From Planctomycetaceae bacterium (lineage in GTDB: Bacteria; Planctomycetota; UBA1135; GCA-002686595), in assembly GCA_016125265.1 (NCBI GenBank), contig WGMC01000015.1:161657-225656 (forward strand): a stretch of DNA of 64,000 nt. The letters are read 5' to 3'. Made by a program: the position numbers and the translations under genes. Of this stretch, positions 1-64,000 are shown in pieces. Within the stretch, counting starts at the first letter, position 1. Each line of letters starts with the position of its first letter. The notes below the pieces were generated by a model. That model did not search any database and was not told the origin of the DNA. It saw nothing but the letters and a program-made list of their open reading frames with translations.

Positions 1-419
1 ACGAGGGCGCCCTCCATGGGGCTCGTCACGTCGATGGGCAACCCGAAGTACTCGCCCACACCCTGCCCTCGGTCGAACTCGTAGGCCGTGTGGCGGCGCA
101 CCTCCCCGACCCGCACGTACCGCCGTTCGAAGCCGCCGTCGGCGGGCCGGTCCACGAAGTGCCGCTCGCGTCGCCCCTCCGCGTCCCACAGGCTGCCGCT
201 CAGATCCACAGTCGGCTGGTCGCGGCCGTCGAAACGCACCCGGTTGACGGAGGCGCGGTGCGACCAGGTGACGTCGAAACGGCGCGCGAGCGGGTCGGCC
301 AGGGTCCGTTCGGCCGGGGAAGGCGCGGGCTGCGGCAGTTCCTGGGCGTGGGGGGCCCAAGAGCCGCCGACGGCCAGTGCGAGGCCGGAAACCGATGTGG
401 CGATCGTCGAGCGGATCAC
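1..419 (-). CDS. Secreted protein, 3' part outside window
   Basis: Reading leftwards from a GTG at 419 there is an open frame that runs off the window edge (139 complete codons). The first about 25 residues form a signal peptide: a basic start (VIRS), a hydrophobic Ala/Val/Gly stretch and a possible cleavage site at PHA-QE. The rest is polar, rich in Arg, Asp and Glu, and I do not recognise a domain. Codon use is strongly GC-rich at third positions, as in the neighbours. The start is chosen because the signal peptide begins there. It is transcribed divergently from the amidoligase operon. Function unknown. Confidence 0.6.
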   Translation of the reverse strand, partial: MIRSTIATSVSGLALAVGGSWAPHAQELPQPAPSPAERTLADPLARRFDVTWSHRASVNRVRFDGRDQPTVDLSGSLWDAEGRRERHFVDRPADGGFERRYVRVGEVRRHTAYEFDRGQGVGEYFGLPIDVTSPMEGAL

Positions 420-581
420 AGCGTGCGATTCTACGGCACGGCTGGGCCCTCGCACGCTTGCGCCGGCCGGGGGCGGACTGCTTGAATCTCGGGCCCAAGA
501 AGAGCACGGTAGGCCGGCGCAGCCAGATGATGGCGACGGTGCATGGGACCCGCACGCACGCCCCTCGCCCCAGCGCGAACC

Positions 582-1292
582 ATGGAAACCCGCCTCGAGT
601 TCGCGATCCTGCCCCAGCCCGACGACGAAACCTGCGGGCCGACGTGCCTGCAAGCGGTCTACGCGTACTACGGCGACCGGCGGCCGTTGCCCGAAGTCAT
701 CGGCGAAATCACGCCGCTCGAGCACGGCGGAACCCTGGCGGTCCTCCTCGCCAACCACGCGCTGCGCACCGGGCGCTACGACGCGCACATCCACACGTTC
801 AACCTGCAGGTGTTCGACCCGAGCTGGTTCGAGTCGTCGCGCGAGCACATGCGCGCGCGCCTCGAAGCCCAGGCGACGATCACACGCAACCCGAAGAAGC
901 GCCTCGCCTCGAAGGCCTACCTCGAGTTCTTGGACCACGGCGGTGTGGTGGAGTTCAGCGATTTGACGAGCGGGCTGCTGCGCAAGTACTTGAAGCGCGA
1001 CCAGCCGATCCTGACGGGGCTCTCCGCGACGTTCTTGTACCGCTGCCAGCGTGAGCTCGGTTCGCCCATGCACTTCGACGATGTGAAGGGCGATCCCCAG
1101 GGGCACTTCGTCGTGCTCTGCGGGCACGACTCGCCCTCGCGCAAAGTGCTCGTGGCCGACCCCCTACACACCAATCCGATCTCGAAGTCGCATTTCTACG
1201 AGGTCGACATCGATCGCCTTCTGAACGCGATCCTGCTCGGCATCCTGACCTACGACGCGAACCTTCTGATCCTCACACCGAAGCGCTCCTGA
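582..1292 (+). CDS. C39-like papain-fold cysteine peptidase
   Basis: A 236-residue protein with the arrangement of a C39-type papain-fold peptidase: DETCGPTC near residues 15-22 (C18 probable nucleophile), GHFVVLCGH at 174-182 (H175 probable general base) and VADPL at 191-195 (D193). No signal peptide or ABC-transporter domain is seen, so it is a stand-alone enzyme and not a bacteriocin exporter. It is the first gene of an operon with a RimK-like ligase, a GCS2-like ligase and an N-formylglutamate amidohydrolase; the next gene starts 5 bp after its stop. Such neighbourhoods are predicted in the literature to make and release small amide-linked metabolites or peptide tags. Here it may cleave or transfer such a product (inference). 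The ATG at 582 places the conserved region near the N-terminus; upstream in-frame starts are possible. Confidence 0.75.
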   Translation: METRLEFAILPQPDDETCGPTCLQAVYAYYGDRRPLPEVIGEITPLEHGGTLAVLLANHALRTGRYDAHIHTFNLQVFDPSWFESSREHMRARLEAQATITRNPKKRLASKAYLEFLDHGGVVEFSDLTSGLLRKYLKRDQPILTGLSATFLYRCQRELGSPMHFDDVKGDPQGHFVVLCGHDSPSRKVLVADPLHTNPISKSHFYEVDIDRLLNAILLGILTYDANLLILTPKRS

Positions 1293-1297
1293 ATCCG

Positions 1298-2752
1298 ATG
1301 CCGCTCCTGCTCGTCGTCAACAACCCGCAGAACTGGAAGCTCGACATACCGGGGGTCGAGGTAGTCGCCGCGCGCACCTACCTGACCGAGCCGTCCTACA
1401 GCAGCATGCGCGGGGTGAAGCTCTACAACCTGTGCCGCTCCTATGCGTACCAGAGTCTGGGGTACTACGTGTCCCTGCTGGCGGAGGCGCGCGGTCACCG
1501 GGCACAGCCCAGCGTGGCCGCGATCCAGGACCTGCGCTCCCAGGTGGCGACGGCGACCGTCTCCGAGGAGCTGGAGGAGCTGATCCAGAAGTCCTTCAAC
1601 AGACTCACCTCCGACGAGCACACCCTCAGCATCTACTTCGGGCGCAGCCTGACCAAACGCGACCAACGCCTGGCCGCTGCACTCTGCAACCAGTTCCAAG
1701 CGCCGCTCCTGCGCGCCCGTTTCGAGAAGTTGGGCCGGGGTGAATGGCGTCTGGCGCACGTGGGGCCGATCCCCGCGGCAGAGATCCCGCAAAGCCACTT
1801 GCCCTTCGTGATCGAGGCCGCGACCGAGTACTTCCAGAACCGCAGTTGGTCCCAGAAGCGCGAGAAACGGCCCCGGGCGCACTTTGCGATCCTGCACGAC
1901 CCCGACGAAACCGCACGCCCCTCGAACCCGCGCGCCCTGGCGAAGTTCCAGAAGGCGGCCAAGGACCTCGGCATCGCCGCGGAACTGATCACCAAGGCGG
2001 ACTTCCCGCACATCGCCAGCTACGACGCGCTGTTCATCCGCGCCACGACCTACGTCAACCACTACACCTGGCGTTTCGCGCGCCGGGCGGCGGCCGAAGG
2101 GTTGGTGGTGATCGACGACCCACAGTCGATCGTGCGCTGCACGAACAAGGTCTACCTGGCGGAACTGCTGCAACACCACAAGATCCGCACACCGCGCACA
2201 TTGATCGTGCACCGCGACAACCGCGATCGGGTGCAGACCGAACTGGGGCTACCGTGTGTGCTCAAACAGCCGGATAGCGCCTTCTCGATGGGTGTCAAGA
2301 AGGCGCGCACGCCCGAGGAGTTGACCGAACTGCTCGACAAGATGTTCGAGGAGTCCGATCTGGTCATCGCCCAGGAGTTCCTGCCCACCGACTACGACTG
2401 GCGGGTCGGTGTGTTCGATCGGCGGCCGCTCTACGTGTGCCGCTACTTCATGGCCGAGGGGCACTGGCAGATCGTGTCGCGGGACGGCAAGGAGACCGAC
2501 TACGGCCGGATCGAGACGCTTCCCGTCGGCCAGGCCCCCAGCAACGTGGTGCGCACGGCGCTGCGCGCCGCGAACTTGATCGGCGACGGCCTGTACGGGG
2601 TCGACCTCAAACAAAGTGGCAAGGACGTGTACGTGATCGAAGTCAACGACAACCCCAACATCGACGCGGGGTTCGAAGATCGGGTGCTGGGCGACGAACT
2701 GTACGTCGCGATCATGCGTGGACTGCTGGCGAGGGTCGAGGAACGCGGATGA
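1298..2752 (+). CDS. RimK-like ATP-grasp ligase with RLAN N-terminal domain
   Basis: A 484-residue ATP-grasp enzyme. The N-terminal about 180 residues match the RLAN-type domain found before RimK-like ATP-grasps. From about residue 195 onward is an ATP-grasp fold, with LPCVLKQPDSAFSMGV (nucleotide-binding lysine and loop) and, near the C-terminus, DLKQ followed by VIEVNDNPNID (Mg2+/ATP ligands). ATP-grasps of this kind activate a carboxylate as acyl-phosphate and join it to an amine, as RimK does with glutamate. Its ATGA stop/start overlaps the next gene, and it follows the peptidase by 5 bp, so the four genes are very probably co-transcribed. The substrate is unknown. The partner GCS2-like and formylglutamate-hydrolase-like genes point to glutamate-type amides (inference). 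Confidence 0.85.
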   Translation: MPLLLVVNNPQNWKLDIPGVEVVAARTYLTEPSYSSMRGVKLYNLCRSYAYQSLGYYVSLLAEARGHRAQPSVAAIQDLRSQVATATVSEELEELIQKSFNRLTSDEHTLSIYFGRSLTKRDQRLAAALCNQFQAPLLRARFEKLGRGEWRLAHVGPIPAAEIPQSHLPFVIEAATEYFQNRSWSQKREKRPRAHFAILHDPDETARPSNPRALAKFQKAAKDLGIAAELITKADFPHIASYDALFIRATTYVNHYTWRFARRAAAEGLVVIDDPQSIVRCTNKVYLAELLQHHKIRTPRTLIVHRDNRDRVQTELGLPCVLKQPDSAFSMGVKKARTPEELTELLDKMFEESDLVIAQEFLPTDYDWRVGVFDRRPLYVCRYFMAEGHWQIVSRDGKETDYGRIETLPVGQAPSNVVRTALRAANLIGDGLYGVDLKQSGKDVYVIEVNDNPNIDAGFEDRVLGDELYVAIMRGLLARVEERG

Positions 2753-3984
2753 GCACACAGCCCCTGCATCTGTTCGAGGGCTTCGGCATCGAACTCGAAT
2801 ACATGATCGTCCGCGATCCGTCGCTCGAACTCGCTCCGCTCGCACCCGAACTGCTGAGCGCCGCGGCGGGCGAGGAGGGCGCGGAAGACGTGGAACGCGG
2901 CGAAGTGGCGTGGTCCAACGAACTGGTGGCCCACGTGGTCGAGCTCAAGACCAACGGCCCCGCGCCGCGCCTCGTCGGCCTGGACAGTGCGTTCCAGCGC
3001 AACGTCGAAGAGATCCAGACGCTGCTCGCCGGGATGGGCGCGCGGCTCCTGCCCGGCGGCATGCACCCGTGGATGGTGCCGACCCGCGATTCGAAACTGT
3101 TCCCGGGCGAGTACAACGAGGTCTACCGCACGTTCGACCGCATCTTCGACTGCAAGCACCACGGTTGGTCGAACCTGCAGAGCACCCACATCAATCTGCC
3201 GTTCGCGAACGACGATGAGTTCGCGCGCCTGCACGCCGCCATCCGCGTGGCGCTGCCGATCCTGCCCGCCCTGGCTGCCAGCACGCCGGTGATGGACGGG
3301 GGCACCACGGGCTTCCTCGACAACCGGATGCGTGTCTACCGCGGCAACGCGCGCCGCGTCCCCCAGGTGGCGGGCGCGGTGGTTCCCGAACCCGTGTACT
3401 CGCGCGCCGAATACGAGGGCGAGCTGCTCGCGTCGATCTACCGGGCCCTCGAACCGCACGACCCCGAGGGTGTGCTGCGCCACGAGTGGGCCAACTCCCG
3501 CGGCGCCATCGCACGCTTCGACCGCATGGCGATCGAGATCCGCATCCTCGACATCCAGGAGTGCCCGCGCGCCGACCTGGCCGTGGCCACGGGGGTCGTC
3601 GAGCTCGTCCGCGCGTTGGTCGACGAACGCCTGTGCGCGCATGAGCGTCAACGCGGGGCCGCCACGGCGGACCTGGCCGCCCTCCTGTGGCGCGTCGTCG
3701 ACGAAGGCGACCAGGCTGTGATCGACGATGCGGCGTACCTCGAGATGCTCGGCCTCGGCGGCACACCGCGCTGCACGGCGGGCGAGTTGTGGGGACATCT
3801 CGTCGAGCAACTCGTGCCCGCCAGGGAGCCCGCCCGCGGGACCCTCGACCTGCTCGTGGAGCGCGGCCCCCTCGCGCGCCGCCTGATGCACGCGTGTGGG
3901 GACGCGCCCACCCGCGGGCGGCTGAACGAGGTGTGGACCGAACTGGCCGATTGCCTGAGCGGCGGCCGGCTCTTCTTGCCGTGA
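2749..3984 (+). CDS. GCS2-family glutamate-cysteine ligase-like amidoligase
   Basis: A 411-residue protein related to carboxylate-amine/glutamate-cysteine ligase family 2 (glutamine-synthetase-like fold). It opens with FGIELEYMIV, the family's acidic Mg-binding start (GxExE type), followed by WSNELVAHVVELKT, the conserved GGMHPWMVP segment, STHINLPF and MAIEIRILDIQECP. The ATG at 2749 overlaps the preceding TGA (ATGA), and its own stop overlaps the next GTG start (GTGA), so translation is probably coupled. The family forms peptide-like bonds from ATP and a gamma- or alpha-carboxylate. The exact substrate cannot be read from sequence. Confidence 0.85.
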   Translation: MSTQPLHLFEGFGIELEYMIVRDPSLELAPLAPELLSAAAGEEGAEDVERGEVAWSNELVAHVVELKTNGPAPRLVGLDSAFQRNVEEIQTLLAGMGARLLPGGMHPWMVPTRDSKLFPGEYNEVYRTFDRIFDCKHHGWSNLQSTHINLPFANDDEFARLHAAIRVALPILPALAASTPVMDGGTTGFLDNRMRVYRGNARRVPQVAGAVVPEPVYSRAEYEGELLASIYRALEPHDPEGVLRHEWANSRGAIARFDRMAIEIRILDIQECPRADLAVATGVVELVRALVDERLCAHERQRGAATADLAALLWRVVDEGDQAVIDDAAYLEMLGLGGTPRCTAGELWGHLVEQLVPAREPARGTLDLLVERGPLARRLMHACGDAPTRGRLNEVWTELADCLSGGRLFLP

Positions 3985-4721
3985 GCCGAGAGCCGGCCCT
4001 GCTCCTGACCTGCGAGCACGCCAGCTCCCGGGTGCCGCGGTTCCTGGCGCGCCATTTCGTCGGCCAGGCCGCCCTCCTCGCGAGCCACCGCGGCCACGAC
4101 GCTGGGGCCGCCGAGCTGGCGCGGTACCTGGCCCGCCGGTTGGGTGCGCCACTCCTCGAGGGTCGGACCACGCGCCTCGCCGTGGACCTGAACCGCTCCA
4201 GCGACCACCCCCACTTGCTCGGACCGTCGCTCCGAAAACTGCCGCGGGGCGAACGGGAGGCCGCGCGGGAGCGCCTGCTGGCGGAGCACTGGGAACCGTT
4301 CCGCGCCGCCGCCGAGGCCGAAGTGCACGAGGGTGTCGAGGCGGGTGCGTTCGTGCTGCACGTGTCCGTGCACTCGATGACCCCCGTGTTGGCCGGCCGC
4401 CGGCGCGACATGGACCTGGCCGTGCTGTTCGACCCCCAACGCGAACCCGAGTGCGCCCTCGCGCGCCATTTCGCGGACAGCTTGCACCACCACACCGGCC
4501 TCAAAGTGGCGCGCAACCGCCCCTACCGCGGCACGAGCGACGGCCACACCACGTCGCTGCGCGGCCAGTTCGCGGCGCGGCGGTACGCGGGCGTGGAGTT
4601 GGAGCTGAACCAAGCCCGGTTGCGCGCCGGCCGCGTGCCGCCGACGCTGACCGCCCGCATCCTCGCCGCCCTCCGCGAGACCTTGGACCACACGAAATCC
4701 GCGCCGACCGGCAACCGCTGA
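3981..4721 (+). CDS. N-formylglutamate amidohydrolase-family hydrolase
   Basis: A 246-residue member of the N-formylglutamate amidohydrolase (HutG-like) family. Characteristic parts are LLLTCEHASSRVP near the start, SHRGHDAGA, a VDLNRSS segment, HVSVHSMTPV, NRPYRGTSDGHT and GVELELNQ near the end. The histidines and acids in these segments bind the catalytic metal. No histidine-degradation genes accompany it. Its place as the fourth gene after two amidoligases and a peptidase fits hydrolysis of an amide in the pathway those enzymes build. The GTG start at 3981 is set by its overlap with the preceding TGA and by the conserved N-terminus. Confidence 0.85.
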   Translation: MSREPALLLTCEHASSRVPRFLARHFVGQAALLASHRGHDAGAAELARYLARRLGAPLLEGRTTRLAVDLNRSSDHPHLLGPSLRKLPRGEREAARERLLAEHWEPFRAAAEAEVHEGVEAGAFVLHVSVHSMTPVLAGRRRDMDLAVLFDPQREPECALARHFADSLHHHTGLKVARNRPYRGTSDGHTTSLRGQFAARRYAGVELELNQARLRAGRVPPTLTARILAALRETLDHTKSAPTGNR

Positions 4722-5035
4722 CGACAAGGCCGGTCTAGGGTGGCTGGGCGGGGGATGGTGGGCCGATGGGGCGGGCGGCGCGCGCCGACGTTGGCGAGAG
4801 CCAACGCGGCCGCGCCCCGCACACCGGCCCACGCACACCGGCCCCTGCGTACATTCCCCCAACGCCGCCCCGCCCGCCCCGCTCGGCGCTGCACCCGCGT
4901 TCGCCCCGGCCCCACGCCACCCCAGGCGGTAGACTTCGCCACCGATGCCCTCGCCGCGGCCCCGCCGCCGGGGCCGTCCAGGGGGCCTGTTCTCCGGAAC
5001 GCGCCCGGGTGGCTCCGATGCCCCCCTCCTCCGCC
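4722..5035. other. Intergenic stretch, no gene seen
   Basis: About 314 bp between the amidoligase operon and cysD. It is very C- and G-rich. I see no conserved ORF, RNA gene or convincing terminator. It presumably holds the promoter for cysD-cysNC. Confidence 0.5.
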
Positions 5036-5944
5036 ATGAGCCAATACACGCTGAGCCACCTCGACCAACTCGAGGCGGAGAGCATCCACATCATCCGAGA
5101 GGTGGTCGCCGAGTTCCAAAAGCCGGTGATGCTCTTCTCGATCGGCAAGGACTCGATGGCGATGCTGCGGCTCGCAATCAAGGCATTCGCGCCGGCGAAG
5201 CTGCCCTTTCCCTTGTTGCACGTCAACACGCGCTACAAGTTCCGGGAGATGATCGAGTTCCGCGACAAGCTGGCGCGCGACTGGGACCTCGACCTCTTGG
5301 AGTGGATCAACCCCGAGGGTGTGAAGCTCGACATCAATCCCTTCACGCACGGCACACAGCGACACACCCACGTGATGAAGACCGAGGCCCTGAAGCAGGC
5401 CCTCGACAAGTGGGGTTTCGACGCGGCCTTCGGCGGTGCGCGGCGCGACGAGGAGAAGAGCCGCGCCAAGGAGCGTGTGTTCAGCTTCCGCGACCGCTTC
5501 CACCAGTGGGATCCCAAGAACCAACGCCCGGAACTGTGGAACATCTACAACGGGCGGGTCGCGAAGGGCGAATCCATCCGCGTGTTCCCGTTGTCCAACT
5601 GGACGGAACTCGACGTGTGGCTCTACACGATGAAGGAGAAGCTGCCGATCGTGCCCCTCTACTTGGCCAAGGAGCGGCCGGTGGTCAAACGCAACGGCAC
5701 CTGGATCATGGTGGACGACCACCGTCTGCCGCTCGAACCCGGTGAAACGGCGGAGATGAAACGGGTGCGTTTCCGGACGCTGGGCTGCTACCCGCTGACC
5801 GGCGCCGTCGAGTCCACCGCGTCGAACATCACCGAGGTCATCGAGGAGATGCTGATCTCCACCACTTCCGAACGCCAGGGTCGTGTCATCGATTACGACG
5901 AAGCTGGATCCATGGAAGAGAAGAAGCGCGAGGGGTACTTCTAG
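5036..5944 (+). CDS. cysD: Sulfate adenylyltransferase subunit 2 (CysD)
   Basis: A 302-residue protein, the usual CysD length. It has the PP-loop motif [10 protein letters not shown] near residues 34-43, [10 protein letters not shown], the [21 protein letters not shown] segment and NWTELDVW. CysD adenylates sulfate from ATP to APS, driven by the GTPase CysN, as the first step of sulfate assimilation in the cytoplasm. The start at 5036 (MSQYTL) is chosen over an in-frame ATG 18 bp upstream because family members begin at this point. The TAG stop shares a base with the GTG start of the next gene, so the two are one operon. Confidence 0.95.
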
Positions 5945-7890
5945 TGTTGCACCGGGACGAACTGGCGCGCGGCGGCATCCAGGGCTGGCTCGAGGAGTAC
6001 GGCAAGAAGGAGCTACTGCGCATCTTGACGTGCGGCTCGGTGGACGACGGCAAGTCCACGCTGATCGGCCGGCTGTTGCACGACGGCGCGGGTGTCTTCG
6101 AGGACCAACTGACGGCGCTCAAGAAGGACACGAGCCGCTACGGCACGACGGGCGAAGAGATCGACTTCGCGCTGTTGATGGACGGCCTGCAAGCCGAGCG
6201 CGAGCAGGGCATTACGATCGACGTGGCCTACCGCTACTTCTCGACGCCCAAACGCAAGTTCATCATCGCCGACACGCCGGGCCACGAGCAGTACACGCGC
6301 AACATGGCCACCGGCGCCTCCACGTCGGACCTGTCGATCATCCTGATCGACGCGCGCAAGGGTGTGCTCGCGCAGACGCGGCGCCACGCGTTCATCTGCT
6401 CGCTCCTCGGCATCCGCCACGTCGTAATCGCCATCAACAAGATGGACCTCGTGGACTACTCCGAGGAGGTGTTTGAGCGCATCAAGGCCGACTGCGTCGA
6501 CTTCCTCGCGAAACTGCAGCTCGGCGACGTGCACTTCATCCCGATGTGCGCGCGGCGCGGCGAAAACGTGGTCGGTCCGGCCGATTCCATGCCGTGGTAC
6601 AAGAGCGGCCCGCTGCTTTCGTACCTCGAGTCCGTGCACATCGCCAGCGATCGCAACCTGATCGACTTGCGTCTGCCCGTGCAGCTCGTGCTGAGGCCGA
6701 ACCTCGACTTCCGCGGTTTCGCGGGGACGATTTCTTCCGGCGTGCTGCGGGTGGGCGAAGAAGTGGTCGCCCTGCCGTCGGGCAAGAAGAGCCGCGTGAA
6801 GTCCATCCTGCGCGGCGGCGAACCGGTGGAAGAGGCGTTTGCGCCCATGGCCATCACGATCACGTTGGAGGACGAGATCGACGTCAGCCGCGGCAACGTC
6901 TTCGCACGGCCGAACAACGCCCCGCACCTCTCGAACGCCGTCGAATCGATGGTCGTGTGGATGAACGAAGCCGAGCTCACGGCGGGTCGCTCCTACCTGC
7001 TCAAGACGGCCACTTCGACGACGCCGGTGACCGTGACGGACGTGAGGTACCGGATGAACATCGAGACCCTGCGGTCCGAACCGGCCAGTACCTTGGGATT
7101 GAACGAGATCGGCCGCGTGCGACTCGAGTCCGCCCGCGTGCTGGCCGTCGACGCCTACGCCAAGAACCGCCACATGGGGGCGTTCATCCTGGTCGACAGG
7201 ATGAACAACGCCACGTTGGCCGCGGGGATGATCTTGGAGCGCACACCCGCCGACGAAGCCGCGACCCGAGGTCGCGTGGCCCACGACGCGGGGCAGAACC
7301 TGCGCCAACAGGTCTCCAAGGTGCCGGAGTCGGCGCGCTGGAAGCGCACGGCGCAGGAGCCCTTCACCCTGTGGATCACGGGATTGCCGCGTTCGGGCAA
7401 GAGCTCCATCGCGTTCGAGCTGGAGCGCCAGCTCTTCGAACGCGGCCACCACGCGCTGGTGCTCGACGGCGAGCAGTTGCGCCTCGGCCTCTCCTCGGAC
7501 CTGGGATTCTCCGCCGCGGACCGCGAGGAGAACCTGCGGCGCGCCAGCGAGCTGGCGAGGCTGTTCAACGAACAGGGACTCATCGTGATTGCGGCCTTCG
7601 TTTCGGCCTCGCAGAGTTCGCGCGAAAGAGCCCGCCAGACCGTTGGCGCCGCGCGTTTCCTGGAAGTCCACTGCGACGCACCCCTCGACGTCGTGGAGGC
7701 CCGCGACACGTCGGGCCTCTTCGCCCGAGCCCGCGCGGGTGAAGTCGCGAACGTCACGGGCATCGACCACGCGTTCGAACCGCCGCTAACGGCGGACGTG
7801 GTGCTCGACACCACCCACACCCAGGTGGACACCAACGTCACCCGGTTGCTCGAGGCGCTCGCAGCCCGGGGCTGGATCGCGAAGGGCTGA
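5944..7890 (+). CDS. cysNC: Bifunctional sulfate adenylyltransferase subunit 1 / APS kinase (CysNC)
   Basis: A 648-residue fusion. Residues about 25-440 are CysN: GTPase P-loop GSVDDGKST, switch motif DTPGHEQYTRN and NKMD. From about residue 470 is an APS kinase: P-loop GLPRSGKSS, DGEQLRLGLSSDLGFS, REENLRRASE and TGIDHAFEPP. CysN hydrolyses GTP to drive APS formation and the kinase makes PAPS. The kinase P-loop has Pro-Arg where Ser-Gly/Ala is usual, but the Gly-Lys-Ser core is kept, so activity is still expected. Start is a GTG overlapping the cysD stop. Confidence 0.95.
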   Translation: MLHRDELARGGIQGWLEEYGKKELLRILTCGSVDDGKSTLIGRLLHDGAGVFEDQLTALKKDTSRYGTTGEEIDFALLMDGLQAEREQGITIDVAYRYFSTPKRKFIIADTPGHEQYTRNMATGASTSDLSIILIDARKGVLAQTRRHAFICSLLGIRHVVIAINKMDLVDYSEEVFERIKADCVDFLAKLQLGDVHFIPMCARRGENVVGPADSMPWYKSGPLLSYLESVHIASDRNLIDLRLPVQLVLRPNLDFRGFAGTISSGVLRVGEEVVALPSGKKSRVKSILRGGEPVEEAFAPMAITITLEDEIDVSRGNVFARPNNAPHLSNAVESMVVWMNEAELTAGRSYLLKTATSTTPVTVTDVRYRMNIETLRSEPASTLGLNEIGRVRLESARVLAVDAYAKNRHMGAFILVDRMNNATLAAGMILERTPADEAATRGRVAHDAGQNLRQQVSKVPESARWKRTAQEPFTLWITGLPRSGKSSIAFELERQLFERGHHALVLDGEQLRLGLSSDLGFSAADREENLRRASELARLFNEQGLIVIAAFVSASQSSRERARQTVGAARFLEVHCDAPLDVVEARDTSGLFARARAGEVANVTGIDHAFEPPLTADVVLDTTHTQVDTNVTRLLEALAARGWIAKG

Positions 7891-8140
7891 ACACGTCCGC
7901 CCCGAGCGGCCCGACGCGTCCGGCCAAACGCCGTTCGCGTCCGCCGCACATGGTCAGGAAAATGTGAGCGCCGGGACGGGTGTGGGCGGGGCTCGGACAG
8001 CGCCGGCGTAGTCTTTCCGGGAGCCGCCGGACGCGCGCTGCCCCCCCTGGAAGGCGCCTCCGGTGGCGGCGGCCAGCACGCCAGCGGTTCCGGGCGATTG
8101 AGCGCGCCGACACGGCGCCGCTGGAATAGATTGAAGTGTG

Positions 8141-8190
8141 CGCTCCCCCGTGCGGGGGGCGCAGCGGAGGGGTCGAAGGGCCCCTCCGCT
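8141..8190 (+). terminator. Two adjacent hairpins upstream of leuB
   Basis: In the 380-bp gap between cysNC and leuB (7891-8270), two stem-loops lie side by side: an imperfect C-run/G-run hairpin at about 8141-8163, and a perfect 10-bp stem (8163-8172 with 8181-8190) with an 8-nt loop. There is no T-run after it. They could end cysNC transcription or act in the leuB leader; I see no leucine-codon leader peptide. The rest of the gap shows no gene. Confidence 0.4.
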
Positions 8191-8270
8191 CTTGTGACCT
8201 CTCTCCACCGGTTCCCGAAGCGGCGCCCGTCGGCGCCGTGCCAGGGGCCCCTGCCTCCCCCCCAGTGACC

Positions 8271-9395
8271 ATGAGCCTGACCCGCCGCATCGCCGTTCTC
8301 CCCGGGGATGGCATCGGACCCGAGGTGACCCGCGAAGCCATCCGCGTGCTCGAAGCCGTCGCCGCCGCCCGCGGCCTGCACTTCGAGCTGCAATGGCGCA
8401 ACGTCGGCGGCGCCGCCGTGGCCGAGTCGGGCGAACCCCTGCCCAAGGCGACGCTCGATTTGTGCCTCGCCAGCGATGCGGTGTTCATGGGTGCCGTGGG
8501 CCTGTCCGCCACGGACCGGGTGAAACCGGAGCAGCGGCCCGAGCGCGCGCTCTTGATCCTGCGCCGGGAGTTGCAGACCTACGCCAACCTGCGCCCGGTG
8601 CGCCACACCCCGGCCCTGGACGACGCGACGCCCCTGCGCCCCGAGATCGCCGCCGGCACGGACTTCATGATCGTGCGCGAGTTGGCGGGCGGCCTCTACT
8701 ACGGCCAGCCCCGCGGCATTTCGGGCGACCCTGGCTCGCGCCGGGCCGTGGACACCCTCGAATACGGCGAGGCCGAGATCGAGCGGGTCGTGCGCTTCGC
8801 CTTCGAGATCGCAAAGACGCGCCGGGGCCACCTGACCAGCGTCGACAAGGCCAACGTGCTGCAGACTTCGGTCCTTTGGCGCGAGGTCGTCGACCGGTTG
8901 GCGCCGGAGTACCCGGACGTCCGCGTGGAGCACCTCTACGTCGACAACTGCGCCATGCGGCTCGTCACGCGGCCCAGCTCCTTCGATGTGATCGTCACCG
9001 AGAACACCTTCGGCGACATCCTGTCGGACGAGGGTTCCGTTTTGACGGGCTCCCTCGGCATGTTGCCCTCGGCGTCCATCGGCAAGGGTGTCGCGTTGTA
9101 CGAGCCCGTGCACGGCTCGGCGCCCGACATCGCGGGGCGCGGCATCGCCAACCCGATTGCCTCCGTCCTGACCGTGGGCATGATGCTGCGCTACTCGTTC
9201 GGTCTGCACGAGGAGGCCGACGCCATCGACCAGGCGGTCGAGCGGGTCCTGGCCCGGGGCCTGCGCACCGCGGACCTGGCTCGCCGGGGCACCGCGAGTG
9301 TCAGCACGGTGGCCATGGGCGACGCGATCCTGGCGGAGCTCGAGCTGGTGCTCGCGGGAACCGCGACGACAGCCGGCGAACGCGTCGCGCGCTGA
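8271..9395 (+). CDS. leuB: 3-isopropylmalate dehydrogenase
   Basis: A 374-residue protein with the isocitrate/isopropylmalate dehydrogenase fold: VLPGDGIGPEV near the N-terminus, LRRELQTYANLRPV (substrate arginines), RELAGGLYYGQPRG, DKANVLQTS, and the family signature around VIVTENTFGDILSDEGS, followed by the NAD-binding YEPVHGSAPDIAGRG. It oxidises and decarboxylates 3-isopropylmalate in leucine synthesis. The ATG at 8271 gives the normal N-terminus. It stands alone. A repeat element begins 4 bp after its stop and may serve as its 3' end. Confidence 0.95.
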   Translation: MSLTRRIAVLPGDGIGPEVTREAIRVLEAVAAARGLHFELQWRNVGGAAVAESGEPLPKATLDLCLASDAVFMGAVGLSATDRVKPEQRPERALLILRRELQTYANLRPVRHTPALDDATPLRPEIAAGTDFMIVRELAGGLYYGQPRGISGDPGSRRAVDTLEYGEAEIERVVRFAFEIAKTRRGHLTSVDKANVLQTSVLWREVVDRLAPEYPDVRVEHLYVDNCAMRLVTRPSSFDVIVTENTFGDILSDEGSVLTGSLGMLPSASIGKGVALYEPVHGSAPDIAGRGIANPIASVLTVGMMLRYSFGLHEEADAIDQAVERVLARGLRTADLARRGTASVSTVAMGDAILAELELVLAGTATTAGERVAR

Positions 9396-9398
9396 CGG

Positions 9399-9954
9399 AT
9401 GGGCCGGGCCTTCAGCCCGGGCCGGTTCTATCGCAATACCTGGGGCGTTGCCCCAGGCTACGATCGGGCGGGGCGTTGCCCCTTTCGGACGCGCACGCGT
9501 CCGCGGCCGAGCGCAACGCGTGCGACCCGCCACGCGATGCGGACGACATATGCGCACTAACGTGCCCCGGCGCGCGCTCTTCGCCGATGCCGCTCCGTTG
9601 CGCAACGACTCCTTTGCGCGCAACGACTCCTTTGCGCGCAACGACGCCACTGCGCGCAACGACTTCACTGCGCGCAACGACTTCACTGCGCGCAACGACT
9701 TCACTGCGCGCAACGACTTCACTGCGCGCAACGACTTCACTGCGCGCAACGACTTCACTGCGCGCAACGACGCCACTGCCCGCTACGACGCCACTGCCCG
9801 CTACGACGCTACTGCGGGCAACGACGTACCTGTCCGCAAGGACTCTCCTGTGCGCAACGACGCTCAGAAGCGCCAACGGCGCGCCCCATCGTAGCCTGGG
9901 GCAACGCCCCAGGTTCGTGGGGATAGGGGCGCAAGGGCTGAAGGCCCGCTCCAT
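9399..9954. repeat. Inverted-repeat-bounded element, copy A
   Basis: A 556-bp non-coding unit. Its ends carry a roughly 22-bp inverted repeat of the form ATGGGCCGGGCCTTCAGCCC at the left and its near-complement at the right. Inside each end is a second inverted pair around CCTGGGGCGTTGCCCCAGG. The centre holds tandem 18-bp repeats. The same end sequences bound copy B at 24754-25302, whose interior differs. No transposase gene is present, so it is either a non-autonomous mobile repeat or a structural/terminator repeat. Open frames across it give only low-complexity peptides and are not genes. Confidence 0.85.
9599..9866. repeat. Tandem 18-bp repeats within copy A
   Basis: About fifteen units of 18 bp, typified by GCGCGCAACGACTTCACT, with small variations (CTCCTTT, GCCACT, CTGCCC). 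Units are directly adjacent with no spacers, which rules out a CRISPR. The period is a multiple of three, so all frames stay open and create false ORFs on both strands. The count would be expected to vary between strains. Confidence 0.85.
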
Positions 9955-10015
9955 CGCGCGCGGCCCACGCGACGTGCGAACGGCCGACGCACGCGCTTCG
10001 GTTCGCGCCCCTCGT

Positions 10016-10783
10016 CTACTGCAGGACGGTCCAGTTGTTGGCGTCCTGCGACTCGAGGTCATCCGCCGCGTTGGCCGCCAGGCTCGCCATGTGGTCCTCG
10101 GTGTAGGCCGCCGTCGCCTCGGGGCCGCCGTCCAGTCCGTCGTACAGGGTCTCGCCCTTGTTGTTGTACTGCAGGATGTCGCCGTCCTGGTTGACGAAGA
10201 ACACCCGGTTGCCGGTGATGCCGCGCTGCAGGGGCCACGCGTAACACGCCCACAGGATCTCGCAATTGGCGGGGCCCGTCGCCTCGTCCATGCCGCCGTC
10301 CTCGGCTTCGGCCACCCCAGCGGGTTCCTCGCCGGTGCCGGGCAACCACATCTGGAAGATGTAGCCCGAGCGCACCACCACACCTCCGCTGCCGCCGGCG
10401 ATCAGGTTGCCAAACGCCGTCGAGAGCATGGACGGCGCCATCAGGAAGAGCGAAACCTGCGGTTCGCCGTCGCCGTCGTCCTCGCGCACCAAGTGGGTGC
10501 CCGCGAGCTCGCCGAAGTACCCGTATTCGCCGCCGCCGTCCGAATCCGTGTCGATGTAGTTCGCGGACTGGATCTGGGCCTGCGCCGAAGCGATGGTGCG
10601 CAGCGTCGATGCGGCAGCGGATTCGTTGGCACCGAGTCGGGTCGACAGGAACTTCGGGACCGCGACCGACGCGATCGTGGCGACCACGGCCACGACGATC
10701 ATCAACTCGATCAGAGTGAATCCGCTACGGGCGGAGAAGAGGGCGCGGCGCGACTCGGGTCGTAGCTTCAAGGATCGTTCCAA
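10016..10783 (-). CDS. Type IV pilin/pseudopilin-like protein
   Basis: A 255-residue protein with a prepilin leader: after a basic 20-residue start comes SGFTLIELMIVVAVVATI (about residues 20-37), the classic cleavage site G-F plus hydrophobic helix with Glu at +5. The C-terminal part is Gly/Asp-rich and acidic, as in major pseudopilins of planctomycetes. It would be cleaved by a prepilin peptidase and assembled in a type II secretion or type IV pilus system. No other pilus genes are nearby. Stop is TAG. Confidence 0.85.
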   Translation of the reverse strand: MERSLKLRPESRRALFSARSGFTLIELMIVVAVVATIASVAVPKFLSTRLGANESAAASTLRTIASAQAQIQSANYIDTDSDGGGEYGYFGELAGTHLVREDDGDGEPQVSLFLMAPSMLSTAFGNLIAGGSGGVVVRSGYIFQMWLPGTGEEPAGVAEAEDGGMDEATGPANCEILWACYAWPLQRGITGNRVFFVNQDGDILQYNNKGETLYDGLDGGPEATAAYTEDHMASLAANAADDLESQDANNWTVLQ

Positions 10784-10928
10784 GGTGAGGTGCGGCGAGC
10801 GGCGTCCGGCCCCCCAGGGCTGGGCAATCCGCGGAGGCTACGTCGGGTTTCGGCCACCCCACCCCCCCGACCTGAACGCGGGATGCGGATTCCTTCCAGA
10901 TCCGCCCCCGCGCGCGCCGAGGACCGCG

Positions 10929-12191
10929 TCAGGAAAACAAGGTCTGGCCCGGCACCGCCACCGGCGCCACGGGGAGTTCGCCGAAGGCATAGGTCGGCGG
11001 CGTCAGGTCTTCCGTGGACGCGAGGGCCTCATCGAAGCCGAGGGTCTGGCCCGTATAGGCGCTCATGCGGCCGAGGATCGCCGTCATCGTGCTGAGCGCG
11101 ATCTGGCGCGCCTCGTTGATCGGGGCGTTGGTCCGGATCGCGCGCACCAAGTCCACGTGCTCCTGCACGTAGGGATTGGTCTGGTCGCCCTCGAACCGCC
11201 AGGGTTTGGCGCTGCGGATCGAGCCGCTGGGATCCGCGACTCCAAGAGTACCCACGAGCCGCTCCCCCACGCGGTTCGCGCAGCCGTCGATCTGCCGGCA
11301 GTGGCTCTCGATCAGCACGCCGTTCGCGAACTCGTACTGCACCGCGAAGTGGTCGAACACGTTGCCGTAGGCCGGATCCTTGCGCACCTCGCGACCGCCC
11401 ATGGCCGTTGCGCGCACAGGCACTCCGTCGAGCGCCCACAGGATCACGTCGAGGTTGTGCACGTGTTGCTCGCAGATGTGGTCGCCGCTGGCCCAGGTGA
11501 AGTACAGCCAGTTGCGCAGTTGCCACTCCATGTCGCTCCACGCTTCCTTGCGCGGGTGCATCCAAAGGCCTCCTTGGTTCCACCACGCGTTGCCGCCGAC
11601 GATCTCGCCGAGCGCGCCGTCGCGGATGCGCTGCACGGTCTCCTGGTACGAGCGTTGGTGCCGGCGCTGGGTGCCCGCGACGATCGAAAGCCCCTTCGCG
11701 GCGGCCACGTCGGCGGAGTGCAGCACGGAGCGCACACCGGGCGCGTCCACCGCCACGGGTTTCTCCATGAACACGTGCAGGCCGCGCTCGACCGCGCGCG
11801 CCAACTGCCCCGGCCGAAAGTGCGGCGGCGTGGCCAAGAGGACCACATCGATGTCGCTGGCAATCACACGTTCGGCGGCATCCCAACCGGAGAACGACGT
11901 CTCCGGGGTCACGCGGAACGCGTCGGGTTTGCCGGCGCGCTCCGCCACCTCGGCGAGGGAGCGCGTCGCGCCCGCCACCCGCTCGGGAAAGAGGTCGCCG
12001 AGGGCCACCAGTTCGATGCCCTCCGCCGCCTGCAGGATGTCCTGAGCCGCACCGGTCCCGCGCCCCCCGCAGCCCACCAGCCCGACCCGCAATCGGTCCG
12101 ATCCGCGTGCGGTGGCAAAACGCGAAAGGGCGAGTGCTCCGGTGGCGGCGGTGGAGGAGCGGAGCAGGCTGCGTCGGTCGAGGGGGCTCAT
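10929..12191 (-). CDS. Gfo/Idh/MocA family oxidoreductase with twin-arginine leader
   Basis: A 420-residue NAD(P)-dependent oxidoreductase. The start MSPLDRRSLLRS plus a hydrophobic stretch is a twin-arginine export signal. Next is the Rossmann motif VGLVGCGGRGTG, then VVLLATPPHF, the family hallmark MEKPVAVD and GTQRRHQRSY. The C-terminal domain has EQHVHNLDVILWAL, which carries the usual catalytic histidine region. Its ATG overlaps the stop of the formylglycine-enzyme-like gene (ATGA), so it is the last gene of an operon with a sugar isomerase. It probably acts on a sugar or sugar alcohol; the substrate is unknown. Confidence 0.9.
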   Translation of the reverse strand: MSPLDRRSLLRSSTAATGALALSRFATARGSDRLRVGLVGCGGRGTGAAQDILQAAEGIELVALGDLFPERVAGATRSLAEVAERAGKPDAFRVTPETSFSGWDAAERVIASDIDVVLLATPPHFRPGQLARAVERGLHVFMEKPVAVDAPGVRSVLHSADVAAAKGLSIVAGTQRRHQRSYQETVQRIRDGALGEIVGGNAWWNQGGLWMHPRKEAWSDMEWQLRNWLYFTWASGDHICEQHVHNLDVILWALDGVPVRATAMGGREVRKDPAYGNVFDHFAVQYEFANGVLIESHCRQIDGCANRVGERLVGTLGVADPSGSIRSAKPWRFEGDQTNPYVQEHVDLVRAIRTNAPINEARQIALSTMTAILGRMSAYTGQTLGFDEALASTEDLTPPTYAFGELPVAPVAVPGQTLFS

Positions 12192-12997
12192 GGTGTTTGC
12201 TTCGGTGGTGTCGCCGGTGCCGTTTCGCTCAACACACGGAATCCCACGAAGGGGGCGTTGGCGAGCCACCAGCGGCTCTTGGGGTTTTGGGGATCGGTCT
12301 CGTTCCAACTGGGCGCCTGGTGTTCGCGGCGCAGGGGTGTGCAGACCTTTGGGTCGTCGAGGAAACAGCCGCCGGCGGTGGTGTGCCCGCTCGCGACGCG
12401 CACCCACTCCGCGAGGTTTCCCGCCATGCCGCGCAGGCCGAGCGCACCCGCCGGTAGGGCGCGCAGAGCAAGGGGTCGCGGACCTTCGTAGTTGCTGAAT
12501 CCGACGGCGCTGCCCAACTCGGCGGGGATGCGCCGCGGCGCCGCGACGTCGTCCTCGAGTTCGGGCGGACGCGGCTGCCCGCCGCGCGCGGCGAACTCCC
12601 ACTCCTCGGCCGTGGGCAATCGCAACGAGTTGCCGGTGCGCTCGCCCAACCAGGCGCAGAACGCCTCCGCGGAGTCGGCGGTCATGCCGAGCGCCGCGAA
12701 GCCGCGCCGTCCGAAGCCGCGGTCCGGCGAACCGTACGGGCGGCTGGGCCGCGCCACGGCGTCCCATTCGGCCACACGGCGTTCGGGCGGCAGGTCGTAG
12801 CCGAACACGAACACGTCGAAGGCCTCCCACGGCACTTCGGTTTCGCTGAGCCAGTAGACGCTGCCGTCCGGTCGCTCGACGGGGCGGAAGTCGAGTGCCA
12901 ACGCCGTGCCGTCGAGCGCGATCCGCGGCAACGGCGATTCGGCGACGGATGGGCCCTGCGCGCAGAGCAAACCGAGAACAACCACAAGTGCACTCAC
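12188..12997 (-). CDS. Formylglycine-generating-enzyme (SUMF1)-like protein
   Basis: A 269-residue secreted protein: a signal peptide (VVVLGLLCAQGPSVAES) then a C-type-lectin-like FGE/SUMF1 fold with SETEVPWEAFDVF, LRLPTAEEWEFAARGG, LRGMAGNLAEWV and FVGFRVLS. True enzymes use copper or cysteine chemistry to oxidise a sulfatase cysteine; I cannot tell whether this one is catalytic or a binding variant. No sulfatase lies in the window. The GTG start at 12997 overlaps the TGA of the upstream isomerase and its TGA overlaps the next ATG, so it is embedded in the operon. Confidence 0.8.
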   Translation of the reverse strand: MSALVVVLGLLCAQGPSVAESPLPRIALDGTALALDFRPVERPDGSVYWLSETEVPWEAFDVFVFGYDLPPERRVAEWDAVARPSRPYGSPDRGFGRRGFAALGMTADSAEAFCAWLGERTGNSLRLPTAEEWEFAARGGQPRPPELEDDVAAPRRIPAELGSAVGFSNYEGPRPLALRALPAGALGLRGMAGNLAEWVRVASGHTTAGGCFLDDPKVCTPLRREHQAPSWNETDPQNPKSRWWLANAPFVGFRVLSETAPATPPKQTP

Positions 12998-13908
12998 CGC
13001 GCGATGCACGCGTCCGCGGCGCGGTAGGCCTCGAGCACCTTGAGGTCCCCTTCGACACCCCCTTGGGAGTTGCCGTGTTCCATGCCGAGGATGCCCGTGA
13101 AACCGCGCCCGTGGATGTGCCGGAACACGTTGCCGTAGTGGATCTCGCCGGTGCCCGGTTCGTTGCGGCCGGGGTTGTCGCCGATCTGGAAGTAGGCGAT
13201 CTCGTCCCACGCTCGATCGATGTTGGGGATCAGGTTGCCCTCGGCGATCTGCTGGTGGTAGATGTCGAAGAGGATCTTCACGGCTGGTGATCCCACCGCC
13301 TTGCAGAGCATGTGCGCCTGCGCGGCCTTGGCGAGCAACATGCCCGGGTGGTCCCGCCACGGATTGAGCGGTTCCATCACCATCACCAACCCGTGCGGTT
13401 CGAACACTTCCGCGCCGCGCTTCAGCATTTCGATGGCGCGGGAGTGTTGGAAGTCGAGCTCGACACGCGGATCCCGATCGCCCAGCACGATCGTCATCCA
13501 GGTGGCATTCACACGCTTCGCCACTTCCACGGAGTTCGCGAGGTCGCGGAGGAAACTCTCCATGTGCTCCTCGGACGCGGTCGCAAAGCTGCGTTTGCCA
13601 AAGGCCGTGCCGAAGTTGGCCACGAACACGCCCATGCGTATGCCCAAACGCTCCATGGCGCGGGCGATCTTCGTCTGCTCTTCCACGGACCGCCCGGCCA
13701 TGCCGTTGTCCTCCCAGGCCGTGAAGCCGCGTTCGCGGGCCCACTCCAACTGCGCGATCGGATCGTCGCCGGCCACCTGAGCGAAGGTCCCGAAGTGCGG
13801 CGCGTAGGCCAGTTGGAAGGAGCTCGCGGCGGGCGCGGCTTCCTGCGCGCGGGCCATCGCCGCGGTGCCAAGGGCCAATCCACCGAGCAACACACTGCGT
13901 CGTTCCAT
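12994..13908 (-). CDS. Sugar phosphate isomerase/epimerase, hydroxypyruvate isomerase-like
   Basis: A 304-residue TIM-barrel protein of the xylose-isomerase-like/AP-endonuclease 2 family. After an exported start (MERRSVLLGG plus hydrophobic, twin-arginine-like) come EDNGMAGRS, VMEPLNPWRDHPG, KILFDIYHQQIAEGNL, FQIGDNPGRNEPGTGEI and EHGNSQGG. These supply the metal-binding Glu/Asp/His set typical of hydroxypyruvate isomerase-like proteins. It follows the M28 peptidase by 6 bp and overlaps the FGE-like gene by 4 bp. The natural substrate is uncertain. Confidence 0.85.
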   Translation of the reverse strand: MERRSVLLGGLALGTAAMARAQEAAPAASSFQLAYAPHFGTFAQVAGDDPIAQLEWARERGFTAWEDNGMAGRSVEEQTKIARAMERLGIRMGVFVANFGTAFGKRSFATASEEHMESFLRDLANSVEVAKRVNATWMTIVLGDRDPRVELDFQHSRAIEMLKRGAEVFEPHGLVMVMEPLNPWRDHPGMLLAKAAQAHMLCKAVGSPAVKILFDIYHQQIAEGNLIPNIDRAWDEIAYFQIGDNPGRNEPGTGEIHYGNVFRHIHGRGFTGILGMEHGNSQGGVEGDLKVLEAYRAADACIAR

Positions 13909-13914
13909 TGCGTT

Positions 13915-15558
13915 TCAGCGGGCCTGGGATGCGGTTTCGGTCGGCACGTGCACAAAGGCCTCGCCGCGGAACGCCGCGGCCTCGGCCACGTCCGCGACAA
14001 GGGCCACGAGGTCCGCCATGGACTCCGTTGCGATCTTCTCCGCGGTGTCCGTGGGCCGGTGGTAGTCCGGGTGCCCGTCGGCGTTGGTGAAAAAGAGCGA
14101 CGACACCTTGGCGTCCAAGAAGGACGCGTGGTCCGAACGGGCGGAAACACTGCGCGAGTGTTCGATCGCAAGTCCGGAGCTCGCCAGCCAGGGCTCGAGC
14201 CAAACGTCGAGCCCTTCGGCCGAGCGCGCGCCCTGCAGCGACACACGGTCGCCTTGGATGCGACCCACCATGTCCAGGTTGATCATCAGGCTGTGCGTTT
14301 CGATGGGCCGGACCGGCGCGCCCACGTAGTGCTTCGAGCCCAAGAGCCCCGATTCTTCGGCGTCGAACAGGAGGAACAGGACCGAACGACGCGGCACCGC
14401 CGGGTCGAAGTGCGCCGAGCGCGCTGAGATTTCGGCGACGAGGGCCAGAAGGCTCGCGCTGCCACTGGCGTTGTCGTCGGCACCCGGGTGCAGCGTGCCG
14501 CCATCCTGGGGCGAACCAAAACTCCCGTTGCCGACGTGGTCGAGGTGCGCACCGAGCACCACCACTTGGTCCGCCAGCGCACCTGTCCCCGGCAACAGCG
14601 CGCCGAGGTTCTGGGTCGGGACTCGTGTGCGTTCGAGCTCGAGGTCCACCTCGGCGACGGCCCCGAGCGGTTCGACCACACCCGCTTCGTCGGCGCGCGC
14701 GGCCAGGGCCACGAAGTCGTGCCCCAGCGCCTCGAGGAGGCGCTTGCCGGCGTCGGCGGTGAGGTGGAGCACGGGCACCTGGGAACCTCCGCGGCCCCCA
14801 TCGCCTGGATCCATCAAACGCCGGGCGCGCGCGTCGGCAGCGCCGGGCGGGTTGACGACCAAGACGGCCGCAGCGCCGCGTTGCACACACGCGCGCACCT
14901 TGCTGAGCAGTGCCGCGCGCCGGCTCCACTCGCCGTTCTCCGTCCAGCGGCTCATGCCGCGCGCGTTGCGCGGTTCGAAGCGCAGCACCATGGCGACCTT
15001 GCCGGTCAGGTCGAGTTCCTCGGGGAAACCGCGGTACTCCTCGGGGCCCTCCTGGATCGCGTAACCGGCAAACACGAGCTCGCCCGTCACCGCGCCCGAC
15101 CGGCCAAGGCCAAGGCCCGTGAACTCGCGGGCGCCAACGAGCTCCACCTCGCCCACACGCAGAGATTGGCGCGCCACACGTGTCGGCCCGGCGATGTCGA
15201 AGTCCTGGCGGAAGCTGCCCGAGAACGCAGGCTCGAGCCCCGACTGGCGCAGGAAGAACTCCGCGTATTCCTTCGCGCGCCGCGAGCCGTCGGTTCCCGG
15301 GGTCCGGCCCTCGAAGAAGGGGCTGGTCAGCACGGCAATGTGGGCGTCGAGGCTGCGCACGAGGATCGCGCGCGCCGCGACTTCGTCGGCGGAGGGACCG
15401 TCGGTCGGGCCCTCGATGGCCGGTTCCGGAGGCGCGGCCGGGGCCTGCGCCCACGCTGCGGGCCACGTCGACGTCCACAGCGGTGCCGCCGCCAGAACGG
15501 CGAGCAGGTGGGTCCAACGGAAAGGTGCGGATCGATCCCGGCGCCGGCGTTGTTGCAT
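13915..15558 (-). CDS. Secreted M28-family zinc aminopeptidase
   Basis: A 547-residue protein with a signal peptide ending near AWAQ, a protease-associated-like insert at about residues 140-300, and an M28 catalytic domain. The di-zinc ligands are readable in order: GAHLDHVG, GADDNASG, DAEESGLLGS, NLDMVGR and, near the end, YHRPTDT. SDHASFLD precedes the last. It would cleave N-terminal residues from peptides in the periplasm or outside the cell. It is the first gene of the operon running to the Gfo/Idh protein. Confidence 0.9.
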   Translation of the reverse strand: MQQRRRRDRSAPFRWTHLLAVLAAAPLWTSTWPAAWAQAPAAPPEPAIEGPTDGPSADEVAARAILVRSLDAHIAVLTSPFFEGRTPGTDGSRRAKEYAEFFLRQSGLEPAFSGSFRQDFDIAGPTRVARQSLRVGEVELVGAREFTGLGLGRSGAVTGELVFAGYAIQEGPEEYRGFPEELDLTGKVAMVLRFEPRNARGMSRWTENGEWSRRAALLSKVRACVQRGAAAVLVVNPPGAADARARRLMDPGDGGRGGSQVPVLHLTADAGKRLLEALGHDFVALAARADEAGVVEPLGAVAEVDLELERTRVPTQNLGALLPGTGALADQVVVLGAHLDHVGNGSFGSPQDGGTLHPGADDNASGSASLLALVAEISARSAHFDPAVPRRSVLFLLFDAEESGLLGSKHYVGAPVRPIETHSLMINLDMVGRIQGDRVSLQGARSAEGLDVWLEPWLASSGLAIEHSRSVSARSDHASFLDAKVSSLFFTNADGHPDYHRPTDTAEKIATESMADLVALVADVAEAAAFRGEAFVHVPTETASQAR

Positions 15559-15651
15559 CGTGGGCCGAGCATACCGTCCCCCCGTCCGCCCGTCCGCGCG
15601 GGGTTGTAGCGGGAGGTGGCGTGGGGCGACCGAACGCGGTGCAACCGGGTC

Positions 15652-16980
15652 TTAAAGGGGGCCGCCCACGGCTTCGAGGGCGAGTTCGATGCCCTGGACG
15701 AGGTCGACGGCCCGGAGGTCGGAGAGCAGCGGGGCCCGCGCCGCGTCGGCGAGCACCGCCGCGAGGAACGGCTGCAGCGCTTCGGGGCGGAGGCCCTCGA
15801 CCGGTTCCGGGCCCTTGAGGAGCCGCACGTAACTCGGCGACGCGCTCGACTCCGGCACCCATCGGTAGACCTCCAGGTCGCAACCCGGCGTGCCGAAGTC
15901 GCGGGTCTCGCCGAGGGACTCGTAGGCGCCGGCTAGAAGCGCGGCCAGCTCGGCGGCGCGGCCCTCTGCGAGCGGCACTTCGAGCGGCCTGCCGAGCCCC
16001 ACACGGAGCACGTCGTCCGCGCCAACGGCGAGGAAGAGCTCGCCGCGGCGGCAAGAGCGCACTTCGATGCCGCACAGCGCCGGCACAGTGGCTTGCCAGG
16101 GTTGCGCGTGGGGAGGCAATTCGGGCGGCGTGAACTCGGCGGGCTCGACGCCCAGGGACTTCGCGGCGCGCTCGCGCAGCCGTTGCTCGAGCGCCAGGGT
16201 CGCGGCCGCATTGGTGGGGTCCGAGGGGCTGAGCTCCGGCCGATAGCCGGCCGTGTCGCCGAGGCGCGCCGTGAACTGGCGCGCCGCGTCGTAGCGGGCC
16301 GCGCGGCCGTTCTCGAACTCGAACCAGGTGTCCTCGCGCTGCAAATCGGCAAGCGGCCAGTACAGCGCGTACGCTTCGCCGAGGCCGTCGAGCGCAAAGG
16401 CCGCCGCGCGCCGCACGCGGTCGTCCTCGTCGCCGAGGCGCGCGCGCAGGAGCGGAAGGCTGGGTTCGCGGAACGGCGACGCGCCGTCAACAGTTTGGAG
16501 CGCCGAACTCGCTACGGCGGTCACGGCGGCGGCGCGCACGGCGGCCAACGTGTCGTCGAGTGCGGCCGCGAAGGCGGGGAACTCCTCCGGCTGGGGCGCA
16601 TGGGCCAGTCCCCGAAGGGCCGCGGGCCGCCAGGGGAAGTCCGCGTCGTCGAGCGCGCTCCACGCGAGCGCACGCAAGCGCGCGTCGTCGAAACGGCCCA
16701 GCACCTCGACCGTTTCCTGGCCCTGCTGCGCGAGGGCCGAAAGCTTCCCGTCGAACAGCTCGACCAAACGGTCCGCCGCCACCGCGCCCAGCGGAACCAG
16801 ACGCGCGGCAGCCTGGGAGCGGATCTGCACGGGCCCCTCGCGCGCGGCGCGCAAGTGGCGCTCGAACAACTCGGTCGGATCGGTGGTGGCCGTCCGTCCG
16901 CCGCCCTGCGCGAGCGCGGGCGCAACACTCAGCAGCAATACAACCAGTGGCGAAAGGAGCCGCGACAGGTCACCCACCAT
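15652..16980 (-). CDS. Secreted HEAT-like repeat protein
   Basis: A 442-residue protein with a signal peptide (LLSPLVVLLLSVAPALAQ) and Ala/Leu/Arg-rich helical repeats over about residues 60-240 that look like HEAT/armadillo repeats. The C-terminal 200 residues are not recognised. Its ATG overlaps the TGA of the upstream DUF3299-like gene by one base, so it ends the transporter operon. The repeats suggest a binding role in the periplasm. Stop is TAA, rare in this window. Confidence 0.65.
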   Translation of the reverse strand: MVGDLSRLLSPLVVLLLSVAPALAQGGGRTATTDPTELFERHLRAAREGPVQIRSQAAARLVPLGAVAADRLVELFDGKLSALAQQGQETVEVLGRFDDARLRALAWSALDDADFPWRPAALRGLAHAPQPEEFPAFAAALDDTLAAVRAAAVTAVASSALQTVDGASPFREPSLPLLRARLGDEDDRVRRAAAFALDGLGEAYALYWPLADLQREDTWFEFENGRAARYDAARQFTARLGDTAGYRPELSPSDPTNAAATLALEQRLRERAAKSLGVEPAEFTPPELPPHAQPWQATVPALCGIEVRSCRRGELFLAVGADDVLRVGLGRPLEVPLAEGRAAELAALLAGAYESLGETRDFGTPGCDLEVYRWVPESSASPSYVRLLKGPEPVEGLRPEALQPFLAAVLADAARAPLLSDLRAVDLVQGIELALEAVGGPL

Positions 16981-17441
16981 CAATAGAAGCGGCCCTTCAG
17001 GCGGTACAGGCTGGTCACGTAGCCGTCCTCTTCCACCTCGCCGATCTCGAGGCGACCGATGACCTCGAACTGACCGGTCTTGGGGCCGGTGCGCGCGTTC
17101 GGCCCGAGGTCGACCTCCACGAAGTGGTGCGGGAGCAGGGTCGAGGTGCACTGGCACGCCTCCGTGACCATGGGGAACTTGCGCTGGTCACCCTGCACGC
17201 TGGCGTGCATGAAACCGCGCAGCACGACGCGTTTGCCGTGCAGCCGCTTGATCTCGTCGGGCACCGGGTCGCCCGGCTCCCACGCCAAGGACGTGAGCTT
17301 GTGGAGATCGACCTCGATGATCTCCTCGGCCGCGACCCCGAAGCCCCGTTCTGCGCCGGAGCGCGCATCGACGGGGCCCGGAACCCACGCCGCCAGCAAT
17401 AGCGCGGTGAGCAGCGCGGACTTGACCACACGCACCGTCAC
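16980..17441 (-). CDS. DUF3299-like secreted protein, short paralogue
   Basis: A 153-residue protein with a signal peptide (LLTALLLAAWVPGPVDA). KRVVLRGFMHASV, a CQC pair and a C-terminal EVIGRLEIGEVEEDGYVTSLYRL match, in order, the corresponding segments of the two upstream proteins (18268-17438 and 19120-18410). The three look like products of duplication. The GTG start overlaps the upstream TGA (GTGA). Biochemical role unknown. The family is often beside FtsX-type ABC transporters. Confidence 0.65.
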   Translation of the reverse strand: MTVRVVKSALLTALLLAAWVPGPVDARSGAERGFGVAAEEIIEVDLHKLTSLAWEPGDPVPDEIKRLHGKRVVLRGFMHASVQGDQRKFPMVTEACQCTSTLLPHHFVEVDLGPNARTGPKTGQFEVIGRLEIGEVEEDGYVTSLYRLKGRFY

Positions 17442-18268
17442 CACAGTCGCTCCACCTGGTCCGCCTTCACGCGGAAGATGCTGTAGACGTAGCCGTAGTC
17501 GTCGTAGTTCTCGCCCACGGCGAAGTTCCCGGTGACGCGGATCGTGCGCATGCCGTGGTACTCGACACCGTCGGGGTCCTGGATCTCCACGTCGATCCAC
17601 TCGTCGAATCCGGGCATGCCGCCGAAGCAGCAGCCGGGCGGGTAGGGCGACAGCAGGAACTCGGTCACCTTGTCGCCCTTCCACGCGATGGGCTGCATGA
17701 ACCCCTCGAAGGCGCGCACTTGGCCGTCGTGGGCCAAGATCTCCTTGGGGAAGATCTCTTCCTTCGTGTAGGTGTCCTCGGCGAAGGGAGTGGGCGGCTC
17801 GTAATCGGGCATCGCCAGGTCCTCCCACGTCAAGAGCACCGTGCCCTCGGGCAGCGGCACGTCGGAGGGCGCGATCTTGCCCACGTGTCCACCGAGACCC
17901 GCGTCGGTCAACATCGCCGGGTCGAACGTGCCGACCAGCGGATCGGGACCAAAGCCGTCCCCGCCGAAGGGGTCGGGCACCGCGAGGTCGATGGTCGCTC
18001 GCTCGGCGAGCTGTGCCCCCTCGGAGTCCTCCGACGCCACTTCCTCCGGGATCGGGTAGCTCGCTTCGAAGGTGTTCTCGGCGGCCATTTCCATGGCGGC
18101 CATCGGCTGCGCGCGGGCCTGCACGGCCACGCCGTCGATGCGCTCCGCCACCCGGACGAGCGGCTGGGTCTGGACGGCCTCGGGCGAGCTGTCGAGCACA
18201 CCGCTGTTGTGGGCCAGTAGGGCGGCCACAGCGGCGCCAGCGCCGGCGAGGAGGAGGGGCAGTTTCAT
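17438..18268 (-). CDS. DUF3299-like secreted protein
   Basis: A 276-residue protein with an N-terminal signal/anchor (LLLAGAGAAVAALLAH), an acidic linker, and a C-terminal DUF3299-like domain at about residues 150-270. The domain shows FEGFMQPIA, SPYPPGCCFGGMP (a CC pair likely to bind metal or a partner) and RVTGNFAVGENYDDYGYVYSIFRV. It is the middle of three related proteins in this operon. A 141-bp gap separates it from the previous gene, so it may have its own promoter. Confidence 0.7.
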   Translation of the reverse strand: MKLPLLLAGAGAAVAALLAHNSGVLDSSPEAVQTQPLVRVAERIDGVAVQARAQPMAAMEMAAENTFEASYPIPEEVASEDSEGAQLAERATIDLAVPDPFGGDGFGPDPLVGTFDPAMLTDAGLGGHVGKIAPSDVPLPEGTVLLTWEDLAMPDYEPPTPFAEDTYTKEEIFPKEILAHDGQVRAFEGFMQPIAWKGDKVTEFLLSPYPPGCCFGGMPGFDEWIDVEIQDPDGVEYHGMRTIRVTGNFAVGENYDDYGYVYSIFRVKADQVERLW

Positions 18269-18409
18269 GGTGCTCGTGGAGGTGCGGATTCCCGGGAGGC
18301 TGGGGGCTCCGGGGGCTGGGGGCTCCGGGGGGCCCGGGAGGCCCCTTGGTGCGGGAGGCCTGGAAACAGGCTAGTCGGCCGGGCAGCGGACGGGGAGCCG
18401 AAACCCGGG

Positions 18410-19120
18410 CTACAGCCGGGTCGCGCTGGTCACTTCTAGGCGGAAGAGGGACCGTACGAAACCAAAGGAGTCCATTTCCTCACCCACGGAGAGCCGTCCC
18501 TCGACCCGGATCGGTAGGTATGGGTGGAGTTCCAGCCCCCCCAGGGCTTCGGCGGAGGCTTCGATCTGCTGGTCCGGCCGCAGCATGCCCCCGAAGAGGC
18601 AACTGGGCGGGAAGGGCAGCATCGCAAAGAGCACGATCTTGCGGCCGCGGGCCTCGATCGGCTGCACAAACCCCTCGAGGGCCACCAGACGGCCATCCAG
18701 GGCGAGCACGGCAGGGGGAAAGATCGCCTCCCGGGGCGGCCGGTTGCCGTCGGGACCGCGGATTTCCGAGTCGTAGTCGGGGAGCACCAGGTCGCGGAAA
18801 CGCAGGGTGACGCGCTCGTTGGGGTCGATTGCGCCGGCCCCCTCACCGGCCTTCGGCGCCGTCACCCCGTGGGCGGACCAGAAATCGGCGCCCGCGGGGC
18901 CCGTGTGGTCGACGGTGGCCTCGAGCGCCGCCAGGTCCGACCCGCCGGCGAAACCCGGGCGCTCCGCGGCGGCGGAACCGTCGATCGGGGCGGCGAAACG
19001 CACCAGCGCGGTCGCTGGCGGCGGGAAGTCGGCCTGGCCCTCGCGCCACGTGGACACGAAGGCCGAGAGCGCCGCCGCCGCGGCCAGGGCCAGGATCCAG
19101 GGCACTTGGCTGGCGCTCAC
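18410..19120 (-). CDS. DUF3299-like secreted protein
   Basis: A 236-residue protein with a signal/anchor (ILALAAAAALSAFVST) and a C-terminal DUF3299-like domain with LEGFVQPIE, PFPPSCLFGGM and VEGRLSVGEEMDSFGFVRSLFRL. Compared with its paralogue at 17438-18268, one of the paired cysteines is replaced by leucine (SCLFGG against GCCFGG). The GTG start overlaps the stop of the histidine-rich lipoprotein gene. Stop is TAG. Confidence 0.7.
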   Translation of the reverse strand: MSASQVPWILALAAAAALSAFVSTWREGQADFPPPATALVRFAAPIDGSAAAERPGFAGGSDLAALEATVDHTGPAGADFWSAHGVTAPKAGEGAGAIDPNERVTLRFRDLVLPDYDSEIRGPDGNRPPREAIFPPAVLALDGRLVALEGFVQPIEARGRKIVLFAMLPFPPSCLFGGMLRPDQQIEASAEALGGLELHPYLPIRVEGRLSVGEEMDSFGFVRSLFRLEVTSATRL

Positions 19121-19620
19121 TGGGGGCTCGCGGGGTGCTGGTAGTCGAGGGGCAGGTCCTTGTAGTCCGTGCCGCGGTGTTGCACGGAGCGCACCCGGGC
19201 GGCGAAGGCGCTGGCGCCTGCCAGGGCGGGGTGCTGGCCGCCGAACTCCGAAGTGTCGCCCGCGGATTCGCCCGTCAGCGCGCTGGCCACCGGGGCCAGG
19301 GAGAGCGACTCGGCGACGTCCCGCTTCGCCCCCGCGACGGTGACGGACTGGACGTCGAGCAGGATGGCGGGCTCGGCGAGGCGCACGGGGTTTTCGGCAT
19401 GCGCGTCGTACGACCAGAGCGAGAGTTTGCCCGACGCGGGGTCCAGCAGGAACTCGAGGTACCCCTGGTGCGCGCCCAGTTCGAGCATCACACCCCCCCG
19501 CGGCGCCGCGTGGCTGTGCCCCCCCGAGTGGGTGTGGGATTCGTGACCGCAGCTCGAGAAAAACGGCAGCGTCAACGCGAGGAGCCAGGTTCCAACGGCG
19601 GGAGCGGATTGGGTGCGCAT
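19117..19620 (-). CDS. Histidine-rich lipoprotein, putative metal-binding
   Basis: A 167-residue protein with a hydrophobic leader ending LPFFSSC, a plausible lipobox (C at about residue 24). Directly after the cysteine is a His-rich segment (GHESHTHSGGHSHA). The rest (HQGYLEFLLDPASGKLSLW, DAHAENPVRL) resembles the small N-terminal domains of metal-efflux adaptors. It sits between an FtsX-type permease and DUF3299-like proteins, which suggests metal capture, perhaps zinc (inference). I use the ATG at 19620; a TTG at 19629 overlapping the upstream stop is an alternative. Confidence 0.65.
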   Translation of the reverse strand: MRTQSAPAVGTWLLALTLPFFSSCGHESHTHSGGHSHAAPRGGVMLELGAHQGYLEFLLDPASGKLSLWSYDAHAENPVRLAEPAILLDVQSVTVAGAKRDVAESLSLAPVASALTGESAGDTSEFGGQHPALAGASAFAARVRSVQHRGTDYKDLPLDYQHPASPQ

Positions 19621-19625
19621 GGCGT

Positions 19626-20900
19626 TCAACTGGTGGGAACGAGGTTGGCGGCCACGTCGGTGGAGTAGGCCTTGAGGGCGGGCAGGATGCCGGCGAGCGC
19701 GCCCAGGGCGACCATGCCGAGCGGTGCAAGCACCAGCGAGGGGTGGTACGCGAGGGGGTCGAGCACCACGCCGGTTTCCTTGCGGACAACGTAGGCCGCC
19801 GCGCCGAAGATGCCACCGTAGACGAGCAGTCCCCCGAGGGCTCCGAGCAGCGCGATGGCGCTGGACTCGAGGACGATGGCGCTCGACACGGTGCGGCGTT
19901 TGGCGCCAAGGGCGCGCAGGATCGCGAACTCGCGGCGGCGTTCGTTCATCGTGTTGTAGAGGGCGGCGAGGATCGAGGAGCCTGCGACGAGCGCCACCAG
20001 GATCGCCACGGTGCCGAGCACCTGCACCATCCAGCCGAGCTTCTGGAAGATCTCGAGCAGTACCTGCGCGAGTGGGAAGGCCAACGTCGCCTCCTTGCCC
20101 TGCATGTTGATCTGCCTGTCGTATTGCTGGCCCGTCCTGGGTCCGCCGTGGAACTTGAGCAGCACCGCGCTGACTTCCTTGTGCTCGTCCGGAATGGCGA
20201 CACCGGCCTCGGGTTTGTACGGCTCGCCGGCACCCTTCAGCTCGTGGCCTTCCATGCGGAAGATGCCCTCGATCGGGATGAAAATCACCCGATCGATCGG
20301 AGTGCCCGTGGGCTCGAGCACACCGACCACCTGGTACTCCTCGGGGTGGATCACTTCGCCGACCGGACTGGAGACGACGCCGTGCCGCGGCTGGAACAGC
20401 GTGCCCAGCCGCAAATCGCTGTTCTGCGCCACGACGGAGCCGATCACGGCCTCGCGCACGTTGGGATCGAATACGACGCCGCCCGGTTGCACGGCCAGTT
20501 TCTTGCCGCGGGCCACTTCGAAGCGCTCGAAGAGCTCCAGCGTCGTGCCGACGATCCGGAAGCCGCGGTAGTTGTCGCCCACCGCGTACGGCACGGCCAT
20601 CGCGACACGCGGATCGAGGCGCATCTCGTCGTAGAGCGCCCAGGGGATGTTGCCCGGTGACGTCTCCAGGTGGAACACGCTGTTCAGCACGAGTTGCAAC
20701 TTGCTGCCCCGCGCGCCGAGCACCGCATCGGCGCCAAAACCGTCGAGCAAAAACGCCTGGCGCGTCTGGGCGTTCAAGTGGAACACACTCATCACGAGCC
20801 CCACGGCGATGGCGGTCGAGAACACCGTCACGCTCGTGGAGAGGAGGTGCTGGCGCAGGGAGCGCCGCACGATCAAGAGGAGTCCACCGAGCGCTTTCAC
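19626..20900 (-). CDS. FtsX-like ABC transporter permease
   Basis: A 424-residue membrane protein of the MacB/LolE type. There is one N-terminal transmembrane segment (about residues 18-40), a large periplasmic domain (about 45-270), then three C-terminal segments flanking the FtsX core (AALYNTMNERRREFAILRALG is the cytoplasmic coupling loop). The GTG start overlaps the ATPase stop (GTGA). With the ATPase it would use ATP for periplasmic work such as lipoprotein or metal-complex movement rather than classical import. Confidence 0.85.
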   Translation of the reverse strand: MKALGGLLLIVRRSLRQHLLSTSVTVFSTAIAVGLVMSVFHLNAQTRQAFLLDGFGADAVLGARGSKLQLVLNSVFHLETSPGNIPWALYDEMRLDPRVAMAVPYAVGDNYRGFRIVGTTLELFERFEVARGKKLAVQPGGVVFDPNVREAVIGSVVAQNSDLRLGTLFQPRHGVVSSPVGEVIHPEEYQVVGVLEPTGTPIDRVIFIPIEGIFRMEGHELKGAGEPYKPEAGVAIPDEHKEVSAVLLKFHGGPRTGQQYDRQINMQGKEATLAFPLAQVLLEIFQKLGWMVQVLGTVAILVALVAGSSILAALYNTMNERRREFAILRALGAKRRTVSSAIVLESSAIALLGALGGLLVYGGIFGAAAYVVRKETGVVLDPLAYHPSLVLAPLGMVALGALAGILPALKAYSTDVAANLVPTS

Positions 20901-21595
20901 GGGTGAACTCCCTGTGCCGTGGCGGCGCCGCGGGCCGCCAGGTTGATCTCTTTCAGATCGACCACACGTTCGAAGGCATCCAGCACACTGCGTTCGTGCG
21001 TCACGACCAAAAGGGCCGCGCCGCGCTCCTTGCAAAGCGACGTGAGCAGCGCGATCGCTTCGCTCGCACGCTGCGGATCCAAGTTGCCGGTGGGTTCGTC
21101 CGCCAGGACCAGGCGCGGTTTGTTCGCCAACGCGCGGGCGAGGGCCACACGCTGTTGTTGGCCCACCGAAAGTTGCGACGGACGGTAGTCGAGTCGGTCA
21201 CCCATGCCGAGCCGCTGCAGCAGTTCGGCGGCGTACGGCCGATCGGCGCCGGCGCCGAACACCATGCCGAGCACCACGTTCTCGAGGGCCGTGTAACCCT
21301 GCAAGAGGTTGAACGTCTGGAACACGTAGCCGATCTGGCGCGCGCGGAACGCGTCGCGGCGGCCCTCCGAGAGCCCCACCAGATCCAAACCATCGACGAG
21401 CACCGCGCCGGAATCGGGCCGCAGGATGCCGGCGATCGCGTGCAAGAGCGTGGTCTTGCCCGAGCCACTCTGGCCGATCAACGCGACCTGCTCCTCCGCC
21501 TCGAGGGCGAAGTGGGGCACGTGAAGTACGGGCTCGACCGTCCCGTCCGGGGCGCGGTAAGCCTTCTTGAGGTCGCGGATCTCGAGCAGGGGCAT
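20897..21595 (-). CDS. LolD/MacB-type ABC transporter ATP-binding protein
   Basis: A 232-residue ABC ATPase. Walker A is GQSGSGKTT, the Q-loop is YVFQTFNLLQ, the signature is LSVGQQQR (SVGQQ instead of SGGQQ), Walker B is LVLADEPTGNLD and the switch histidine is in VVTHER. Length and motifs fit the LolD/MacB family, which works with FtsX-type permeases; that partner follows with a GTGA overlap. It is the first gene of the operon reaching 15652. Confidence 0.9.
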   Translation of the reverse strand: MPLLEIRDLKKAYRAPDGTVEPVLHVPHFALEAEEQVALIGQSGSGKTTLLHAIAGILRPDSGAVLVDGLDLVGLSEGRRDAFRARQIGYVFQTFNLLQGYTALENVVLGMVFGAGADRPYAAELLQRLGMGDRLDYRPSQLSVGQQQRVALARALANKPRLVLADEPTGNLDPQRASEAIALLTSLCKERGAALLVVTHERSVLDAFERVVDLKEINLAARGAATAQGVHP

Positions 21596-21750
21596 GGTCG
21601 GGGGAGCGGAACCCAGGATTACGGGCGGCAAGCATACCCGTTGGTGCCGCTGGCGTTCCCGAGGTTCCGCTCGAACCGGCCCGACTCCCCCGCGGCGAGC
21701 CGGCCGATCCCGCCGCGCGCCGCGCGCCGTCGGCCGCGGCGAAAGGGGCC

Positions 21751-23238
21751 CTAACCGAGCGCTTTTTCGTACCGCGCGACCAGGGCCCGGAGCACGGTCA
21801 ACCGCGCCGATTCCTTGCACACGGCGGGCACCACCTGCCACGGCGCCCGGGGCCGGTGCGTGCGCTGCAGCATCTCGTCGGCGGCCTCGGCGTAGAGCGG
21901 CCACTTGGAACGATTGCGGTAATCGTCCTCCGTGATCTTGTAGCGCTTGAGCGAGTCGTTCTCGCGGTCGTGGAAGCGTTCGAGCTGGGTCTTCGGATCG
22001 ATCTCGAGCCAGAACTTGTGCACCAGGTGGCCCGTCTCTGCGAGCTGCTCCTCGAAGTCGACCAACTCCGCGTAGGCCCGCTGCCAGTCTTCCAGTTGGG
22101 CGAAACCCTCCACGCGCTCCACCAGCACACGACCGTACCAGGAGCGATCGAAGATGCAGAGTCGGCCCGGCCGACCGAGCCGCGTCCAAAAGCGCCACAG
22201 GTAGTGGTGTGCGAGCTCCTGCGCGGTCGGCGCGCCGATTTGTGTCACCTGGTAACAGAGGGGATCGAGCCCGGCGGTCACGCGGCGGATCGCGCCGCCC
22301 TTTCCGGCCGCGTCCCAGCCCTCGAACACCACCACCGCCGAAAGGCCCTGCAACATCGCCCGACGTGTGCACTTGTCGAGTTGGGCCTGCAGTTCGCCCA
22401 GTTCTTCGCGGTAGGTCGTTTCGTCGACTGCGTCGTTCGGCACGGGATCCGGGCGCGTGGGCGCGTCGGGAACGACGGGTGCGATGACGTGCACCGGTCG
22501 GGCGGGCCGCTGGGCCAAGCGGCGCTCAAGTTCATCCGCGATCGAGCGCAAGATGACCGCGTCGCGGTTGCGCCGATTCCGGCTGTCGACCACGCGCCAT
22601 GGAGCGCACTCGGTTCCCGTGCGCTCCAAGGCCAACGCGGCCAACTCGTTCGTGCGCTCGAAGTCCGTCGCGAGGCCCCAATCCATGTCGTCGAAGCGCG
22701 CGAAGCGCTGTTCGTGCGCCTCGTCCAAGCGCTGGCGCAGCTTCTTGGGTGGCAGGTCGAGCCAATACTTGAGCAACAGGGCGCCGTTCTCGACCCAGGC
22801 GCGCTCGGTGGTAGCGATGTGTTCCAACTGGGAGTCGAAGTCGGGGTGCTTGACACCCCGCGCCGTCGCGACGATCGCCTGTGCCGTCCAAGCGCCCACG
22901 AAAACCGCGAACTGGCCCTTCGCCGGCAACGTGCGCCAGAAGCGCCAGAGCGGCGGCTGTTCGCGTTCCTCCTCGGTCGCGGCGCCGAGCGCGTGCACGG
23001 CGATGTGGCGCGGGTCGAGCCAGCTCCCGAGCCGCGCGAGCAACTCGCCCGCGCCGGGCCGGTCCTCGCCGGAAATCACGACGATCAGCGGGAAATCGCT
23101 CTCCCTGTGCTCGAACTGCAGCCGCAGCAGCCGCGGTTCCAGTTCGGCAGCGATTTCGGCCCATTCGGACTTGCCGAGTTTGGCGGAGGGCGCGCGCAGG
23201 AGGCCCGGGCGCACGGGTTCGAAGTGGACGTCTTCCAT
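21751..23238 (-). CDS. Class II PPK2, polyphosphate:AMP phosphotransferase-like
   Basis: A 495-residue protein made of two tandem PPK2 domains, the length and layout of polyphosphate:AMP phosphotransferases (Pap). The C-terminal domain (from about residue 265) keeps a Walker A (FEGWDAAGKGG), the lid region (RFWTRLGRPGRLCIFDRSWYGRVLVERVEG) and the DYRNRSKW segment. The N-terminal domain has a degenerate loop (ISGEDRPGAGE), as usual in this class. It would phosphorylate AMP to ADP with polyphosphate. Divergent from the DoxX gene. Stop is TAG. Confidence 0.9.
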   Translation of the reverse strand: MEDVHFEPVRPGLLRAPSAKLGKSEWAEIAAELEPRLLRLQFEHRESDFPLIVVISGEDRPGAGELLARLGSWLDPRHIAVHALGAATEEEREQPPLWRFWRTLPAKGQFAVFVGAWTAQAIVATARGVKHPDFDSQLEHIATTERAWVENGALLLKYWLDLPPKKLRQRLDEAHEQRFARFDDMDWGLATDFERTNELAALALERTGTECAPWRVVDSRNRRNRDAVILRSIADELERRLAQRPARPVHVIAPVVPDAPTRPDPVPNDAVDETTYREELGELQAQLDKCTRRAMLQGLSAVVVFEGWDAAGKGGAIRRVTAGLDPLCYQVTQIGAPTAQELAHHYLWRFWTRLGRPGRLCIFDRSWYGRVLVERVEGFAQLEDWQRAYAELVDFEEQLAETGHLVHKFWLEIDPKTQLERFHDRENDSLKRYKITEDDYRNRSKWPLYAEAADEMLQRTHRPRAPWQVVPAVCKESARLTVLRALVARYEKALG

Positions 23239-23402
23239 GGGATCCCGCCCGGAGGATCCGCCCCGGGACCCGCGGAGGCAAGGAACTTCGCCGCGTCGCC
23301 GATCGGCCATACTGCGGTGGGTCCACGGCCGCGAGCCCAGGACCGGCCACCCGGTCGGTCTGGACCGCGGCGCGCCCCACCGCCCACCCATCCTCCGCCT
23401 CC

Positions 23403-23852
23403 ATGATCGCACCCCTGCTCCGCGTGCTCGAAACGCCCCTCGGTCCGGCGCCCGTCGGTTTTGGTCCCACGTTGGGCCTGTTGGTGCTGCGCGTCACCCT
23501 CGGCGGTTCGATGTTGCTGTTCCACGGCCTGTCGAAGGCCGAGTCGTTCGGCACCATGAAGGCGACGTTCCCCGACCCGCTCGGCGTGGGGTCGACGGCT
23601 TCCCTGGGTCTGGTGGTCTTCGCCGAAGTGCTCTGCGCGGCCCTTTTGATCCTCGGATTCTTCACGCGGCTGGCCGCCGTGCCGCTGATGGTCACCATGG
23701 CCGTGGCCGTGTTCATCCAACACGGGAGCGACCCCTGGTCCGAACGCGAATTGCCGCTGCTCTTCCTGGCCGGCTTTGCCGCGGTGTTCTTCCTCGGCGC
23801 GGGCCGCGCGTCGTTGGACGCGGCGATCCTGACCCGCTCCCACCGCGGCTGA
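23403..23852 (+). CDS. DoxX family membrane protein
   Basis: A 149-residue protein with four predicted transmembrane segments. LGLLVLRVTLGGSMLLFHGLSK fits the DoxX/DUF417-like first helix, and FAEVLCAALLILGFFTRLAA the second helix and loop. DoxX proteins are small inner-membrane proteins linked to quinone or thiol chemistry. No partner gene is adjacent. The ATG at 23403 is the only start that gives the conserved N-terminus. Confidence 0.85.
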   Translation: MIAPLLRVLETPLGPAPVGFGPTLGLLVLRVTLGGSMLLFHGLSKAESFGTMKATFPDPLGVGSTASLGLVVFAEVLCAALLILGFFTRLAAVPLMVTMAVAVFIQHGSDPWSERELPLLFLAGFAAVFFLGAGRASLDAAILTRSHRG

Positions 23853-23992
23853 TCCGGGCTGCGATCGATGGGCCGCGCTCCTCCTCCCAGGGAGCCCAGC
23901 CGTGTGGAGGCCGCGGGACCGCCTCGGCGACGGCGTCGGCCGGGCTGGGGCGCGGCCGCCGTCTCGCAGGAGCCCCGACGCGGCCCCGCCTG

Positions 23993-24010
23993 TACCCCTT
24001 CGAAGGGGTA
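23993..24010. promoter_or_regulatory. Perfect 18-bp palindrome TACCCCTTCGAAGGGGTA
   Basis: A perfect palindrome in the gap before the gene at 24072, about 60 bp upstream of its start. It is long enough to be a dimeric regulator's operator or to form a short hairpin. No T-run follows. No regulator gene is adjacent, so the protein that might bind it is unknown. Confidence 0.45.
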
Positions 24011-24071
24011 GACTCAGGGCACTCTCGCAGCCCTTTCCCCCTCCCACCAAGCCCCCCGAGCCCCCCCAACC

Positions 24072-24719
24072 GTGGCCGACACGACCACCCAGGCGCCCCC
24101 CACCCGGACCCACTGCCCCAACTGCGGGCAGAAGATCCACCGGCAGGACATGTCCAACTGCCTGTACTGCGCCATGCCCTTCGACTTCGTCGAGAAGAAG
24201 GAGGGCAAGAAGCCCAGTGCCGTCCAGGCCCGCCTGGTGCGCATGCGCGAACACGCCGATTGGGAGGCCGCGATGGCGTGGAATCCGCCCGTGGAAGCCG
24301 ATCTCGAGCGCGCCGCCCAGGGTGTGCGCCGCGGGGGTGTGCTGGCTGGCTTTGGTCTGCTGCTGGGCCTGTGGGGCCTTGCGGCGGGCATCGGTTGGGT
24401 CAGGCTGGTGCTTGGGCTAGTGCTGGTGGGCCTTGGCCTGTGGCTGATCGTGCCGGCACTTTCGCTGCGTCAAGCGCGGCTGCGCCTGCCGCTGCTCAAG
24501 CGCGCGGCGCTCGTCAGCGACCGCCGCAGCGAAACCAACCTGCGTTGGATGAGCGGCAGCACAAACTACTACTTCCAGCTCGAGCTCGAAGACGGCGGCA
24601 GCGGCGAGTTCCGCTACCCGGCCCGCGGCATCCAGGACGATCTGCTCGTGAAAGGAAACACCGGCGTCGCCTACACCCGCGGCGACGAGTTGGTGGCCTT
24701 CCGCAACATCAAGGTCTGA
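24072..24719 (+). CDS. Zinc-ribbon membrane protein
   Basis: A 215-residue protein. Residues about 14-36 form a zinc ribbon (THCPNCGQ then NCLYCAMPF). Residues about 90-145 hold two hydrophobic segments (LAGFGLLLGLWGLAAG and LVLGLVLVGLGLWLIVPAL). The C-terminus (about 160-215) looks like a small beta domain found in DUF2500-like proteins (STNYYFQLELEDGG, YPARGIQDDL, GNTGVAYTRGDEL). The start is a GTG. Function unknown. A repeat element begins 35 bp after the stop. Confidence 0.7.
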   Translation: MADTTTQAPPTRTHCPNCGQKIHRQDMSNCLYCAMPFDFVEKKEGKKPSAVQARLVRMREHADWEAAMAWNPPVEADLERAAQGVRRGGVLAGFGLLLGLWGLAAGIGWVRLVLGLVLVGLGLWLIVPALSLRQARLRLPLLKRAALVSDRRSETNLRWMSGSTNYYFQLELEDGGSGEFRYPARGIQDDLLVKGNTGVAYTRGDELVAFRNIKV

Positions 24720-24753
24720 CTCTGCTCCGACCGACGCACCTGTGGGTGCAGGA

Positions 24754-25302
24754 CATGGGGCGGGCCTTCAGCCCTTGCATCCGTCGTCCGACAAACCTGG
24801 GGCGTTGCCCCAGGCTACTATGGGAAGCGCCGTTGGCGCTCCAGAAGTCCCCGCGACGCGCAACGCGTCGCGCCGACGCAGCGCACGGCCACGTTCCGTT
24901 GCGCCGTTCGTGCTCGAGAGGGTCTTGCGAAGCACAATGCCCCGCGCCGCCGCATCCTCTCACCGACGCATGACCGTCCGAAAGGGGCAGCGCCCCATCC
25001 GAGAGTCGCCGCGACTCGCAGGCGACTTGCGCACGTCCGAAAGGGGCAGCGCCCGTCCGATAGTCGCCGCGACTGGCAGGCGACTTGCGCGCGTCCGAAA
25101 GGGGCAACGCCCCGTCCGAGAGTCGCCGCGACTCGCAGGCGACTTGCGCGTGTCCGAAAGGGGCAACGCCCCGTCCGAGAGTCGCCGCGACTCGCAGGCG
25201 ACTTGCGCGCGTCCGAAAGGGGCAACGCCCCGTCCGATAGTAGCCTGGGGCAACGCCCCAGGTTGGGTCAGAGGCAATCCAAGGGCTGAAAGCCCGCTCC
25301 AT
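24754..25302. repeat. Inverted-repeat-bounded element, copy B
   Basis: A 549-bp element with the same terminal inverted repeats as copy A (about 20 of 22 positions match between its two ends) and the same inner CCTGGGGCGTTGCCCCAGG pair. The segment with GCGCCGTTGGCGCT sits next to the left end here, while in copy A its complement sits next to the right end, so the two copies lie in opposite orientation. The interior carries a different tandem repeat. It follows closely after the stop of a plus-strand gene, as copy A does. Confidence 0.85.
24976..25235. repeat. Tandem 59-bp repeats within copy B
   Basis: Five units beginning GTCCGAAAGGGGC at 24976, 25035, 25093, 25152 and 25211, giving a period of 59 bp (one unit 58). 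Each unit holds small inverted repeats (GAGTCGCCGCGACTC and GGGGCAACGCCCC). Units are contiguous, not spaced like CRISPR repeats. Open frames here encode only repetitive false peptides. Confidence 0.85.
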
Positions 25303-25395
25303 TCGCCGCGGACTGCAACGGAACAGTGCGTGACCTCCGCGCGAGAATCGGTCCAGACCGACTTCGCGCTCGAGCCGATCGCCCCGGCGCCTGCG

Positions 25396-26178
25396 TCAGC
25401 CCAGTTCCGCGGCGGCCGCGGTGTCGAGCAGGAGTTGGCAGTCCTTGTGCCCGATCAGGCACGACAGCGGGGCCATCGGGTCCTGGTTCGACGAGAGGGC
25501 GCGGTACACCGCCGCGGCGCGGCTCGCGCCGAACGCCAGGATTCGCACCCGTTTGGCCGCGCGGATCGTGCCCAGGCCCAAGCAGAGGGCACGGTTCGGC
25601 ATCGGACCGAAGTTCGGGTGGGCCTCGGCCAACTCCGCCAACGTGACGGGATCCAAGTCCACCACCGCCGTGCGCGCGTTCGGATCGACACCGGGCAGGT
25701 GGAAACCGAGGCGGCCGCTCGAGCCCATCGGAATCGGCAACACGTCGATCGGATCGAGCGCCGCGAGCCTCGCCTCGAACGCCTGCATGTGCGCCGCGAG
25801 TTGGTCCTCGGGGACACTGCCGTCGAGGTACACCTGGTTCTCGGGTTTGGCCGCCCAATGGTCGTAGAGCACCTGCGTCAACCAGTGGTGCATGGACCCC
25901 GGCTCCGCGGGCGAGCGCCCCACGAACTCCGCCATCTCGACGGCCTTCACACCCGAAACTGCCAGGCCGCCCTTTTCCTCGACGCCGGACAGCCGCACCA
26001 GTTCCTTCGCGAGGAAATCCATCGGCGCTCCCGAGTGGAACCCGAGCACCGCATCCCCGCGCTGGTAGCGCTTCGTGCGGATCCAGTTCCCCATCTCGCG
26101 GACGACGGACAACATCGCCTCCGTGGGGTCGTCGAAGACGAAGGTCTTGACGGGCATGAACTCGATCTCGCGCTTCAC
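25396..26178 (-). CDS. NagB-like glucosamine-6-phosphate isomerase/deaminase family protein
   Basis: A 260-residue NagB/RpiA-fold protein. GDAVLGFHSGAPMDFLAKEL matches the family's phosphate-binding G-x-x-x-G/S-x-P start region; IPMGSSGRLGFHLPG corresponds to the NagB GiGxdGHiaFNEP segment, and ALCLGLGTIRAAKRVRILAFG to its GIGTI region. The catalytic His of NagB (GHIAFN) is replaced here by GRLGFH, so activity may differ. The GTG start at 26178 is preferred over an ATG 21 bp inside because AAGGAG lies 7 nt upstream of it. Deaminase or lactonase activity is uncertain. Confidence 0.75.
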   Translation of the reverse strand: MKREIEFMPVKTFVFDDPTEAMLSVVREMGNWIRTKRYQRGDAVLGFHSGAPMDFLAKELVRLSGVEEKGGLAVSGVKAVEMAEFVGRSPAEPGSMHHWLTQVLYDHWAAKPENQVYLDGSVPEDQLAAHMQAFEARLAALDPIDVLPIPMGSSGRLGFHLPGVDPNARTAVVDLDPVTLAELAEAHPNFGPMPNRALCLGLGTIRAAKRVRILAFGASRAAAVYRALSSNQDPMAPLSCLIGHKDCQLLLDTAAAAELG

Positions 26179-26242
26179 GGGGGGGCTCCTTGGGCGTTGG
26201 CGGTGGGATCCCGGGGCCGGCGCGCCCTCGGGGGGCAACAGT

Positions 26243-27058
26243 CTAAAGGGAGGGGGGCAGGCCGAGTTCGAGCGGCCCTCGGCCCGACCCCAAGTCGGGG
26301 GCCCGGTCGATGGCCCGGTGCAGCCACGGGAGAGCGGCGGCAACGGCGGAAACCAGGGGTTCCCCCCGGGCCAGACGCGCCGCGATGGCCGCCGAGAGGG
26401 CACATCCCGACCCGTGGGTGGAGCGGGTCGCGAGGCGCGGGGCCCGCTGCCAGCGAACCGTGCCCTCTCGGTCGACGAGCAGGTCCTTCACCGTGCCACC
26501 CGTGCCGCCGCCGTCCTTGAGCAGCACCGCGTCCGCCCCCAGGTCCAAGAGTCCGCGGGCCAGGGCCAGGCGGCGCGCCTGGTCTGGGTCCTGGTCCAGG
26601 GGTTCCCCCAGCAGAGCAGCCGCCTCGGCCAGATTGGGTGTCAGGAGCCGCGCTAGGGGCACCAGGTGCTGCGCAAAGGCCCCGACCGTGCCAGGGGCCG
26701 CCAGGGGGTCCCCGTGTTTGCTGACGAGGACCGGGTCCACAACGGGTCGAAAGCCGATCTCCCCCAACCAGGCCGCGATTGCGATCGCGGTTGGTCCCGA
26801 CCCGAGCGAGCCCGTCTTGATCGCGCGCGGCGGGATGTCCGCGCACGCCGCGCGCGCCTGCGCGACCACCAGCTCGGGGTCGAGCGGCTCCACCCGCTCC
26901 ACACCCACGGTGTTCTGCACGGTGATCAAACTCACCGCCGCCATGCCGTACACCCCGTGGCACGCAAACACCTTGAGGTCGGCTTGCAGTCCGGCGCCAC
27001 CCGACGGGTCCGAACCGCTGATGGTGAGCGCGACGGGAGTTTGCACCGCGGCGTTCAC
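26243..27058 (-). CDS. thiD: Hydroxymethylpyrimidine/phosphomethylpyrimidine kinase
   Basis: A 271-residue ribokinase-fold protein with the ThiD pattern: ALTISGSDPSGGAGLQADLK at the N-terminus, GMAAVSLITVQNTVGV, PPRAIKTGSLGS, VDPVLVSKHGD, LLTPNLAEAAALLG, VLLKDGGG and the anion-hole/catalytic THGSGCALSAAIAA. It phosphorylates HMP and HMP-phosphate in thiamine synthesis. The GTG start overlaps the stop of the helicase gene (GTGA), an unexpected operon partner. Stop is TAG. Confidence 0.9.
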   Translation of the reverse strand: MNAAVQTPVALTISGSDPSGGAGLQADLKVFACHGVYGMAAVSLITVQNTVGVERVEPLDPELVVAQARAACADIPPRAIKTGSLGSGPTAIAIAAWLGEIGFRPVVDPVLVSKHGDPLAAPGTVGAFAQHLVPLARLLTPNLAEAAALLGEPLDQDPDQARRLALARGLLDLGADAVLLKDGGGTGGTVKDLLVDREGTVRWQRAPRLATRSTHGSGCALSAAIAARLARGEPLVSAVAAALPWLHRAIDRAPDLGSGRGPLELGLPPSL

Positions 27059-29112
27059 CGCTTGCGGCGCGTGGCCCGCGCGATCGCCGCCTTGGCCGCC
27101 TTCGTGGGCGGCGCGCTCACACCCGCCGCCAGCCAGCCCTTCGGCGGTTTTTCGCCCTTGATCTCGTACACGAAGCGCGAGATGTGCGACTCGGCGCGAC
27201 CCCCGCCGCGCGCGCGGGTCTGGCACCAGGACAGCACGAGTTTTTCCATCGCGCGTGTGATGCCCACATAACAAAGGCGCCGCTCCTCTTCGATGGCGTT
27301 GCCACCTTCGCGCTCCTCCGCGGCGGAGCGCGCGTGCGGCAGGATGCCCTCCTCGAGGCCGACCAGGTACACACGCGGGAACTCGAGGCCTTTGGCAGCG
27401 TGCAGCGTCATCAGCGTCACACGATCCGGGCGTTGGCCGTCCTGGTTGTTGTCGTTCGAACCGTCCAGCGTCATTTCGTCGACGAACTTGGCGACGCTTG
27501 GGTTCTTGCGGCGCTTGGCGTGGCGTTCGGCCATTTCGACCAAGTCTTCGACGGCGCGCCAGCGTTTCGTGCGCTCAGTCTCGTCGCTGTAGGCGCGCTC
27601 GACTTCGGAGCGGTACCCAACCCTCTCGATCAACTCCTCGATGCGGCGCGGCAAGTCGCGACCGGCCGGCTTCTCGGCCCATTCAGCCACGGTTTGGAAC
27701 AGAGCGCGTGCGGAGCGCGCGGCGGCGTCGGGCACACGGGCCGCCTCGGCGCGCTCCAAAAGCACGTCCGCCACCGGTAGGCCCTCCGCGGTGGCGTACT
27801 CGAGCGCCCTGTCGACGCTGGCCTTGCCGATGCCACGCGGTGGCCGGTCGACCACACGCAGGAACGCGGCTTCGTCCTTGGGCTCGAGCGCGAGGCGCAG
27901 GTACGCGAGCATGTCGCGCACTTCCTTGCGGTCGAAAAAACTCATGCCGCCGACGAGTGTGTACGGCACCCCGCGCGCGCGGAACTGCGACTCGAACACA
28001 CGCGGCTGCGTCGCGGTGCGAAAGAGCACCGCCACGTCCTTGAACTGCAGGTGACGCGCGCCGACCAGGGTCTGGATCTCCTTCGCGATGTGGTCGGCTT
28101 CGGCCACGTCGTCCTCGGCCGCAAACGCGGTCACCGGTTCGCCGCCGGGCAGATGGGCGCGCAGGGTCTTCGCGTGCCGATTCGGATTGTTCGCGATGAC
28201 CTTGTTCGCGGCGGCGAGGACCTCGGGCGTGGAGCGGTAGTTGGTTTCGAGGCGGATCACCGCGGCGCCAGGGAAGTCCTTCTGGAAGCCGAGGATCTTG
28301 CGCACGTCCGCGCCGCGCCAGCCGTAGATCGACTGGTCGTCGTCGCCCACGGCGCACAGGTTGCCCTTGGGCCCGCTGAGTTGGCGCACCAACTCGTACT
28401 GGGGCGCGTTCGTGTCCTGGTACTCGTCGACCTGCAAGTAGCGAAAGCGCCGGCGTTGTTCCGTGCGCACGTCGTCGTGCTCCTCCAGAAGGCGCAGCGC
28501 CTCGATCAAGAGGTCGTCGAAGTCGAGAGCGCGGCCGCGGCGCAGCCACTTCTGGTAACCCTCGTAGGCGCGGCCGACCAACTCGTCCTTGTCGTCGCCG
28601 GCGGTCTTGAGGAAGGCTTCTGGCGAGATCAGGCGGTTCTTGAGCAACCCGATGCGACCCGCCAAATCGCGCGGTTTGATCGTGGTTTCCGGGACCCGCA
28701 GTTCGCGCAGCACCTGGCGCAGCCCCGCCTGCTGGTCCGATTCGTCGAGCAGCGCGAACCGCTCCCCGAAGCCCATGCGCTTCGAGTGCTGGCGCAAGAG
28801 CGCGAGGCAAAAGGCGTGGAACGTGCCCACGGTGATGAGGCCCGCGGACTCCTTGCCGACGATGTCCTCGATGCGCTCCTGCATCTCCCGCGCGGCCTTG
28901 TTCGTGAAGGTCACGCAGAGCAGGTTCTCCGGCTTCACGCCCCGCGACAGCAGGTAGGCGGCTCGCACCGTCACCACGCGGGTCTTGCCACTTCCGGCCC
29001 CGGCCAGGACCAACACCGGGCCCTCGGTGGTGCCCACGGCCTCGCGCTGTTCGGGGTTCAAGCCCTCGAGCAAGAACTCGAGCCGCTCCTTCAGCAGTCG
29101 TTCCTGGAGCAT
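27055..29112 (-). CDS. UvrD/Rep/PcrA-type DNA helicase
   Basis: A 685-residue superfamily 1A helicase. Motifs in order: LAGAGSGKTRV (I), VTFTNKAAREM (Ia), TVGTFHAF (Ib/Ic), QVDEYQDTN (II), CAVGDDDQSIYGWRGA (III), ETNYRS (IV), VTLMTLHAAKGLEFPRV (V) and ERRLCYVGITRAMEKLVL (VI). It unwinds DNA 3' to 5' in repair and replication. It is closest in size to PcrA/Rep. The ATG at 29112 is divergent from the esterase gene. Confidence 0.9.
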   Translation of the reverse strand: MLQERLLKERLEFLLEGLNPEQREAVGTTEGPVLVLAGAGSGKTRVVTVRAAYLLSRGVKPENLLCVTFTNKAAREMQERIEDIVGKESAGLITVGTFHAFCLALLRQHSKRMGFGERFALLDESDQQAGLRQVLRELRVPETTIKPRDLAGRIGLLKNRLISPEAFLKTAGDDKDELVGRAYEGYQKWLRRGRALDFDDLLIEALRLLEEHDDVRTEQRRRFRYLQVDEYQDTNAPQYELVRQLSGPKGNLCAVGDDDQSIYGWRGADVRKILGFQKDFPGAAVIRLETNYRSTPEVLAAANKVIANNPNRHAKTLRAHLPGGEPVTAFAAEDDVAEADHIAKEIQTLVGARHLQFKDVAVLFRTATQPRVFESQFRARGVPYTLVGGMSFFDRKEVRDMLAYLRLALEPKDEAAFLRVVDRPPRGIGKASVDRALEYATAEGLPVADVLLERAEAARVPDAAARSARALFQTVAEWAEKPAGRDLPRRIEELIERVGYRSEVERAYSDETERTKRWRAVEDLVEMAERHAKRRKNPSVAKFVDEMTLDGSNDNNQDGQRPDRVTLMTLHAAKGLEFPRVYLVGLEEGILPHARSAAEEREGGNAIEEERRLCYVGITRAMEKLVLSWCQTRARGGGRAESHISRFVYEIKGEKPPKGWLAAGVSAPPTKAAKAAIARATRRKR

Positions 29113-29157
29113 GTCGGTTGGAGGCGCGGCCGGCGCTCCCCTATCCTACGTCGCGAC

Positions 29158-29826
29158 ATGACCGAACCGCTGCTCTCCACCGTCGAAGTACCCGCCCGAG
29201 GTGCCGCGCGCGCCAGTGTCCTTTGGCTGCACGGCCTGGGTGCCGACGGGCACGACTTCGAGCCGGTCGTGCCGGAGCTCGGCGTCGGGGACCTCGGCGT
29301 GCGCTTCGTCTTCCCCCACGCGCCCGTGCGCCCCGTGACACTCAACGGCGGCATGCCCATGCGCGCCTGGTACGACATCGTGGGCCTGGATCTGAAGCGG
29401 CGCGAGGACGAGGCCGGTGTGCTCGACTCCACCGCGCGTGTCGCGCGGCTCATCGCGCGGGAAGTCGAACGCGGCATCCCGCCGGAGCGCATCGCCCTGG
29501 CCGGCTTCAGCCAAGGCGGAGCCATCGCGCTGCACCTCGGCCTGCGCTACGCGGAGCGCTTGGCCGGCGTGGTAGCCCTCTCCACCTGGTTGCCGCGGAC
29601 CGACACGCTTGACAAGGAAGCCGCCGAGGCCAACCGCAAGACCCCCGTGTTCGTGGCCCACGGCACCATGGACCCCATGGTGCCCGTCGAACGCGGCCGC
29701 GCGGCGCGTTTGGCCTTGGAGCAGCGCGGCTACGACGTCACGTACGCCGAGTACCCCATGCAGCACCAGGTGTGCATGGAAGAGATCCAAGCGATCGGCG
29801 CGTTCCTGCGGCGCGTGCTGGCCTGA
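29158..29826 (+). CDS. Carboxylesterase/phospholipase-family alpha/beta hydrolase
   Basis: A 222-residue alpha/beta hydrolase of the EstB/acyl-protein-thioesterase type. SVLWLHGLGADGHDF forms the oxyanion region, GFSQGGAIAL holds the nucleophilic serine, HGTMDPMVPV the acid and MQHQVCMEE the histidine. It lacks a signal peptide, so it is cytoplasmic. The start ATG is the first base of a block just outside the helicase promoter. It ends facing the L33 gene across a shared terminator. Confidence 0.9.
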   Translation: MTEPLLSTVEVPARGAARASVLWLHGLGADGHDFEPVVPELGVGDLGVRFVFPHAPVRPVTLNGGMPMRAWYDIVGLDLKRREDEAGVLDSTARVARLIAREVERGIPPERIALAGFSQGGAIALHLGLRYAERLAGVVALSTWLPRTDTLDKEAAEANRKTPVFVAHGTMDPMVPVERGRAARLALEQRGYDVTYAEYPMQHQVCMEEIQAIGAFLRRVLA

Positions 29827-29836
29827 CAAGAACGCA

Positions 29837-29879
29837 CGCGGACCGCCGCCCCGCAGTACATGCAGGGCGACGGTCCGCG
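29837..29879. terminator. Bidirectional hairpin terminator
   Basis: A 15-bp stem (29837-29851 with 29865-29879) with one mismatch and a 13-nt loop, lying between the convergent esterase and L33 genes. An AAAAA run follows on the plus strand, which on the minus strand would read as Us before the stem. It probably stops transcription from both sides. Confidence 0.65.
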
Positions 29880-29953
29880 AAAAACAGGGCGCGATCCGCG
29901 TCGGTTCGGTCCGCCGCTCCGGCGCCGTCAGGCGCTGGGCCAAACGGCATCGC

Positions 29954-30112
29954 TCAGAGCTTGCGCTCCTTGTGGTCCGTGTGGTGCCGGCAGAAGGGGC
30001 AGTACTTCTTCTTCTCCAGCTTGTACGCGGCCTTCTGACGCTTGTGCGTCGTGTAGTTGCGGTTCTTGCACTCGGTGCAGACGAGGAAGATGAAGCGCTC
30101 TTTGATCTTCAC
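29954..30112 (-). CDS. rpmG: 50S ribosomal protein L33
   Basis: A 52-residue protein, the normal L33 length. It starts [20 protein letters not shown] and has zinc-ribbon pairs C-x-x-C at VCTEC and YCPFC, with [15 protein letters not shown] between. It is part of the large ribosomal subunit. The start is a GTG; no better ATG lies upstream. It follows rpmB by 75 bp on the same strand, so the pair probably shares a transcript. Confidence 0.9.
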
Positions 30113-30187
30113 GGGATGCTCTGGCTCTGGCGTTCCGGCGGGTTGGTTGGTTGGGTCAGTCGCGACGCGGGGGCGACCGGCTCGGGA

Positions 30188-30481
30188 TCAGGCGCTGGCC
30201 TTGGACTTGCGCACGGCCTTCACCAGGGGGAAGCGCATGACCTTGCCGCCCCGGTTCAGCTCGATGAAGCCGGTCTTGATGACCTTCGTGCAGACACGCA
30301 GGCGCTCGATCGTGCCGTCGGGCATCACCACGCGGATCTTCTGCACGTTGGGCTTGAAGGTGCGCTTCGTGTGGCCCGTGGTCTTGATACCGACGCCGCC
30401 CTTCGACTTCGCGAGACCGCGGCGGGCAATGCTGCCGCCGAAGCGGGTCTTTCTTCCGGTGACTTCGCAGACGCGGGACAT
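30188..30481 (-). CDS. rpmB: 50S ribosomal protein L28
   Basis: A 97-residue protein beginning MSRVCEVTGRKTRFGG, followed by SKGGVGIKTTGHTKRTFKPN, the L28 signature, and a basic C-terminus (VRKSKASA). It binds 23S rRNA in the large subunit. It is followed by rpmG, an arrangement common in bacteria. The longer C-terminus compared with the 78-residue E. coli protein is usual for L28 of several phyla. Confidence 0.92.
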   Translation of the reverse strand: MSRVCEVTGRKTRFGGSIARRGLAKSKGGVGIKTTGHTKRTFKPNVQKIRVVMPDGTIERLRVCTKVIKTGFIELNRGGKVMRFPLVKAVRKSKASA

Positions 30482-30870
30482 GGTGGTTCGCTTCTGTCCC
30501 GCGCAGCGGGACGGTTTGGCTCACCCGGGCAAAGCCGGGCAGCAGGTCGAGGACAGGTCGGTTGTGCAGTGGAACACCCAAGAGTCCGGGAGCGCCTCGT
30601 CCCCGCGGGAGGGACCGGCTGGGCCGCGGCGGGCCCGGACACGGGAGGGGCGAAAAGGATAGCAGCGCCCGAGGAGACGTGGAAGGGGGAGCGCGCTTCG
30701 GGACCGCGGAGGCCCATTTACCGTTCTCGTGCCATCGCGGTAACCCGGGGGCGCCCTCCAAGCGGCCCGCTCCGCCCTGCGGAACGCGCCGAGCGGGTCG
30801 ATTTGCCCAAGGTCGGGGCGCGCCGCCGGCGACCGCGGATCGCCGGCCGGGGGGGGTGATGGCGACGAAC
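30482..30870. other. Intergenic stretch, no gene seen
   Basis: About 390 bp between rpmB and the BtaA-like gene, both on the minus strand. It is GC-rich. No conserved ORF or RNA gene is evident. It should contain the rpmB promoter and the 3' end of the operon that runs from 35576 to 30871. Confidence 0.5.
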
Positions 30871-31995
30871 TCAGCTCCGGCGCCACAGTTCGTAGCGGGA
30901 GAAGTAGCCCACTCGGTCGTCGTGGGCGGCGCGCTCGGAGCGGGGGCCGTCGAGTTTCCAGTGGGAGAGCACAGCCGCGGGCGGGGGGCGGGCGACCAGG
31001 AACGAACGCAGGAAGCAGGACGCGCCGGGGCGGGCCGCGCGCGCCACGGCGGCCCAGATCGCGTCGTGGTGGTCGTCTTCGCACCAGTCGAGCACGTTGC
31101 TCAGGTTGAAGCGGTCGATGCTGCCCGGGTCCTGCGCCTCGAGGGCGTCGAGCAGGTCCGCGCAGAGCCACTCCGTCGTGTCCGGCCGCCGCGCGAGGTC
31201 GGCGCGGAACTCGCGCTCGAGGTAGGCCGGAATCGCTCCGCCTTCGCCGCCGCCGAGCCACAGCCTCTGCAAGAAGACGTTCGACGTCGGGTCGAGCTCG
31301 AGCGTGAGGTGCCGCAGCACGCGCAGGTAGTGGAGGTGGAAGCGCGGCTCGGCCATGCGCGGCCAGGCGGCGGCCGGGATGAACGCGTCCGAGATGGTCG
31401 TTTCGTTGAGGGCGGCGGCGAGGAAGTCCACCGTCGCGGGGCTCTCCAGCGCATCCCACGCGGCGCGCCGCGTCGCCGGATCGCCGTTCAGGATCAAGGC
31501 CTCGAGCGTCGCGCGTCCCACGGTCGCCGTCAGCCCGGCGCGCAGGGGTTCGAGGAACTCGGCCAGCTTGCCGCAGCCGAGGAGGCCGCGCTCGGCGACC
31601 CGCTGCGAAAGCGCCGGCCAGTGCTCCAGCTCCGGCGGCGAAAGGGCGGCGAGCAAGCCCCAACGCTGGGCCTCCGTCGCCGGCGCGATTCCGGCGAGGC
31701 GCAGGAGGTCGCCCTGGTCGAGATCGAGCATGGCAGCCCACTTCCACCGCGAGAGTGCGATCTGCGCAGGATCGATGTCGACCGCGACCACACGCGCCGC
31801 GCCCGCCCGCTGCAGGTGGAACACGTTGTCCCCCGCCGACGCGACACACAGCACGGCACGCTCCGCGCAGGGTGAGAGCGCGTCCACGATGGCGCGGTGG
31901 TCCTCCATCACCTCGGAGTAGGCGGGGATCGATTGGCTGGCCGGATTGGGATGGGCGAGGCCCGCGCGGGGCGAACCGTGGTTTTGGATGCTCAT
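30871..31995 (-). CDS. DUF3419 (BtaA-like) SAM aminocarboxypropyl transferase
   Basis: A 374-residue protein of the DUF3419/BtaA family. YSEVMEDHRAIVDAL leads into the SAM-binding segment VLCVASAGDNVFHL and AVDIDPAQIAL. Later come ILNGDPATRR, FNLSNVLDWCEDDHH and ARPGASCFLRSFL. BtaA moves the 3-amino-3-carboxypropyl group of SAM onto diacylglycerol, creating a homoserine ether that is itself an alpha-amino acid. It is the last gene of a tight operon (7 bp after the acylase). No BtaB N-methyltransferase is present, so betaine-lipid synthesis is not the obvious role; transfer onto another acceptor to build a non-standard amino acid is possible (inference). Confidence 0.75.
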   Translation of the reverse strand: MSIQNHGSPRAGLAHPNPASQSIPAYSEVMEDHRAIVDALSPCAERAVLCVASAGDNVFHLQRAGAARVVAVDIDPAQIALSRWKWAAMLDLDQGDLLRLAGIAPATEAQRWGLLAALSPPELEHWPALSQRVAERGLLGCGKLAEFLEPLRAGLTATVGRATLEALILNGDPATRRAAWDALESPATVDFLAAALNETTISDAFIPAAAWPRMAEPRFHLHYLRVLRHLTLELDPTSNVFLQRLWLGGGEGGAIPAYLEREFRADLARRPDTTEWLCADLLDALEAQDPGSIDRFNLSNVLDWCEDDHHDAIWAAVARAARPGASCFLRSFLVARPPPAAVLSHWKLDGPRSERAAHDDRVGYFSRYELWRRS

Positions 31996-32002
31996 GGGAG
32001 GT

Positions 32003-34114
32003 TCAGGGTGCAGCGACCCGGGCGGGTGGAATCCGATCGACGGCGACCGTTGCCCGCTCGATGTCGGTGGATGTGAGCAGCGCGTCGCGCAGTTCGCCGC
32101 GCGACGCCCGTTCGAGATCGGGCCCACGCGGTGTGCCGCCCGGTTGTGACGCGTTGCCGTGCGCCATGAGCACACGCGCGCGGAGCGGCGTCGTGAACTC
32201 GACGGCCGCGACGAATGTGTCGCCGCCAACCGCGGCCAACGTCCCGTCCTGCAGCGCCGCGTACTCGAACACACGCAGCACTCCGAGCGAGCGGTCGCCG
32301 CCGCTGCAAGGCAGATCGACGGGCCCCGCGCGCAGGCGGTGGACCGCGCCCCACTCGATGTCGAGGCGGCTGTGTTCCGCCGCGACCTTCTCCGCGGCGA
32401 CGTCGAGCGCCGCTCGAGCAAGGGAGAGGTCCGCGATGCCTTGGGGTGTCTCGAGGGGAGATGCCGGATCCCACGGCGTGCGGAAGGCACCGCCGCGCAC
32501 GCGCCACTCCCGCGCGAACTCCGCGAACAGAACCGCGCCGCGACTGTCGCGGTCCAGCCGACGATCCCACGCGGCGAGCACATCGAGCGCAGCGGCGGTG
32601 GGTTCCCCCACATCCGCGCGCAGCGCCAACAGGTCCGGGAGGACACGCTCCGCCAGTTCGACGCCGCTGTCGCTCCAACCGCGCTCCAGGTCCGCCAGCA
32701 CGAGCCGCGGCGGCGCAGCGAGGAGTGTCCGCAGGGAGCGCTGCGCCGCGAGGTGCAGGAACTGCGGAGCCACGTAAGGGGGGAACGCCGCCGGATCGAG
32801 CGGCGACGGCGCGGTGGCGCTCCAGGGCGGGTCGTTGGCGCTGTGCACCCAACCGGAAGCTGGGTCGAGGACACGCGGTAGATCGCGAAGGGGATGCACG
32901 TCGGTCCACAGGGTCTCGGCGCTCGTGCCGGGCACAACCTTGCCCCAATCCAGGTCTTGGCGCGCACGCGCCGGAGTCAGTCCGCCGAACTGGTGGAGGA
33001 CGTGGCCCTCGCGGTCGGCGTACACGACGGTGAATGTCGGCAACTGTTCGAGGGCGAGCGCGGCCTCGAACTCCGCGAGGTTTTTCGCGCGGCCCATCTC
33101 CCACCACTGCCGCAGGACGTGCGGACGATCCAGCCCGACGACCCGCAACGCTATGGCGCTGTTCCCTTCGCGTGCAATCACCGGCCCGTGGACCGTCGAT
33201 TCGACCGTGTGCCGCACCGCGTTCGTCCCCCACCAGCGGCCGCGCACACGGAGCTCGTGGACTTCCCGCGCGAGCGGCCACACAACGCCGTCGAAACGGT
33301 ACCCGCCGGGAACGAGTTCGATCGCGAAGTGATCGGCGCCGTCGTGGGTGTTGAGGGTGTGGGTCCAGCCGAGCTCGCCGTGGAAAGCGATCGCCAGCAC
33401 CGGCAGGCCCACGACCGCGGCACCGTACGCCGCGTACTCGGGGCACTCGAGGTGCGCCTCGTAGAACGTCCAAGGTTCCGTCCACGGCAGGTGCGGGTTC
33501 GCGAGCAACATGCCGACCCCGTTTTCGGAGCGCGACCCCGCGATCGCCCAGGCGTTGGAACCCCGGGCGCGCAGCGCCTGGGCCTCCCCCGTCGCGCGCG
33601 CGACGAGCCCGAAGTGCAGGAGGCGCTGTGCGTGGGCGAGCACGTCCTCGCCGCGGATCGGCAACACACGCCGCCAGCGCCCGTCGATGGTGCCCGGAAA
33701 TCGCGCCGCGTAGTCGTTGATGCCTCCGGCGAAGGCGTCGATCAGGTCGCGGAACTCCGGGTCCTGCTCCTCGTACCAACGGGCGGCGCGTTCTGGGATG
33801 CCCGCGGTCCACACGTCGCGGTCGGACGCGAGGAAATCCGCCCCGAAGTGTTCGGCCGCCCGTCCGCGCGCTTCTCCGAGGATGCGCAGCAGCATCTCGC
33901 CGTGGCTCTTGGCCTGTGCCCAGCCGAAGGCGCGCATCAATCCGCGTGCGTCCTGCGCCCGTACGTGGGGTACGCCGTGCACGTCCCAGTGGACTTCTGC
34001 GACGTGCGGGCCTGCGGCTTCCACGACCGCGTCGGCGTCGGGATCGCGCCGGCCCGCAGCAAACCACACCAACGCGACCAGACCCGCGAGGGCGAGGGCC
34101 AGTTTTCCCTTCAT
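32003..34114 (-). CDS. Penicillin-amidase-family N-acyl hydrolase
   Basis: A 703-residue Ntn-hydrolase precursor with an N-terminal export signal or anchor (LALALAGLVALVWFAAG). Residues 40-180 are the alpha-chain type region (VHWDVHGVPHVRA, RAFGWAQA). Autocleavage should occur before S186 in RGSNAWAI, the new N-terminal nucleophile. NPHLPW and AFHGELGWTHTLN follow as in the family, then HTVESTVHGPVI and HSANDPPW. Relatives include AHL acylases and PvdQ, which strip acyl groups from amines in the periplasm. Its ATG overlaps the stop of the di-iron oxidase gene (ATGA). With an acyltransferase at the head of the operon, an acylate-tailor-deacylate route is plausible (inference). Confidence 0.85.
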   Translation of the reverse strand: MKGKLALALAGLVALVWFAAGRRDPDADAVVEAAGPHVAEVHWDVHGVPHVRAQDARGLMRAFGWAQAKSHGEMLLRILGEARGRAAEHFGADFLASDRDVWTAGIPERAARWYEEQDPEFRDLIDAFAGGINDYAARFPGTIDGRWRRVLPIRGEDVLAHAQRLLHFGLVARATGEAQALRARGSNAWAIAGSRSENGVGMLLANPHLPWTEPWTFYEAHLECPEYAAYGAAVVGLPVLAIAFHGELGWTHTLNTHDGADHFAIELVPGGYRFDGVVWPLAREVHELRVRGRWWGTNAVRHTVESTVHGPVIAREGNSAIALRVVGLDRPHVLRQWWEMGRAKNLAEFEAALALEQLPTFTVVYADREGHVLHQFGGLTPARARQDLDWGKVVPGTSAETLWTDVHPLRDLPRVLDPASGWVHSANDPPWSATAPSPLDPAAFPPYVAPQFLHLAAQRSLRTLLAAPPRLVLADLERGWSDSGVELAERVLPDLLALRADVGEPTAAALDVLAAWDRRLDRDSRGAVLFAEFAREWRVRGGAFRTPWDPASPLETPQGIADLSLARAALDVAAEKVAAEHSRLDIEWGAVHRLRAGPVDLPCSGGDRSLGVLRVFEYAALQDGTLAAVGGDTFVAAVEFTTPLRARVLMAHGNASQPGGTPRGPDLERASRGELRDALLTSTDIERATVAVDRIPPARVAAP

Positions 34115-34824
34115 GCTCGCGCGCGCTCTTCGCGGCGCCGCTGGACGCCGTGCAGAATGCCGCCGGTCAGCGCGAGAGACGTTTCGAGGACGTGCAGCAT
34201 GCCGTCGCGTCGCTGGGGCGTGTCGCAGAACTCGGCCGCAATCCGCCGGACCTCGTCGAAGTGTTCCCGATCGATCGCCGAGTGGGCGGCGAAGAACGTC
34301 ATCTGGGCGCTGGTCAGGCCGAGCCCCTGCCGCATGGCGTCGGTGAGGTCCGCGATGTGGGAGTAACAGCTCTCCGCCCAGTAGCTGTATCCGAGCCGCG
34401 CGGTGGCGTCACACTCGCGCGCCACACGCTCGAGCCAGCCGACGAACGCCTCCGTTTCCGGGCAGGGTGCGCTGGCGCGCACGCTCGCGGGGTCCACGTC
34501 CAGGCACGCCAAATCGTGGAGCACCATGAGGTCGTGGCCCGCCTCCTCGTACGCGTGGCGCAGACAAAAGCGCAGCAGCGGCAGGCGTTCGGAATCCACG
34601 CGCATGGCAGCGAGCGCCTGGTTCTGCGCGTTGTGTTTGGTGTAGTGGAAGATCTGCGACATCAGATCGACGTACGTGTCGCGATCGAGGCCCCTGGTGC
34701 GCAGGTCATGCCAGAAGGGCTGCGTGTGGATCGCCGCCCAACCGGCGGCTGCGCGGCGGTCGCACTCGGCGAGGAATCCGGACGCGTCGAGCGCCGGCGC
34801 GGGAACGGTCGAGATGGTCTTCAC
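34111..34824 (-). CDS. Haem-oxygenase-like di-iron oxidase (HDO)
   Basis: A 237-residue, mainly helical TenA/PqqC-fold protein. The expected di-iron ligands are all visible: E94 and H97 in EEAGHD, E151 in YWAESC, and H181, D185 and H188 in AAHSAIDREHF. The His-x3-Asp-x2-His spacing matches characterised HDOs such as CADD. Family members perform oxygen-dependent reactions on fatty acids or amino acids: UndA makes alkenes, BesC cleaves chlorolysine, and the HDO domain of SznF N-hydroxylates a methylarginine. No cofactor other than iron is expected. It overlaps both neighbours by 4 bp. The substrate is unknown. Confidence 0.85.
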   Translation of the reverse strand: MKTISTVPAPALDASGFLAECDRRAAAGWAAIHTQPFWHDLRTRGLDRDTYVDLMSQIFHYTKHNAQNQALAAMRVDSERLPLLRFCLRHAYEEAGHDLMVLHDLACLDVDPASVRASAPCPETEAFVGWLERVARECDATARLGYSYWAESCYSHIADLTDAMRQGLGLTSAQMTFFAAHSAIDREHFDEVRRIAAEFCDTPQRRDGMLHVLETSLALTGGILHGVQRRREERARA

Positions 34825-35576
34825 AGCTTGGCCCCCACGCGCGGACGTTCGCGGCCGGTGAACTGGTGGATCGTGCCCGGCGGCCGCGCCTCGAGCGAAC
34901 GTGTGATCGCAACGTCCGACGATTCCATGCCGCCCTTGACCAGCCGGTAGCGCTGGCCCGCGCGGGCGGCGAGCTCCACCTCGAAGCCTGCGACTTCGAC
35001 TCCTCCGTAACTGACGTAGTGCGCGGCCAGGCGCGGCACCGCGAGTGCAAACCAGCCTCGGTACCGGGTGAGCTCGAGCAGCGCGCGGCAGCCCTCGCGC
35101 AACAGCGCCTCACTCACACCCGTGCGGCGCAGGTCCTCGCGCACGACGAGGCGCGAAATCTGCAGCGACGTGTCTCGCGCCGGCAGCGCGCCGGGCGGAA
35201 GCGAAGCGAGCTGCTCGGCTTCGAATCCCCGCGGCCCGCTGGGGCACCATCGGCAAGCGGCCACCACGTCGCTCCCAAGCCACGCGGCGAAGTGGAACGC
35301 GTCGTCGTCGTGCTCGTCCTCCGCGGGATGTCTGCCGCGGCGGTTGCCGAACAAGTAGTCCGAGCGCCCGCGCCAGGCCGTCTGGCGAAACCCGAAGATC
35401 GCCGCGCGGTCGGCGGCGCTGTCGCACAGCCTCAGATCGATCGGCCCGACGGCGCGGAGCGGGTCGACCGGAGGAGGGGCGACCACGCCGGGGCCTGGCC
35501 CGGGCTCCGGGACGGCGCGCTCGACGACTCCGGCGGACACGGGATCGGGGGAAGCGGTGACGGCGTTGTTTTCCAC
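34821..35576 (-). CDS. GNAT / N-acyl amino acid synthase-like acyltransferase
   Basis: A 251-residue GNAT-fold protein of the N-acyl amino acid synthase (FeeM)/autoinducer-synthase-like type. After a Pro-rich variable N-terminus come IFGFRQTAWRGRSDYLFG, FHFAAWLGSDVVAACRW (beta strands), LQISRLVVREDLRRTGVSEALL (acyl-CoA/ACP-binding region) and GWFALAVPRLAAHYVSYGG. These enzymes use acyl-CoA or acyl-ACP to acylate an amino group. The start at 35576 is a GTG in low-complexity sequence, so a later start is possible. It heads the four-gene operon and begins 56 nt after the 3' end of the UCA tRNA on the same strand. Confidence 0.75.
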   Translation of the reverse strand: MENNAVTASPDPVSAGVVERAVPEPGPGPGVVAPPPVDPLRAVGPIDLRLCDSAADRAAIFGFRQTAWRGRSDYLFGNRRGRHPAEDEHDDDAFHFAAWLGSDVVAACRWCPSGPRGFEAEQLASLPPGALPARDTSLQISRLVVREDLRRTGVSEALLREGCRALLELTRYRGWFALAVPRLAAHYVSYGGVEVAGFEVELAARAGQRYRLVKGGMESSDVAITRSLEARPPGTIHQFTGRERPRVGAKL

Positions 35577-35632
35577 GGCGCGCGGGGGATGTAGGAAACG
35601 CCCCCCCGGCGCATCGCACGGAGGGGTTTGGT

Positions 35633-36005
35633 TGGCGCACCCGACGGGACTCGAACCCGCGTCTCGCGGCTTTGAAGGCCGGCACTCTTGGATTCCAGGC
35701 GGAACAGGACGGCGCGAACGCGATCGCCGCGCGCCGCGGGGTGGACACCACCGCGATCTCCCACCGGGTCGGTGTCGGTAGGAGGCGCGGTGGAGGGCCC
35801 CGCGGATAACGGTCCGTCACGTGCGAAGTCCCGAGAAACTCCGCGCAGGCCGGTCAGCCTCCTCCCCACTCGAAAGGCGGAGGGGCAAGCCGCGAGTGAC
35901 TGCGCGGATGGACGAATGCGGACATTCACCCGGGATCCCGATCGTGACGGCACCGCGTCGCGTACGTCCCTCTGCCAGGGACCTTGACCATTGAGCTACG
36001 GGTGC
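35633..36005 (-). tRNA. Interrupted tRNA with UCA anticodon (UGA-reading candidate)
   Basis: Read on the minus strand from 36005. Acceptor GCACCCG (36005-35999) pairs perfectly with CGGGTGC (35643-35637); discriminator G73 at 35636 and an encoded CCA at 35635-35633. TA, then D-stem GCTC (35996-35993) pairs with GAGT (35687-35684). The anticodon loop is CTTCAAA (35677-35671), anticodon TCA at 35675-35673; its stem has 4 of 5 pairs. A 5-nt variable region, then a T-arm with TTCGAGT. Without an insertion in the D-loop this is a regular 77-nt type I tRNA. C35 and G73 suit arginine-type identity. The short variable arm and 7-bp acceptor are unlike tRNA-Sec. A functional UCA tRNA would read UGA, and a UGA-containing gene and ArgRS paralogue lie nearby. 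Whether the insertion is removed is unknown, so a pseudogene is the alternative. Confidence 0.72.
35691..35982 (-). other. 292-nt insertion or intron in the tRNA D-loop
   Basis: The tRNA is split after CAAG (35986-35983) and resumes at a second CAAG (35690-35687), leaving 292 nt between. It begins with a hairpin GTCCCTGGCAGAGGGAC and is very GC-rich. I could not place a group I core (P3/P7 or the terminal G rule) or group II ends (GUGYG), and see no terminal inverted repeats. The repeated CAAG could be a target-site duplication, or may only make the splice point ambiguous. Possible natures: an unfamiliar intron, a small insertion that kills the tRNA, or a functional D-loop extension. Bacterial tRNA introns normally lie in the anticodon loop, so a D-loop site is odd. 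Confidence 0.6.
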
Positions 36006-36126
36006 AGGAAAGGTTGGAAAAGTACGGGGGTAAAACCACCGCGGAACAGACGCTACGCTGGTGCGTGAAGGCGCTGCAAGGAACTCTCATTTGACGTTCA
36101 AGGCACCCACCCCCCCCCTACTGACC

Positions 36127-37839
36127 ATGTTGCCCCCTGCACGAGTCCCCACCACCCGCGCTCTGGGAGCATTCGACCCCATAGGTCACGTCGTCTCCCT
36201 GCTCGCCAGGGAGGGCCTTCCCGCTCCCCGCGGCGCTGCCCTGCGCAGGCTCGGCACCTCGGCGGCCGACGCTCGGATGTTCCTCGCGTCCGCGCCGGAA
36301 CCCGCAGCCCGCGAACTCCTCGTCGCGCGCCTCGAGGCTGACCCTGCCATCGAGAGTGTGCGCCTGCGGCGGGCGGAGCTGAGCGTGCGGTTCTCGGGGG
36401 CGCACGTGCAGGCGGTGCGCGACGGGCTCGGCGGTGGGCTCGCGGCGGTGCTCGGCCCCGGGCCGGACAGCGGACGGCGGTTCACGCTCAACTTCCTCAA
36501 TCCGAACGCCACCAAGCCGCTGCACATCGGGCACCTGCGCAATGTCGCGCTCGGCCAAGCCCTCGCGGCGCACTTCGAGGGTCGCGGCGCCGCGGTGCGG
36601 CGGCAAGTCTACGTGTGCGACATCGGCCGCAACGTGTGCGAAGCTCTCGCGGGCTGGGAGGTGTTCCACACCGGCGCCACGCCCGAGTCCACGGGACTCT
36701 TGCCCGATGTGTTCGTGGGGCACTGCTATGCGGACTACGCGCGCACACGGGCCTCGGACATGGGCAACGACGACCCCGCCGCGACCGAAAGTGAGGCCGT
36801 GGGGGACCGCGCCGACGAAATCGTGCGGGGTTGGCTGCGCGGCGATGCCGAGATCCGCGCGGCGTGGCGCGAGTTGCGCGGGTGGGCGCTCGAGGGCCAG
36901 TCGCGCACCCTCGAGCGCTTGGGTGTGCGTTTCGAGCGCCAGTGGTACGAGTCGGATTCCATCGAGCGCGCCGGACGACTCGTCGAACTCGGTCTTGGAC
37001 GCGGATGGCTCGTGCGCACGGACGAGGGTGGGGTCGTGTACCCCACGGGTCGCGCCGGGTACGGCCAATTGCCGCTCGTGCGCGCGGACGGTTTCCCAAC
37101 GGAGCACCTGCGGGTGATCGCTCTCTTCGCCATGGAACAGGACGAGCGCCCCGCGGCGGACCGCTGGATCGTCGTGTGCGGCGATGAGTGGAGCGCGGCG
37201 GGGAGCGCCGAACTCGAACTCGTCGCCCGACTCGCTCCGGGGCCGCTCGCACCGGTCGTCGACGTCGTCGCGCATGGGATGGTCACGGTGGGAGGATCGA
37301 AGATGAAATCCCGAGACGGTCGTGCACTGACCATCGACGCACTGCTCGACGGCCTGGAGAGCGACCCGCGCATCGCACTGCTGTGCGAGCGCTCGCAACC
37401 GCGTGTCGATCCCGCGGAAGCGGCGCAGATCCTCGCGCGCGGCTACTTCCTGTGCCGCAGACCTACTCGCGCGATCGAGTACGACTGGGATGGGCTCTTC
37501 GATGCGGCGCACAACCCGGGACTTGCGCTACTGCGCGCCTGGTGCCGCCCCCCGGATGCGGACGAACCGACCGCCGCCGCGGAGAAACACGCGGACACGG
37601 AACGAACCCTTGTGCTGCAGGCCCACCAGTTGCGCGGCCTCGTGTTCGCGGAGGGCGCCGAGTTCGCGCCCACGGAGGTCGCCAAGTTCACCAACGGCGT
37701 GGCCGCCTGGTACCTCGAACAACCTGCGCCCCCCGCGGTCCAGCGAACCGCACGCGCGCTGTTGGGTGTGTGCCTCGATGCACTCGGACTGCGTGCGAGC
37801 GGTCCCGCGCGCAGCCCTGCCCAGGCGACACACGCCTGA
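36127..37839 (+). CDS. Divergent arginyl-tRNA synthetase paralogue
   Basis: A 570-residue class I synthetase of ArgRS type and length. NPNATKPLHIGHLRN carries HIGH at residues 133-136; SKMKSRDG at 391-398 stands for KMSKS. An Add-like N-terminal domain (about 15-115) and a short DALR anticodon domain at the C-terminus are present. The region after HIGH reads YVCDIGRNV where ArgRSs usually have YVNDWG or similar, and DGFPTEHLRV replaces the usual DG..Y.TRD.A. Both border the amino-acid pocket, so specificity may be altered (inference). It starts 121 bp from the divergent UCA tRNA. A housekeeping argS is presumed elsewhere. An upstream GTG at 36061 is an alternative start. Its own stop is TGA. 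Confidence 0.85.
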   Translation: MLPPARVPTTRALGAFDPIGHVVSLLAREGLPAPRGAALRRLGTSAADARMFLASAPEPAARELLVARLEADPAIESVRLRRAELSVRFSGAHVQAVRDGLGGGLAAVLGPGPDSGRRFTLNFLNPNATKPLHIGHLRNVALGQALAAHFEGRGAAVRRQVYVCDIGRNVCEALAGWEVFHTGATPESTGLLPDVFVGHCYADYARTRASDMGNDDPAATESEAVGDRADEIVRGWLRGDAEIRAAWRELRGWALEGQSRTLERLGVRFERQWYESDSIERAGRLVELGLGRGWLVRTDEGGVVYPTGRAGYGQLPLVRADGFPTEHLRVIALFAMEQDERPAADRWIVVCGDEWSAAGSAELELVARLAPGPLAPVVDVVAHGMVTVGGSKMKSRDGRALTIDALLDGLESDPRIALLCERSQPRVDPAEAAQILARGYFLCRRPTRAIEYDWDGLFDAAHNPGLALLRAWCRPPDADEPTAAAEKHADTERTLVLQAHQLRGLVFAEGAEFAPTEVAKFTNGVAAWYLEQPAPPAVQRTARALLGVCLDALGLRASGPARSPAQATHA

Positions 37840-37851
37840 GTTCGGCAGCCT

Positions 37852-40098
37852 CTAGTACTGCAGGACAACTTCGGCGAAGTCGCCGGCGCGGACACCCACT
37901 CGGACCGCCTCGGCGTAACGTTGGCGCGGATCCCGAACGCGCACGACGTGCTCACCCGCGCCGATCCTTTCGAAGTAGGCATATCCGTCCGCGTCCGAGC
38001 GCGACGGGTACGCGAGACAACCGCACCAACGGTTCTGCGGCGGTTCGAGCACGACGTCCACATCGGCCAACGGTTGGCCGTCGGGCGACCGCACCAGCAC
38101 GGTCAGGGGCTCGCGCACCTGTGGATCTGCGCGCACCGCCATGCCACCCACCTCCACGCTGTCCTCCAATGCGACGAGCGCATGCTCGGCCGGGAGGAAC
38201 AGGCCTTTCGGATCGCTGATCGAGAGCACGAGCGCTTCGCCGCGCGGCGCCGTGAGATCGAATCGTCCGAGGACGTCGGTGAAGGTCATGGCCAAGGGGC
38301 GTGTGTCCTCGCTGGCGCCGACGGGTCGCAGCGCCGCGAATAGGCCGGCCACCGGTTGGTCCCGCGGATCCCTCGCATTGCCGACCACACGCGCCGTGGC
38401 CGCTGGGGGTTCGGAAACTTCGATCTCGAAGTCGAAGGGACCGCTCTCGTGTCCCGCGGCGACGGCGACGGGGGCGAGGTCGACACCCTGCGCGACGAGT
38501 TCGTACGTGCCGCCCGCCAGGCCGCGGATCGCAAAACGGCCCTCGTCGTCCGAGACGGCGCGGTGCGCGCGCCACCAGCGCTCGGGGCGGTAGTCATCGA
38601 GCGCGGATCCGGCGACGACGATCTCGCGCTGGGCGCGCAACTCGATTCCCGCTCGTGGTTTCCCGCTGGCGTCGCGCAACGATCCGAACAGCCCCGCCTG
38701 TTGCTCGAGCACGACATCGCCCAGTTCGACGCGCTCCTCGTCGCCCAAGGGATCGGGCCAGAGAAAGAGCGGGGCGCGCCCCTCTGCGACGAGCACCAGG
38801 ACCAATTGTCGACCAACACCTAACCCTTCGATCTCGAAGAAGCCGTCTGCGAGCGTGCGCGCCGCGAGGCGCCAGCGTTCGGGATGAGGCGAAACCCTAG
38901 CGAGCGCTTGGGCGAGTCCCGCATGGCCGCGGGGGATCAATGGGATGTGTGTCGTACGCACGTCGACGTTGCCGAGCGGGGCATGGAACTCGTCCACCGC
39001 GCGACCGGCGACGACACGACCGCGCTCACCCAGTTGGATCTCGAGCACCGCTGCACGCAACGCGTCTTCGCCGTCTGGCATCCGCACCGTGCGAGGAACC
39101 TCGGCGAGTCCCCGTGCGGACGCGAACACGGAGACGGTTTCGCGTGCGGCAAAGCGGCGGTCGGTTGCGAAGCGGCCCTGTTCGTCCGGCTCGATTTCGA
39201 GAATCTCCGATCGTCCGAGGGAGAACGCCTCCACCCGGACTCGCGCGTCGCGCAGCGGTCCCGCACCAGGCGCGGGGCTCACCGTGCCGAGCAGGGCGAA
39301 TCCGGCGGAAAGCGACACCTCGACGCGGCGCTCGCGTCCCGGCACACCTGTTTCGAGGGCCGCTACCCGCGTGTGCGCACGTGTGTACTCGGGATGGCGC
39401 ACGACGAGGTAGAACTCGGCCGAGCCGACCGGAGCGAGGCGCGCTTCGCCACGGGCATCCGTTTCCATCGCCGCGACGGCGGTGCCCTCCGGCGAAGCAA
39501 AGTCCGGATGGAGCGCAACGTGCGCCCGCGCAATGGGTCCACCCGCCGCGTCCACCACCCTCACGACAACAGCGGAGGCGCGTTCGAGGCGCACTTCGCA
39601 GCGATCTCCGGCCCGCAACCCACTCCTGTGGTGCACCGCGTGGCCGTCCCCATGCACGACGAGCCGCCACGTGCCCGTACCGGCGGTCAGAAAGAAGTCA
39701 CCCGCAGCGTCACTCGCCGTCGCCGCACGCGGCGATGCATCGTCCGTCAAGTCCGCCGCGGCATGGATCCACGCTCCGGAATCGGCGTCGCGCCAAAGTT
39801 CGACCCGTGCGCTGGCAAACGGTTTGCCGTCACCACCGAACACCGTCCCCCCGATCCCCTCTGGCGCGGGCGCCGCTTCCCCGCGCGTTGGTGCCGCGCC
39901 GATGGCCTCGGACCTGCGCCCAGCCGTTGCCTGCGCGTTCGAGACGCTCCGCTCCGACGCGCGCCCGGCGTGCGGCGCGGAGCCCGCCGCGCGTACCGCC
40001 GTGGACCGCTGGTCCGCGGTGCTGCGGGTCCAGAGCAGGCCGCCGACGAGCAGCAAAGCGACGGTGGCGAGTACGGCGAGCACGCGGCGGTGGTTCAT
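37852..40098 (-). CDS. Exported protein with carboxypeptidase-regulatory-like repeats
   Basis: A 748-residue protein anchored by one N-terminal transmembrane segment (VLAVLATVALLLVGGLLW) and built of repeated beta-sandwich domains of the carboxypeptidase regulatory-like type. Recurrent phrases are GTVFGGDGKPFASARVELW, VVDAAGGPIARAHVAL, SLRDASGKPRAGIEL, NARDPRDQPVAGLFA and VRSPDGQPLADVDVVL, each followed by D.EGRF.I..L..G.Y. Such proteins are common on planctomycete surfaces. A related protein lies at 43063-45591. It separates the synthetase gene from the UGA-containing gene; a role in the same system is not shown. Stop is TAG. Confidence 0.75.
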   Translation of the reverse strand: MNHRRVLAVLATVALLLVGGLLWTRSTADQRSTAVRAAGSAPHAGRASERSVSNAQATAGRRSEAIGAAPTRGEAAPAPEGIGGTVFGGDGKPFASARVELWRDADSGAWIHAAADLTDDASPRAATASDAAGDFFLTAGTGTWRLVVHGDGHAVHHRSGLRAGDRCEVRLERASAVVVRVVDAAGGPIARAHVALHPDFASPEGTAVAAMETDARGEARLAPVGSAEFYLVVRHPEYTRAHTRVAALETGVPGRERRVEVSLSAGFALLGTVSPAPGAGPLRDARVRVEAFSLGRSEILEIEPDEQGRFATDRRFAARETVSVFASARGLAEVPRTVRMPDGEDALRAAVLEIQLGERGRVVAGRAVDEFHAPLGNVDVRTTHIPLIPRGHAGLAQALARVSPHPERWRLAARTLADGFFEIEGLGVGRQLVLVLVAEGRAPLFLWPDPLGDEERVELGDVVLEQQAGLFGSLRDASGKPRAGIELRAQREIVVAGSALDDYRPERWWRAHRAVSDDEGRFAIRGLAGGTYELVAQGVDLAPVAVAAGHESGPFDFEIEVSEPPAATARVVGNARDPRDQPVAGLFAALRPVGASEDTRPLAMTFTDVLGRFDLTAPRGEALVLSISDPKGLFLPAEHALVALEDSVEVGGMAVRADPQVREPLTVLVRSPDGQPLADVDVVLEPPQNRWCGCLAYPSRSDADGYAYFERIGAGEHVVRVRDPRQRYAEAVRVGVRAGDFAEVVLQY

Positions 40099-40180
40099 GG
40101 CTTCAAAACGCTTGGAGGGACAGAAAAGCGGCGCCCGACCGACGTTTGTGTGTCGCCCGGGCGCCCTTGGGACCGCTCGA

Positions 40181-40207
40181 CCGCGGTGAGCACCGACCTC
40201 ACCGCGG
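40181..40207 (-). terminator. Perfect 10-bp hairpin downstream of the UGA-containing gene
   Basis: CCGCGGTGAG at 40181-40190 and CTCACCGCGG at 40198-40207 form a perfect 10-bp stem with a 7-nt loop, 107 nt after the TAG stop of the small gene on the minus strand. There is no U-run. It may end that transcript. Because that gene has in-frame UGA codons, a recoding element in the 3' region cannot be excluded, though bacterial SECIS elements normally sit directly after the UGA. Confidence 0.45.
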
Positions 40208-40313
40208 AAGCGCTCCGGGGCGTGCGAGAGCGGAAGTGCCGTCCACCGCAGCGCCCGCGAACGGGCACCGGGCCGACGTGGCTTCCCCAGCTCCTATCCC
40301 CGCGAGCGGGTCT

Positions 40314-40589
40314 CTACTTGCACTTGACTTCGACCCAGGTGGGGATTTCGCAGATCGGCAGTCATGTGGGCTCGAGGCAACCCTCGAAAGGGTCGACCTT
40401 GTCGCCTTCGTAGACGGGCTTGAGCACCCACTCGCGGTTCTCGATTCATGTCGGAACCAGAACGAGCTTGTAGCAGGGCTTGGTGTCGCCCAGCTGCAGT
40501 GCCCCCGCCATCGGAACCGCAGCGAGGCCGAGCGCAAGCGCGAACGGAACCCCGAGCAGTCCCGCTTTCTTCAGCGCGGACTTCGTCAT
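40314..40589 (-). CDS. Small secreted Cys-containing protein with two in-frame UGA codons
   Basis: A 91-codon frame from ATG 40589 to TAG at 40314-40316, interrupted only by TGA at codon 48 (40448-40446) and codon 76 (40364-40362). GGAG lies 6 nt before the ATG. Residues 1-30 are a signal peptide (MTKSALKKAGLLGV, hydrophobic core, cleavage after AGA). The mature part has cysteines at 39, 71, 80 and 90. Both TGAs follow Pro-Thr (ACA-TGA) and precede Ile or Leu; a third Pro-Thr is followed by Trp (TGG). Third codon positions stay GC-rich through both TGAs, as expected for real coding sequence. Simple translation would stop at 47 residues. The likely reading is UGA decoding by the nearby UCA tRNA (inference); double nonsense mutation is the alternative. 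It lies between nfuA and the 748-residue gene, all on one strand. Confidence 0.7.
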
Positions 40590-40894
40590 GTTCGTCTCCA
40601 AGATTGGAAGACTGGGGATTCCCGGGCGGGTCTGCGGAGCTCCGCGACCGTGGGAGGTCGCCGCGTCACCGACACGCGAATCCCTCCCACCTGCTTTGGA
40701 TGCCGCTCGCCCACATCGTCCCGGGACGAGCCCCCAGTCTGCCCATCGACGGCGCCCGTGCAAGGATTCTGCAATCCAAAGGCCCGAGTAATCCCCCCCG
40801 GCCCCCCTCACTGTCGAACCGGCGGGACCGCCCAGGGACCGAACGGTGGCGGGCGGAAGCTGCGGCGCGTTGGGGCCCAAGATCCGCTGTCGCG
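40590..40894. other. Gap upstream of the UGA-containing gene
   Basis: About 305 bp between nfuA and the small UGA-containing gene, on the same strand. It should contain that gene's promoter. I see G-runs (about 40796-40810) and no convincing ORF. The only confident signal is the GGAG at the 3' end of the gap (40596-40599). Confidence 0.5.
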
Positions 40895-41548
40895 TCAACT
40901 CGGCACGCCCGCCTTGGGTTCCGCCCCACCCGGCGGGCTGCCCTTGTAGTAGGCCGACGCGTCGTCGCTGTGATCGGTCGCATCCAGCACATCCCGCAGG
41001 CCCGCGACTTCGGCGAGCAGCACGCCGCGAACGGAGCCCTTGAGGGTCAAGGGCGCAAGACCACAGCCTTGGCAGCCGCCGGAGAACTGCACCTTGGCTA
41101 CACCCTCGACCACATCGATCAGTCGGATGCTCCCCCCGTGGGTCTTCAGCACGGGGAGCACTTTGGCCTCGATCGCCGCTTGAACCAACTGCGCCATGGA
41201 GTTCCCGGTCCACTTGGCGACGTTTGGATTCTCGAAGCGAAAGCCTGCCTCCCACATCCCTTGCACGAAGTCCATCAGCGTGCCTTGCATGTACTTTGCC
41301 GTGGTGTCGTCGAGCACGATCTTCACACCCTCGCTCACATGGACGCGATCGAGGTCGCCAAGGTCGGTTCGTCCAATGAACTCCAGCTCGTAGCGCTGCG
41401 CTTCGTCGGCGTTCGGATGGGCTCGGATGCGTACCAGCTCGTCGACCTTGTCCATCGAGTGCGCGATCTCGCGGATGTGACACGCTGCCTTCGGTGTGAG
41501 CGTGACCGGGCTCGCGTGGATCGAGCAAGAGCGCGATGACTGGGACAT
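40895..41548 (-). CDS. NfuA-like Fe-S cluster carrier
   Basis: A 217-residue protein with two parts: an N-terminal degenerate A-type/HesB-like region and a C-terminal NifU domain (about residues 115-190) with KVLPVLKTHGGSIRLIDV and the cluster-binding FSGGCQGCGLAPLTLK (C-x-x-C). NfuA delivers 4Fe-4S clusters to enzymes such as radical SAM proteins. Its position between a SPASM-like protein and the UGA-containing gene, with a radical SAM enzyme 4.4 kb away, suggests a dedicated cluster donor for this locus (inference). Confidence 0.8.
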   Translation of the reverse strand: MSQSSRSCSIHASPVTLTPKAACHIREIAHSMDKVDELVRIRAHPNADEAQRYELEFIGRTDLGDLDRVHVSEGVKIVLDDTTAKYMQGTLMDFVQGMWEAGFRFENPNVAKWTGNSMAQLVQAAIEAKVLPVLKTHGGSIRLIDVVEGVAKVQFSGGCQGCGLAPLTLKGSVRGVLLAEVAGLRDVLDATDHSDDASAYYKGSPPGGAEPKAGVPS

Positions 41549-41591
41549 GACGGGTTCCGGTGGGTCGTGGTGGGACTCGGAGAGACGGTGG

Positions 41592-43073
41592 CTAGCGGGC
41601 GAGGTAGTGAACCTTGCCCTCCTCGAAGAGGAGCCGCAGCTTGCCAGGAGGTTCGTTGTTCGCCATCGAACGCCATTCGTCGAGCAGAGTCGTGAGCATG
41701 GTCGTGCGCGCGCCGCACGCGAAGGACGCGATCAGCTTCGCCAGTTCCGGCAATCCGGCTCGCTGCGCCGCGTCTCCCTCGGGAGTCCAGTACTTGTCGC
41801 AGAGGGGCGCAAGCACACATCGGGGACAGTTCGGCCATCCCGCCGCACCCGTGTTGGGCAGGGTTTGTGCGTCCGAGCGTTCGATGGGTCCGTCGTCTAG
41901 GGTCGGCAAGAGCTCCTCGAGGTGCGCAGCCAAACCCAAGTGGCGGTGGGCACCGGACCGGTACAGCTTGCCGTCCACATCGAGCCACAGACGCGAGTGA
42001 AGTTTGTCCCAGTGAACGAGGCCCCACCCGGCATGGACGGCGAACAGGAGCGTCTGCCTCCACGGTTCGTGCCGATGCAGCAACTCGACCTCCTGGCGGG
42101 TCAGTTCCGCAAGAGTGTCCAGCGCCGTCCGCAGCATCGGCTGGTCGACGATCGACTCCACGGGGCGCCCGTGCCACCTGGGCAACAGCAGCGGCGCGAT
42201 TTCGATCCCGTATCGATCGTTGCTCGCATTCCAGGCGCGTGCCCGGTCGGGGACACCCTCCGATAGCGTCGTGAGCATCCGGACGGTGACGCCGAAGCCG
42301 CCATCGGTCAGTTCCTCCACACGAGCGCGCGCGTGCGCACGAGCCTCCGGTTCCCGGTCGATGGGCGAGATCTCGGAGCGATCTTCGTGGATGACCCGCG
42401 CGTAGGGGTTGGTGTCCAACATCGCGGCCAGATCGACACCACGTTGGCGGAAGGGGCTGACGATTTCGATTCCAAGACTCTCCTTGTCGAGCCCCAGTTT
42501 CTTGAAGCCGTTGCCCACCGCTTCGAGAACACGCGACAGATCGTCGAGCTCGGCGAGCGGCTCCTCGCCCACCAACCGCACCACGACCCGCTTCAAGTCA
42601 CCGATGCGTTGGGGCAAGGAATCCACGATCGCTTCCGTTCGGGCTAGCTTTTCCTGGCACACCCGACCGAGTTCGATCTCCAACGTGAAGGTCCCGAGCG
42701 CGGCGCCCCGACCTCGCTCCATGCCCTCCTGCTCGGGGGGCTCGTAGGACAACAACACTCCCATGCGCTCTAGGCGCGCGAGGACCACCTTCTCTCGCGG
42801 ATCAAAGGCCAGCTGGCCGGGTCGATCGACCGTGCCGGACAACTTCGCGAGGGCGGAGTGGAAGGCCTCCCGGTCCTCGAAAATCTGGTGCGCCGGCGGA
42901 TAGCTCCACGCGTTGACCGCCAGAACCTGTCGGCCGTCATCGTCGAAGACGGCTCTTGGATTGAGATACACGCGGGTCGTGCCGTCGCGCTCGACCAATA
43001 TCGAGCGCTGCTGGTTTGCCAGAACCGCGGTGGCTTCGGTCGTGTCTCGGGTATCGCCTTCATCACCATTCAT
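41592..43073 (-). CDS. Degenerate radical-SAM-like protein with SPASM-type cysteines
   Basis: A 493-residue protein. The layout recalls a peptide-modifying radical SAM/SPASM enzyme: an N-terminal about 115-residue region, a barrel-like middle with VVVRLVGEEPLAELDDL (residues 163-179, echoing the GGEPLL motif) and C-terminal NCPRCVLAPLCDKYW (C416, C419, C425), as in SPASM domains. The CxxxCxxC cluster motif is absent: only C139 in LEIELGRVCQEKLART is left where three cysteines are expected. So it may be a non-catalytic partner or a pseudo-enzyme. The ATG at 43073 overlaps the end of the upstream gene by 11 bp. Stop is TAG. Confidence 0.55.
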   Translation of the reverse strand: MNGDEGDTRDTTEATAVLANQQRSILVERDGTTRVYLNPRAVFDDDGRQVLAVNAWSYPPAHQIFEDREAFHSALAKLSGTVDRPGQLAFDPREKVVLARLERMGVLLSYEPPEQEGMERGRGAALGTFTLEIELGRVCQEKLARTEAIVDSLPQRIGDLKRVVVRLVGEEPLAELDDLSRVLEAVGNGFKKLGLDKESLGIEIVSPFRQRGVDLAAMLDTNPYARVIHEDRSEISPIDREPEARAHARARVEELTDGGFGVTVRMLTTLSEGVPDRARAWNASNDRYGIEIAPLLLPRWHGRPVESIVDQPMLRTALDTLAELTRQEVELLHRHEPWRQTLLFAVHAGWGLVHWDKLHSRLWLDVDGKLYRSGAHRHLGLAAHLEELLPTLDDGPIERSDAQTLPNTGAAGWPNCPRCVLAPLCDKYWTPEGDAAQRAGLPELAKLIASFACGARTTMLTTLLDEWRSMANNEPPGKLRLLFEEGKVHYLAR

Positions 43074-45591
43074 CGGAGACGGCCCCTCCAAGAGCCAAGT
43101 CGAACTCGCCCACCGATCCGGACGTCACCCGGAATGCGCGCACAGGGGATCTTTCGCCTGAAGCCTTGGATGCGCGCACCTCATACGTGCCGGTCGGCAG
43201 TTCCAACGCTGGCGTCCAGCCCGCCGCGATCGGCACGAGGCGCCAACTCCTGGGACGCCGCGCCTCGGGATCGATTTGGCGCAACTCGAAAGTCGCCGCG
43301 GACTCGACGGTGCCGTCTCCGACGGCCCGTGCGCGAAAACGAACGTTTCCCGACTCCAAGTCGAAGTCCGCGTTCAAGCCGACGCGATCCCGGCGCAAGA
43401 AGCGCTGCCCCAACGGGTTCTGATTGTTCGCCCCGAAGACCTGCGTGTAGGTCACCGTCACGAAATCGCCAGGCACGTCGCGGATCTCGAACACGCCGTC
43501 CGCATCGGTGTACGCGATCCGCTCGTGGCCCCAGGGTTTCGGGTCGGGGGCGGCACCGTAGTGGGACTGCGCTGCGACCCGGATCGCCGACGCAGGATTG
43601 CCGACGAAACTCACCACTCCGACGATCGTCGATGCTTCCGGCTCGCACGTTAGGGCGATTTCGTGCGCCCTGACGCTCCTCAATTCCACATCTACCGCAT
43701 GCCCGGGGAGTCTCACATCGTCCCAATAGGTCACCGCGGGATCGGGATCGCTCTCGGTCCACAGTCGGTAGTTCCCGAGCGGCAGATCGGCGAAACGAAA
43801 GCCCTCGCCGACGGGAACCCGTTGTTTCGCGACCACGGAGTTCGGACCTACGAGGTGGACCCAGAGCGAGCCACTCCGCTCGCCCACCACTCGACCCACG
43901 AGGCTCGCACCAGGCGTTGGTTGCAGGATCGCCGTGGCCTTTTCCCGCCCCTCCTCGAGTTCCAGAACTTCGGAGAAGACGGGCGCGGAGCCGGGGCTGG
44001 TCGCGCGCGCGACGTAGCGATCCGGTCGGAGGTTCCGGAACACCGCGGAGCCATTCGTGCGCGCCGTCCCGATCGGCGTGTCGAACGGCAGCACCGTCCG
44101 CTCGGCGTTTCGCCGGGCAAGGAACAGGTCGATTGCAGCCACGACTCCGTCCCCGACTCCAACGACCCGCACTTCGAGATCGATGCCCGGCCACAGTTCG
44201 ACGCGGGGCGGACTCGAGTCCGCGTCGTTCCAGTTGGCCTCGGACAGCAGCATGGGAGCAAATCCCTCCGCGTGGATCAGGAGTCCGCTGCTCCAAGTCG
44301 GCCGCGGCGGAACCGTCAGCACTCCATGATCGTCGCTGGCTCCGACGCTCGACACGAACCGGGTCGCCAGCGGATTGATCGTCCTCGGGATCCGATTCGA
44401 CAGGACACGCGACCAGCCGCCCTCGGCTCCCGCCACCTGGGACCCCGTTCGCCCGTCCACGATCTGGATCGCACCCGACCGCATCGCGTGGAGCTTCAGC
44501 TCGAGCTCCGGAACACGTGTCCCAGATGGGGCTACGGGCAAGGCGATCACATTCGTGCCTTCCAGAGGTTGGAGACCCTCCACCGAGACGGCGACCACGT
44601 ACACGACACCAGGCGCGAGCGACCCGCATTCGAATCGGCCGTCGGTACCGCTCGGTACGCGGTGGTCGGGACCGCCGCCAAGGGGCGTGAACGAGACCCA
44701 ACCCCGGAGCGGCGCCCCCGTCCTGGAGTCGCGGACGACTCCCGCTTGCAGCAGGCCGGGGAGAACTCGCAGGGTCACGCCGGAGGCCGACATCGTTCCC
44801 GTGTCCACGGACAGCCATGGACCCGATCCAGATCGGGAGCGCGCCGCGAGTTGGTAGTGACCCGGTTCGAGGGCGCACGTCCGGAACGCGCCTGCGCTGT
44901 CGGAAAGCGCCACGATCGTCCCCGGCGCGCGGTGTTCGTTGCCGATCCGGTCGAGCCGTCGAGCCAGTACCTCCGCCGCTTCGACGGGCCTATCCTCGGG
45001 GTCGAGCACTCTCCCGCCGAACCAGTGGCCACGCTGCAGAACGAGGTCGCCAAAATCGCGGGTGCCCACTCCAGCCGCGTTCGTCGAGTGCAACTCGAGA
45101 GGGAGATACCCGTCGTGTTCGATTCTCAGGACCAAACTCTCACGAGGTTCGCCGAGCTCGAGACGGAACTGGCCTTTGGCCGAGCTCGTGCATGAGACAC
45201 CTCCCCAGAGCGCCCCAGAGTCTTCGCTGCTTCGGTAACTCGAGCCCTCGAATACGAACCCCGCATGGATGCTTGCGCCGCCAACAACCTGCCCGTCGAT
45301 GTCGCGGATGCGACCCGTCACGGACAAACTGCGCGGGCCTTCGAGCCGTGTCGCCTCTCGTCGAGATTCCAGCACGCCTTCCGTCCGTCGCATGGATGCC
45401 GGATCCGGCCAGGCGTTCCGCGCCGTCCGGTCCGTGAGCGCGGGCACGGGTGGGGCCTCGCGTGGATCCGAGCCCGACGGCTGGCGCGTTGTCATCCAGA
45501 ACACGAGCAGCGCGACGGCGGCCAACGACGCCAGCAGCGGAACGCTGCGCGCGCTGATCGAGGCGACGCTGGTGTTGGGCTTCGAAGTCAC
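43063..45591 (-). CDS. Exported protein with carboxypeptidase-regulatory-like repeats
   Basis: An 842-residue protein with one N-terminal membrane segment (LLASLAAVALLVFWMTT) and several beta-sandwich repeats resembling those of the protein at 37852-40098 (RIRDIDGQVVGGASIHAGF, VLDPEDRPVEAAEVLARR, VVRDSRTGAPLRGWVSF, VVGNPAS-type and FEIRDVPGDFVTVTY). The GTG at 45591 is preferred because it places the membrane segment at the N-terminus and has GAGG 9 nt upstream; an earlier in-frame start at 45732 is less likely. It ends in a double stop TGA-TGA. Function unknown; perhaps a surface partner of the locus. Confidence 0.7.
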   Translation of the reverse strand: MTSKPNTSVASISARSVPLLASLAAVALLVFWMTTRQPSGSDPREAPPVPALTDRTARNAWPDPASMRRTEGVLESRREATRLEGPRSLSVTGRIRDIDGQVVGGASIHAGFVFEGSSYRSSEDSGALWGGVSCTSSAKGQFRLELGEPRESLVLRIEHDGYLPLELHSTNAAGVGTRDFGDLVLQRGHWFGGRVLDPEDRPVEAAEVLARRLDRIGNEHRAPGTIVALSDSAGAFRTCALEPGHYQLAARSRSGSGPWLSVDTGTMSASGVTLRVLPGLLQAGVVRDSRTGAPLRGWVSFTPLGGGPDHRVPSGTDGRFECGSLAPGVVYVVAVSVEGLQPLEGTNVIALPVAPSGTRVPELELKLHAMRSGAIQIVDGRTGSQVAGAEGGWSRVLSNRIPRTINPLATRFVSSVGASDDHGVLTVPPRPTWSSGLLIHAEGFAPMLLSEANWNDADSSPPRVELWPGIDLEVRVVGVGDGVVAAIDLFLARRNAERTVLPFDTPIGTARTNGSAVFRNLRPDRYVARATSPGSAPVFSEVLELEEGREKATAILQPTPGASLVGRVVGERSGSLWVHLVGPNSVVAKQRVPVGEGFRFADLPLGNYRLWTESDPDPAVTYWDDVRLPGHAVDVELRSVRAHEIALTCEPEASTIVGVVSFVGNPASAIRVAAQSHYGAAPDPKPWGHERIAYTDADGVFEIRDVPGDFVTVTYTQVFGANNQNPLGQRFLRRDRVGLNADFDLESGNVRFRARAVGDGTVESAATFELRQIDPEARRPRSWRLVPIAAGWTPALELPTGTYEVRASKASGERSPVRAFRVTSGSVGEFDLALGGAVSDEW

Positions 45592-45962
45592 GGGAGTCCC
45601 TCGGCCGAGTTCGAGATGAAGCAGCACACCGACGACGCTCGGCGCTGACCCACGGCCGGGGCGCGTTGCGCCGACCCAGCGGGCGGCCGGGTCACGGAAC
45701 GGAGCCCGGTTGCGTCCGCGGGGTCGAAACACTCGTCCGTCCGGCGGGCCTTCGTGCGCTGTCCTTCTCGAACGTACCGCGTGCCGCCCAGTTTGCTCAC
45801 CCCTCTCCCACGTTCTCAGTTCTGCGAAAGATGGATGTGCGTTGACGGTTCAGAACCTGTCGCGGTAGAAGCGAGGGGTCGGGGCCGAACCCACGACACC
45901 TTTCGCGGCGGCCTCGCCCTGACGACGACCGTCGCCCCTGCGGCACCCAACACGGGTCAATC
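45592..45962. other. Divergent intergenic region
   Basis: About 370 bp between the leftward repeat-protein operon and the rightward radical SAM gene. It should hold both promoters. I see no gene, clear operator or repeat. Confidence 0.5.
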
Positions 45963-47297
45963 ATGTCCGATCGCAGACTGGCGTCAGACGGAACCTGGAC
46001 CGTTGAATCCGCGGTCCAGGAGGCACCTCCCGCAACCTCGCGAACGTTCGAAGCGCGTGGAAGGGCGACCAAATCCCGAGAAGCCGTCCCCGAGGTGCAC
46101 CCGGGCTCGATCCCGCGGGCATTCGCGGTGACGAACCTCGACTTCGACGTCACCGAGAACTGCAACCTCGGTTGCCTGTATTGCTTCAAGGGGGACATGT
46201 ATGCACGGCACATGTCGATCACCACGATGAAGCGCACTTTGGACTGGCTTCTGGAAGCCTCCAGCGCCGCGGACACTGTCAACTGCAACTTCATGGGGGG
46301 AGAGCCCACGATGCGCTGGAAACAGATCCAGGAGTTCGTTCCGTGGGCGCGCAGGCGCGGGCGTTCGTTCGGCAAGAACGTGACGTTCAGCATGACCACC
46401 AACCTCACGCTGTTCACGGACGAGATGCGGCAGTTCGTCGATGCGTACGGGTTCGGTCTCCTGATGTCGATCGACGGCTGCCCGGAAGTCCAGGACGCAC
46501 AGCGGCCGGCGAAGAACGGCGTGGCCGTCTCGGGCATCGTGGAGAAGTGGGCAAGGTCGATGCTCGAGACGCGACCACGGTCCACGGCACGCGCGACGAT
46601 CCACCCGGACTATGTCCACCGGATGCACGAAGGCTTCGTGTACCTGCATTCGATCGGGTTCAAGGACATCGCAGCGTCGGGTTGTGAATACAACAGTTGG
46701 ACCGAGGAGCACTTCGCCACCTTGGACGATCAGCTCGGCCGCATCCGGGAGTTCGTCTTCGCGGCGTGGCAGCGGGGCGACACCGTCAACTTGTCCAGCT
46801 TCAAGTACTACATCAACAAGCTGATCCACTACCGCAAGTCCGGCAGGGACAGCGAGATTCAGTTCATGGTCTCACCCTGCGGGGCGGGACGCGGCTACAT
46901 GATGGTCGACTACACCGGCGACATCTGGCCCTGCCATCGATTCGACGGCGCGGACACGGACGCCAACGCGGGCGGGCAGTTCCGGCTCGGGAACATCTTC
47001 AAGGACGGCTTCAACCACGACCTCCAGCGAGTGTTCCTCGATTTCGACCACTCGGTCGATCACAAGGACTCGTGCACCACCTGTCCGGCCAACCCCGTCT
47101 GCGGAGGTTACTGCCCGGCGGCCAACATCTCGGACACGAACTCTCTCTACAGTCCGCACGACACCTACTGCCGGTGGACATGGACGATCTACGCTCACGC
47201 CGAGAGGCTCTACGACCAGATCGCGGGACTTGGCAAGGACGAACTGGATCGACTAGTCGACGTCGTTTCGAATTCGCACGCCTCCGGAGAGAAGTAA
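45963..47297 (+). CDS. Radical SAM/SPASM peptide-modifying enzyme
   Basis: A 444-residue radical SAM enzyme. CNLGCLYCF gives the CxxxCxxC cluster at C67, C71 and C74, NFMGGEPTMRWK the GGEP SAM motif (112-115). The C-terminal SPASM domain has cysteines at 306, 324, 371, 374, 380, 384 and 403 (CTTCPANPVCGGYC), enough for auxiliary 4Fe-4S clusters. Such enzymes make thioether, ether or C-C links in peptides (anSMEs, sactisynthases, PqqE). The next gene, 103 bp downstream, encodes a Cys-rich peptide that is the obvious substrate. Stop is TAA. Confidence 0.9.
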   Translation: MSDRRLASDGTWTVESAVQEAPPATSRTFEARGRATKSREAVPEVHPGSIPRAFAVTNLDFDVTENCNLGCLYCFKGDMYARHMSITTMKRTLDWLLEASSAADTVNCNFMGGEPTMRWKQIQEFVPWARRRGRSFGKNVTFSMTTNLTLFTDEMRQFVDAYGFGLLMSIDGCPEVQDAQRPAKNGVAVSGIVEKWARSMLETRPRSTARATIHPDYVHRMHEGFVYLHSIGFKDIAASGCEYNSWTEEHFATLDDQLGRIREFVFAAWQRGDTVNLSSFKYYINKLIHYRKSGRDSEIQFMVSPCGAGRGYMMVDYTGDIWPCHRFDGADTDANAGGQFRLGNIFKDGFNHDLQRVFLDFDHSVDHKDSCTTCPANPVCGGYCPAANISDTNSLYSPHDTYCRWTWTIYAHAERLYDQIAGLGKDELDRLVDVVSNSHASGEK

Positions 47298-47400
47298 CAA
47301 CGGGGGCAGTGGCGCGGCCTTGCCGCGGCGCAGTCCCCGCTCCACCCCGGCGGGATTGGATCCGCCAGTTCGCTACAACACCTTCCACGGTTGAGATGGC

Positions 47401-48162
47401 ATGAAAGCTCCTCCCGAAGCGTCCCTGACTGGGACCTTCCGCCTCAACAGGGCCCCCAGCGTCCTGCGGCGCGAAGCCATCGTCGCTGCCCCTGCCGAGC
47501 CGGAATCACCACCCGCTTCCGAGTCCCCCGGGATTTCGAGACGCCGGGCCGTGCGCATCAGTCTGGGCGCCTTGATGGCGGCGGCGGCCGCATCGCTCCT
47601 CGGAGCGAGCATCGGCATCGGAACACCTGCCCGCGCCCAGGTATCGGATCCGGACATCGACCCGCATCCGGTCTGCAAGATCGACAACCCCGATACCTGC
47701 ACGCCCGACAAACCCAATGTTCCCGCGTGCACGGAGGCGGCACCGAACATCCATGAGTGCTCCGCCACGGGTAGCAATAGCTGCCTCCGAAGCGAGATGA
47801 ACACGTGCATGGGTGGCAAGAAGTATGGCAACTCATGCACGGGGTCGAAGTCGAACAACTGCGATGGGGCCCACGGGGCGAACACGTGCCACGACTACGC
47901 CTCGAACGTATGTAGCGGCACCGACTCCAACAACTGTTCGGGCGGCGGCATCCAGATGAACAACTGCATGGACGGCAGCCCCAACTCATGTACGGGCACC
48001 AACTCGAACAACTGTTCGGGCAGCACGTCCAACGTCTGCACCCCCGAAACGGCTAACACTTGTTCGGGCACCAATTCGAACCAGTGCACACCGGCGGGTG
48101 GGAACACGTGCAACCCGCCCACCAACAACATTTGCAGCCATCCGCACAACACCCCGCCCTAG
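47401..48162 (+). CDS. Cys-rich octad-repeat peptide, candidate RiPP precursor
   Basis: A 253-residue protein. Residues 1-45 are a leader-like region. Residues 46-80 look like a twin-arginine signal (SRRRAVRIS, hydrophobic core, ARAQ). From residue 92 to 245 there are 19 cysteines, mostly 8 residues apart (some 9 or 10), in a repeat of the form C-[ST]-G-T-x-S-N-x-C; most cysteines are preceded two positions earlier by Asn (NSC, NTC, NNC, NVC). Ser, Thr and Asn dominate between. It directly follows the radical SAM/SPASM gene, so it is probably modified at cysteines or asparagines. Twin-arginine export would let a folded, modified protein leave the cytoplasm. No known family recognised. Stop is TAG. 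Confidence 0.75.
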   Translation: MKAPPEASLTGTFRLNRAPSVLRREAIVAAPAEPESPPASESPGISRRRAVRISLGALMAAAAASLLGASIGIGTPARAQVSDPDIDPHPVCKIDNPDTCTPDKPNVPACTEAAPNIHECSATGSNSCLRSEMNTCMGGKKYGNSCTGSKSNNCDGAHGANTCHDYASNVCSGTDSNNCSGGGIQMNNCMDGSPNSCTGTNSNNCSGSTSNVCTPETANTCSGTNSNQCTPAGGNTCNPPTNNICSHPHNTPP

Positions 48163-48183
48163 CGGAAGCGGACGTCGTGACGT

Positions 48184-48220
48184 AGCCCGATCGGCGCGAC
48201 GAAGTCGCGTCGATCGGGCT
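48184..48220 (+). terminator. Strong hairpin after the Cys-rich gene
   Basis: A 17-bp stem (48184-48200 with 48204-48220; one G-T pair) and a GAA loop, 21 bp after the TAG stop. No T-run follows. It probably ends the radical SAM-precursor transcript. Confidence 0.6.
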
Positions 48221-48423
48221 GCTGCGTTCGTAGCCTAGATGGCCGTCGCCCGCCTTCGCTCCAGCGGCGCCAGGCGATGGGCCCAACGGCAACGGCGAGG
48301 CAACTCGAGCAGGCCGTGCCCGTTTTCACCCAGCCTCTCCGGTGCCCGCAATCCTGTCCCGAGACGACGGCGAGTCATGGCCGCCGAGCGCGGCGAGTGT
48401 CGGTATGGCGCTACACTCCGCGA

Positions 48424-51400
48424 ATGGCAGAGAGCAACCCGCTAGACCTCCCGAAGCGGTCGGCGAGACAATCGGATGGGTTCGTCTTCGACGCCTTCCT
48501 GAGCTACGCGTGGTCGGACAACTTCGCATCCGTGCGCGCAACGAAGGTCTTCCTCGAGTCGTTCCACACCCGAGTGCTGTGCGAGGCGCCGGTGAGGGCG
48601 CTCCATGTCTGCGTCGATGGTATCGACTTCAAACGTCCGAGATCCAAGGCGGGCGGAGGTCATGACGAACCCAGTGATTCGACTCCGCTACGACGCCTGA
48701 TCGCCGAGCATCTGCGCCAATCGCACTGGCTCGTCGTGTACGGATCGAAACAGGCAGCAAAGGAGTCTGGATGGGTCGAGTGGGAAGTCGAGGAGTTCAT
48801 CCGTCAGCGCGGAGGAGACTCTTCGCGGGTCCTGCTCGTGACAACCGGCGGGGCCAAACGATCGATGAGCCTCGCACAGGAGTTTCCGCGCTCGGTAACC
48901 CGGCGTTTGCTCCACGAAGGGATCCGATTCGACTTCAGCGGCCTGCTCCTCTCCTGGCCCCAGCGTCTGACCCGGGACGGTAGACAACGCTATTGCCGAG
49001 GCCTGGAGAGCCGCGCGCAGCTCGCGTCGGCGCTGCATGGAGAGAGCGCCGGCGAACTGCTGCCGGGCTGGCGGCTTGCGCAACGGCGCGCGCGCCGAAG
49101 AACAAGACTCCTGACCACAGCTACCGCCGTGCTGCTCCTAGGTACCTTCCTGTTCCTGCAGCGGCAGTTCCGGACGTACGACCTTCAAGCTAGGGCACGG
49201 GCGCTAGTAGCCAAGGTGGGTCACGAGGTCCCTGCGTCCTCAGAGGACTGGCATGCACTTGAAGAGCTGGCCTCCTCGCCGGGCGGGGTTCGGGACGCGG
49301 CCCTCGAGTGGTCGCTCTCGGAACCGAATGCGGCTCGACGTGCGCTGCGACGACCCGCGGCCTTCATGCGCGCCGTGGTGGGCCTCGACGCCAAGAGTCG
49401 TGAAACAGCCTGTGAGCGCCTAGCGGAGTTCCTGAGGAGCCCAGAGCTAGCTTCCGGCCCGTCCCTCGAGCTTGCGATTGCACTCGTCGTGGAGATCGAA
49501 GCCTCGGATGCAGCGCTGCTCGACCTGACGGCGGAAGCTTGGCGGAGCGCTGCGGCCGCCGATCCATCATCGACTTCGCTTGGAGCACTCGGAGCCCGAC
49601 TCGCGGGACTGCTACCGGCTGCGGACGCCTCCGATTCGTTCTGGGCACTTCTCAGTGGGCCCCCGTCTGCGGAAGTACCTCCGGCGCACCGCGAGGCCCT
49701 CGCAAGCCTAGCGTCTCGGCTCGGCGCGGCGGATCGGGCACTCGCTGCGAACTCGTTGTTCCGCAAGTTGCAGGCGCTGGAGACCGACGGAGAAGCAGCC
49801 ATGCCCTCACTCGGCTCGCTCGGAGCGGCACTCAGAATGTGTTTGCCGGCGGGCGCGGAGCGCTTGGAGTGGGTGCTTCGGCTGCGTTCCGAGCTCGAAA
49901 CCTTGGAGAGTACGGGCCAGGGGCTGCTCGCCTCACAACTCGAACGTACGCTCGTCGAAGCTCTAGCCGAGCTGGATTCCGACCATGCCGCCGGAGCCGC
50001 GCTTGAGCTGCTTCCCAAGCTGAAGTCGACGACAGGTGTCCAGGCGCGCACAGCACGCGAGCTGAGCGTGACGCTGGAGCGAGTCGTCGACCCGGACGCG
50101 GCGGAGCGACTCCTCCGAGGGCTCGCGGAGAGCTGGCCCGCCCGCTGGAACAGCGAAGCTCTGACTGCGCTCGAGTTGCTTCGCACAGGACTCCCTCGGC
50201 TCGCGGATCACGTGTCCGCCGCGGCGGTCGACCCCCTGTCGACGGACATCTTGTGCCGCATGGCTAGCGTGTACGCGACCCAAGGCGACTGGGCGTACCA
50301 CATCACGTCGGGGCTGCGCCCGGCGCTCGAACGGCTCGTCGCGAGGCTCACGGCCGACCGTCGTGCTCGGCTCCTGGAGGCCGCTCTCGGACTCGAGGAC
50401 CCCGGAGGCGCCGCGATCGAGCCATGGCCGGAGATGGAAGCACTGCCTCCGGAGAGTCTGAAGGCGAGCTTGCAGCCTCTCCTCGGTACCCTCGTTGCGG
50501 AAGCGCCCGATTCTTGCGATCGGACGCTCTGCGCAGCGCTCACGGTCAACCCCACAGACTGGGGCGAACGCGGAAAGCTCATTGGGCGCGGCGCGCGCGC
50601 CTGGCCTCCGCAACGAGTGGGTGCTCTGCTGGAGGCCATTTTGAAGGAGCAAGTCGACGCCGACAACGCTGACTTCCGGCGGGCCCTACCCGCGCTCACG
50701 GAGCGCGCGTCCGGACACGCTCCAGCCGTACTTCTCGAGCGCATGCTTCGCTGGTTTGACACAACGGAGGTTGACCTCGTGGCCCGCGACCTCGCCGACG
50801 CGCTCGCGGTACACGCAGAACTCAGCAGTTCGGATGCAGAGAGGATCTACGAGCGGCTGCGGCGAATTCGCGCAGCGCTTCCAGCGACGTTTTCCGGCAG
50901 TCTGACTGCGTCCGCCTACTCCGACCGCATCGCTCGGATGGAGTCGAGGCTGTCCGCGGAGCGTCTGGCTCGCAGGATCGACGAGTTCGAACCCGGGGAA
51001 TGGCCATCCGTGGGACTTGCGAGTGCCGTTGATTCAAGGACCGCTGAGGTCCTCTGGACTTCCTTGCTCTCCCAGCGGAGCCAGTGGACGAGCTCGCGCA
51101 TTGTCGAGGGCTCGAGAACCACCTACCTGGGAGCGGGCCGGGTGGAGGCATTGGAGCGTCTCGCCGAGGGCATCGAAGCGGGGACAGTGGGCAAGCAGCT
51201 CCACGAGCTCCTCGGGTTGGTCCAGGAGATCGAGCGCGAAGGGTTGTCGCTCGAGCTGGAGCCCGTGTTGCTCAAGTTGGCCGAGCGCGTTCCATCGGGA
51301 CAGGCCTCCGCACTCTGTGGGGACCTCCTGCCTGTGCTCAGGAAGCGCTGGTCCGACGAGGGACGCATGGTTTTCGGCAGGGTGCTGACCACCCTCGCCC

Positions 51401-51489
51401 GCAAAGCGGGGGATGCATCTATCGCGTCACTCCTGCGCAGCCCAGCTGTCGCTGGCAGCATCGAGGAGACGCTATTGGGAAGACATTAG
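48424..51489 (+). CDS. TIR-domain membrane protein with helical repeats
   Basis: A 1021-residue protein. Residues about 18-150 form a TIR domain: FVFDAFLSYAWSDN (strand A and box 1), HWLVVYGSKQAAKESGWVEWEVEEF with a possible catalytic Glu. One transmembrane segment lies near residue 235 (LLTTATAVLLLGTFLFLQ). The remaining about 750 residues are Leu/Ala/Glu-rich helices resembling solenoid repeats. TIR proteins with sensor regions often act as NAD-cleaving anti-phage effectors; here the sensor would face outside or the membrane (inference). Base composition is slightly less GC-rich than the flanks. The ATG at 48424 is chosen because the TIR fold starts soon after. Stop is TAG. Confidence 0.65.
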   Translation: MAESNPLDLPKRSARQSDGFVFDAFLSYAWSDNFASVRATKVFLESFHTRVLCEAPVRALHVCVDGIDFKRPRSKAGGGHDEPSDSTPLRRLIAEHLRQSHWLVVYGSKQAAKESGWVEWEVEEFIRQRGGDSSRVLLVTTGGAKRSMSLAQEFPRSVTRRLLHEGIRFDFSGLLLSWPQRLTRDGRQRYCRGLESRAQLASALHGESAGELLPGWRLAQRRARRRTRLLTTATAVLLLGTFLFLQRQFRTYDLQARARALVAKVGHEVPASSEDWHALEELASSPGGVRDAALEWSLSEPNAARRALRRPAAFMRAVVGLDAKSRETACERLAEFLRSPELASGPSLELAIALVVEIEASDAALLDLTAEAWRSAAAADPSSTSLGALGARLAGLLPAADASDSFWALLSGPPSAEVPPAHREALASLASRLGAADRALAANSLFRKLQALETDGEAAMPSLGSLGAALRMCLPAGAERLEWVLRLRSELETLESTGQGLLASQLERTLVEALAELDSDHAAGAALELLPKLKSTTGVQARTARELSVTLERVVDPDAAERLLRGLAESWPARWNSEALTALELLRTGLPRLADHVSAAAVDPLSTDILCRMASVYATQGDWAYHITSGLRPALERLVARLTADRRARLLEAALGLEDPGGAAIEPWPEMEALPPESLKASLQPLLGTLVAEAPDSCDRTLCAALTVNPTDWGERGKLIGRGARAWPPQRVGALLEAILKEQVDADNADFRRALPALTERASGHAPAVLLERMLRWFDTTEVDLVARDLADALAVHAELSSSDAERIYERLRRIRAALPATFSGSLTASAYSDRIARMESRLSAERLARRIDEFEPGEWPSVGLASAVDSRTAEVLWTSLLSQRSQWTSSRIVEGSRTTYLGAGRVEALERLAEGIEAGTVGKQLHELLGLVQEIEREGLSLELEPVLLKLAERVPSGQASALCGDLLPVLRKRWSDEGRMVFGRVLTTLARKAGDASIASLLRSPAVAGSIEETLLGRH

Positions 51490-51560
51490 GTGAATGCGCC
51501 GGGACACATCACCCCCGAATCCGCTTCTCGGCACCTGGCCCACCCACGGATGGGCGCCGA

Positions 51561-52229
51561 TCAGGCCTCGAAGGCCAACAGCGCTTGCAGCGCGCCGCTC
51601 GGCGCTTCGATCTCGCCCGCTTCGATCGCCTTCGCTCGGCGCACGCCCTCGTCCTCGTCCATCGCGAGCAGGAAGCGGTCCACGGCCGGGAACTGGTCGG
51701 CGTAGTCGAACCAGCGGCGCGCCCAGCGTCCGATCGCCGTGAAGTAGGCGTCGAGGGCCGTGCGCTGGCCCAGCAGGAAGAAGTCCAGCTCCTCCAGGTG
51801 GGTGTTCACGAAGCCCAGGTGTTCGGCGACGCGCTTCTTGGCGGTTTCGGCCAGCACCGGGTGCAGGGCCTCGTCCTCCGCGAACTTCGACGCCTTGAAC
51901 AGCGGGTAGTGGGCCACGTGAAAACCGGAGTCCAGGTAGCTCATCCACTGGTTCGCTATGGCGCGCTCGGGGGTTCCGGCCGGCGGCAGCAACTTCGCGT
52001 TCGGGTGGGTGTCCGCCAGGTGGGCGATCAGGGCGTTGTTCTCGTAGACCACCAGGTCCCCGAAGCGCATGACCGGCACGGTGCCGTGGGGGCTCAGGGC
52101 GCGGAAGCCGGGCAGGGCAGTCTGGGCCTTCTCCACCCGAACCGCCCGGTAGGGCTCGCCGATCCACTCGAGCAGGATCATTTCGCTGAGGGCACAGGTA
52201 CCGGGACGGAAGTAGAGAGTGGGTTCCAT
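51561..52229 (-). CDS. Glutathione S-transferase family protein
   Basis: A 222-residue GST-like protein. The thioredoxin-like N-terminal domain has LYFRPGTCALSEMILLEW (with the Cys/Ser region), SPHGTVPVMRFGDLVVYENNALIAHLAD, the usual glutathione-contact segment; the rest is all helical. It would conjugate or reduce substrates with a thiol. It stands between the TIR gene and the kinase. Confidence 0.85.
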   Translation of the reverse strand: MEPTLYFRPGTCALSEMILLEWIGEPYRAVRVEKAQTALPGFRALSPHGTVPVMRFGDLVVYENNALIAHLADTHPNAKLLPPAGTPERAIANQWMSYLDSGFHVAHYPLFKASKFAEDEALHPVLAETAKKRVAEHLGFVNTHLEELDFFLLGQRTALDAYFTAIGRWARRWFDYADQFPAVDRFLLAMDEDEGVRRAKAIEAGEIEAPSGALQALLAFEA

Positions 52230-52319
52230 GGGACTTGCATCCTAGACCGACCGGGCGGACCTCCCCACGGGGCGGCCCGCGATTTCGGCGGAGCCGGTCG
52301 ATCGCAAGCGGGGGCGCCG

Positions 52320-54674
52320 CTACTGATCGAGCAGCGCGCGCACGGCGGACGCCTCGGCGCTCCCCTCGCCATGGGCGCGCGTGAGCAGGACTAGGGCGCG
52401 CTCGAGCTCCGACCTGCCCGCGTCCCGGTCCCCCAACTGGAGCAGCACCCGGCCCAGACCGGCACGGGCCTGGCCCTCGGCGGCGGGGCCATAGGCGCTG
52501 AGGGAGTGGGGCCCCGCGAGGGCGCGCTCGAATAGGGCCCGCGCCTTGGCCGGCTCGCCACGGCGCTCGTGCACGTCGGCCAGCCACTGGTCGAACTTCG
52601 AGAGCGCGGGGTGGGAGGCCGAAAAGGCCGCCGCAAAACGCTCGCGTCCCTCGGCGAGGTGCACGAGCGCCGCGTCCAAGTCGCCGGCGTCGCGGTCCAA
52701 CTCGCCGAGGGCCCGCAGGGACTCGGCCAAGTCCGCGTCGCGGTCCAACTCGCGGTACCGCTCGACAGCGGGCAGCAACTCGGCACGCGCCTCGTCGAAG
52801 CGGCCGAGTTGCCGCAGGCAATCGGCGGCGCTGCGCGCGATGCGCGCCAGGGATGGGTCGCCGGCCCCCAGGTGGAACGCGAGCGCCGCTTCCGCCTCGC
52901 GGAAACGCGCCAACGCCTCTTCGTAGCGTCCCTGGTGGAAGAGCGCCGAACCGTAGCTGTTGGCCACCGCGCCGAGGTTCGCATCGCGCGGATCGCCGCG
53001 CGCGCGCAGCCCCGCCAGCGCCTCGTCGAGCGCGGCCATGGACAACTCGTGTTCGCCCCGCTCCGAACGTTGGTCGCTCACCTCGAGCAGCGCGTCGGTG
53101 CGCAGCTCGTGGCCCTCGGGCAGCGTCGCGCGCGCATGTGCGAGCGCGCGTTCGGCGGCGGCGAGCGACTGTTCCTTGAAGCCGCCCTTGAACAGGCTGT
53201 AGGCAAGGCCGTTGCCCGCGCTGGCGACCGCTTCGGCAGGAGCATCCGCGAGTGCCGCGAGCAAGTCCCAGGCGCGCTCGAAGTGGGCACGGGCATCCTT
53301 CCAGCGGGATTCGTGGTTCGCCACCACCCCGAGGGCCGCTTCCGCGCGCGCCAGCAGTACGCGCTCGCTCGGCAACGCGCGTGCCGCCGCGAGAACGGAT
53401 TCCAACTCCGCCCGAGCCGCGGGGAGCTGCCCGCGTTTGCGCAACTCCGCAGCGCCGTCGATGCGCGCGCCCAGGCTCCGCACCAACTCGGCTTCCTGCT
53501 GCACCCGCGTCGACTCCGCACGCCATGCGAGCAGAGACACGGCGATCGCGCACAGCACCGCGCCTACGGCCACGGCGATTCCGGGGCGACGTCGCACGGC
53601 GCGCCAAGCGGAGAGGAACATCGACACCGGCCGCGCTTCGATCGCAAAACCCAAGAGGTGCCGCTCCACGTCCTTGGCCAATGCCGCGGCGTCGGGGTAA
53701 CGCTCGCTCGGCGCCTTCGCGAGGCACTTCATGGCGATGGTGTCGAGGTCCCCCGCCAATGCGCGCCGCGCCGTGCCGCGTTTGCGCCGACTGGGAGGCA
53801 GGGGCTGGGTCTGCAAGATCGCCTGCTCGAGATCGTGCAGCGAATCGCTGTTCCCGAAGGGCCGTTCGTCACAGAGCAGTTCGTAGAGGATCACACCGAG
53901 CGCGAATGCATCGGACGCGGGTGTCACCTCTTCGCCGCGCACCTGCTCGGGGCTCGCGTACTCCGGTGTGAAGAGGCGGTGGCCGGTGCGGGTCAGGGGT
54001 CCGCCCGGCGTGGTGTCCTTCTTGGGCCGCGAAATGCCGAAGTCCAGGAGACGCGGACTGCCGTCCGAGCGCACGAGGATGTTGGACGGTTTGAGATCCC
54101 GATGGATCACGCCGCGCTCGTGGGCGTGCGCCACGGCGGCGAGCACACGCTGGAACAACTCGAGGCGATCGGCGAGATCGAGGCCGCGCTCGGACACGTG
54201 CCGGTCCAAGGGGAGCCCATCCACGTACTCCATCACCAGGTACGGTTCGCCGTCCGGTGTGGTGCCGCCGTCCAGGAGACGCGCGACGAATTCGTGGTCC
54301 AATCCGGCGAGCACTTGGCGCTCGCGCTGGAAACGGCGCAGCACCTCGTCGCCGCGGAAGTTGCAGCGCAGCAACTTGATCGCGACCTGGCGCTCGAACT
54401 CGCCGTCCACGCGCCGCGCCAGGTACACGTCGCCCATGCCGCCGCTCGCGATGCGAGCCGTGGTTTCGTAGGGCCCGAAACGGCGCGAGATCGGTTTGTG
54501 CTCCGCGCCGTCGTCGCGTTCGAGCAGCCGCTCGACCCACGCGGCCAGGTTGGCATCGTCCGCACGCAGCGCCTGCAAACTGGCGGCGCGCGCCGCTGGC
54601 TCCAACTCGACCAAGTCGAGGAAGAGTTCGCGGGCGCGCGCCCAGGATTCGGCGTCCTGTGTGGGTTCGCCCAT
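52320..54674 (-). CDS. Serine/threonine protein kinase with TPR-like repeats
   Basis: A 784-residue protein. The kinase domain (about 68-350) has the glycine loop ARIASGGMGDVYLA, K100 in VAIKLL, HRDLKPSNI, DFGISRP and PEYASPEQ. One membrane segment (about 375-395, VAVGAVLCAIAVSLLAW) is followed by about 380 residues of TPR-type helices outside. Such kinases with adjacent ECF factors are a planctomycete hallmark; the ECF gene is 3.6 kb away. Stop is TAG. Confidence 0.9.
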   Translation of the reverse strand: MGEPTQDAESWARARELFLDLVELEPAARAASLQALRADDANLAAWVERLLERDDGAEHKPISRRFGPYETTARIASGGMGDVYLARRVDGEFERQVAIKLLRCNFRGDEVLRRFQRERQVLAGLDHEFVARLLDGGTTPDGEPYLVMEYVDGLPLDRHVSERGLDLADRLELFQRVLAAVAHAHERGVIHRDLKPSNILVRSDGSPRLLDFGISRPKKDTTPGGPLTRTGHRLFTPEYASPEQVRGEEVTPASDAFALGVILYELLCDERPFGNSDSLHDLEQAILQTQPLPPSRRKRGTARRALAGDLDTIAMKCLAKAPSERYPDAAALAKDVERHLLGFAIEARPVSMFLSAWRAVRRRPGIAVAVGAVLCAIAVSLLAWRAESTRVQQEAELVRSLGARIDGAAELRKRGQLPAARAELESVLAAARALPSERVLLARAEAALGVVANHESRWKDARAHFERAWDLLAALADAPAEAVASAGNGLAYSLFKGGFKEQSLAAAERALAHARATLPEGHELRTDALLEVSDQRSERGEHELSMAALDEALAGLRARGDPRDANLGAVANSYGSALFHQGRYEEALARFREAEAALAFHLGAGDPSLARIARSAADCLRQLGRFDEARAELLPAVERYRELDRDADLAESLRALGELDRDAGDLDAALVHLAEGRERFAAAFSASHPALSKFDQWLADVHERRGEPAKARALFERALAGPHSLSAYGPAAEGQARAGLGRVLLQLGDRDAGRSELERALVLLTRAHGEGSAEASAVRALLDQ

Positions 54675-54703
54675 GGCTCAGTTCGCCAGGATACCGCGGA
54701 AGC

Positions 54704-56350
54704 TCAATGTCCCACTCCGATCGCAAGCCCGCGGCTGTGCACGGTGTGGAAGGCCCCCACCGCGGCCGGATCGATCGCGAAGGCTTGGCAGTAGATCGGC
54801 ACCCCGAAGAGGCCGGGGGCCTGGGGCACGCTCCAGGCGACACCGACCTGCCCGAAGAGCGACGCCTGGGACATCTGGATCAGCAGCGGATTGGCGACGA
54901 GGAAGTGTCCGGCGTCGAAGGGCAGCAGGTCCGGAGCGGTTCCGACCAGCAGGATCGGAGCGGCGCCCGCGGCGAGGCCGTCGACGCGCAACAGAGCGCT
55001 CTGTCCGGGCACTGCGGGTGTGACGAGTTGCAGACCGGGGGCACTGTTCGGACCGGACTTGTTGGGTCCATAACTCTGCGCCGTCGTGAGGTGTTCGCTC
55101 GGGCAGAGTCCGCCGTCCGCAGCGTTGGTGGCCGTCGAGAACAGATACGCCGCGCCGGCCTGGAACCCGACCTCGTAGTGGTACATCGAACCGACCACGA
55201 CTTGTCGATCCCCGAGCGCGACGGCGCTGCCGAAGTGTTGGGCCGCCATCCCGTCCGTGGGCTCCAGCGTGCGGTCGTAGACCCAAGTGTCGCCGAAGAT
55301 CGCCGGCTGGAAGAGGTGCACCTTGCCCACCTCTCCCGGTGCGGCTTCCTGCATCCGCGCACCGATGGCGATACGCTTGCCCTCGACGGCCACGGAGTAG
55401 CCGAACTGGTCGCCGACACCGGCCTCGGGCGCGTGGATCTTGGCGGCGAAGTCGGCGCTCAGGGGAAAGGTCGTCGGCCCCACGTCGTAGATGTAGGCCG
55501 CGCCGGCTCCGACGGCCTGCTCGTCGTTGCCCCGCGCGCCGACGACGAGGTGCTCGCCGTCGTAGTCGAGCGCGTAGCCGAACAGGTCGTAGAGGCCGAG
55601 GTCCGCCGGGCGCAGCACACCTCCGTAGGTGATGTCGGTGCCGCTGACGGCCACGTGCCACACGGAACCCGCATTGGTGTCGAGAGTGTCGTCCGACCAG
55701 TTCGATGCGAACACCTGAGCGTAGGAATCGCCGACGTTGCGGTGCAGGGCCACGGCCGATGCGAAGTTGTCGTCGGCCAGAAACTGGCCGAACTCGCGGA
55801 GGAGCACCGCGTTCCCGCCATAGACGCTCAGCACGTGCGCTCGCCCCGTGCCGCCATCGCCGGGCGCGCCGACGGCGATCCAGCCGCCACTCGCGTCCAC
55901 GCTGTGGCCAAAACGACCGTTGACCGTCGGAGTCAGGTCGAGCACGGCTTGCAGGTGTGTCCACTGGGACGGACCGCGTTGGAACACGTGCACCGCCCCG
56001 GCGTTCTGCGCCGCCAGATCGACACCGGGCGCACCCACGAAGCAGCGCTCCCCGTCGATGGCCACGCTGTGGCCGAACTCGACGCCAAGTCCGAGGGGAC
56101 TCTGCAGGGTTTGCACCAAGCTCCAGGTGCTGAAGTCGCGTTCGTAGACGAACACGCGGTCGCCGCCGGGTGCGCCGACGAGCGCCGTGTTGCCTTGGAT
56201 CGCAACGGATTGGCCCATGCGCTCGAGCGCAGCCAGGCCATTCGGCTGCCAGGTGGGGAGTTGGCAGGTGCCGAGGGTGTCGATGTTCTGCGCGGCGGCG
56301 GCGACCGCGAGGGTCGGGAGCAACAGCGCGGTGGTGAGGGAGAGTTTCAT
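54704..56350 (-). CDS. Secreted FG-GAP-repeat protein
   Basis: A 548-residue protein with a signal peptide (LLLPTLAVAAAAQ) and about seven propeller blades of the form FGHSVAIDGERCFVGAPG, typical FG-GAP repeats. The C-terminal about 140 residues (LLRVDGLAAGAAPILLVG, GHFLVANPLLIQMSQASLFGQ) are a tail shared with the next protein and with the BNR protein, perhaps for sorting. It is the sister of 56550-58187. Confidence 0.85.
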   Translation of the reverse strand: MKLSLTTALLLPTLAVAAAAQNIDTLGTCQLPTWQPNGLAALERMGQSVAIQGNTALVGAPGGDRVFVYERDFSTWSLVQTLQSPLGLGVEFGHSVAIDGERCFVGAPGVDLAAQNAGAVHVFQRGPSQWTHLQAVLDLTPTVNGRFGHSVDASGGWIAVGAPGDGGTGRAHVLSVYGGNAVLLREFGQFLADDNFASAVALHRNVGDSYAQVFASNWSDDTLDTNAGSVWHVAVSGTDITYGGVLRPADLGLYDLFGYALDYDGEHLVVGARGNDEQAVGAGAAYIYDVGPTTFPLSADFAAKIHAPEAGVGDQFGYSVAVEGKRIAIGARMQEAAPGEVGKVHLFQPAIFGDTWVYDRTLEPTDGMAAQHFGSAVALGDRQVVVGSMYHYEVGFQAGAAYLFSTATNAADGGLCPSEHLTTAQSYGPNKSGPNSAPGLQLVTPAVPGQSALLRVDGLAAGAAPILLVGTAPDLLPFDAGHFLVANPLLIQMSQASLFGQVGVAWSVPQAPGLFGVPIYCQAFAIDPAAVGAFHTVHSRGLAIGVGH

Positions 56351-56549
56351 GGGAGTCTCGAGGTTGCAGACGGTTTTCGAAGGGCCCCACGGGGGCCACA
56401 TGGATCCGTGCGCTCGCCGCCCGCGCACCGCCACAAAAGGCTGCAAAACGACTGCAGCTTCAGCGCATTCGGCCCAAACGCACTCGGGCGCGGCGCGGAG
56501 GAAACCGCGCCGCGCCCGATGCGCGCATGGCAAGCCTTCGCAGGTGGGA

Positions 56550-58187
56550 TCAGTAGCCCACCGAGAAGCCCAAACCGCGGCTGTGCACGGTCGCAAAGGC
56601 TCCCGCTGCGCCCGGATCGAAGCCGAAGACCTGCGCGAACAGTTCGACCCCCACCAACCCGGTCGACGCCGGCACACTCCAACCCATGCCGACCTGCCCG
56701 AACGCGCTCACCGTCGGCATCGGCAGCAGGATCGGGTTGGCGACCAGGAAGTGACCGCCGTCGAAGGGCAAGAAGTCGGGCGCCGCGCCGACCAGCAGGA
56801 TCGGCGTGGTCCCCGGCAGAACACCCTTCACCGCGATCTGCGTCGATTGACCGGGCACGGGTAGCGAGTTGAAGCCGAGGGTCGGCGTGCCGCCGGGTCC
56901 GCCTTTCGACGGCCCGTAGGGAATCGCGGTTGCGAGCACGGGCGCCGGGCACAGGCCGCCGGGCAAGCTCTTGCCCGCAGTGGAGAACAGGAATGCCGCA
57001 CCGGTTTGCACCGTCCCCGTCGAAGTCTGGGGCGCACCGGCGAGCACCAAATCCCCGTGGATCGCGAGCGAGTAGCTCAAGCCAAGGGCGGGTGTGGCGG
57101 CATCGGGCTCGAGGCGCCGGTCGTGCAACCAGCCATTGCCGAAGACCGCAGGTCGGAAGAGATGCACCTTGCCCCCTTGGGGACCGGGTTGTTGCTGCTG
57201 CAACGCCCCCACCGCGATGCGGTTGCCGTGCACGGCCACGGTTCTTCCGAAATAGTCGCCCGCATCTGTGTCCGGACCGAGCAGCTTGGCCGCGAAGTTG
57301 GCGACGAGCGGGCCCGGCGGCGGCACGTCGTACACGTAGGCCGCGCCCGCGCTCGGCGCGACGTCGTCGTCTCCGGAAGCGCCGACCACGAGGTGGGCTC
57401 CGTCGAAGCCGATCGAGATGCCGAACACGTCCCCCGTTTGGAGTTCGAGCGGCGCGAGCACGGAGCCATAGGCGATCTCCATCGGGTGCACGCGGAAGTA
57501 GCGGACCGCGCCGCCGTTGTTCGCGATGGTGTCGTCGAAGGGATCGCCGACGAAAAGGAACCCGTGGCTCGAACCTGCGGGCCGGTGCAGCGCGACCGTA
57601 CGGCCGAACTCGCCCGACGTGGCGAAGTTGCCCATGGAGTTCACGTAGGTGGCAGCCCCCGATGCGAAGCTCCACACTTGGGCGCGCCCGGTTCCGTTGT
57701 CGCCGGGCGCTCCCACGGCCAGCCAGTCGTTGTGCGCCGACAGGGCCGCGCCGAAGCGGCCGTCGACGGTGGGGGTTTGGCTGGTCAGCCGCTGGACGTG
57801 GGCCCAGCCGCCCGGGCCCCGTTCGTAGACGTGCACCGAGCCGAGGGCGGAGCCGCCCGCGTCCGCGGACGGCGCACCTACGTAGAAGTGGGTGCCGTCG
57901 AGGGCGAGGGCGGCACCGAACGAGGTACCGGACCCATCCGGGTCGCTGAACGTCTGCAGCGGATACCACTGGGTGCCCAGGCGGGTGAGCACGACGACGA
58001 TTTCGCGGGCGGTATCGCCAAGCAGCGCCGTCTGGCCGTCGAGCGCCACGGCAGAGCCGAGGTAGCCGGGCTGCGGGGCGCCCGGCGCGGTCCAGGGCGG
58101 CAGGTGGCAGAAGCCCGATTGGGCCGCGGCGGGGATGGAGACGGCGAAGGCGAGCCCGAGGGCTGCCGAGACAAGGGGGAGCTTCAT
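56550..58187 (-). CDS. Secreted FG-GAP-repeat protein
   Basis: A 545-residue protein with a signal peptide (ALGLAFAVSIPAAAQ), propeller repeats (LGSAVALDGQTALLGD, FGAALALDGTHFYVGAPS, FGRTVAVHGNRIAVGA) and the same C-terminal tail as its neighbour (GHFLVANPILLPMPTVSAFGQVGMGWSVP). It starts 131 bp from the divergent ECF sigma gene, which may control it. Binding partner unknown. Confidence 0.85.
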   Translation of the reverse strand: MKLPLVSAALGLAFAVSIPAAAQSGFCHLPPWTAPGAPQPGYLGSAVALDGQTALLGDTAREIVVVLTRLGTQWYPLQTFSDPDGSGTSFGAALALDGTHFYVGAPSADAGGSALGSVHVYERGPGGWAHVQRLTSQTPTVDGRFGAALSAHNDWLAVGAPGDNGTGRAQVWSFASGAATYVNSMGNFATSGEFGRTVALHRPAGSSHGFLFVGDPFDDTIANNGGAVRYFRVHPMEIAYGSVLAPLELQTGDVFGISIGFDGAHLVVGASGDDDVAPSAGAAYVYDVPPPGPLVANFAAKLLGPDTDAGDYFGRTVAVHGNRIAVGALQQQQPGPQGGKVHLFRPAVFGNGWLHDRRLEPDAATPALGLSYSLAIHGDLVLAGAPQTSTGTVQTGAAFLFSTAGKSLPGGLCPAPVLATAIPYGPSKGGPGGTPTLGFNSLPVPGQSTQIAVKGVLPGTTPILLVGAAPDFLPFDGGHFLVANPILLPMPTVSAFGQVGMGWSVPASTGLVGVELFAQVFGFDPGAAGAFATVHSRGLGFSVGY

Positions 58188-58318
58188 GGGAGGATCCGTG
58201 GTTGGAGGTGCTTGGCAACGACCCGTTGCCACCCCCATCCGCCGGAAAACCTGCCAATCGCCGACAGGATTCTCCCAAAAATCCCGGCCGCGCCCTCGCG
58301 GCCTACGATGGTGCCGCC

Positions 58319-58882
58319 ATGCCCACCGACGCGACGCGCCTCTTGCAGGACCTGGCCGGGGGCAACCGGGCGGCCCTCCCGGAGCTGATTGCCGCCGTGC
58401 AGGGCGAACTGCGCTCCCTGGCCGCCGCCCACTTGTCCCGGGAGCGCCGCAGCCACACGCTCCAAGCGACGGCCCTCGTCAACGAGGCCTACCTGAAGCT
58501 GATCGACCAGCGCTCCGTCGGCTTCGAATCGAAGGGTCACTTCCTCGCCATCGCCTCGACGGCCATGCGCCGCGTCCTCGCCGAACACGCGCGCGCGCGC
58601 CTCGCGGAAAAGCGCGGCGGCGGCGCCGAACGTGTGGAGCTCTTCGAAGTCGAGAGCGCCCTCGACGAAACGCCCGAGGCCCTGGTCGCGCTCGAGTCGG
58701 CGCTCGAGCGCTTCGCCGCCGTAGACCCCATGAACGCGCGCATCGTCGAGCTCCGCTGGTTCGCCGGCCTCGACGTGGAGCAGATCGCCTCCATCCTCGG
58801 CGTATCGACCCGCACGGTCGAACGCGGCTGGCGCGCCGCACGCGCCTGGCTGCGCGAGCGCGTGTCGAGCGAACTGGCCTGA
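58319..58882 (+). CDS. ECF-type RNA polymerase sigma factor
   Basis: A 187-residue ECF sigma factor of the planctomycete/acidobacterial type. Region 2 has LVNEAYLKLIDQ, FLAIASTAMRRVLAEHARAR and LAEKRGGGA; region 4 has IVELRWFAGLDVEQIASILGVSTRTVERGWRAARAWL, a helix-turn-helix. Factors of this family are often paired with Ser/Thr kinases such as the one at 52320-54674. There is no adjacent anti-sigma gene. The ATG at 58319 gives the usual N-terminus (MPTDATRLLQ). Confidence 0.9.
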   Translation: MPTDATRLLQDLAGGNRAALPELIAAVQGELRSLAAAHLSRERRSHTLQATALVNEAYLKLIDQRSVGFESKGHFLAIASTAMRRVLAEHARARLAEKRGGGAERVELFEVESALDETPEALVALESALERFAAVDPMNARIVELRWFAGLDVEQIASILGVSTRTVERGWRAARAWLRERVSSELA

Positions 58883-58958
58883 CGCCCATCCGCGTCGAAG
58901 CAAGAGCGGCCGCCCTCCGGAGTTCCGGGGGACGGCCGCTGATTTGCGCGCGCTCGAA

Positions 58959-61259
58959 TCAGGGCAGAAGGCGCACGCGCAGGGCGTTCGAGAGCACGAT
59001 CGCGAACGGGCTCGTGGTGTCGAAGCCGAAGAACTGGCTGTAGAGCTCGAGGCCCGCCAGGCTGGCCGTCGGGGGGATCGGCAGGGGCTGGTTGACGCTG
59101 CCGGCGCCCGGCGTTCCCGGTGCGCCGCTCGCCAGCAACGCGGCCTGGAACACGGTCGGCTCGAACGTGCCGAGCACACCGCCGGCGAAGGGCAGCGAGA
59201 GGTTCGCGAGACCGATGTGCAAGAGCACCGGCGCGCCCCCGACGAATCGATCTGCGCCCAGCGCGAAGCCGGTGTTGCCGACCTGCGCCAGCGGGCCCGA
59301 CGGAACCTGACGCGGCGTCACACCGCCCGCGCCGGCGCTCGCGCCACCGAGGTCCACGTAGGGCGACGCGAAGAAGACCTCCCACGCCGAGTTGCCCGCA
59401 GTTGCCACCAGCAAACCGCCGGTCGATGCATCTAGGGCCAAGCCCGACGCGGCCACCGGTGCCTCGGGCACGGTGAACACGTCGGCGAAGTTGTTGCCGC
59501 CGTCGGTGGTCACGCGCACACGGCCGTCCGCATTGCTGAACCAGAAGAGGCCGGGAATCGTGGGGTGGAAGGCGATGTCGGAGCGCTCGTAGGCCGACTC
59601 GCCAAGCGGCGTCCAAGTCACGCCGCCGTTCACGCTGCGCAGGAGACCGACTCCCTCATCCGCGCCGTAGAAAACACCCGGTTGCACGGGATCCGCGCGC
59701 AGGAGCCACGGCTGGGCCGTGGGATTCCAACCGGGGAGTGTGGTCCAGCTCGTCCCGCCGTTCGTCGAAATGCGGATGTTGCCGGGGATCAGACCGTCGA
59801 GCACCACGATGCGCCCCGCGACGAAGGGGTCGTACGCGACGCCGACCACACCCCACGAGGTCGTGCCGGGCACGGGCGACCAGCTCGCACCCAGGTCCGT
59901 GCTGCGCGACAGGCCGGGCTGTTGGAACCCGTTCGGGAACACACCGGCCAGCATCTGCGTTTGGCCGATGGGATCGAGGGCGAGGGCACGCACCTGGCCG
60001 CCGCCGAAATACTCGAGCGGGGTCTGGATGTTCGCGCCGTTGTTCGTGGCGATGCGCACGGTCGCGTTGTCGATGAAGGCACCGACTCCACCCAGGATCC
60101 AGCGATCCGGGTTCGTGGGATCGACGAGGATCTGGTTGGTGTGGGCGCCGAAGTCGAAGACCCACGCGGTCGGTGCCATGGGAAAGAGCGGGCCGGCGGA
60201 CGCGTACACACCGCGGAAGTTCGACACGAGGCGCTTGCCGCCGGGACTTGCGATGGCCGCGTCGAAAAGCGGCAGGTTCGGCAGGCCGATCAGCGTCCAC
60301 GGCGGCACCCCGCCCTGGGCGCGGAAGAAGCCGTCCTCGGTCGAGAGGTACTGGTTGCCGTTGCTCGCAAACGCCAGGTCCGTGACGATGGGCTGGCTGG
60401 CGGGCAGGCCCTGGCTGGCGAAGGCCCACGAGGCGCCGAGGTTGTCGCTGGTGTAGAGGCGGTCCAGGAGGCACGCCCAGATGCGGCCGGGGACAACGCT
60501 GTCGAGCTCGAAGAACTCGACCGAAGACGACGTGCCGAGCAGCGTGTCCGTCCAGGTGGCCCCGGCGTTGGTGCTCTTCTTGATGCGGCCGGAGAGCCCG
60601 CCACCGAAGACGGTGTTCGGGTCGTTCGGCGCCACGGCCACCCCCTTCAGCCAGGTGGTGTCAGCGCCGGCGGGTGCGAAGCTCGCGCCGCCGTTCGTGC
60701 TGATGCGCAGGCCGTTGAAGCTGGCGAGGTAGGCGCGGCTGGGGTCGCTGGGCGCGAAGGTCACTTGGCCGAGCGTCAGGCCGGAGAAGGCCAAGTTCCA
60801 CGAGGCCCCCGCGTCGGGGGAATGCCACACCTCGGCGCTCGAGCTGGCCAGCAGTCCGTTGCCGCCCGGTTGCACGGCGATCCAGCGCAGGTCCGACGCC
60901 GCCGGCACACCGAGATCCGTCCAGGAAAGTCCGCCGTCGAGCGAGCTGTAGGCGGTGGAGCCCAGCAGCGCGAAGAGCTGGCCTGGGTTGTTCGGGTTGC
61001 GCTCGAAACGGCGCACGAACTGGAACGGACCCACGGGCAGTCCGAGGGGCTGCAGGGGCAAGAAGCTGTTGCCCCCGTCGGTGGAGCGCAGGACGCCCTT
61101 CTCCACGTTCGAGAGCAGAAGGCTCTGAGGGTTCGCCGGGTCCACGTCCACGGACTGGAACGGACCGCCGAACGGCCCGAGGGTGATCGGGGTGCCGAGC
61201 TGCGCCGCCGCGGGCGCTGCGACGAGAGCCAGGGCGGCGAGGGTGAGGAGGCGCTTCAT
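58959..61259 (-). CDS. Secreted BNR/sortilin-like propeller protein
   Basis: A 766-residue protein with a signal peptide (LLTLAALALVAAPAAAQ) and many sialidase/BNR Asp-box repeats (STDGGNSF, SLDGGLSW, SPDAGASW, STNGGASF, STNAGATW, STNGGTSW, SVNGGVTW, TTDGGNNF). It forms a beta-propeller of the VPS10/sortilin or photosystem-assembly type. The C-terminal tail (AGLELYSQFFGFDTTSPFAIVLSNALRVRLLP) parallels the tails of the FG-GAP proteins. Function unknown; probably cell surface. Confidence 0.85.
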   Translation of the reverse strand: MKRLLTLAALALVAAPAAAQLGTPITLGPFGGPFQSVDVDPANPQSLLLSNVEKGVLRSTDGGNSFLPLQPLGLPVGPFQFVRRFERNPNNPGQLFALLGSTAYSSLDGGLSWTDLGVPAASDLRWIAVQPGGNGLLASSSAEVWHSPDAGASWNLAFSGLTLGQVTFAPSDPSRAYLASFNGLRISTNGGASFAPAGADTTWLKGVAVAPNDPNTVFGGGLSGRIKKSTNAGATWTDTLLGTSSSVEFFELDSVVPGRIWACLLDRLYTSDNLGASWAFASQGLPASQPIVTDLAFASNGNQYLSTEDGFFRAQGGVPPWTLIGLPNLPLFDAAIASPGGKRLVSNFRGVYASAGPLFPMAPTAWVFDFGAHTNQILVDPTNPDRWILGGVGAFIDNATVRIATNNGANIQTPLEYFGGGQVRALALDPIGQTQMLAGVFPNGFQQPGLSRSTDLGASWSPVPGTTSWGVVGVAYDPFVAGRIVVLDGLIPGNIRISTNGGTSWTTLPGWNPTAQPWLLRADPVQPGVFYGADEGVGLLRSVNGGVTWTPLGESAYERSDIAFHPTIPGLFWFSNADGRVRVTTDGGNNFADVFTVPEAPVAASGLALDASTGGLLVATAGNSAWEVFFASPYVDLGGASAGAGGVTPRQVPSGPLAQVGNTGFALGADRFVGGAPVLLHIGLANLSLPFAGGVLGTFEPTVFQAALLASGAPGTPGAGSVNQPLPIPPTASLAGLELYSQFFGFDTTSPFAIVLSNALRVRLLP

Positions 61260-61420
61260 GGTGGGTGTGGTCTTGGGGGAGAGGGCCCGGATGCCGCCCG
61301 GGGCGGAGGCCGGCCCCGTACCAGGGCTGGTCCAAGTCTAGGGGGCTTCCGGAAGAGCGGTCGGTCGGCGAGGTGGCCCGGAGCGGACCCCAGCCGACCT
61401 CCCCAGGCTAGCCCGATCCA

Positions 61421-61448
61421 TCTCGGAAGTTTCTAGGAAACTTCGAGA
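61421..61448. promoter_or_regulatory. Hairpin in divergent promoter region
   Basis: TCTCGGAAGTTTC and GAAACTTCGAGA flank a TAG, forming a 12-bp stem with one bulge. It lies between the divergent BNR gene and the gene at 61536, in an otherwise featureless gap. It could be an operator or a leader stem-loop. Confidence 0.4.
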
Positions 61449-61535
61449 CAACTCTACTGCCCGGGGATATGCCTCTCCCAGGTGGTCCCGACGCGACTAC
61501 CGTCCGCCCCGCTCCCCTTGGCACACTCGAGCCCC

Positions 61536-62816
61536 GTGACCCCTTCCAGCCAGACCCCTTCCAGCCAGACCCCGTCCAGTCAGACCCCCGCCGCGGCCCT
61601 GGAGCAGCGCCTCGGATCGGTGGGCCGGGACCTGGAGCGCACGCTGTCCGCCCTGCTCGCCCACCTGCCCTCCGCCCAGGGGGGTCCCCAGCGCCTGGCC
61701 GCCGAGCTGGGGCTCGACAAGGTTCTGGCCAGCCGCCTCCTGAAGGCGCTGCGGTCCGGCGACCCCTATATGGTGCTGCACCAACTGCCGGGGCCGGCGC
61801 CGCTCCAGCGCCTGGTGCGGGCCGCCGCCGACCGGGGCGCCCCGGACGCCGAGGTGCTGGCCGCCAGCAACGCGGTCGAGGCGTTCGCGGAGTTGATCCG
61901 CTCCCAACTCGGCGACCGCGGCTACCTCGACGCGATCCTGGCCGCCTACGTGCCCGAGGCGCGGCGCGAGGCCGAGCTGCGCTCCAAACAGACCGCCTGG
62001 CGCGCCCTCAGCCAGATCAAGGGCGTCACGGCGGAACTCAACCTCTCCACCGTGCTGCTGCACCCCTCCGACGACGGCCAGCACGTGGACATCGTGTGGG
62101 TCTTCGGCCTGCTCGGCCTGCGCCGCCTGCGCCCTGGCGCGCCGGTGCAGTTTGCGACGCGGCGCTTCTCGAAAGAGCCCAACGCGCGCCAGCCTTCGAC
62201 CCTCGACGGCACGCCGGTATCCGACCTCGAAAGCCTGCGCCTCAACCACTTCTGCAGCGCGCGCCCCGCCCAACTCGACGTGCACCACGCCGGCGACGTC
62301 GTGCACTACCGCCTGGGCGGCGACGACTTTGGGCCCGGCAGCGAAGTCGACTTCCTCCTAGCCGAAGCCAACTTCAAGGAGATCCAGCGCTACGTGCCAA
62401 AAGATCTGGGCCGCCGCGGCTACGTCTTCAGCGAGGTCTCGACCCCCGCGCGCCACCTGATCTTCGACGTGCTCGTGCACGTCGACGTGTACCCCGGGTC
62501 CGAGCCCGAACTCGCGATCTACGACACCGCCCTCAACGGCGCCGCCGACGTCAACGACCGCACGCGCGACGTGGACCGCCTCGACCTGCTCGAGACCGTC
62601 ATTCCCCTAGGCACCGGCCCCGCCCGCCTGCGCGCCGCCGGCGCCCCGCGCTACGCCGATCTGCTGCGCCACGTGTTCGAACGCACCCGCTGGAACGCGA
62701 GCCGCTTTCGCGGCTACCGCGTCGAAATCGACTACCCCCTCTACGGCTCACAAGTCGCGCTCTCCTTCGACCCCCCGAGCCCGCCCACTCCGACCGCGCC
62801 CCGGTCGGGAGCCTGA
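61536..62816 (+). CDS. Uncharacterised protein with helix-turn-helix-like N-terminus
   Basis: A protein of 426 residues from the GTG at 61536 (444 from a GTG at 61482). It begins with a short 15-bp DNA repeat encoding TPSSQ units. Then QRLAAELGLDKVLASRLLKAL looks like a winged helix. The rest (about residues 80-420) has no family I recognise but is conserved-looking, with a regular alpha/beta pattern. No signal peptide, so cytoplasmic. It could be a transcription regulator with an unknown sensor domain. Confidence 0.6.
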   Translation: MTPSSQTPSSQTPSSQTPAAALEQRLGSVGRDLERTLSALLAHLPSAQGGPQRLAAELGLDKVLASRLLKALRSGDPYMVLHQLPGPAPLQRLVRAAADRGAPDAEVLAASNAVEAFAELIRSQLGDRGYLDAILAAYVPEARREAELRSKQTAWRALSQIKGVTAELNLSTVLLHPSDDGQHVDIVWVFGLLGLRRLRPGAPVQFATRRFSKEPNARQPSTLDGTPVSDLESLRLNHFCSARPAQLDVHHAGDVVHYRLGGDDFGPGSEVDFLLAEANFKEIQRYVPKDLGRRGYVFSEVSTPARHLIFDVLVHVDVYPGSEPELAIYDTALNGAADVNDRTRDVDRLDLLETVIPLGTGPARLRAAGAPRYADLLRHVFERTRWNASRFRGYRVEIDYPLYGSQVALSFDPPSPPTPTAPRSGA

Positions 62817-62881
62817 CGAGACCACGCGCTGCTCGTCACCCTGAAGACCAGAAGCGCGTGTCCGTCGGGACGAACCAAGCG

Positions 62882-64000
62882 CTACAGCCCGAGCAACACC
62901 GTCATCTTGCCGCCGACGGAACACGCAACGACGAGATCGATCTTCCCGTTGCCGTCGACGTCTCCCGCCGCGATGTCCAGGGGCCCTCGACCGACAGGGT
63001 GCTTGCCGCAGTTCGTGAACCCACCCGCGCCATCGCCACAGAGCACGGTCACCGTGTCACCATCGCGATTGGCCACGGCCAGGTCGATGTCGCCATCGCC
63101 GTCGAGGTCCGCGGCCACCACACTCTCGGGGAAACGCCCGGTTTGGTAGGCCTGGGTCATCGGAAAGTTGCCAGTGCCGTCGTTGAGCAACACGACGATC
63201 CCGTTCTGGCCCCGACCGCACACGACCAGGTCGAGGCCGTTCACGCCGTCGAAATCGGCCGCCGCCACCTCGGCGTAGCCGCCGGCGAGCACGAGCTCGT
63301 TGCTCGCGCTTCCCCCGGGCCAGTTGCTGCGCGCCAGCCCCGTACCGCCGGTCACGAAGGTCGACACGGCGCCCTGTCCGCCGACATCGGCGAAGATCAT
63401 GCGCGCTTCGAAGGCGTAGGTCCCGGGCGCGTCCTCGAACGAGACATTGCCGAACGCCCCGGCGCCATTGTTGATGCCGAAGTCCAGGTACCAGCTACTG
63501 AAATCGCGGACCAGCAGCACGGAATCGGGATCCCCGTCGCCATCTACGTCGGTAAAGCCGACTGCGTGTTGACTCCCACCGAGGGTCGGCAGGAAAGAGC
63601 CGGGGCTGAAGGAGACGTCGCCGTTGCCGACGTAGAACTGCGGGCTGAACAGCGGGGAAAGCCCCACGTCCAAGTCGCCATCGCCGTCGAAGTCCTCCTG
63701 GGCGATCGCGACCGATTCCATCTCGCCGAGCTCGGCCAGGCCCGCTTGCACTTCGACCTTCAACTGCGAGCCTGTCAGCCCCACGGTCCACAAGTCGTAG
63801 ACGCCGGGGAACACGTTCGACACCAGCATGATGTCGTCCGTCGGGCCGCTGTCGAGGGGACTGACCAGCACGCGCGTGGGAGTGACGTGACCCCGATCCT
63901 TGGTCCAGTCGCTATGAGAGTGGAACGGGTTGTTGGGGTTGGTCAGGTGCGGGGGTGTGCGCCCGCAGGTGGAGCGTAGCGGAGCCGGAGGGCGCACACC
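62882..64000 (-). CDS. VCBS/FG-GAP-repeat secreted protein, 5' part outside window
   Basis: At least 371 residues, open to the window edge. It has VCBS-type calcium-binding repeats (AQEDFDGDGDLDVGL, TDVDGDGDPDSVLL, ADLDGDGDIDLAVA, GDVDGNGKIDLVVA) spaced by propeller strands. No signal peptide is present in this part, so the true start probably lies upstream. Probably a surface propeller protein. Stop is TAG. Confidence 0.75.
   Translation of the reverse strand, partial: GVRPPAPLRSTCGRTPPHLTNPNNPFHSHSDWTKDRGHVTPTRVLVSPLDSGPTDDIMLVSNVFPGVYDLWTVGLTGSQLKVEVQAGLAELGEMESVAIAQEDFDGDGDLDVGLSPLFSPQFYVGNGDVSFSPGSFLPTLGGSQHAVGFTDVDGDGDPDSVLLVRDFSSWYLDFGINNGAGAFGNVSFEDAPGTYAFEARMIFADVGGQGAVSTFVTGGTGLARSNWPGGSASNELVLAGGYAEVAAADFDGVNGLDLVVCGRGQNGIVVLLNDGTGNFPMTQAYQTGRFPESVVAADLDGDGDIDLAVANRDGDTVTVLCGDGAGGFTNCGKHPVGRGPLDIAAGDVDGNGKIDLVVACSVGGKMTVLLGL

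Follow-up and report, generated by a model that had tools for sequence, protein, structure and literature searches.

Does the region around a UCA tRNA in this planctomycete genome encode a natural expansion of the genetic code, in which UGA is read by a tRNA charged by its own synthetase? The established natural extensions of the set of 20 amino acids are, to our knowledge, limited to selenocysteine and pyrrolysine. The original prediction for the window (the whole stretch of DNA analysed, 64,000 nucleotides) combined a UCA cloverleaf, a diverged ArgRS, a four-gene operon and a small gene with two in-frame UGAs, and all four signals lie where it had placed them (Table 1). From the sequence comparisons described below, we consider it likely that the locus encodes a codon-flexible natural code-expansion system, pyl-like in its working and unrelated to pyl, in which an ArgRS-like enzyme would charge a tRNA of intron-like organisation with a non-standard amino acid. 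This interpretation of the whole appears supported by the co-occurrence of its parts and by a UGG/CCA parallel in alphaproteobacteria.

Table 1. Positions of the features of the locus in the window.
Feature	Position	Strand	Remark
DUF3419 protein, 374 aa	30871..31995	-	predicted SAM aminocarboxypropyl transferase
Penicillin-amidase family acylase, PvdQ-like, 703 aa	32003..34114	-	below NCBIfam PvdQ cut-off
Haem-oxygenase-like di-iron oxidase (HDO), 237 aa	34111..34824	-	nearest solved structure 3dde
FeeM-like N-acyltransferase, 251 aa	34821..35576	-	Pfam 18.6 of 27 bits, below cut-off
Split tRNA gene, 373 nt	35633..36005	-	predicted
tRNA 5' part	36005-35984	-	
tRNA 3' part	35687-35633	-	with encoded CCA
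Anticodon UCA in 7-nt loop CUUCAAA	35673..35675	-	invariant in 5/5 planctomycetes
D-loop insert, 296 nt	35688..35983	-	intron-like; no Rfam match
Conserved hairpin arm of insert, TCACTCG	35899-35893	-	
Conserved hairpin arm of insert, CGAGTGG	35872-35866	-	
ArgRS paralogue, 570 aa	36127..37839	+	HIGH and KMSKS-type motifs kept
Protein with carboxypeptidase-regulatory-like domains, 748 aa	37852..40098	-	conserved with cluster
Small protein, 91 aa, likely secreted	40314..40589	-	two in-frame UGAs; ends in TAG
In-frame UGA, codon 76 (CCC ACA UGA)	40362..40364	-	
In-frame UGA, codon 48 (CCG ACA UGA)	40446..40448	-	

That the tRNA is interrupted had not been mentioned originally. The insert has to be removed for the tRNA to be complete, and excision of the 296 nt that separate two copies of CAAG within the D-loop yields a 77-nt cloverleaf with anticodon UCA and an encoded CCA, the CAAG repeat leaving the junction of the halves ambiguous by 4 nt. 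ARAGORN, run on the 64-kb window, reported zero tRNAs, and the 3' half by itself scored 28.9 bits with Rfam, just under the cut-off of 29. Because the split UCA tRNA adjoins the paralogue in all five planctomycete genomes that yielded one, with anticodon stems that show compensatory changes among the five tRNAs and with the UGA columns of the small protein fixed in 5/5, we judge the occurrence of a complete UCA tRNA to be far above chance. Its maturation, charging and use by the ribosome would follow the scheme proposed below.

In the alignment of the small proteins, two columns hold UGA in all five genomes (codons 51 and 86 in Engelhardtia mirabilis), and every one of the genes closes with UAG, whereas in a crude sample of 29 ORFs of the window TGA is the stop of 23 and TAG that of 5. 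None of these five, the only homologues available, has Cys at either column. Conservation at the protein level is apparent in the alignment after each UGA; downstream of the second, identity at codon positions 1, 2 and 3 was 0.72, 0.83 and 0.50. A comparison of read-through ORFs, meant as a control, was dominated by GC-rich antisense frames and gave no information, the predicted structure of the small protein was of poor quality (pLDDT 53), and we found no recoding element for the UGAs of its gene. Counted against recoding is the predominance of UGA among the window's stops (23 of the 29 sampled ORFs); it also ends the FeeM-like, HDO, acylase, ArgRS-like and DUF3419 ORFs.

Co-occurrence of the paralogue, the UCA tRNA, the operon and the Pro-Thr-UGA protein, as originally expected, was borne out in the class of the host. 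The paralogue and the UGA protein were detected in the identical 5 of 154 genomes, among them Engelhardtia mirabilis, and the UGA protein was not found in the other 149. The tRNA and the FeeM-like gene accompany them in 5/5, and HDO, acylase and DUF3419 genes are present in the four loci of sufficient length, the fifth locus being cut off within the operon by the end of its contig. Some matches of the searches were canonical enzymes: one of five matches in 101 genomes (G088) was dropped as a canonical ArgRS by motif, and so were five of eight matches in 392 genomes of the phylum, the remaining three being already known. A further search found 496 relatives, from which 80 loci were kept; only the best of these (L054, 37% identity) was taken up as a candidate paralogue, and some of the other 79 (23-34% identity) served as canonical examples in the tree described below. 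Paralogues also occur in Conexibacter/Solirubrobacterales, Oricola, Alkalicaulis and Salinarimonas; the tRNA and the peptide are described here for the five planctomycete and five alphaproteobacterial loci. Carriage on plasmids or phages was considered and set aside: the window's paralogue matched four plasmid records, 27-28% identical, two of them annotated argS. The Stappia paralogue as query found nothing in plasmids or phages, that of Conexibacter nothing in plasmids, and two scans of viral contigs gave no relative.

Homologous loci that lack a UCA tRNA would speak against the proposed link, and five such loci exist in alphaproteobacteria (Stappia, including S. stellulata, and relatives). 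However, all five alphaproteobacteria with the paralogue carry a homologous split tRNA with the anticodon UGG, and a CCA-rich peptide adjoins tRNA and paralogue in 5/5; the decoding link is therefore supported rather than refuted. CCA makes up 15 of the 17 Pro codons of the peptide in Stappia sp. MMSF_3263 and 14 of 15-16 in the others, against 9/237 in the neighbouring genes of MMSF_3263 (eight ORFs per locus) and 0.6-2.3% in those of the other loci; the binomial value for the excess in the MMSF_3263 peptide is 6e-20. By sequence, the anticodon and the unusual codon in the neighbouring peptide have changed together between the branches (UCA/UGA versus UGG/CCA), and a dedicated synthetase, a tRNA and a recoded-codon target co-occur in five of five genomes on each side. 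The alphaproteobacterial tRNA with its insert is 97% identical, whereas the flanking DNA is 76% identical or less. Stappia retains an ordinary tRNA-Pro(UGG), so CCA would be ambiguous there. A search of the order (397 genomes, which may or may not include the other four carriers, with at most three candidates scored in each) returned only the Stappia genome itself.

In the scheme that we propose, FeeM-like acylation would add a protecting group to an amino-acid precursor, HDO would oxidise it, the DUF3419 protein would transfer an aminocarboxypropyl group and the acylase would remove the protecting group; the paralogue would then charge the matured UCA tRNA, which the ribosome would use at both UGAs. 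The operon, which begins 56 nt past the end of the tRNA, may thus be the source of the amino acid. The FeeM-like homologue of Engelhardtia scores above the Pfam cut-off (29.7 bits), and the transferase activity is predicted for the DUF3419 protein from its kinship with BtaA. One difficulty for the operon as this source is that the acylase begins with a signal-like stretch (judged by eye); an exported acylase does not fit deprotection before cytosolic charging. The apparent export is one reason to consider that decoding proceeds as proposed while the operon makes another product, for instance a signal of the N-acyl amino acid kind or a lipid, the amino acid coming from elsewhere. FeeM-like and PvdQ-like enzymes recall acyl-amino-acid and signal metabolism, and the alphaproteobacterial clusters have a different gene set. 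This is the strongest of the alternatives, yet we hold it to be somewhat unlikely, given that the operon lies directly past the tRNA and is kept in all the sufficiently long loci, whereas four outer neighbours have no match at the other four planctomycete loci. The protein with carboxypeptidase-regulatory-like domains also travels with the cluster across loci.

In a second alternative, the amino acid that the enzyme attaches is a standard one, whether arginine or some other, the tRNA being a local suppressor of UGA and the operon unrelated. The paralogue, which starts 121 bp from the tRNA on the opposite strand, is of ArgRS descent: the HIGH and KMSKS motifs are present and the best Foldseek match is yeast ArgRS (1bs2). 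The host, however, encodes its own separate ArgRS, 26% identical to the paralogue, which retains the Tyr and Asp of DGxxxYxxxD that belong to the arginine pocket of the canonical enzyme, whereas the equivalent residues in the window's paralogue are Glu326 and Val330 and the Tyr and the Asp are each found in 0/30 aligned paralogues. Pfam detected only PF00750 in the paralogues of the window and Stappia, the N-terminal and DALR domains falling below detection, and all three domains, including Arg_tRNA_synt_N and DALR, in the host ArgRS. The tree edge separating paralogues from canonical ArgRS has a support of only 0.61, which counts against the proposal; canonical examples in this tree were chosen by the Tyr/Asp motif and so cannot serve to test that motif independently. 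The joined tRNA, compared by a simple score, comes nearest to the host's tRNA-Asp; the host's tRNA-Trp is not among its eight nearest tRNAs, and a reading of UGA as Trp was rejected. The joined tRNA lacks A20 in our own numbering, and the alphaproteobacterial tRNA lacks C35; A20 is a major identity element for bacterial ArgRS. The label "arginine-type" given originally to tRNA and synthetase thus appears doubtful, and with the operon retained along with the cluster, charging with a standard amino acid seems to us unlikely. We infer instead that the paralogue would charge its tRNA with a non-standard amino acid.

For the UGA codons themselves, the main rival is selenocysteine, inserted by the host's SelB and tRNA-Sec, with the paralogue and the split tRNA serving elsewhere. 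SelB above the cut-off and a strong tRNA-Sec are present in 5/5 hosts, some hairpins past the UGAs lie where bacterial SECIS elements are expected, and two of the genomes have a third UGA within a U-G-P-C motif. The selenocysteine system (SelA, SelB, tRNA-Sec) also shares with the locus a UCA tRNA and UGA as an amino acid codon. However, tRNA-Sec occurs in 136 of the 154 genomes and the UGA protein was found only in the five with the cassette, 4 of the 12 best hairpins agree with both of the two SECIS criteria used, and no structure is common to all. The split tRNA is not itself a tRNA-Sec, the hosts carrying a separate true one; its variable loop is short, its acceptor stem has 7 bp, and the linked enzyme is another. 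Selenocysteine, which accounts neither for a dedicated UCA tRNA nor for the UGG/CCA parallel, is in our view improbable.

The charged tRNA might also feed a biosynthetic transferase off the ribosome, as GNAT-type and other enzymes adjoin it, and ligases that use aminoacyl-tRNA, such as PEARL, are found in peptide pathways; however, the anticodon does not vary inside either branch, and in both it fits the unusual codon of the neighbouring peptide, which makes this use highly improbable. Finally, a tRNA remnant disrupted by an inserted element is hardly credible: direct repeats of some 3-6 nt, as judged by eye, border the insert and ARAGORN misses the gene, yet the insertion site is identical in ten genomes of two phyla, the cloverleaf is intact and covarying, and tRNA plus insert are conserved in alphaproteobacteria as noted above.

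As read here, the locus resembles the pyl cassette in its dedicated synthetase, stop-reading tRNA, adjacent biosynthetic genes and recoded target. It differs in that PylRS is a class II enzyme, whereas the paralogue is a class I, ArgRS-like one (PF00750); tRNA-Pyl reads UAG with CUA, whereas here UCA would serve UGA, or the codon would be CCA; and pylBCD are replaced by FeeM-like, HDO, acylase and DUF3419 genes beside a D-loop-split tRNA. Non-coding inserts also interrupt tRNA genes of bacteria and plastids in the form of group I and group II introns, plastid trnG having a group II intron in its D-arm. Here, however, the site is a bacterial D-loop, the inserts span 110-301 nt, that of the window having a CACCGAC motif besides the hairpin, and an Rfam search of 5 of the 10 tRNAs (E up to 10) gave no intron match; both intron groups were set aside. 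Allo-tRNAs and selC* tRNA-Cys are unusual tRNAs for stop or sense codons (PMC7609411); the joined tRNA differs in its ordinary 7/5 proportions and is of neither Ser nor Cys type. None of the published papers listed in our literature searches describes such a system.

In its widest form, the proposal would be a third independent codon-flexible expansion: mobile cassettes, present in two or more bacterial phyla, that pair a synthetase derived from ArgRS with a D-loop-intron tRNA and supply small dedicated proteins with new amino acids. The codon would be UGA in planctomycetes and the sense codon CCA in alphaproteobacteria; each of the branches would have its own amino-acid pathway and make use of a new kind of tRNA intron. 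For this broader statement we see the prospects as evenly balanced. If true, code expansion would arise repeatedly, move with peptide gene clusters, draw on another synthetase class and be able to switch codon, even to a sense codon. Synthetic biology would gain an orthogonal synthetase/tRNA pair, and the locus would hold a new amino acid, the pathway for it and, probably, a tRNA-processing reaction of a new type.

The cluster lies in a GC-rich window (63-72% GC) of a 5.1-Mb assembly that is 92% complete. ARAGORN detected no tRNA in the 64,000-nt window and Rfam scored the 3' half of one at 28.9 bits, just under its cut-off of 29; the two halves enclose a 296-nt insert in the D-loop, with a copy of CAAG at each junction. 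When joined, they make a 77-nt cloverleaf of ordinary proportions with an encoded CCA and the anticodon UCA. The original prediction of such a cloverleaf beside an ArgRS-like gene on the opposite strand was thus correct, except that the gene is split, and the four-gene operon downstream and the two in-frame UGAs of the small gene were also confirmed.

Features of the cluster (window coordinates)
Feature	Position	Strand	Remark
ArgRS paralogue	36127-37839	+	Diverges from the tRNA gene 121 bp away
Split tRNA	36005-35633	-	373-nt stretch holding both halves
Operon (FeeM-like, HDO, PvdQ-like acylase, DUF3419)	56 nt behind the tRNA	-	Same strand as the tRNA
748-aa protein	37852-40098	-	Carboxypeptidase-regulatory-like domains
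91-aa ORF	within 30871-40589		TGA at codons 48 and 76, TAG stop

The paralogue was found in five of the 154 genomes of the class (E 1e-30), and a search of the same genomes for the small protein returned exactly these five, each with two or three in-frame TGAs. Paralogue, split UCA tRNA, UGA protein and FeeM-like gene occur together in 5/5 of these planctomycetes, the co-occurrence originally proposed as a test. The paralogue of one genome of the same family, G016, matches exactly a protein named Engelhardtia mirabilis, which is a planctomycete. HDO, acylase and DUF3419 are kept in 4/4 loci reaching far enough (the contig of planctomycete locus L051 ends inside the operon), and the 748-aa protein moves with the cluster in all five genomes. 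UvrD, a hydrolase, NfuA and the ORF at 41592 had no match in the stretches of the other four loci (8.7-19.9 kb), which marks the cluster limits.

In all five, the split tRNA is divergent to the paralogue, with UCA constant and the D-loop site identical, around inserts of 296, 282, 301, 291 and 290 nt. Across 28 pairs, drawn from the cloverleaf and one hairpin of the insert, pairing holds in 97.9% of cells. Changes on both sides occur in four pairs (three in the anticodon stem, one in the hairpin), a number reached in 2/500 shuffles of an alignment of only five sequences. By eye, the inserts share a CACTCG/CGAGTG hairpin and CACCGAC. Elsewhere, genome G000 (contig C16:12542-12866) has diverged tRNAs for Asn-GUU (twice), Gln-UUG and Leu-UAA in a compact array that looks phage-like.

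The small proteins have UGA at two shared columns and end at TAG in 5/5 genomes. Most of 29 crudely sampled window ORFs, in contrast, stop at UGA (TGA 23, TAG 5, TAA 1). ACA directly precedes 6/10 shared UGAs but makes up 41/617 Thr codons in that sample. From the first UGA to the second, codon positions 1/2/3 are identical at 0.66/0.67/0.43; beyond the second the values are 0.72/0.83/0.50, which indicates that selection acts at the protein level on the part reached by read-through. Loci L050 (gene 13038-12778) and L135 (gene 6685-6951), from genomes of one genus, have in common a third UGA at codon 32, within Gly-Gly-UGA-Gly-Pro-Cys. The serious alternative is that UGA is read as selenocysteine, as SelB and tRNA-Sec are present in 5/5 hosts; however, tRNA-Sec is widespread in the class (136/154 genomes) whereas the UGA protein was found only in the five with the cassette, and 4 of the 12 best hairpins fitted both SECIS criteria applied, with no structure common to all.

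The structure of the paralogue, predicted with confidence (mean pLDDT 89.0), had only ArgRS among its 20 best PDB matches. In the alignment, the arginine-pocket stretch DGTTLYLTRD of yeast ArgRS becomes DGFPTEHxRV. Among 30 aligned paralogues, Tyr is replaced by Glu (25), His (3) or Gln (2), and Asp by Val (22), Leu (3), Ala (2), Thr (2) or Gln (1). The five alphaproteobacterial loci have Glu and Ala at these positions, and L051 has Glu and Val. In the host's canonical ArgRS both Tyr and Asp, the residues that hold the arginine guanidinium, are retained; Pfam also finds an N-terminal and a DALR domain in it, neither of which it detects in the paralogue. In a 53-sequence tree, one edge (support 0.61) has the 33 paralogues on one side and the 20 canonical sequences on the other; the ten alphaproteobacterial paralogues form a clade (1.0), and the planctomycete-labelled and actinobacterial ones form none. 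PMC8975779 gives A20, C35 and U/G36 as arginine identity elements. The planctomycete tRNA has U20 and A36 in our own numbering, and the alphaproteobacterial anticodon is without C35, so the label 'arginine-type', as first proposed, is doubtful for the pair; with pocket and identity elements changed, its substrate is probably other than arginine and the pair probably orthogonal. Simple arginine suppression at UGA is weakened by the altered pocket. Further paralogues were seen as proteins in Conexibacter, Solirubrobacterales, Oricola, Alkalicaulis, Salinarimonas and Allosphingosinicella; a large, apparently actinobacterial group comprises P0030 onward (those named being Conexibacter) and P0155, P0159 and P0161 (Solirubrobacterales), and KMSKS is changed in the five of its members placed in alignment A1.

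The strongest sign that the split tRNA decodes the linked peptide is that anticodon and over-used codon changed together, UCA with UGA and UGG with CCA. A GTDB profile scan found 496 relatives, of which 80 loci were kept, the best being the paralogue of Stappia sp. MMSF_3263 (37% identity; others 23-34%). It adjoins a tRNA of the same build, its D-loop split by 110 nt, with anticodon UGG and a T-arm and 3' end resembling the planctomycete tRNA. Five of 87 genomes of that family carry the paralogue, two of them carriers of proteins named Stappia stellulata and Stappia sp. ES.058 (compared leaving out five residues at each end), and 5/5 have the split UGG tRNA followed by a peptide of ~110 aa. 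CCA makes up 15/17 of its Pro codons in MMSF_3263 and 14 of 15-16 in the other four, against 9/237 and 0.6-2.3%, respectively, in eight neighbouring ORFs per locus. Homologous loci lacking UCA, originally named as a refuting observation, thus exist, but their CCA-rich peptide matches UGG and backs the decoding link. Stappia retains an ordinary tRNA-Pro(UGG), with which the split tRNA would have to share CCA. Between MMSF_3263 and the others, tRNA plus insert are 97% identical, far above the upstream (75-76%) and downstream (38-52%) DNA, which indicates that the insert is under selection; the inserts share CGACTGGGGAATGA and CACCCCGAC by eye.

The planctomycete operon would protect, oxidise, extend and then deprotect an amino acid. 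This source is the weakest link, as the acylase is apparently exported and the alphaproteobacterial branch uses other enzymes: a methyltransferase, a saccharopine-dehydrogenase-like protein, a HAD hydrolase and a PLP enzyme (L054:15601-17175, the MMSF_3263 locus). Matches of the latter were all far below the cut-off, the best being aspartate transaminase; weak likeness to GntC and VioD, makers of cyclic arginine derivatives, was among them. It is a tempting guess that the amino acid of this branch may derive from arginine. The likeness to pyl stands in that the cluster would work alike, but not as membership, given its class I enzyme, other codons and no pylBCD. No description of such a system was among the matches listed from a collection of 5.39 million open papers (few subscription papers, no preprints). 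On these two grounds, and judged from sequence, we rate the system as a candidate for a categorically new one, with its chemistry as a proposal.
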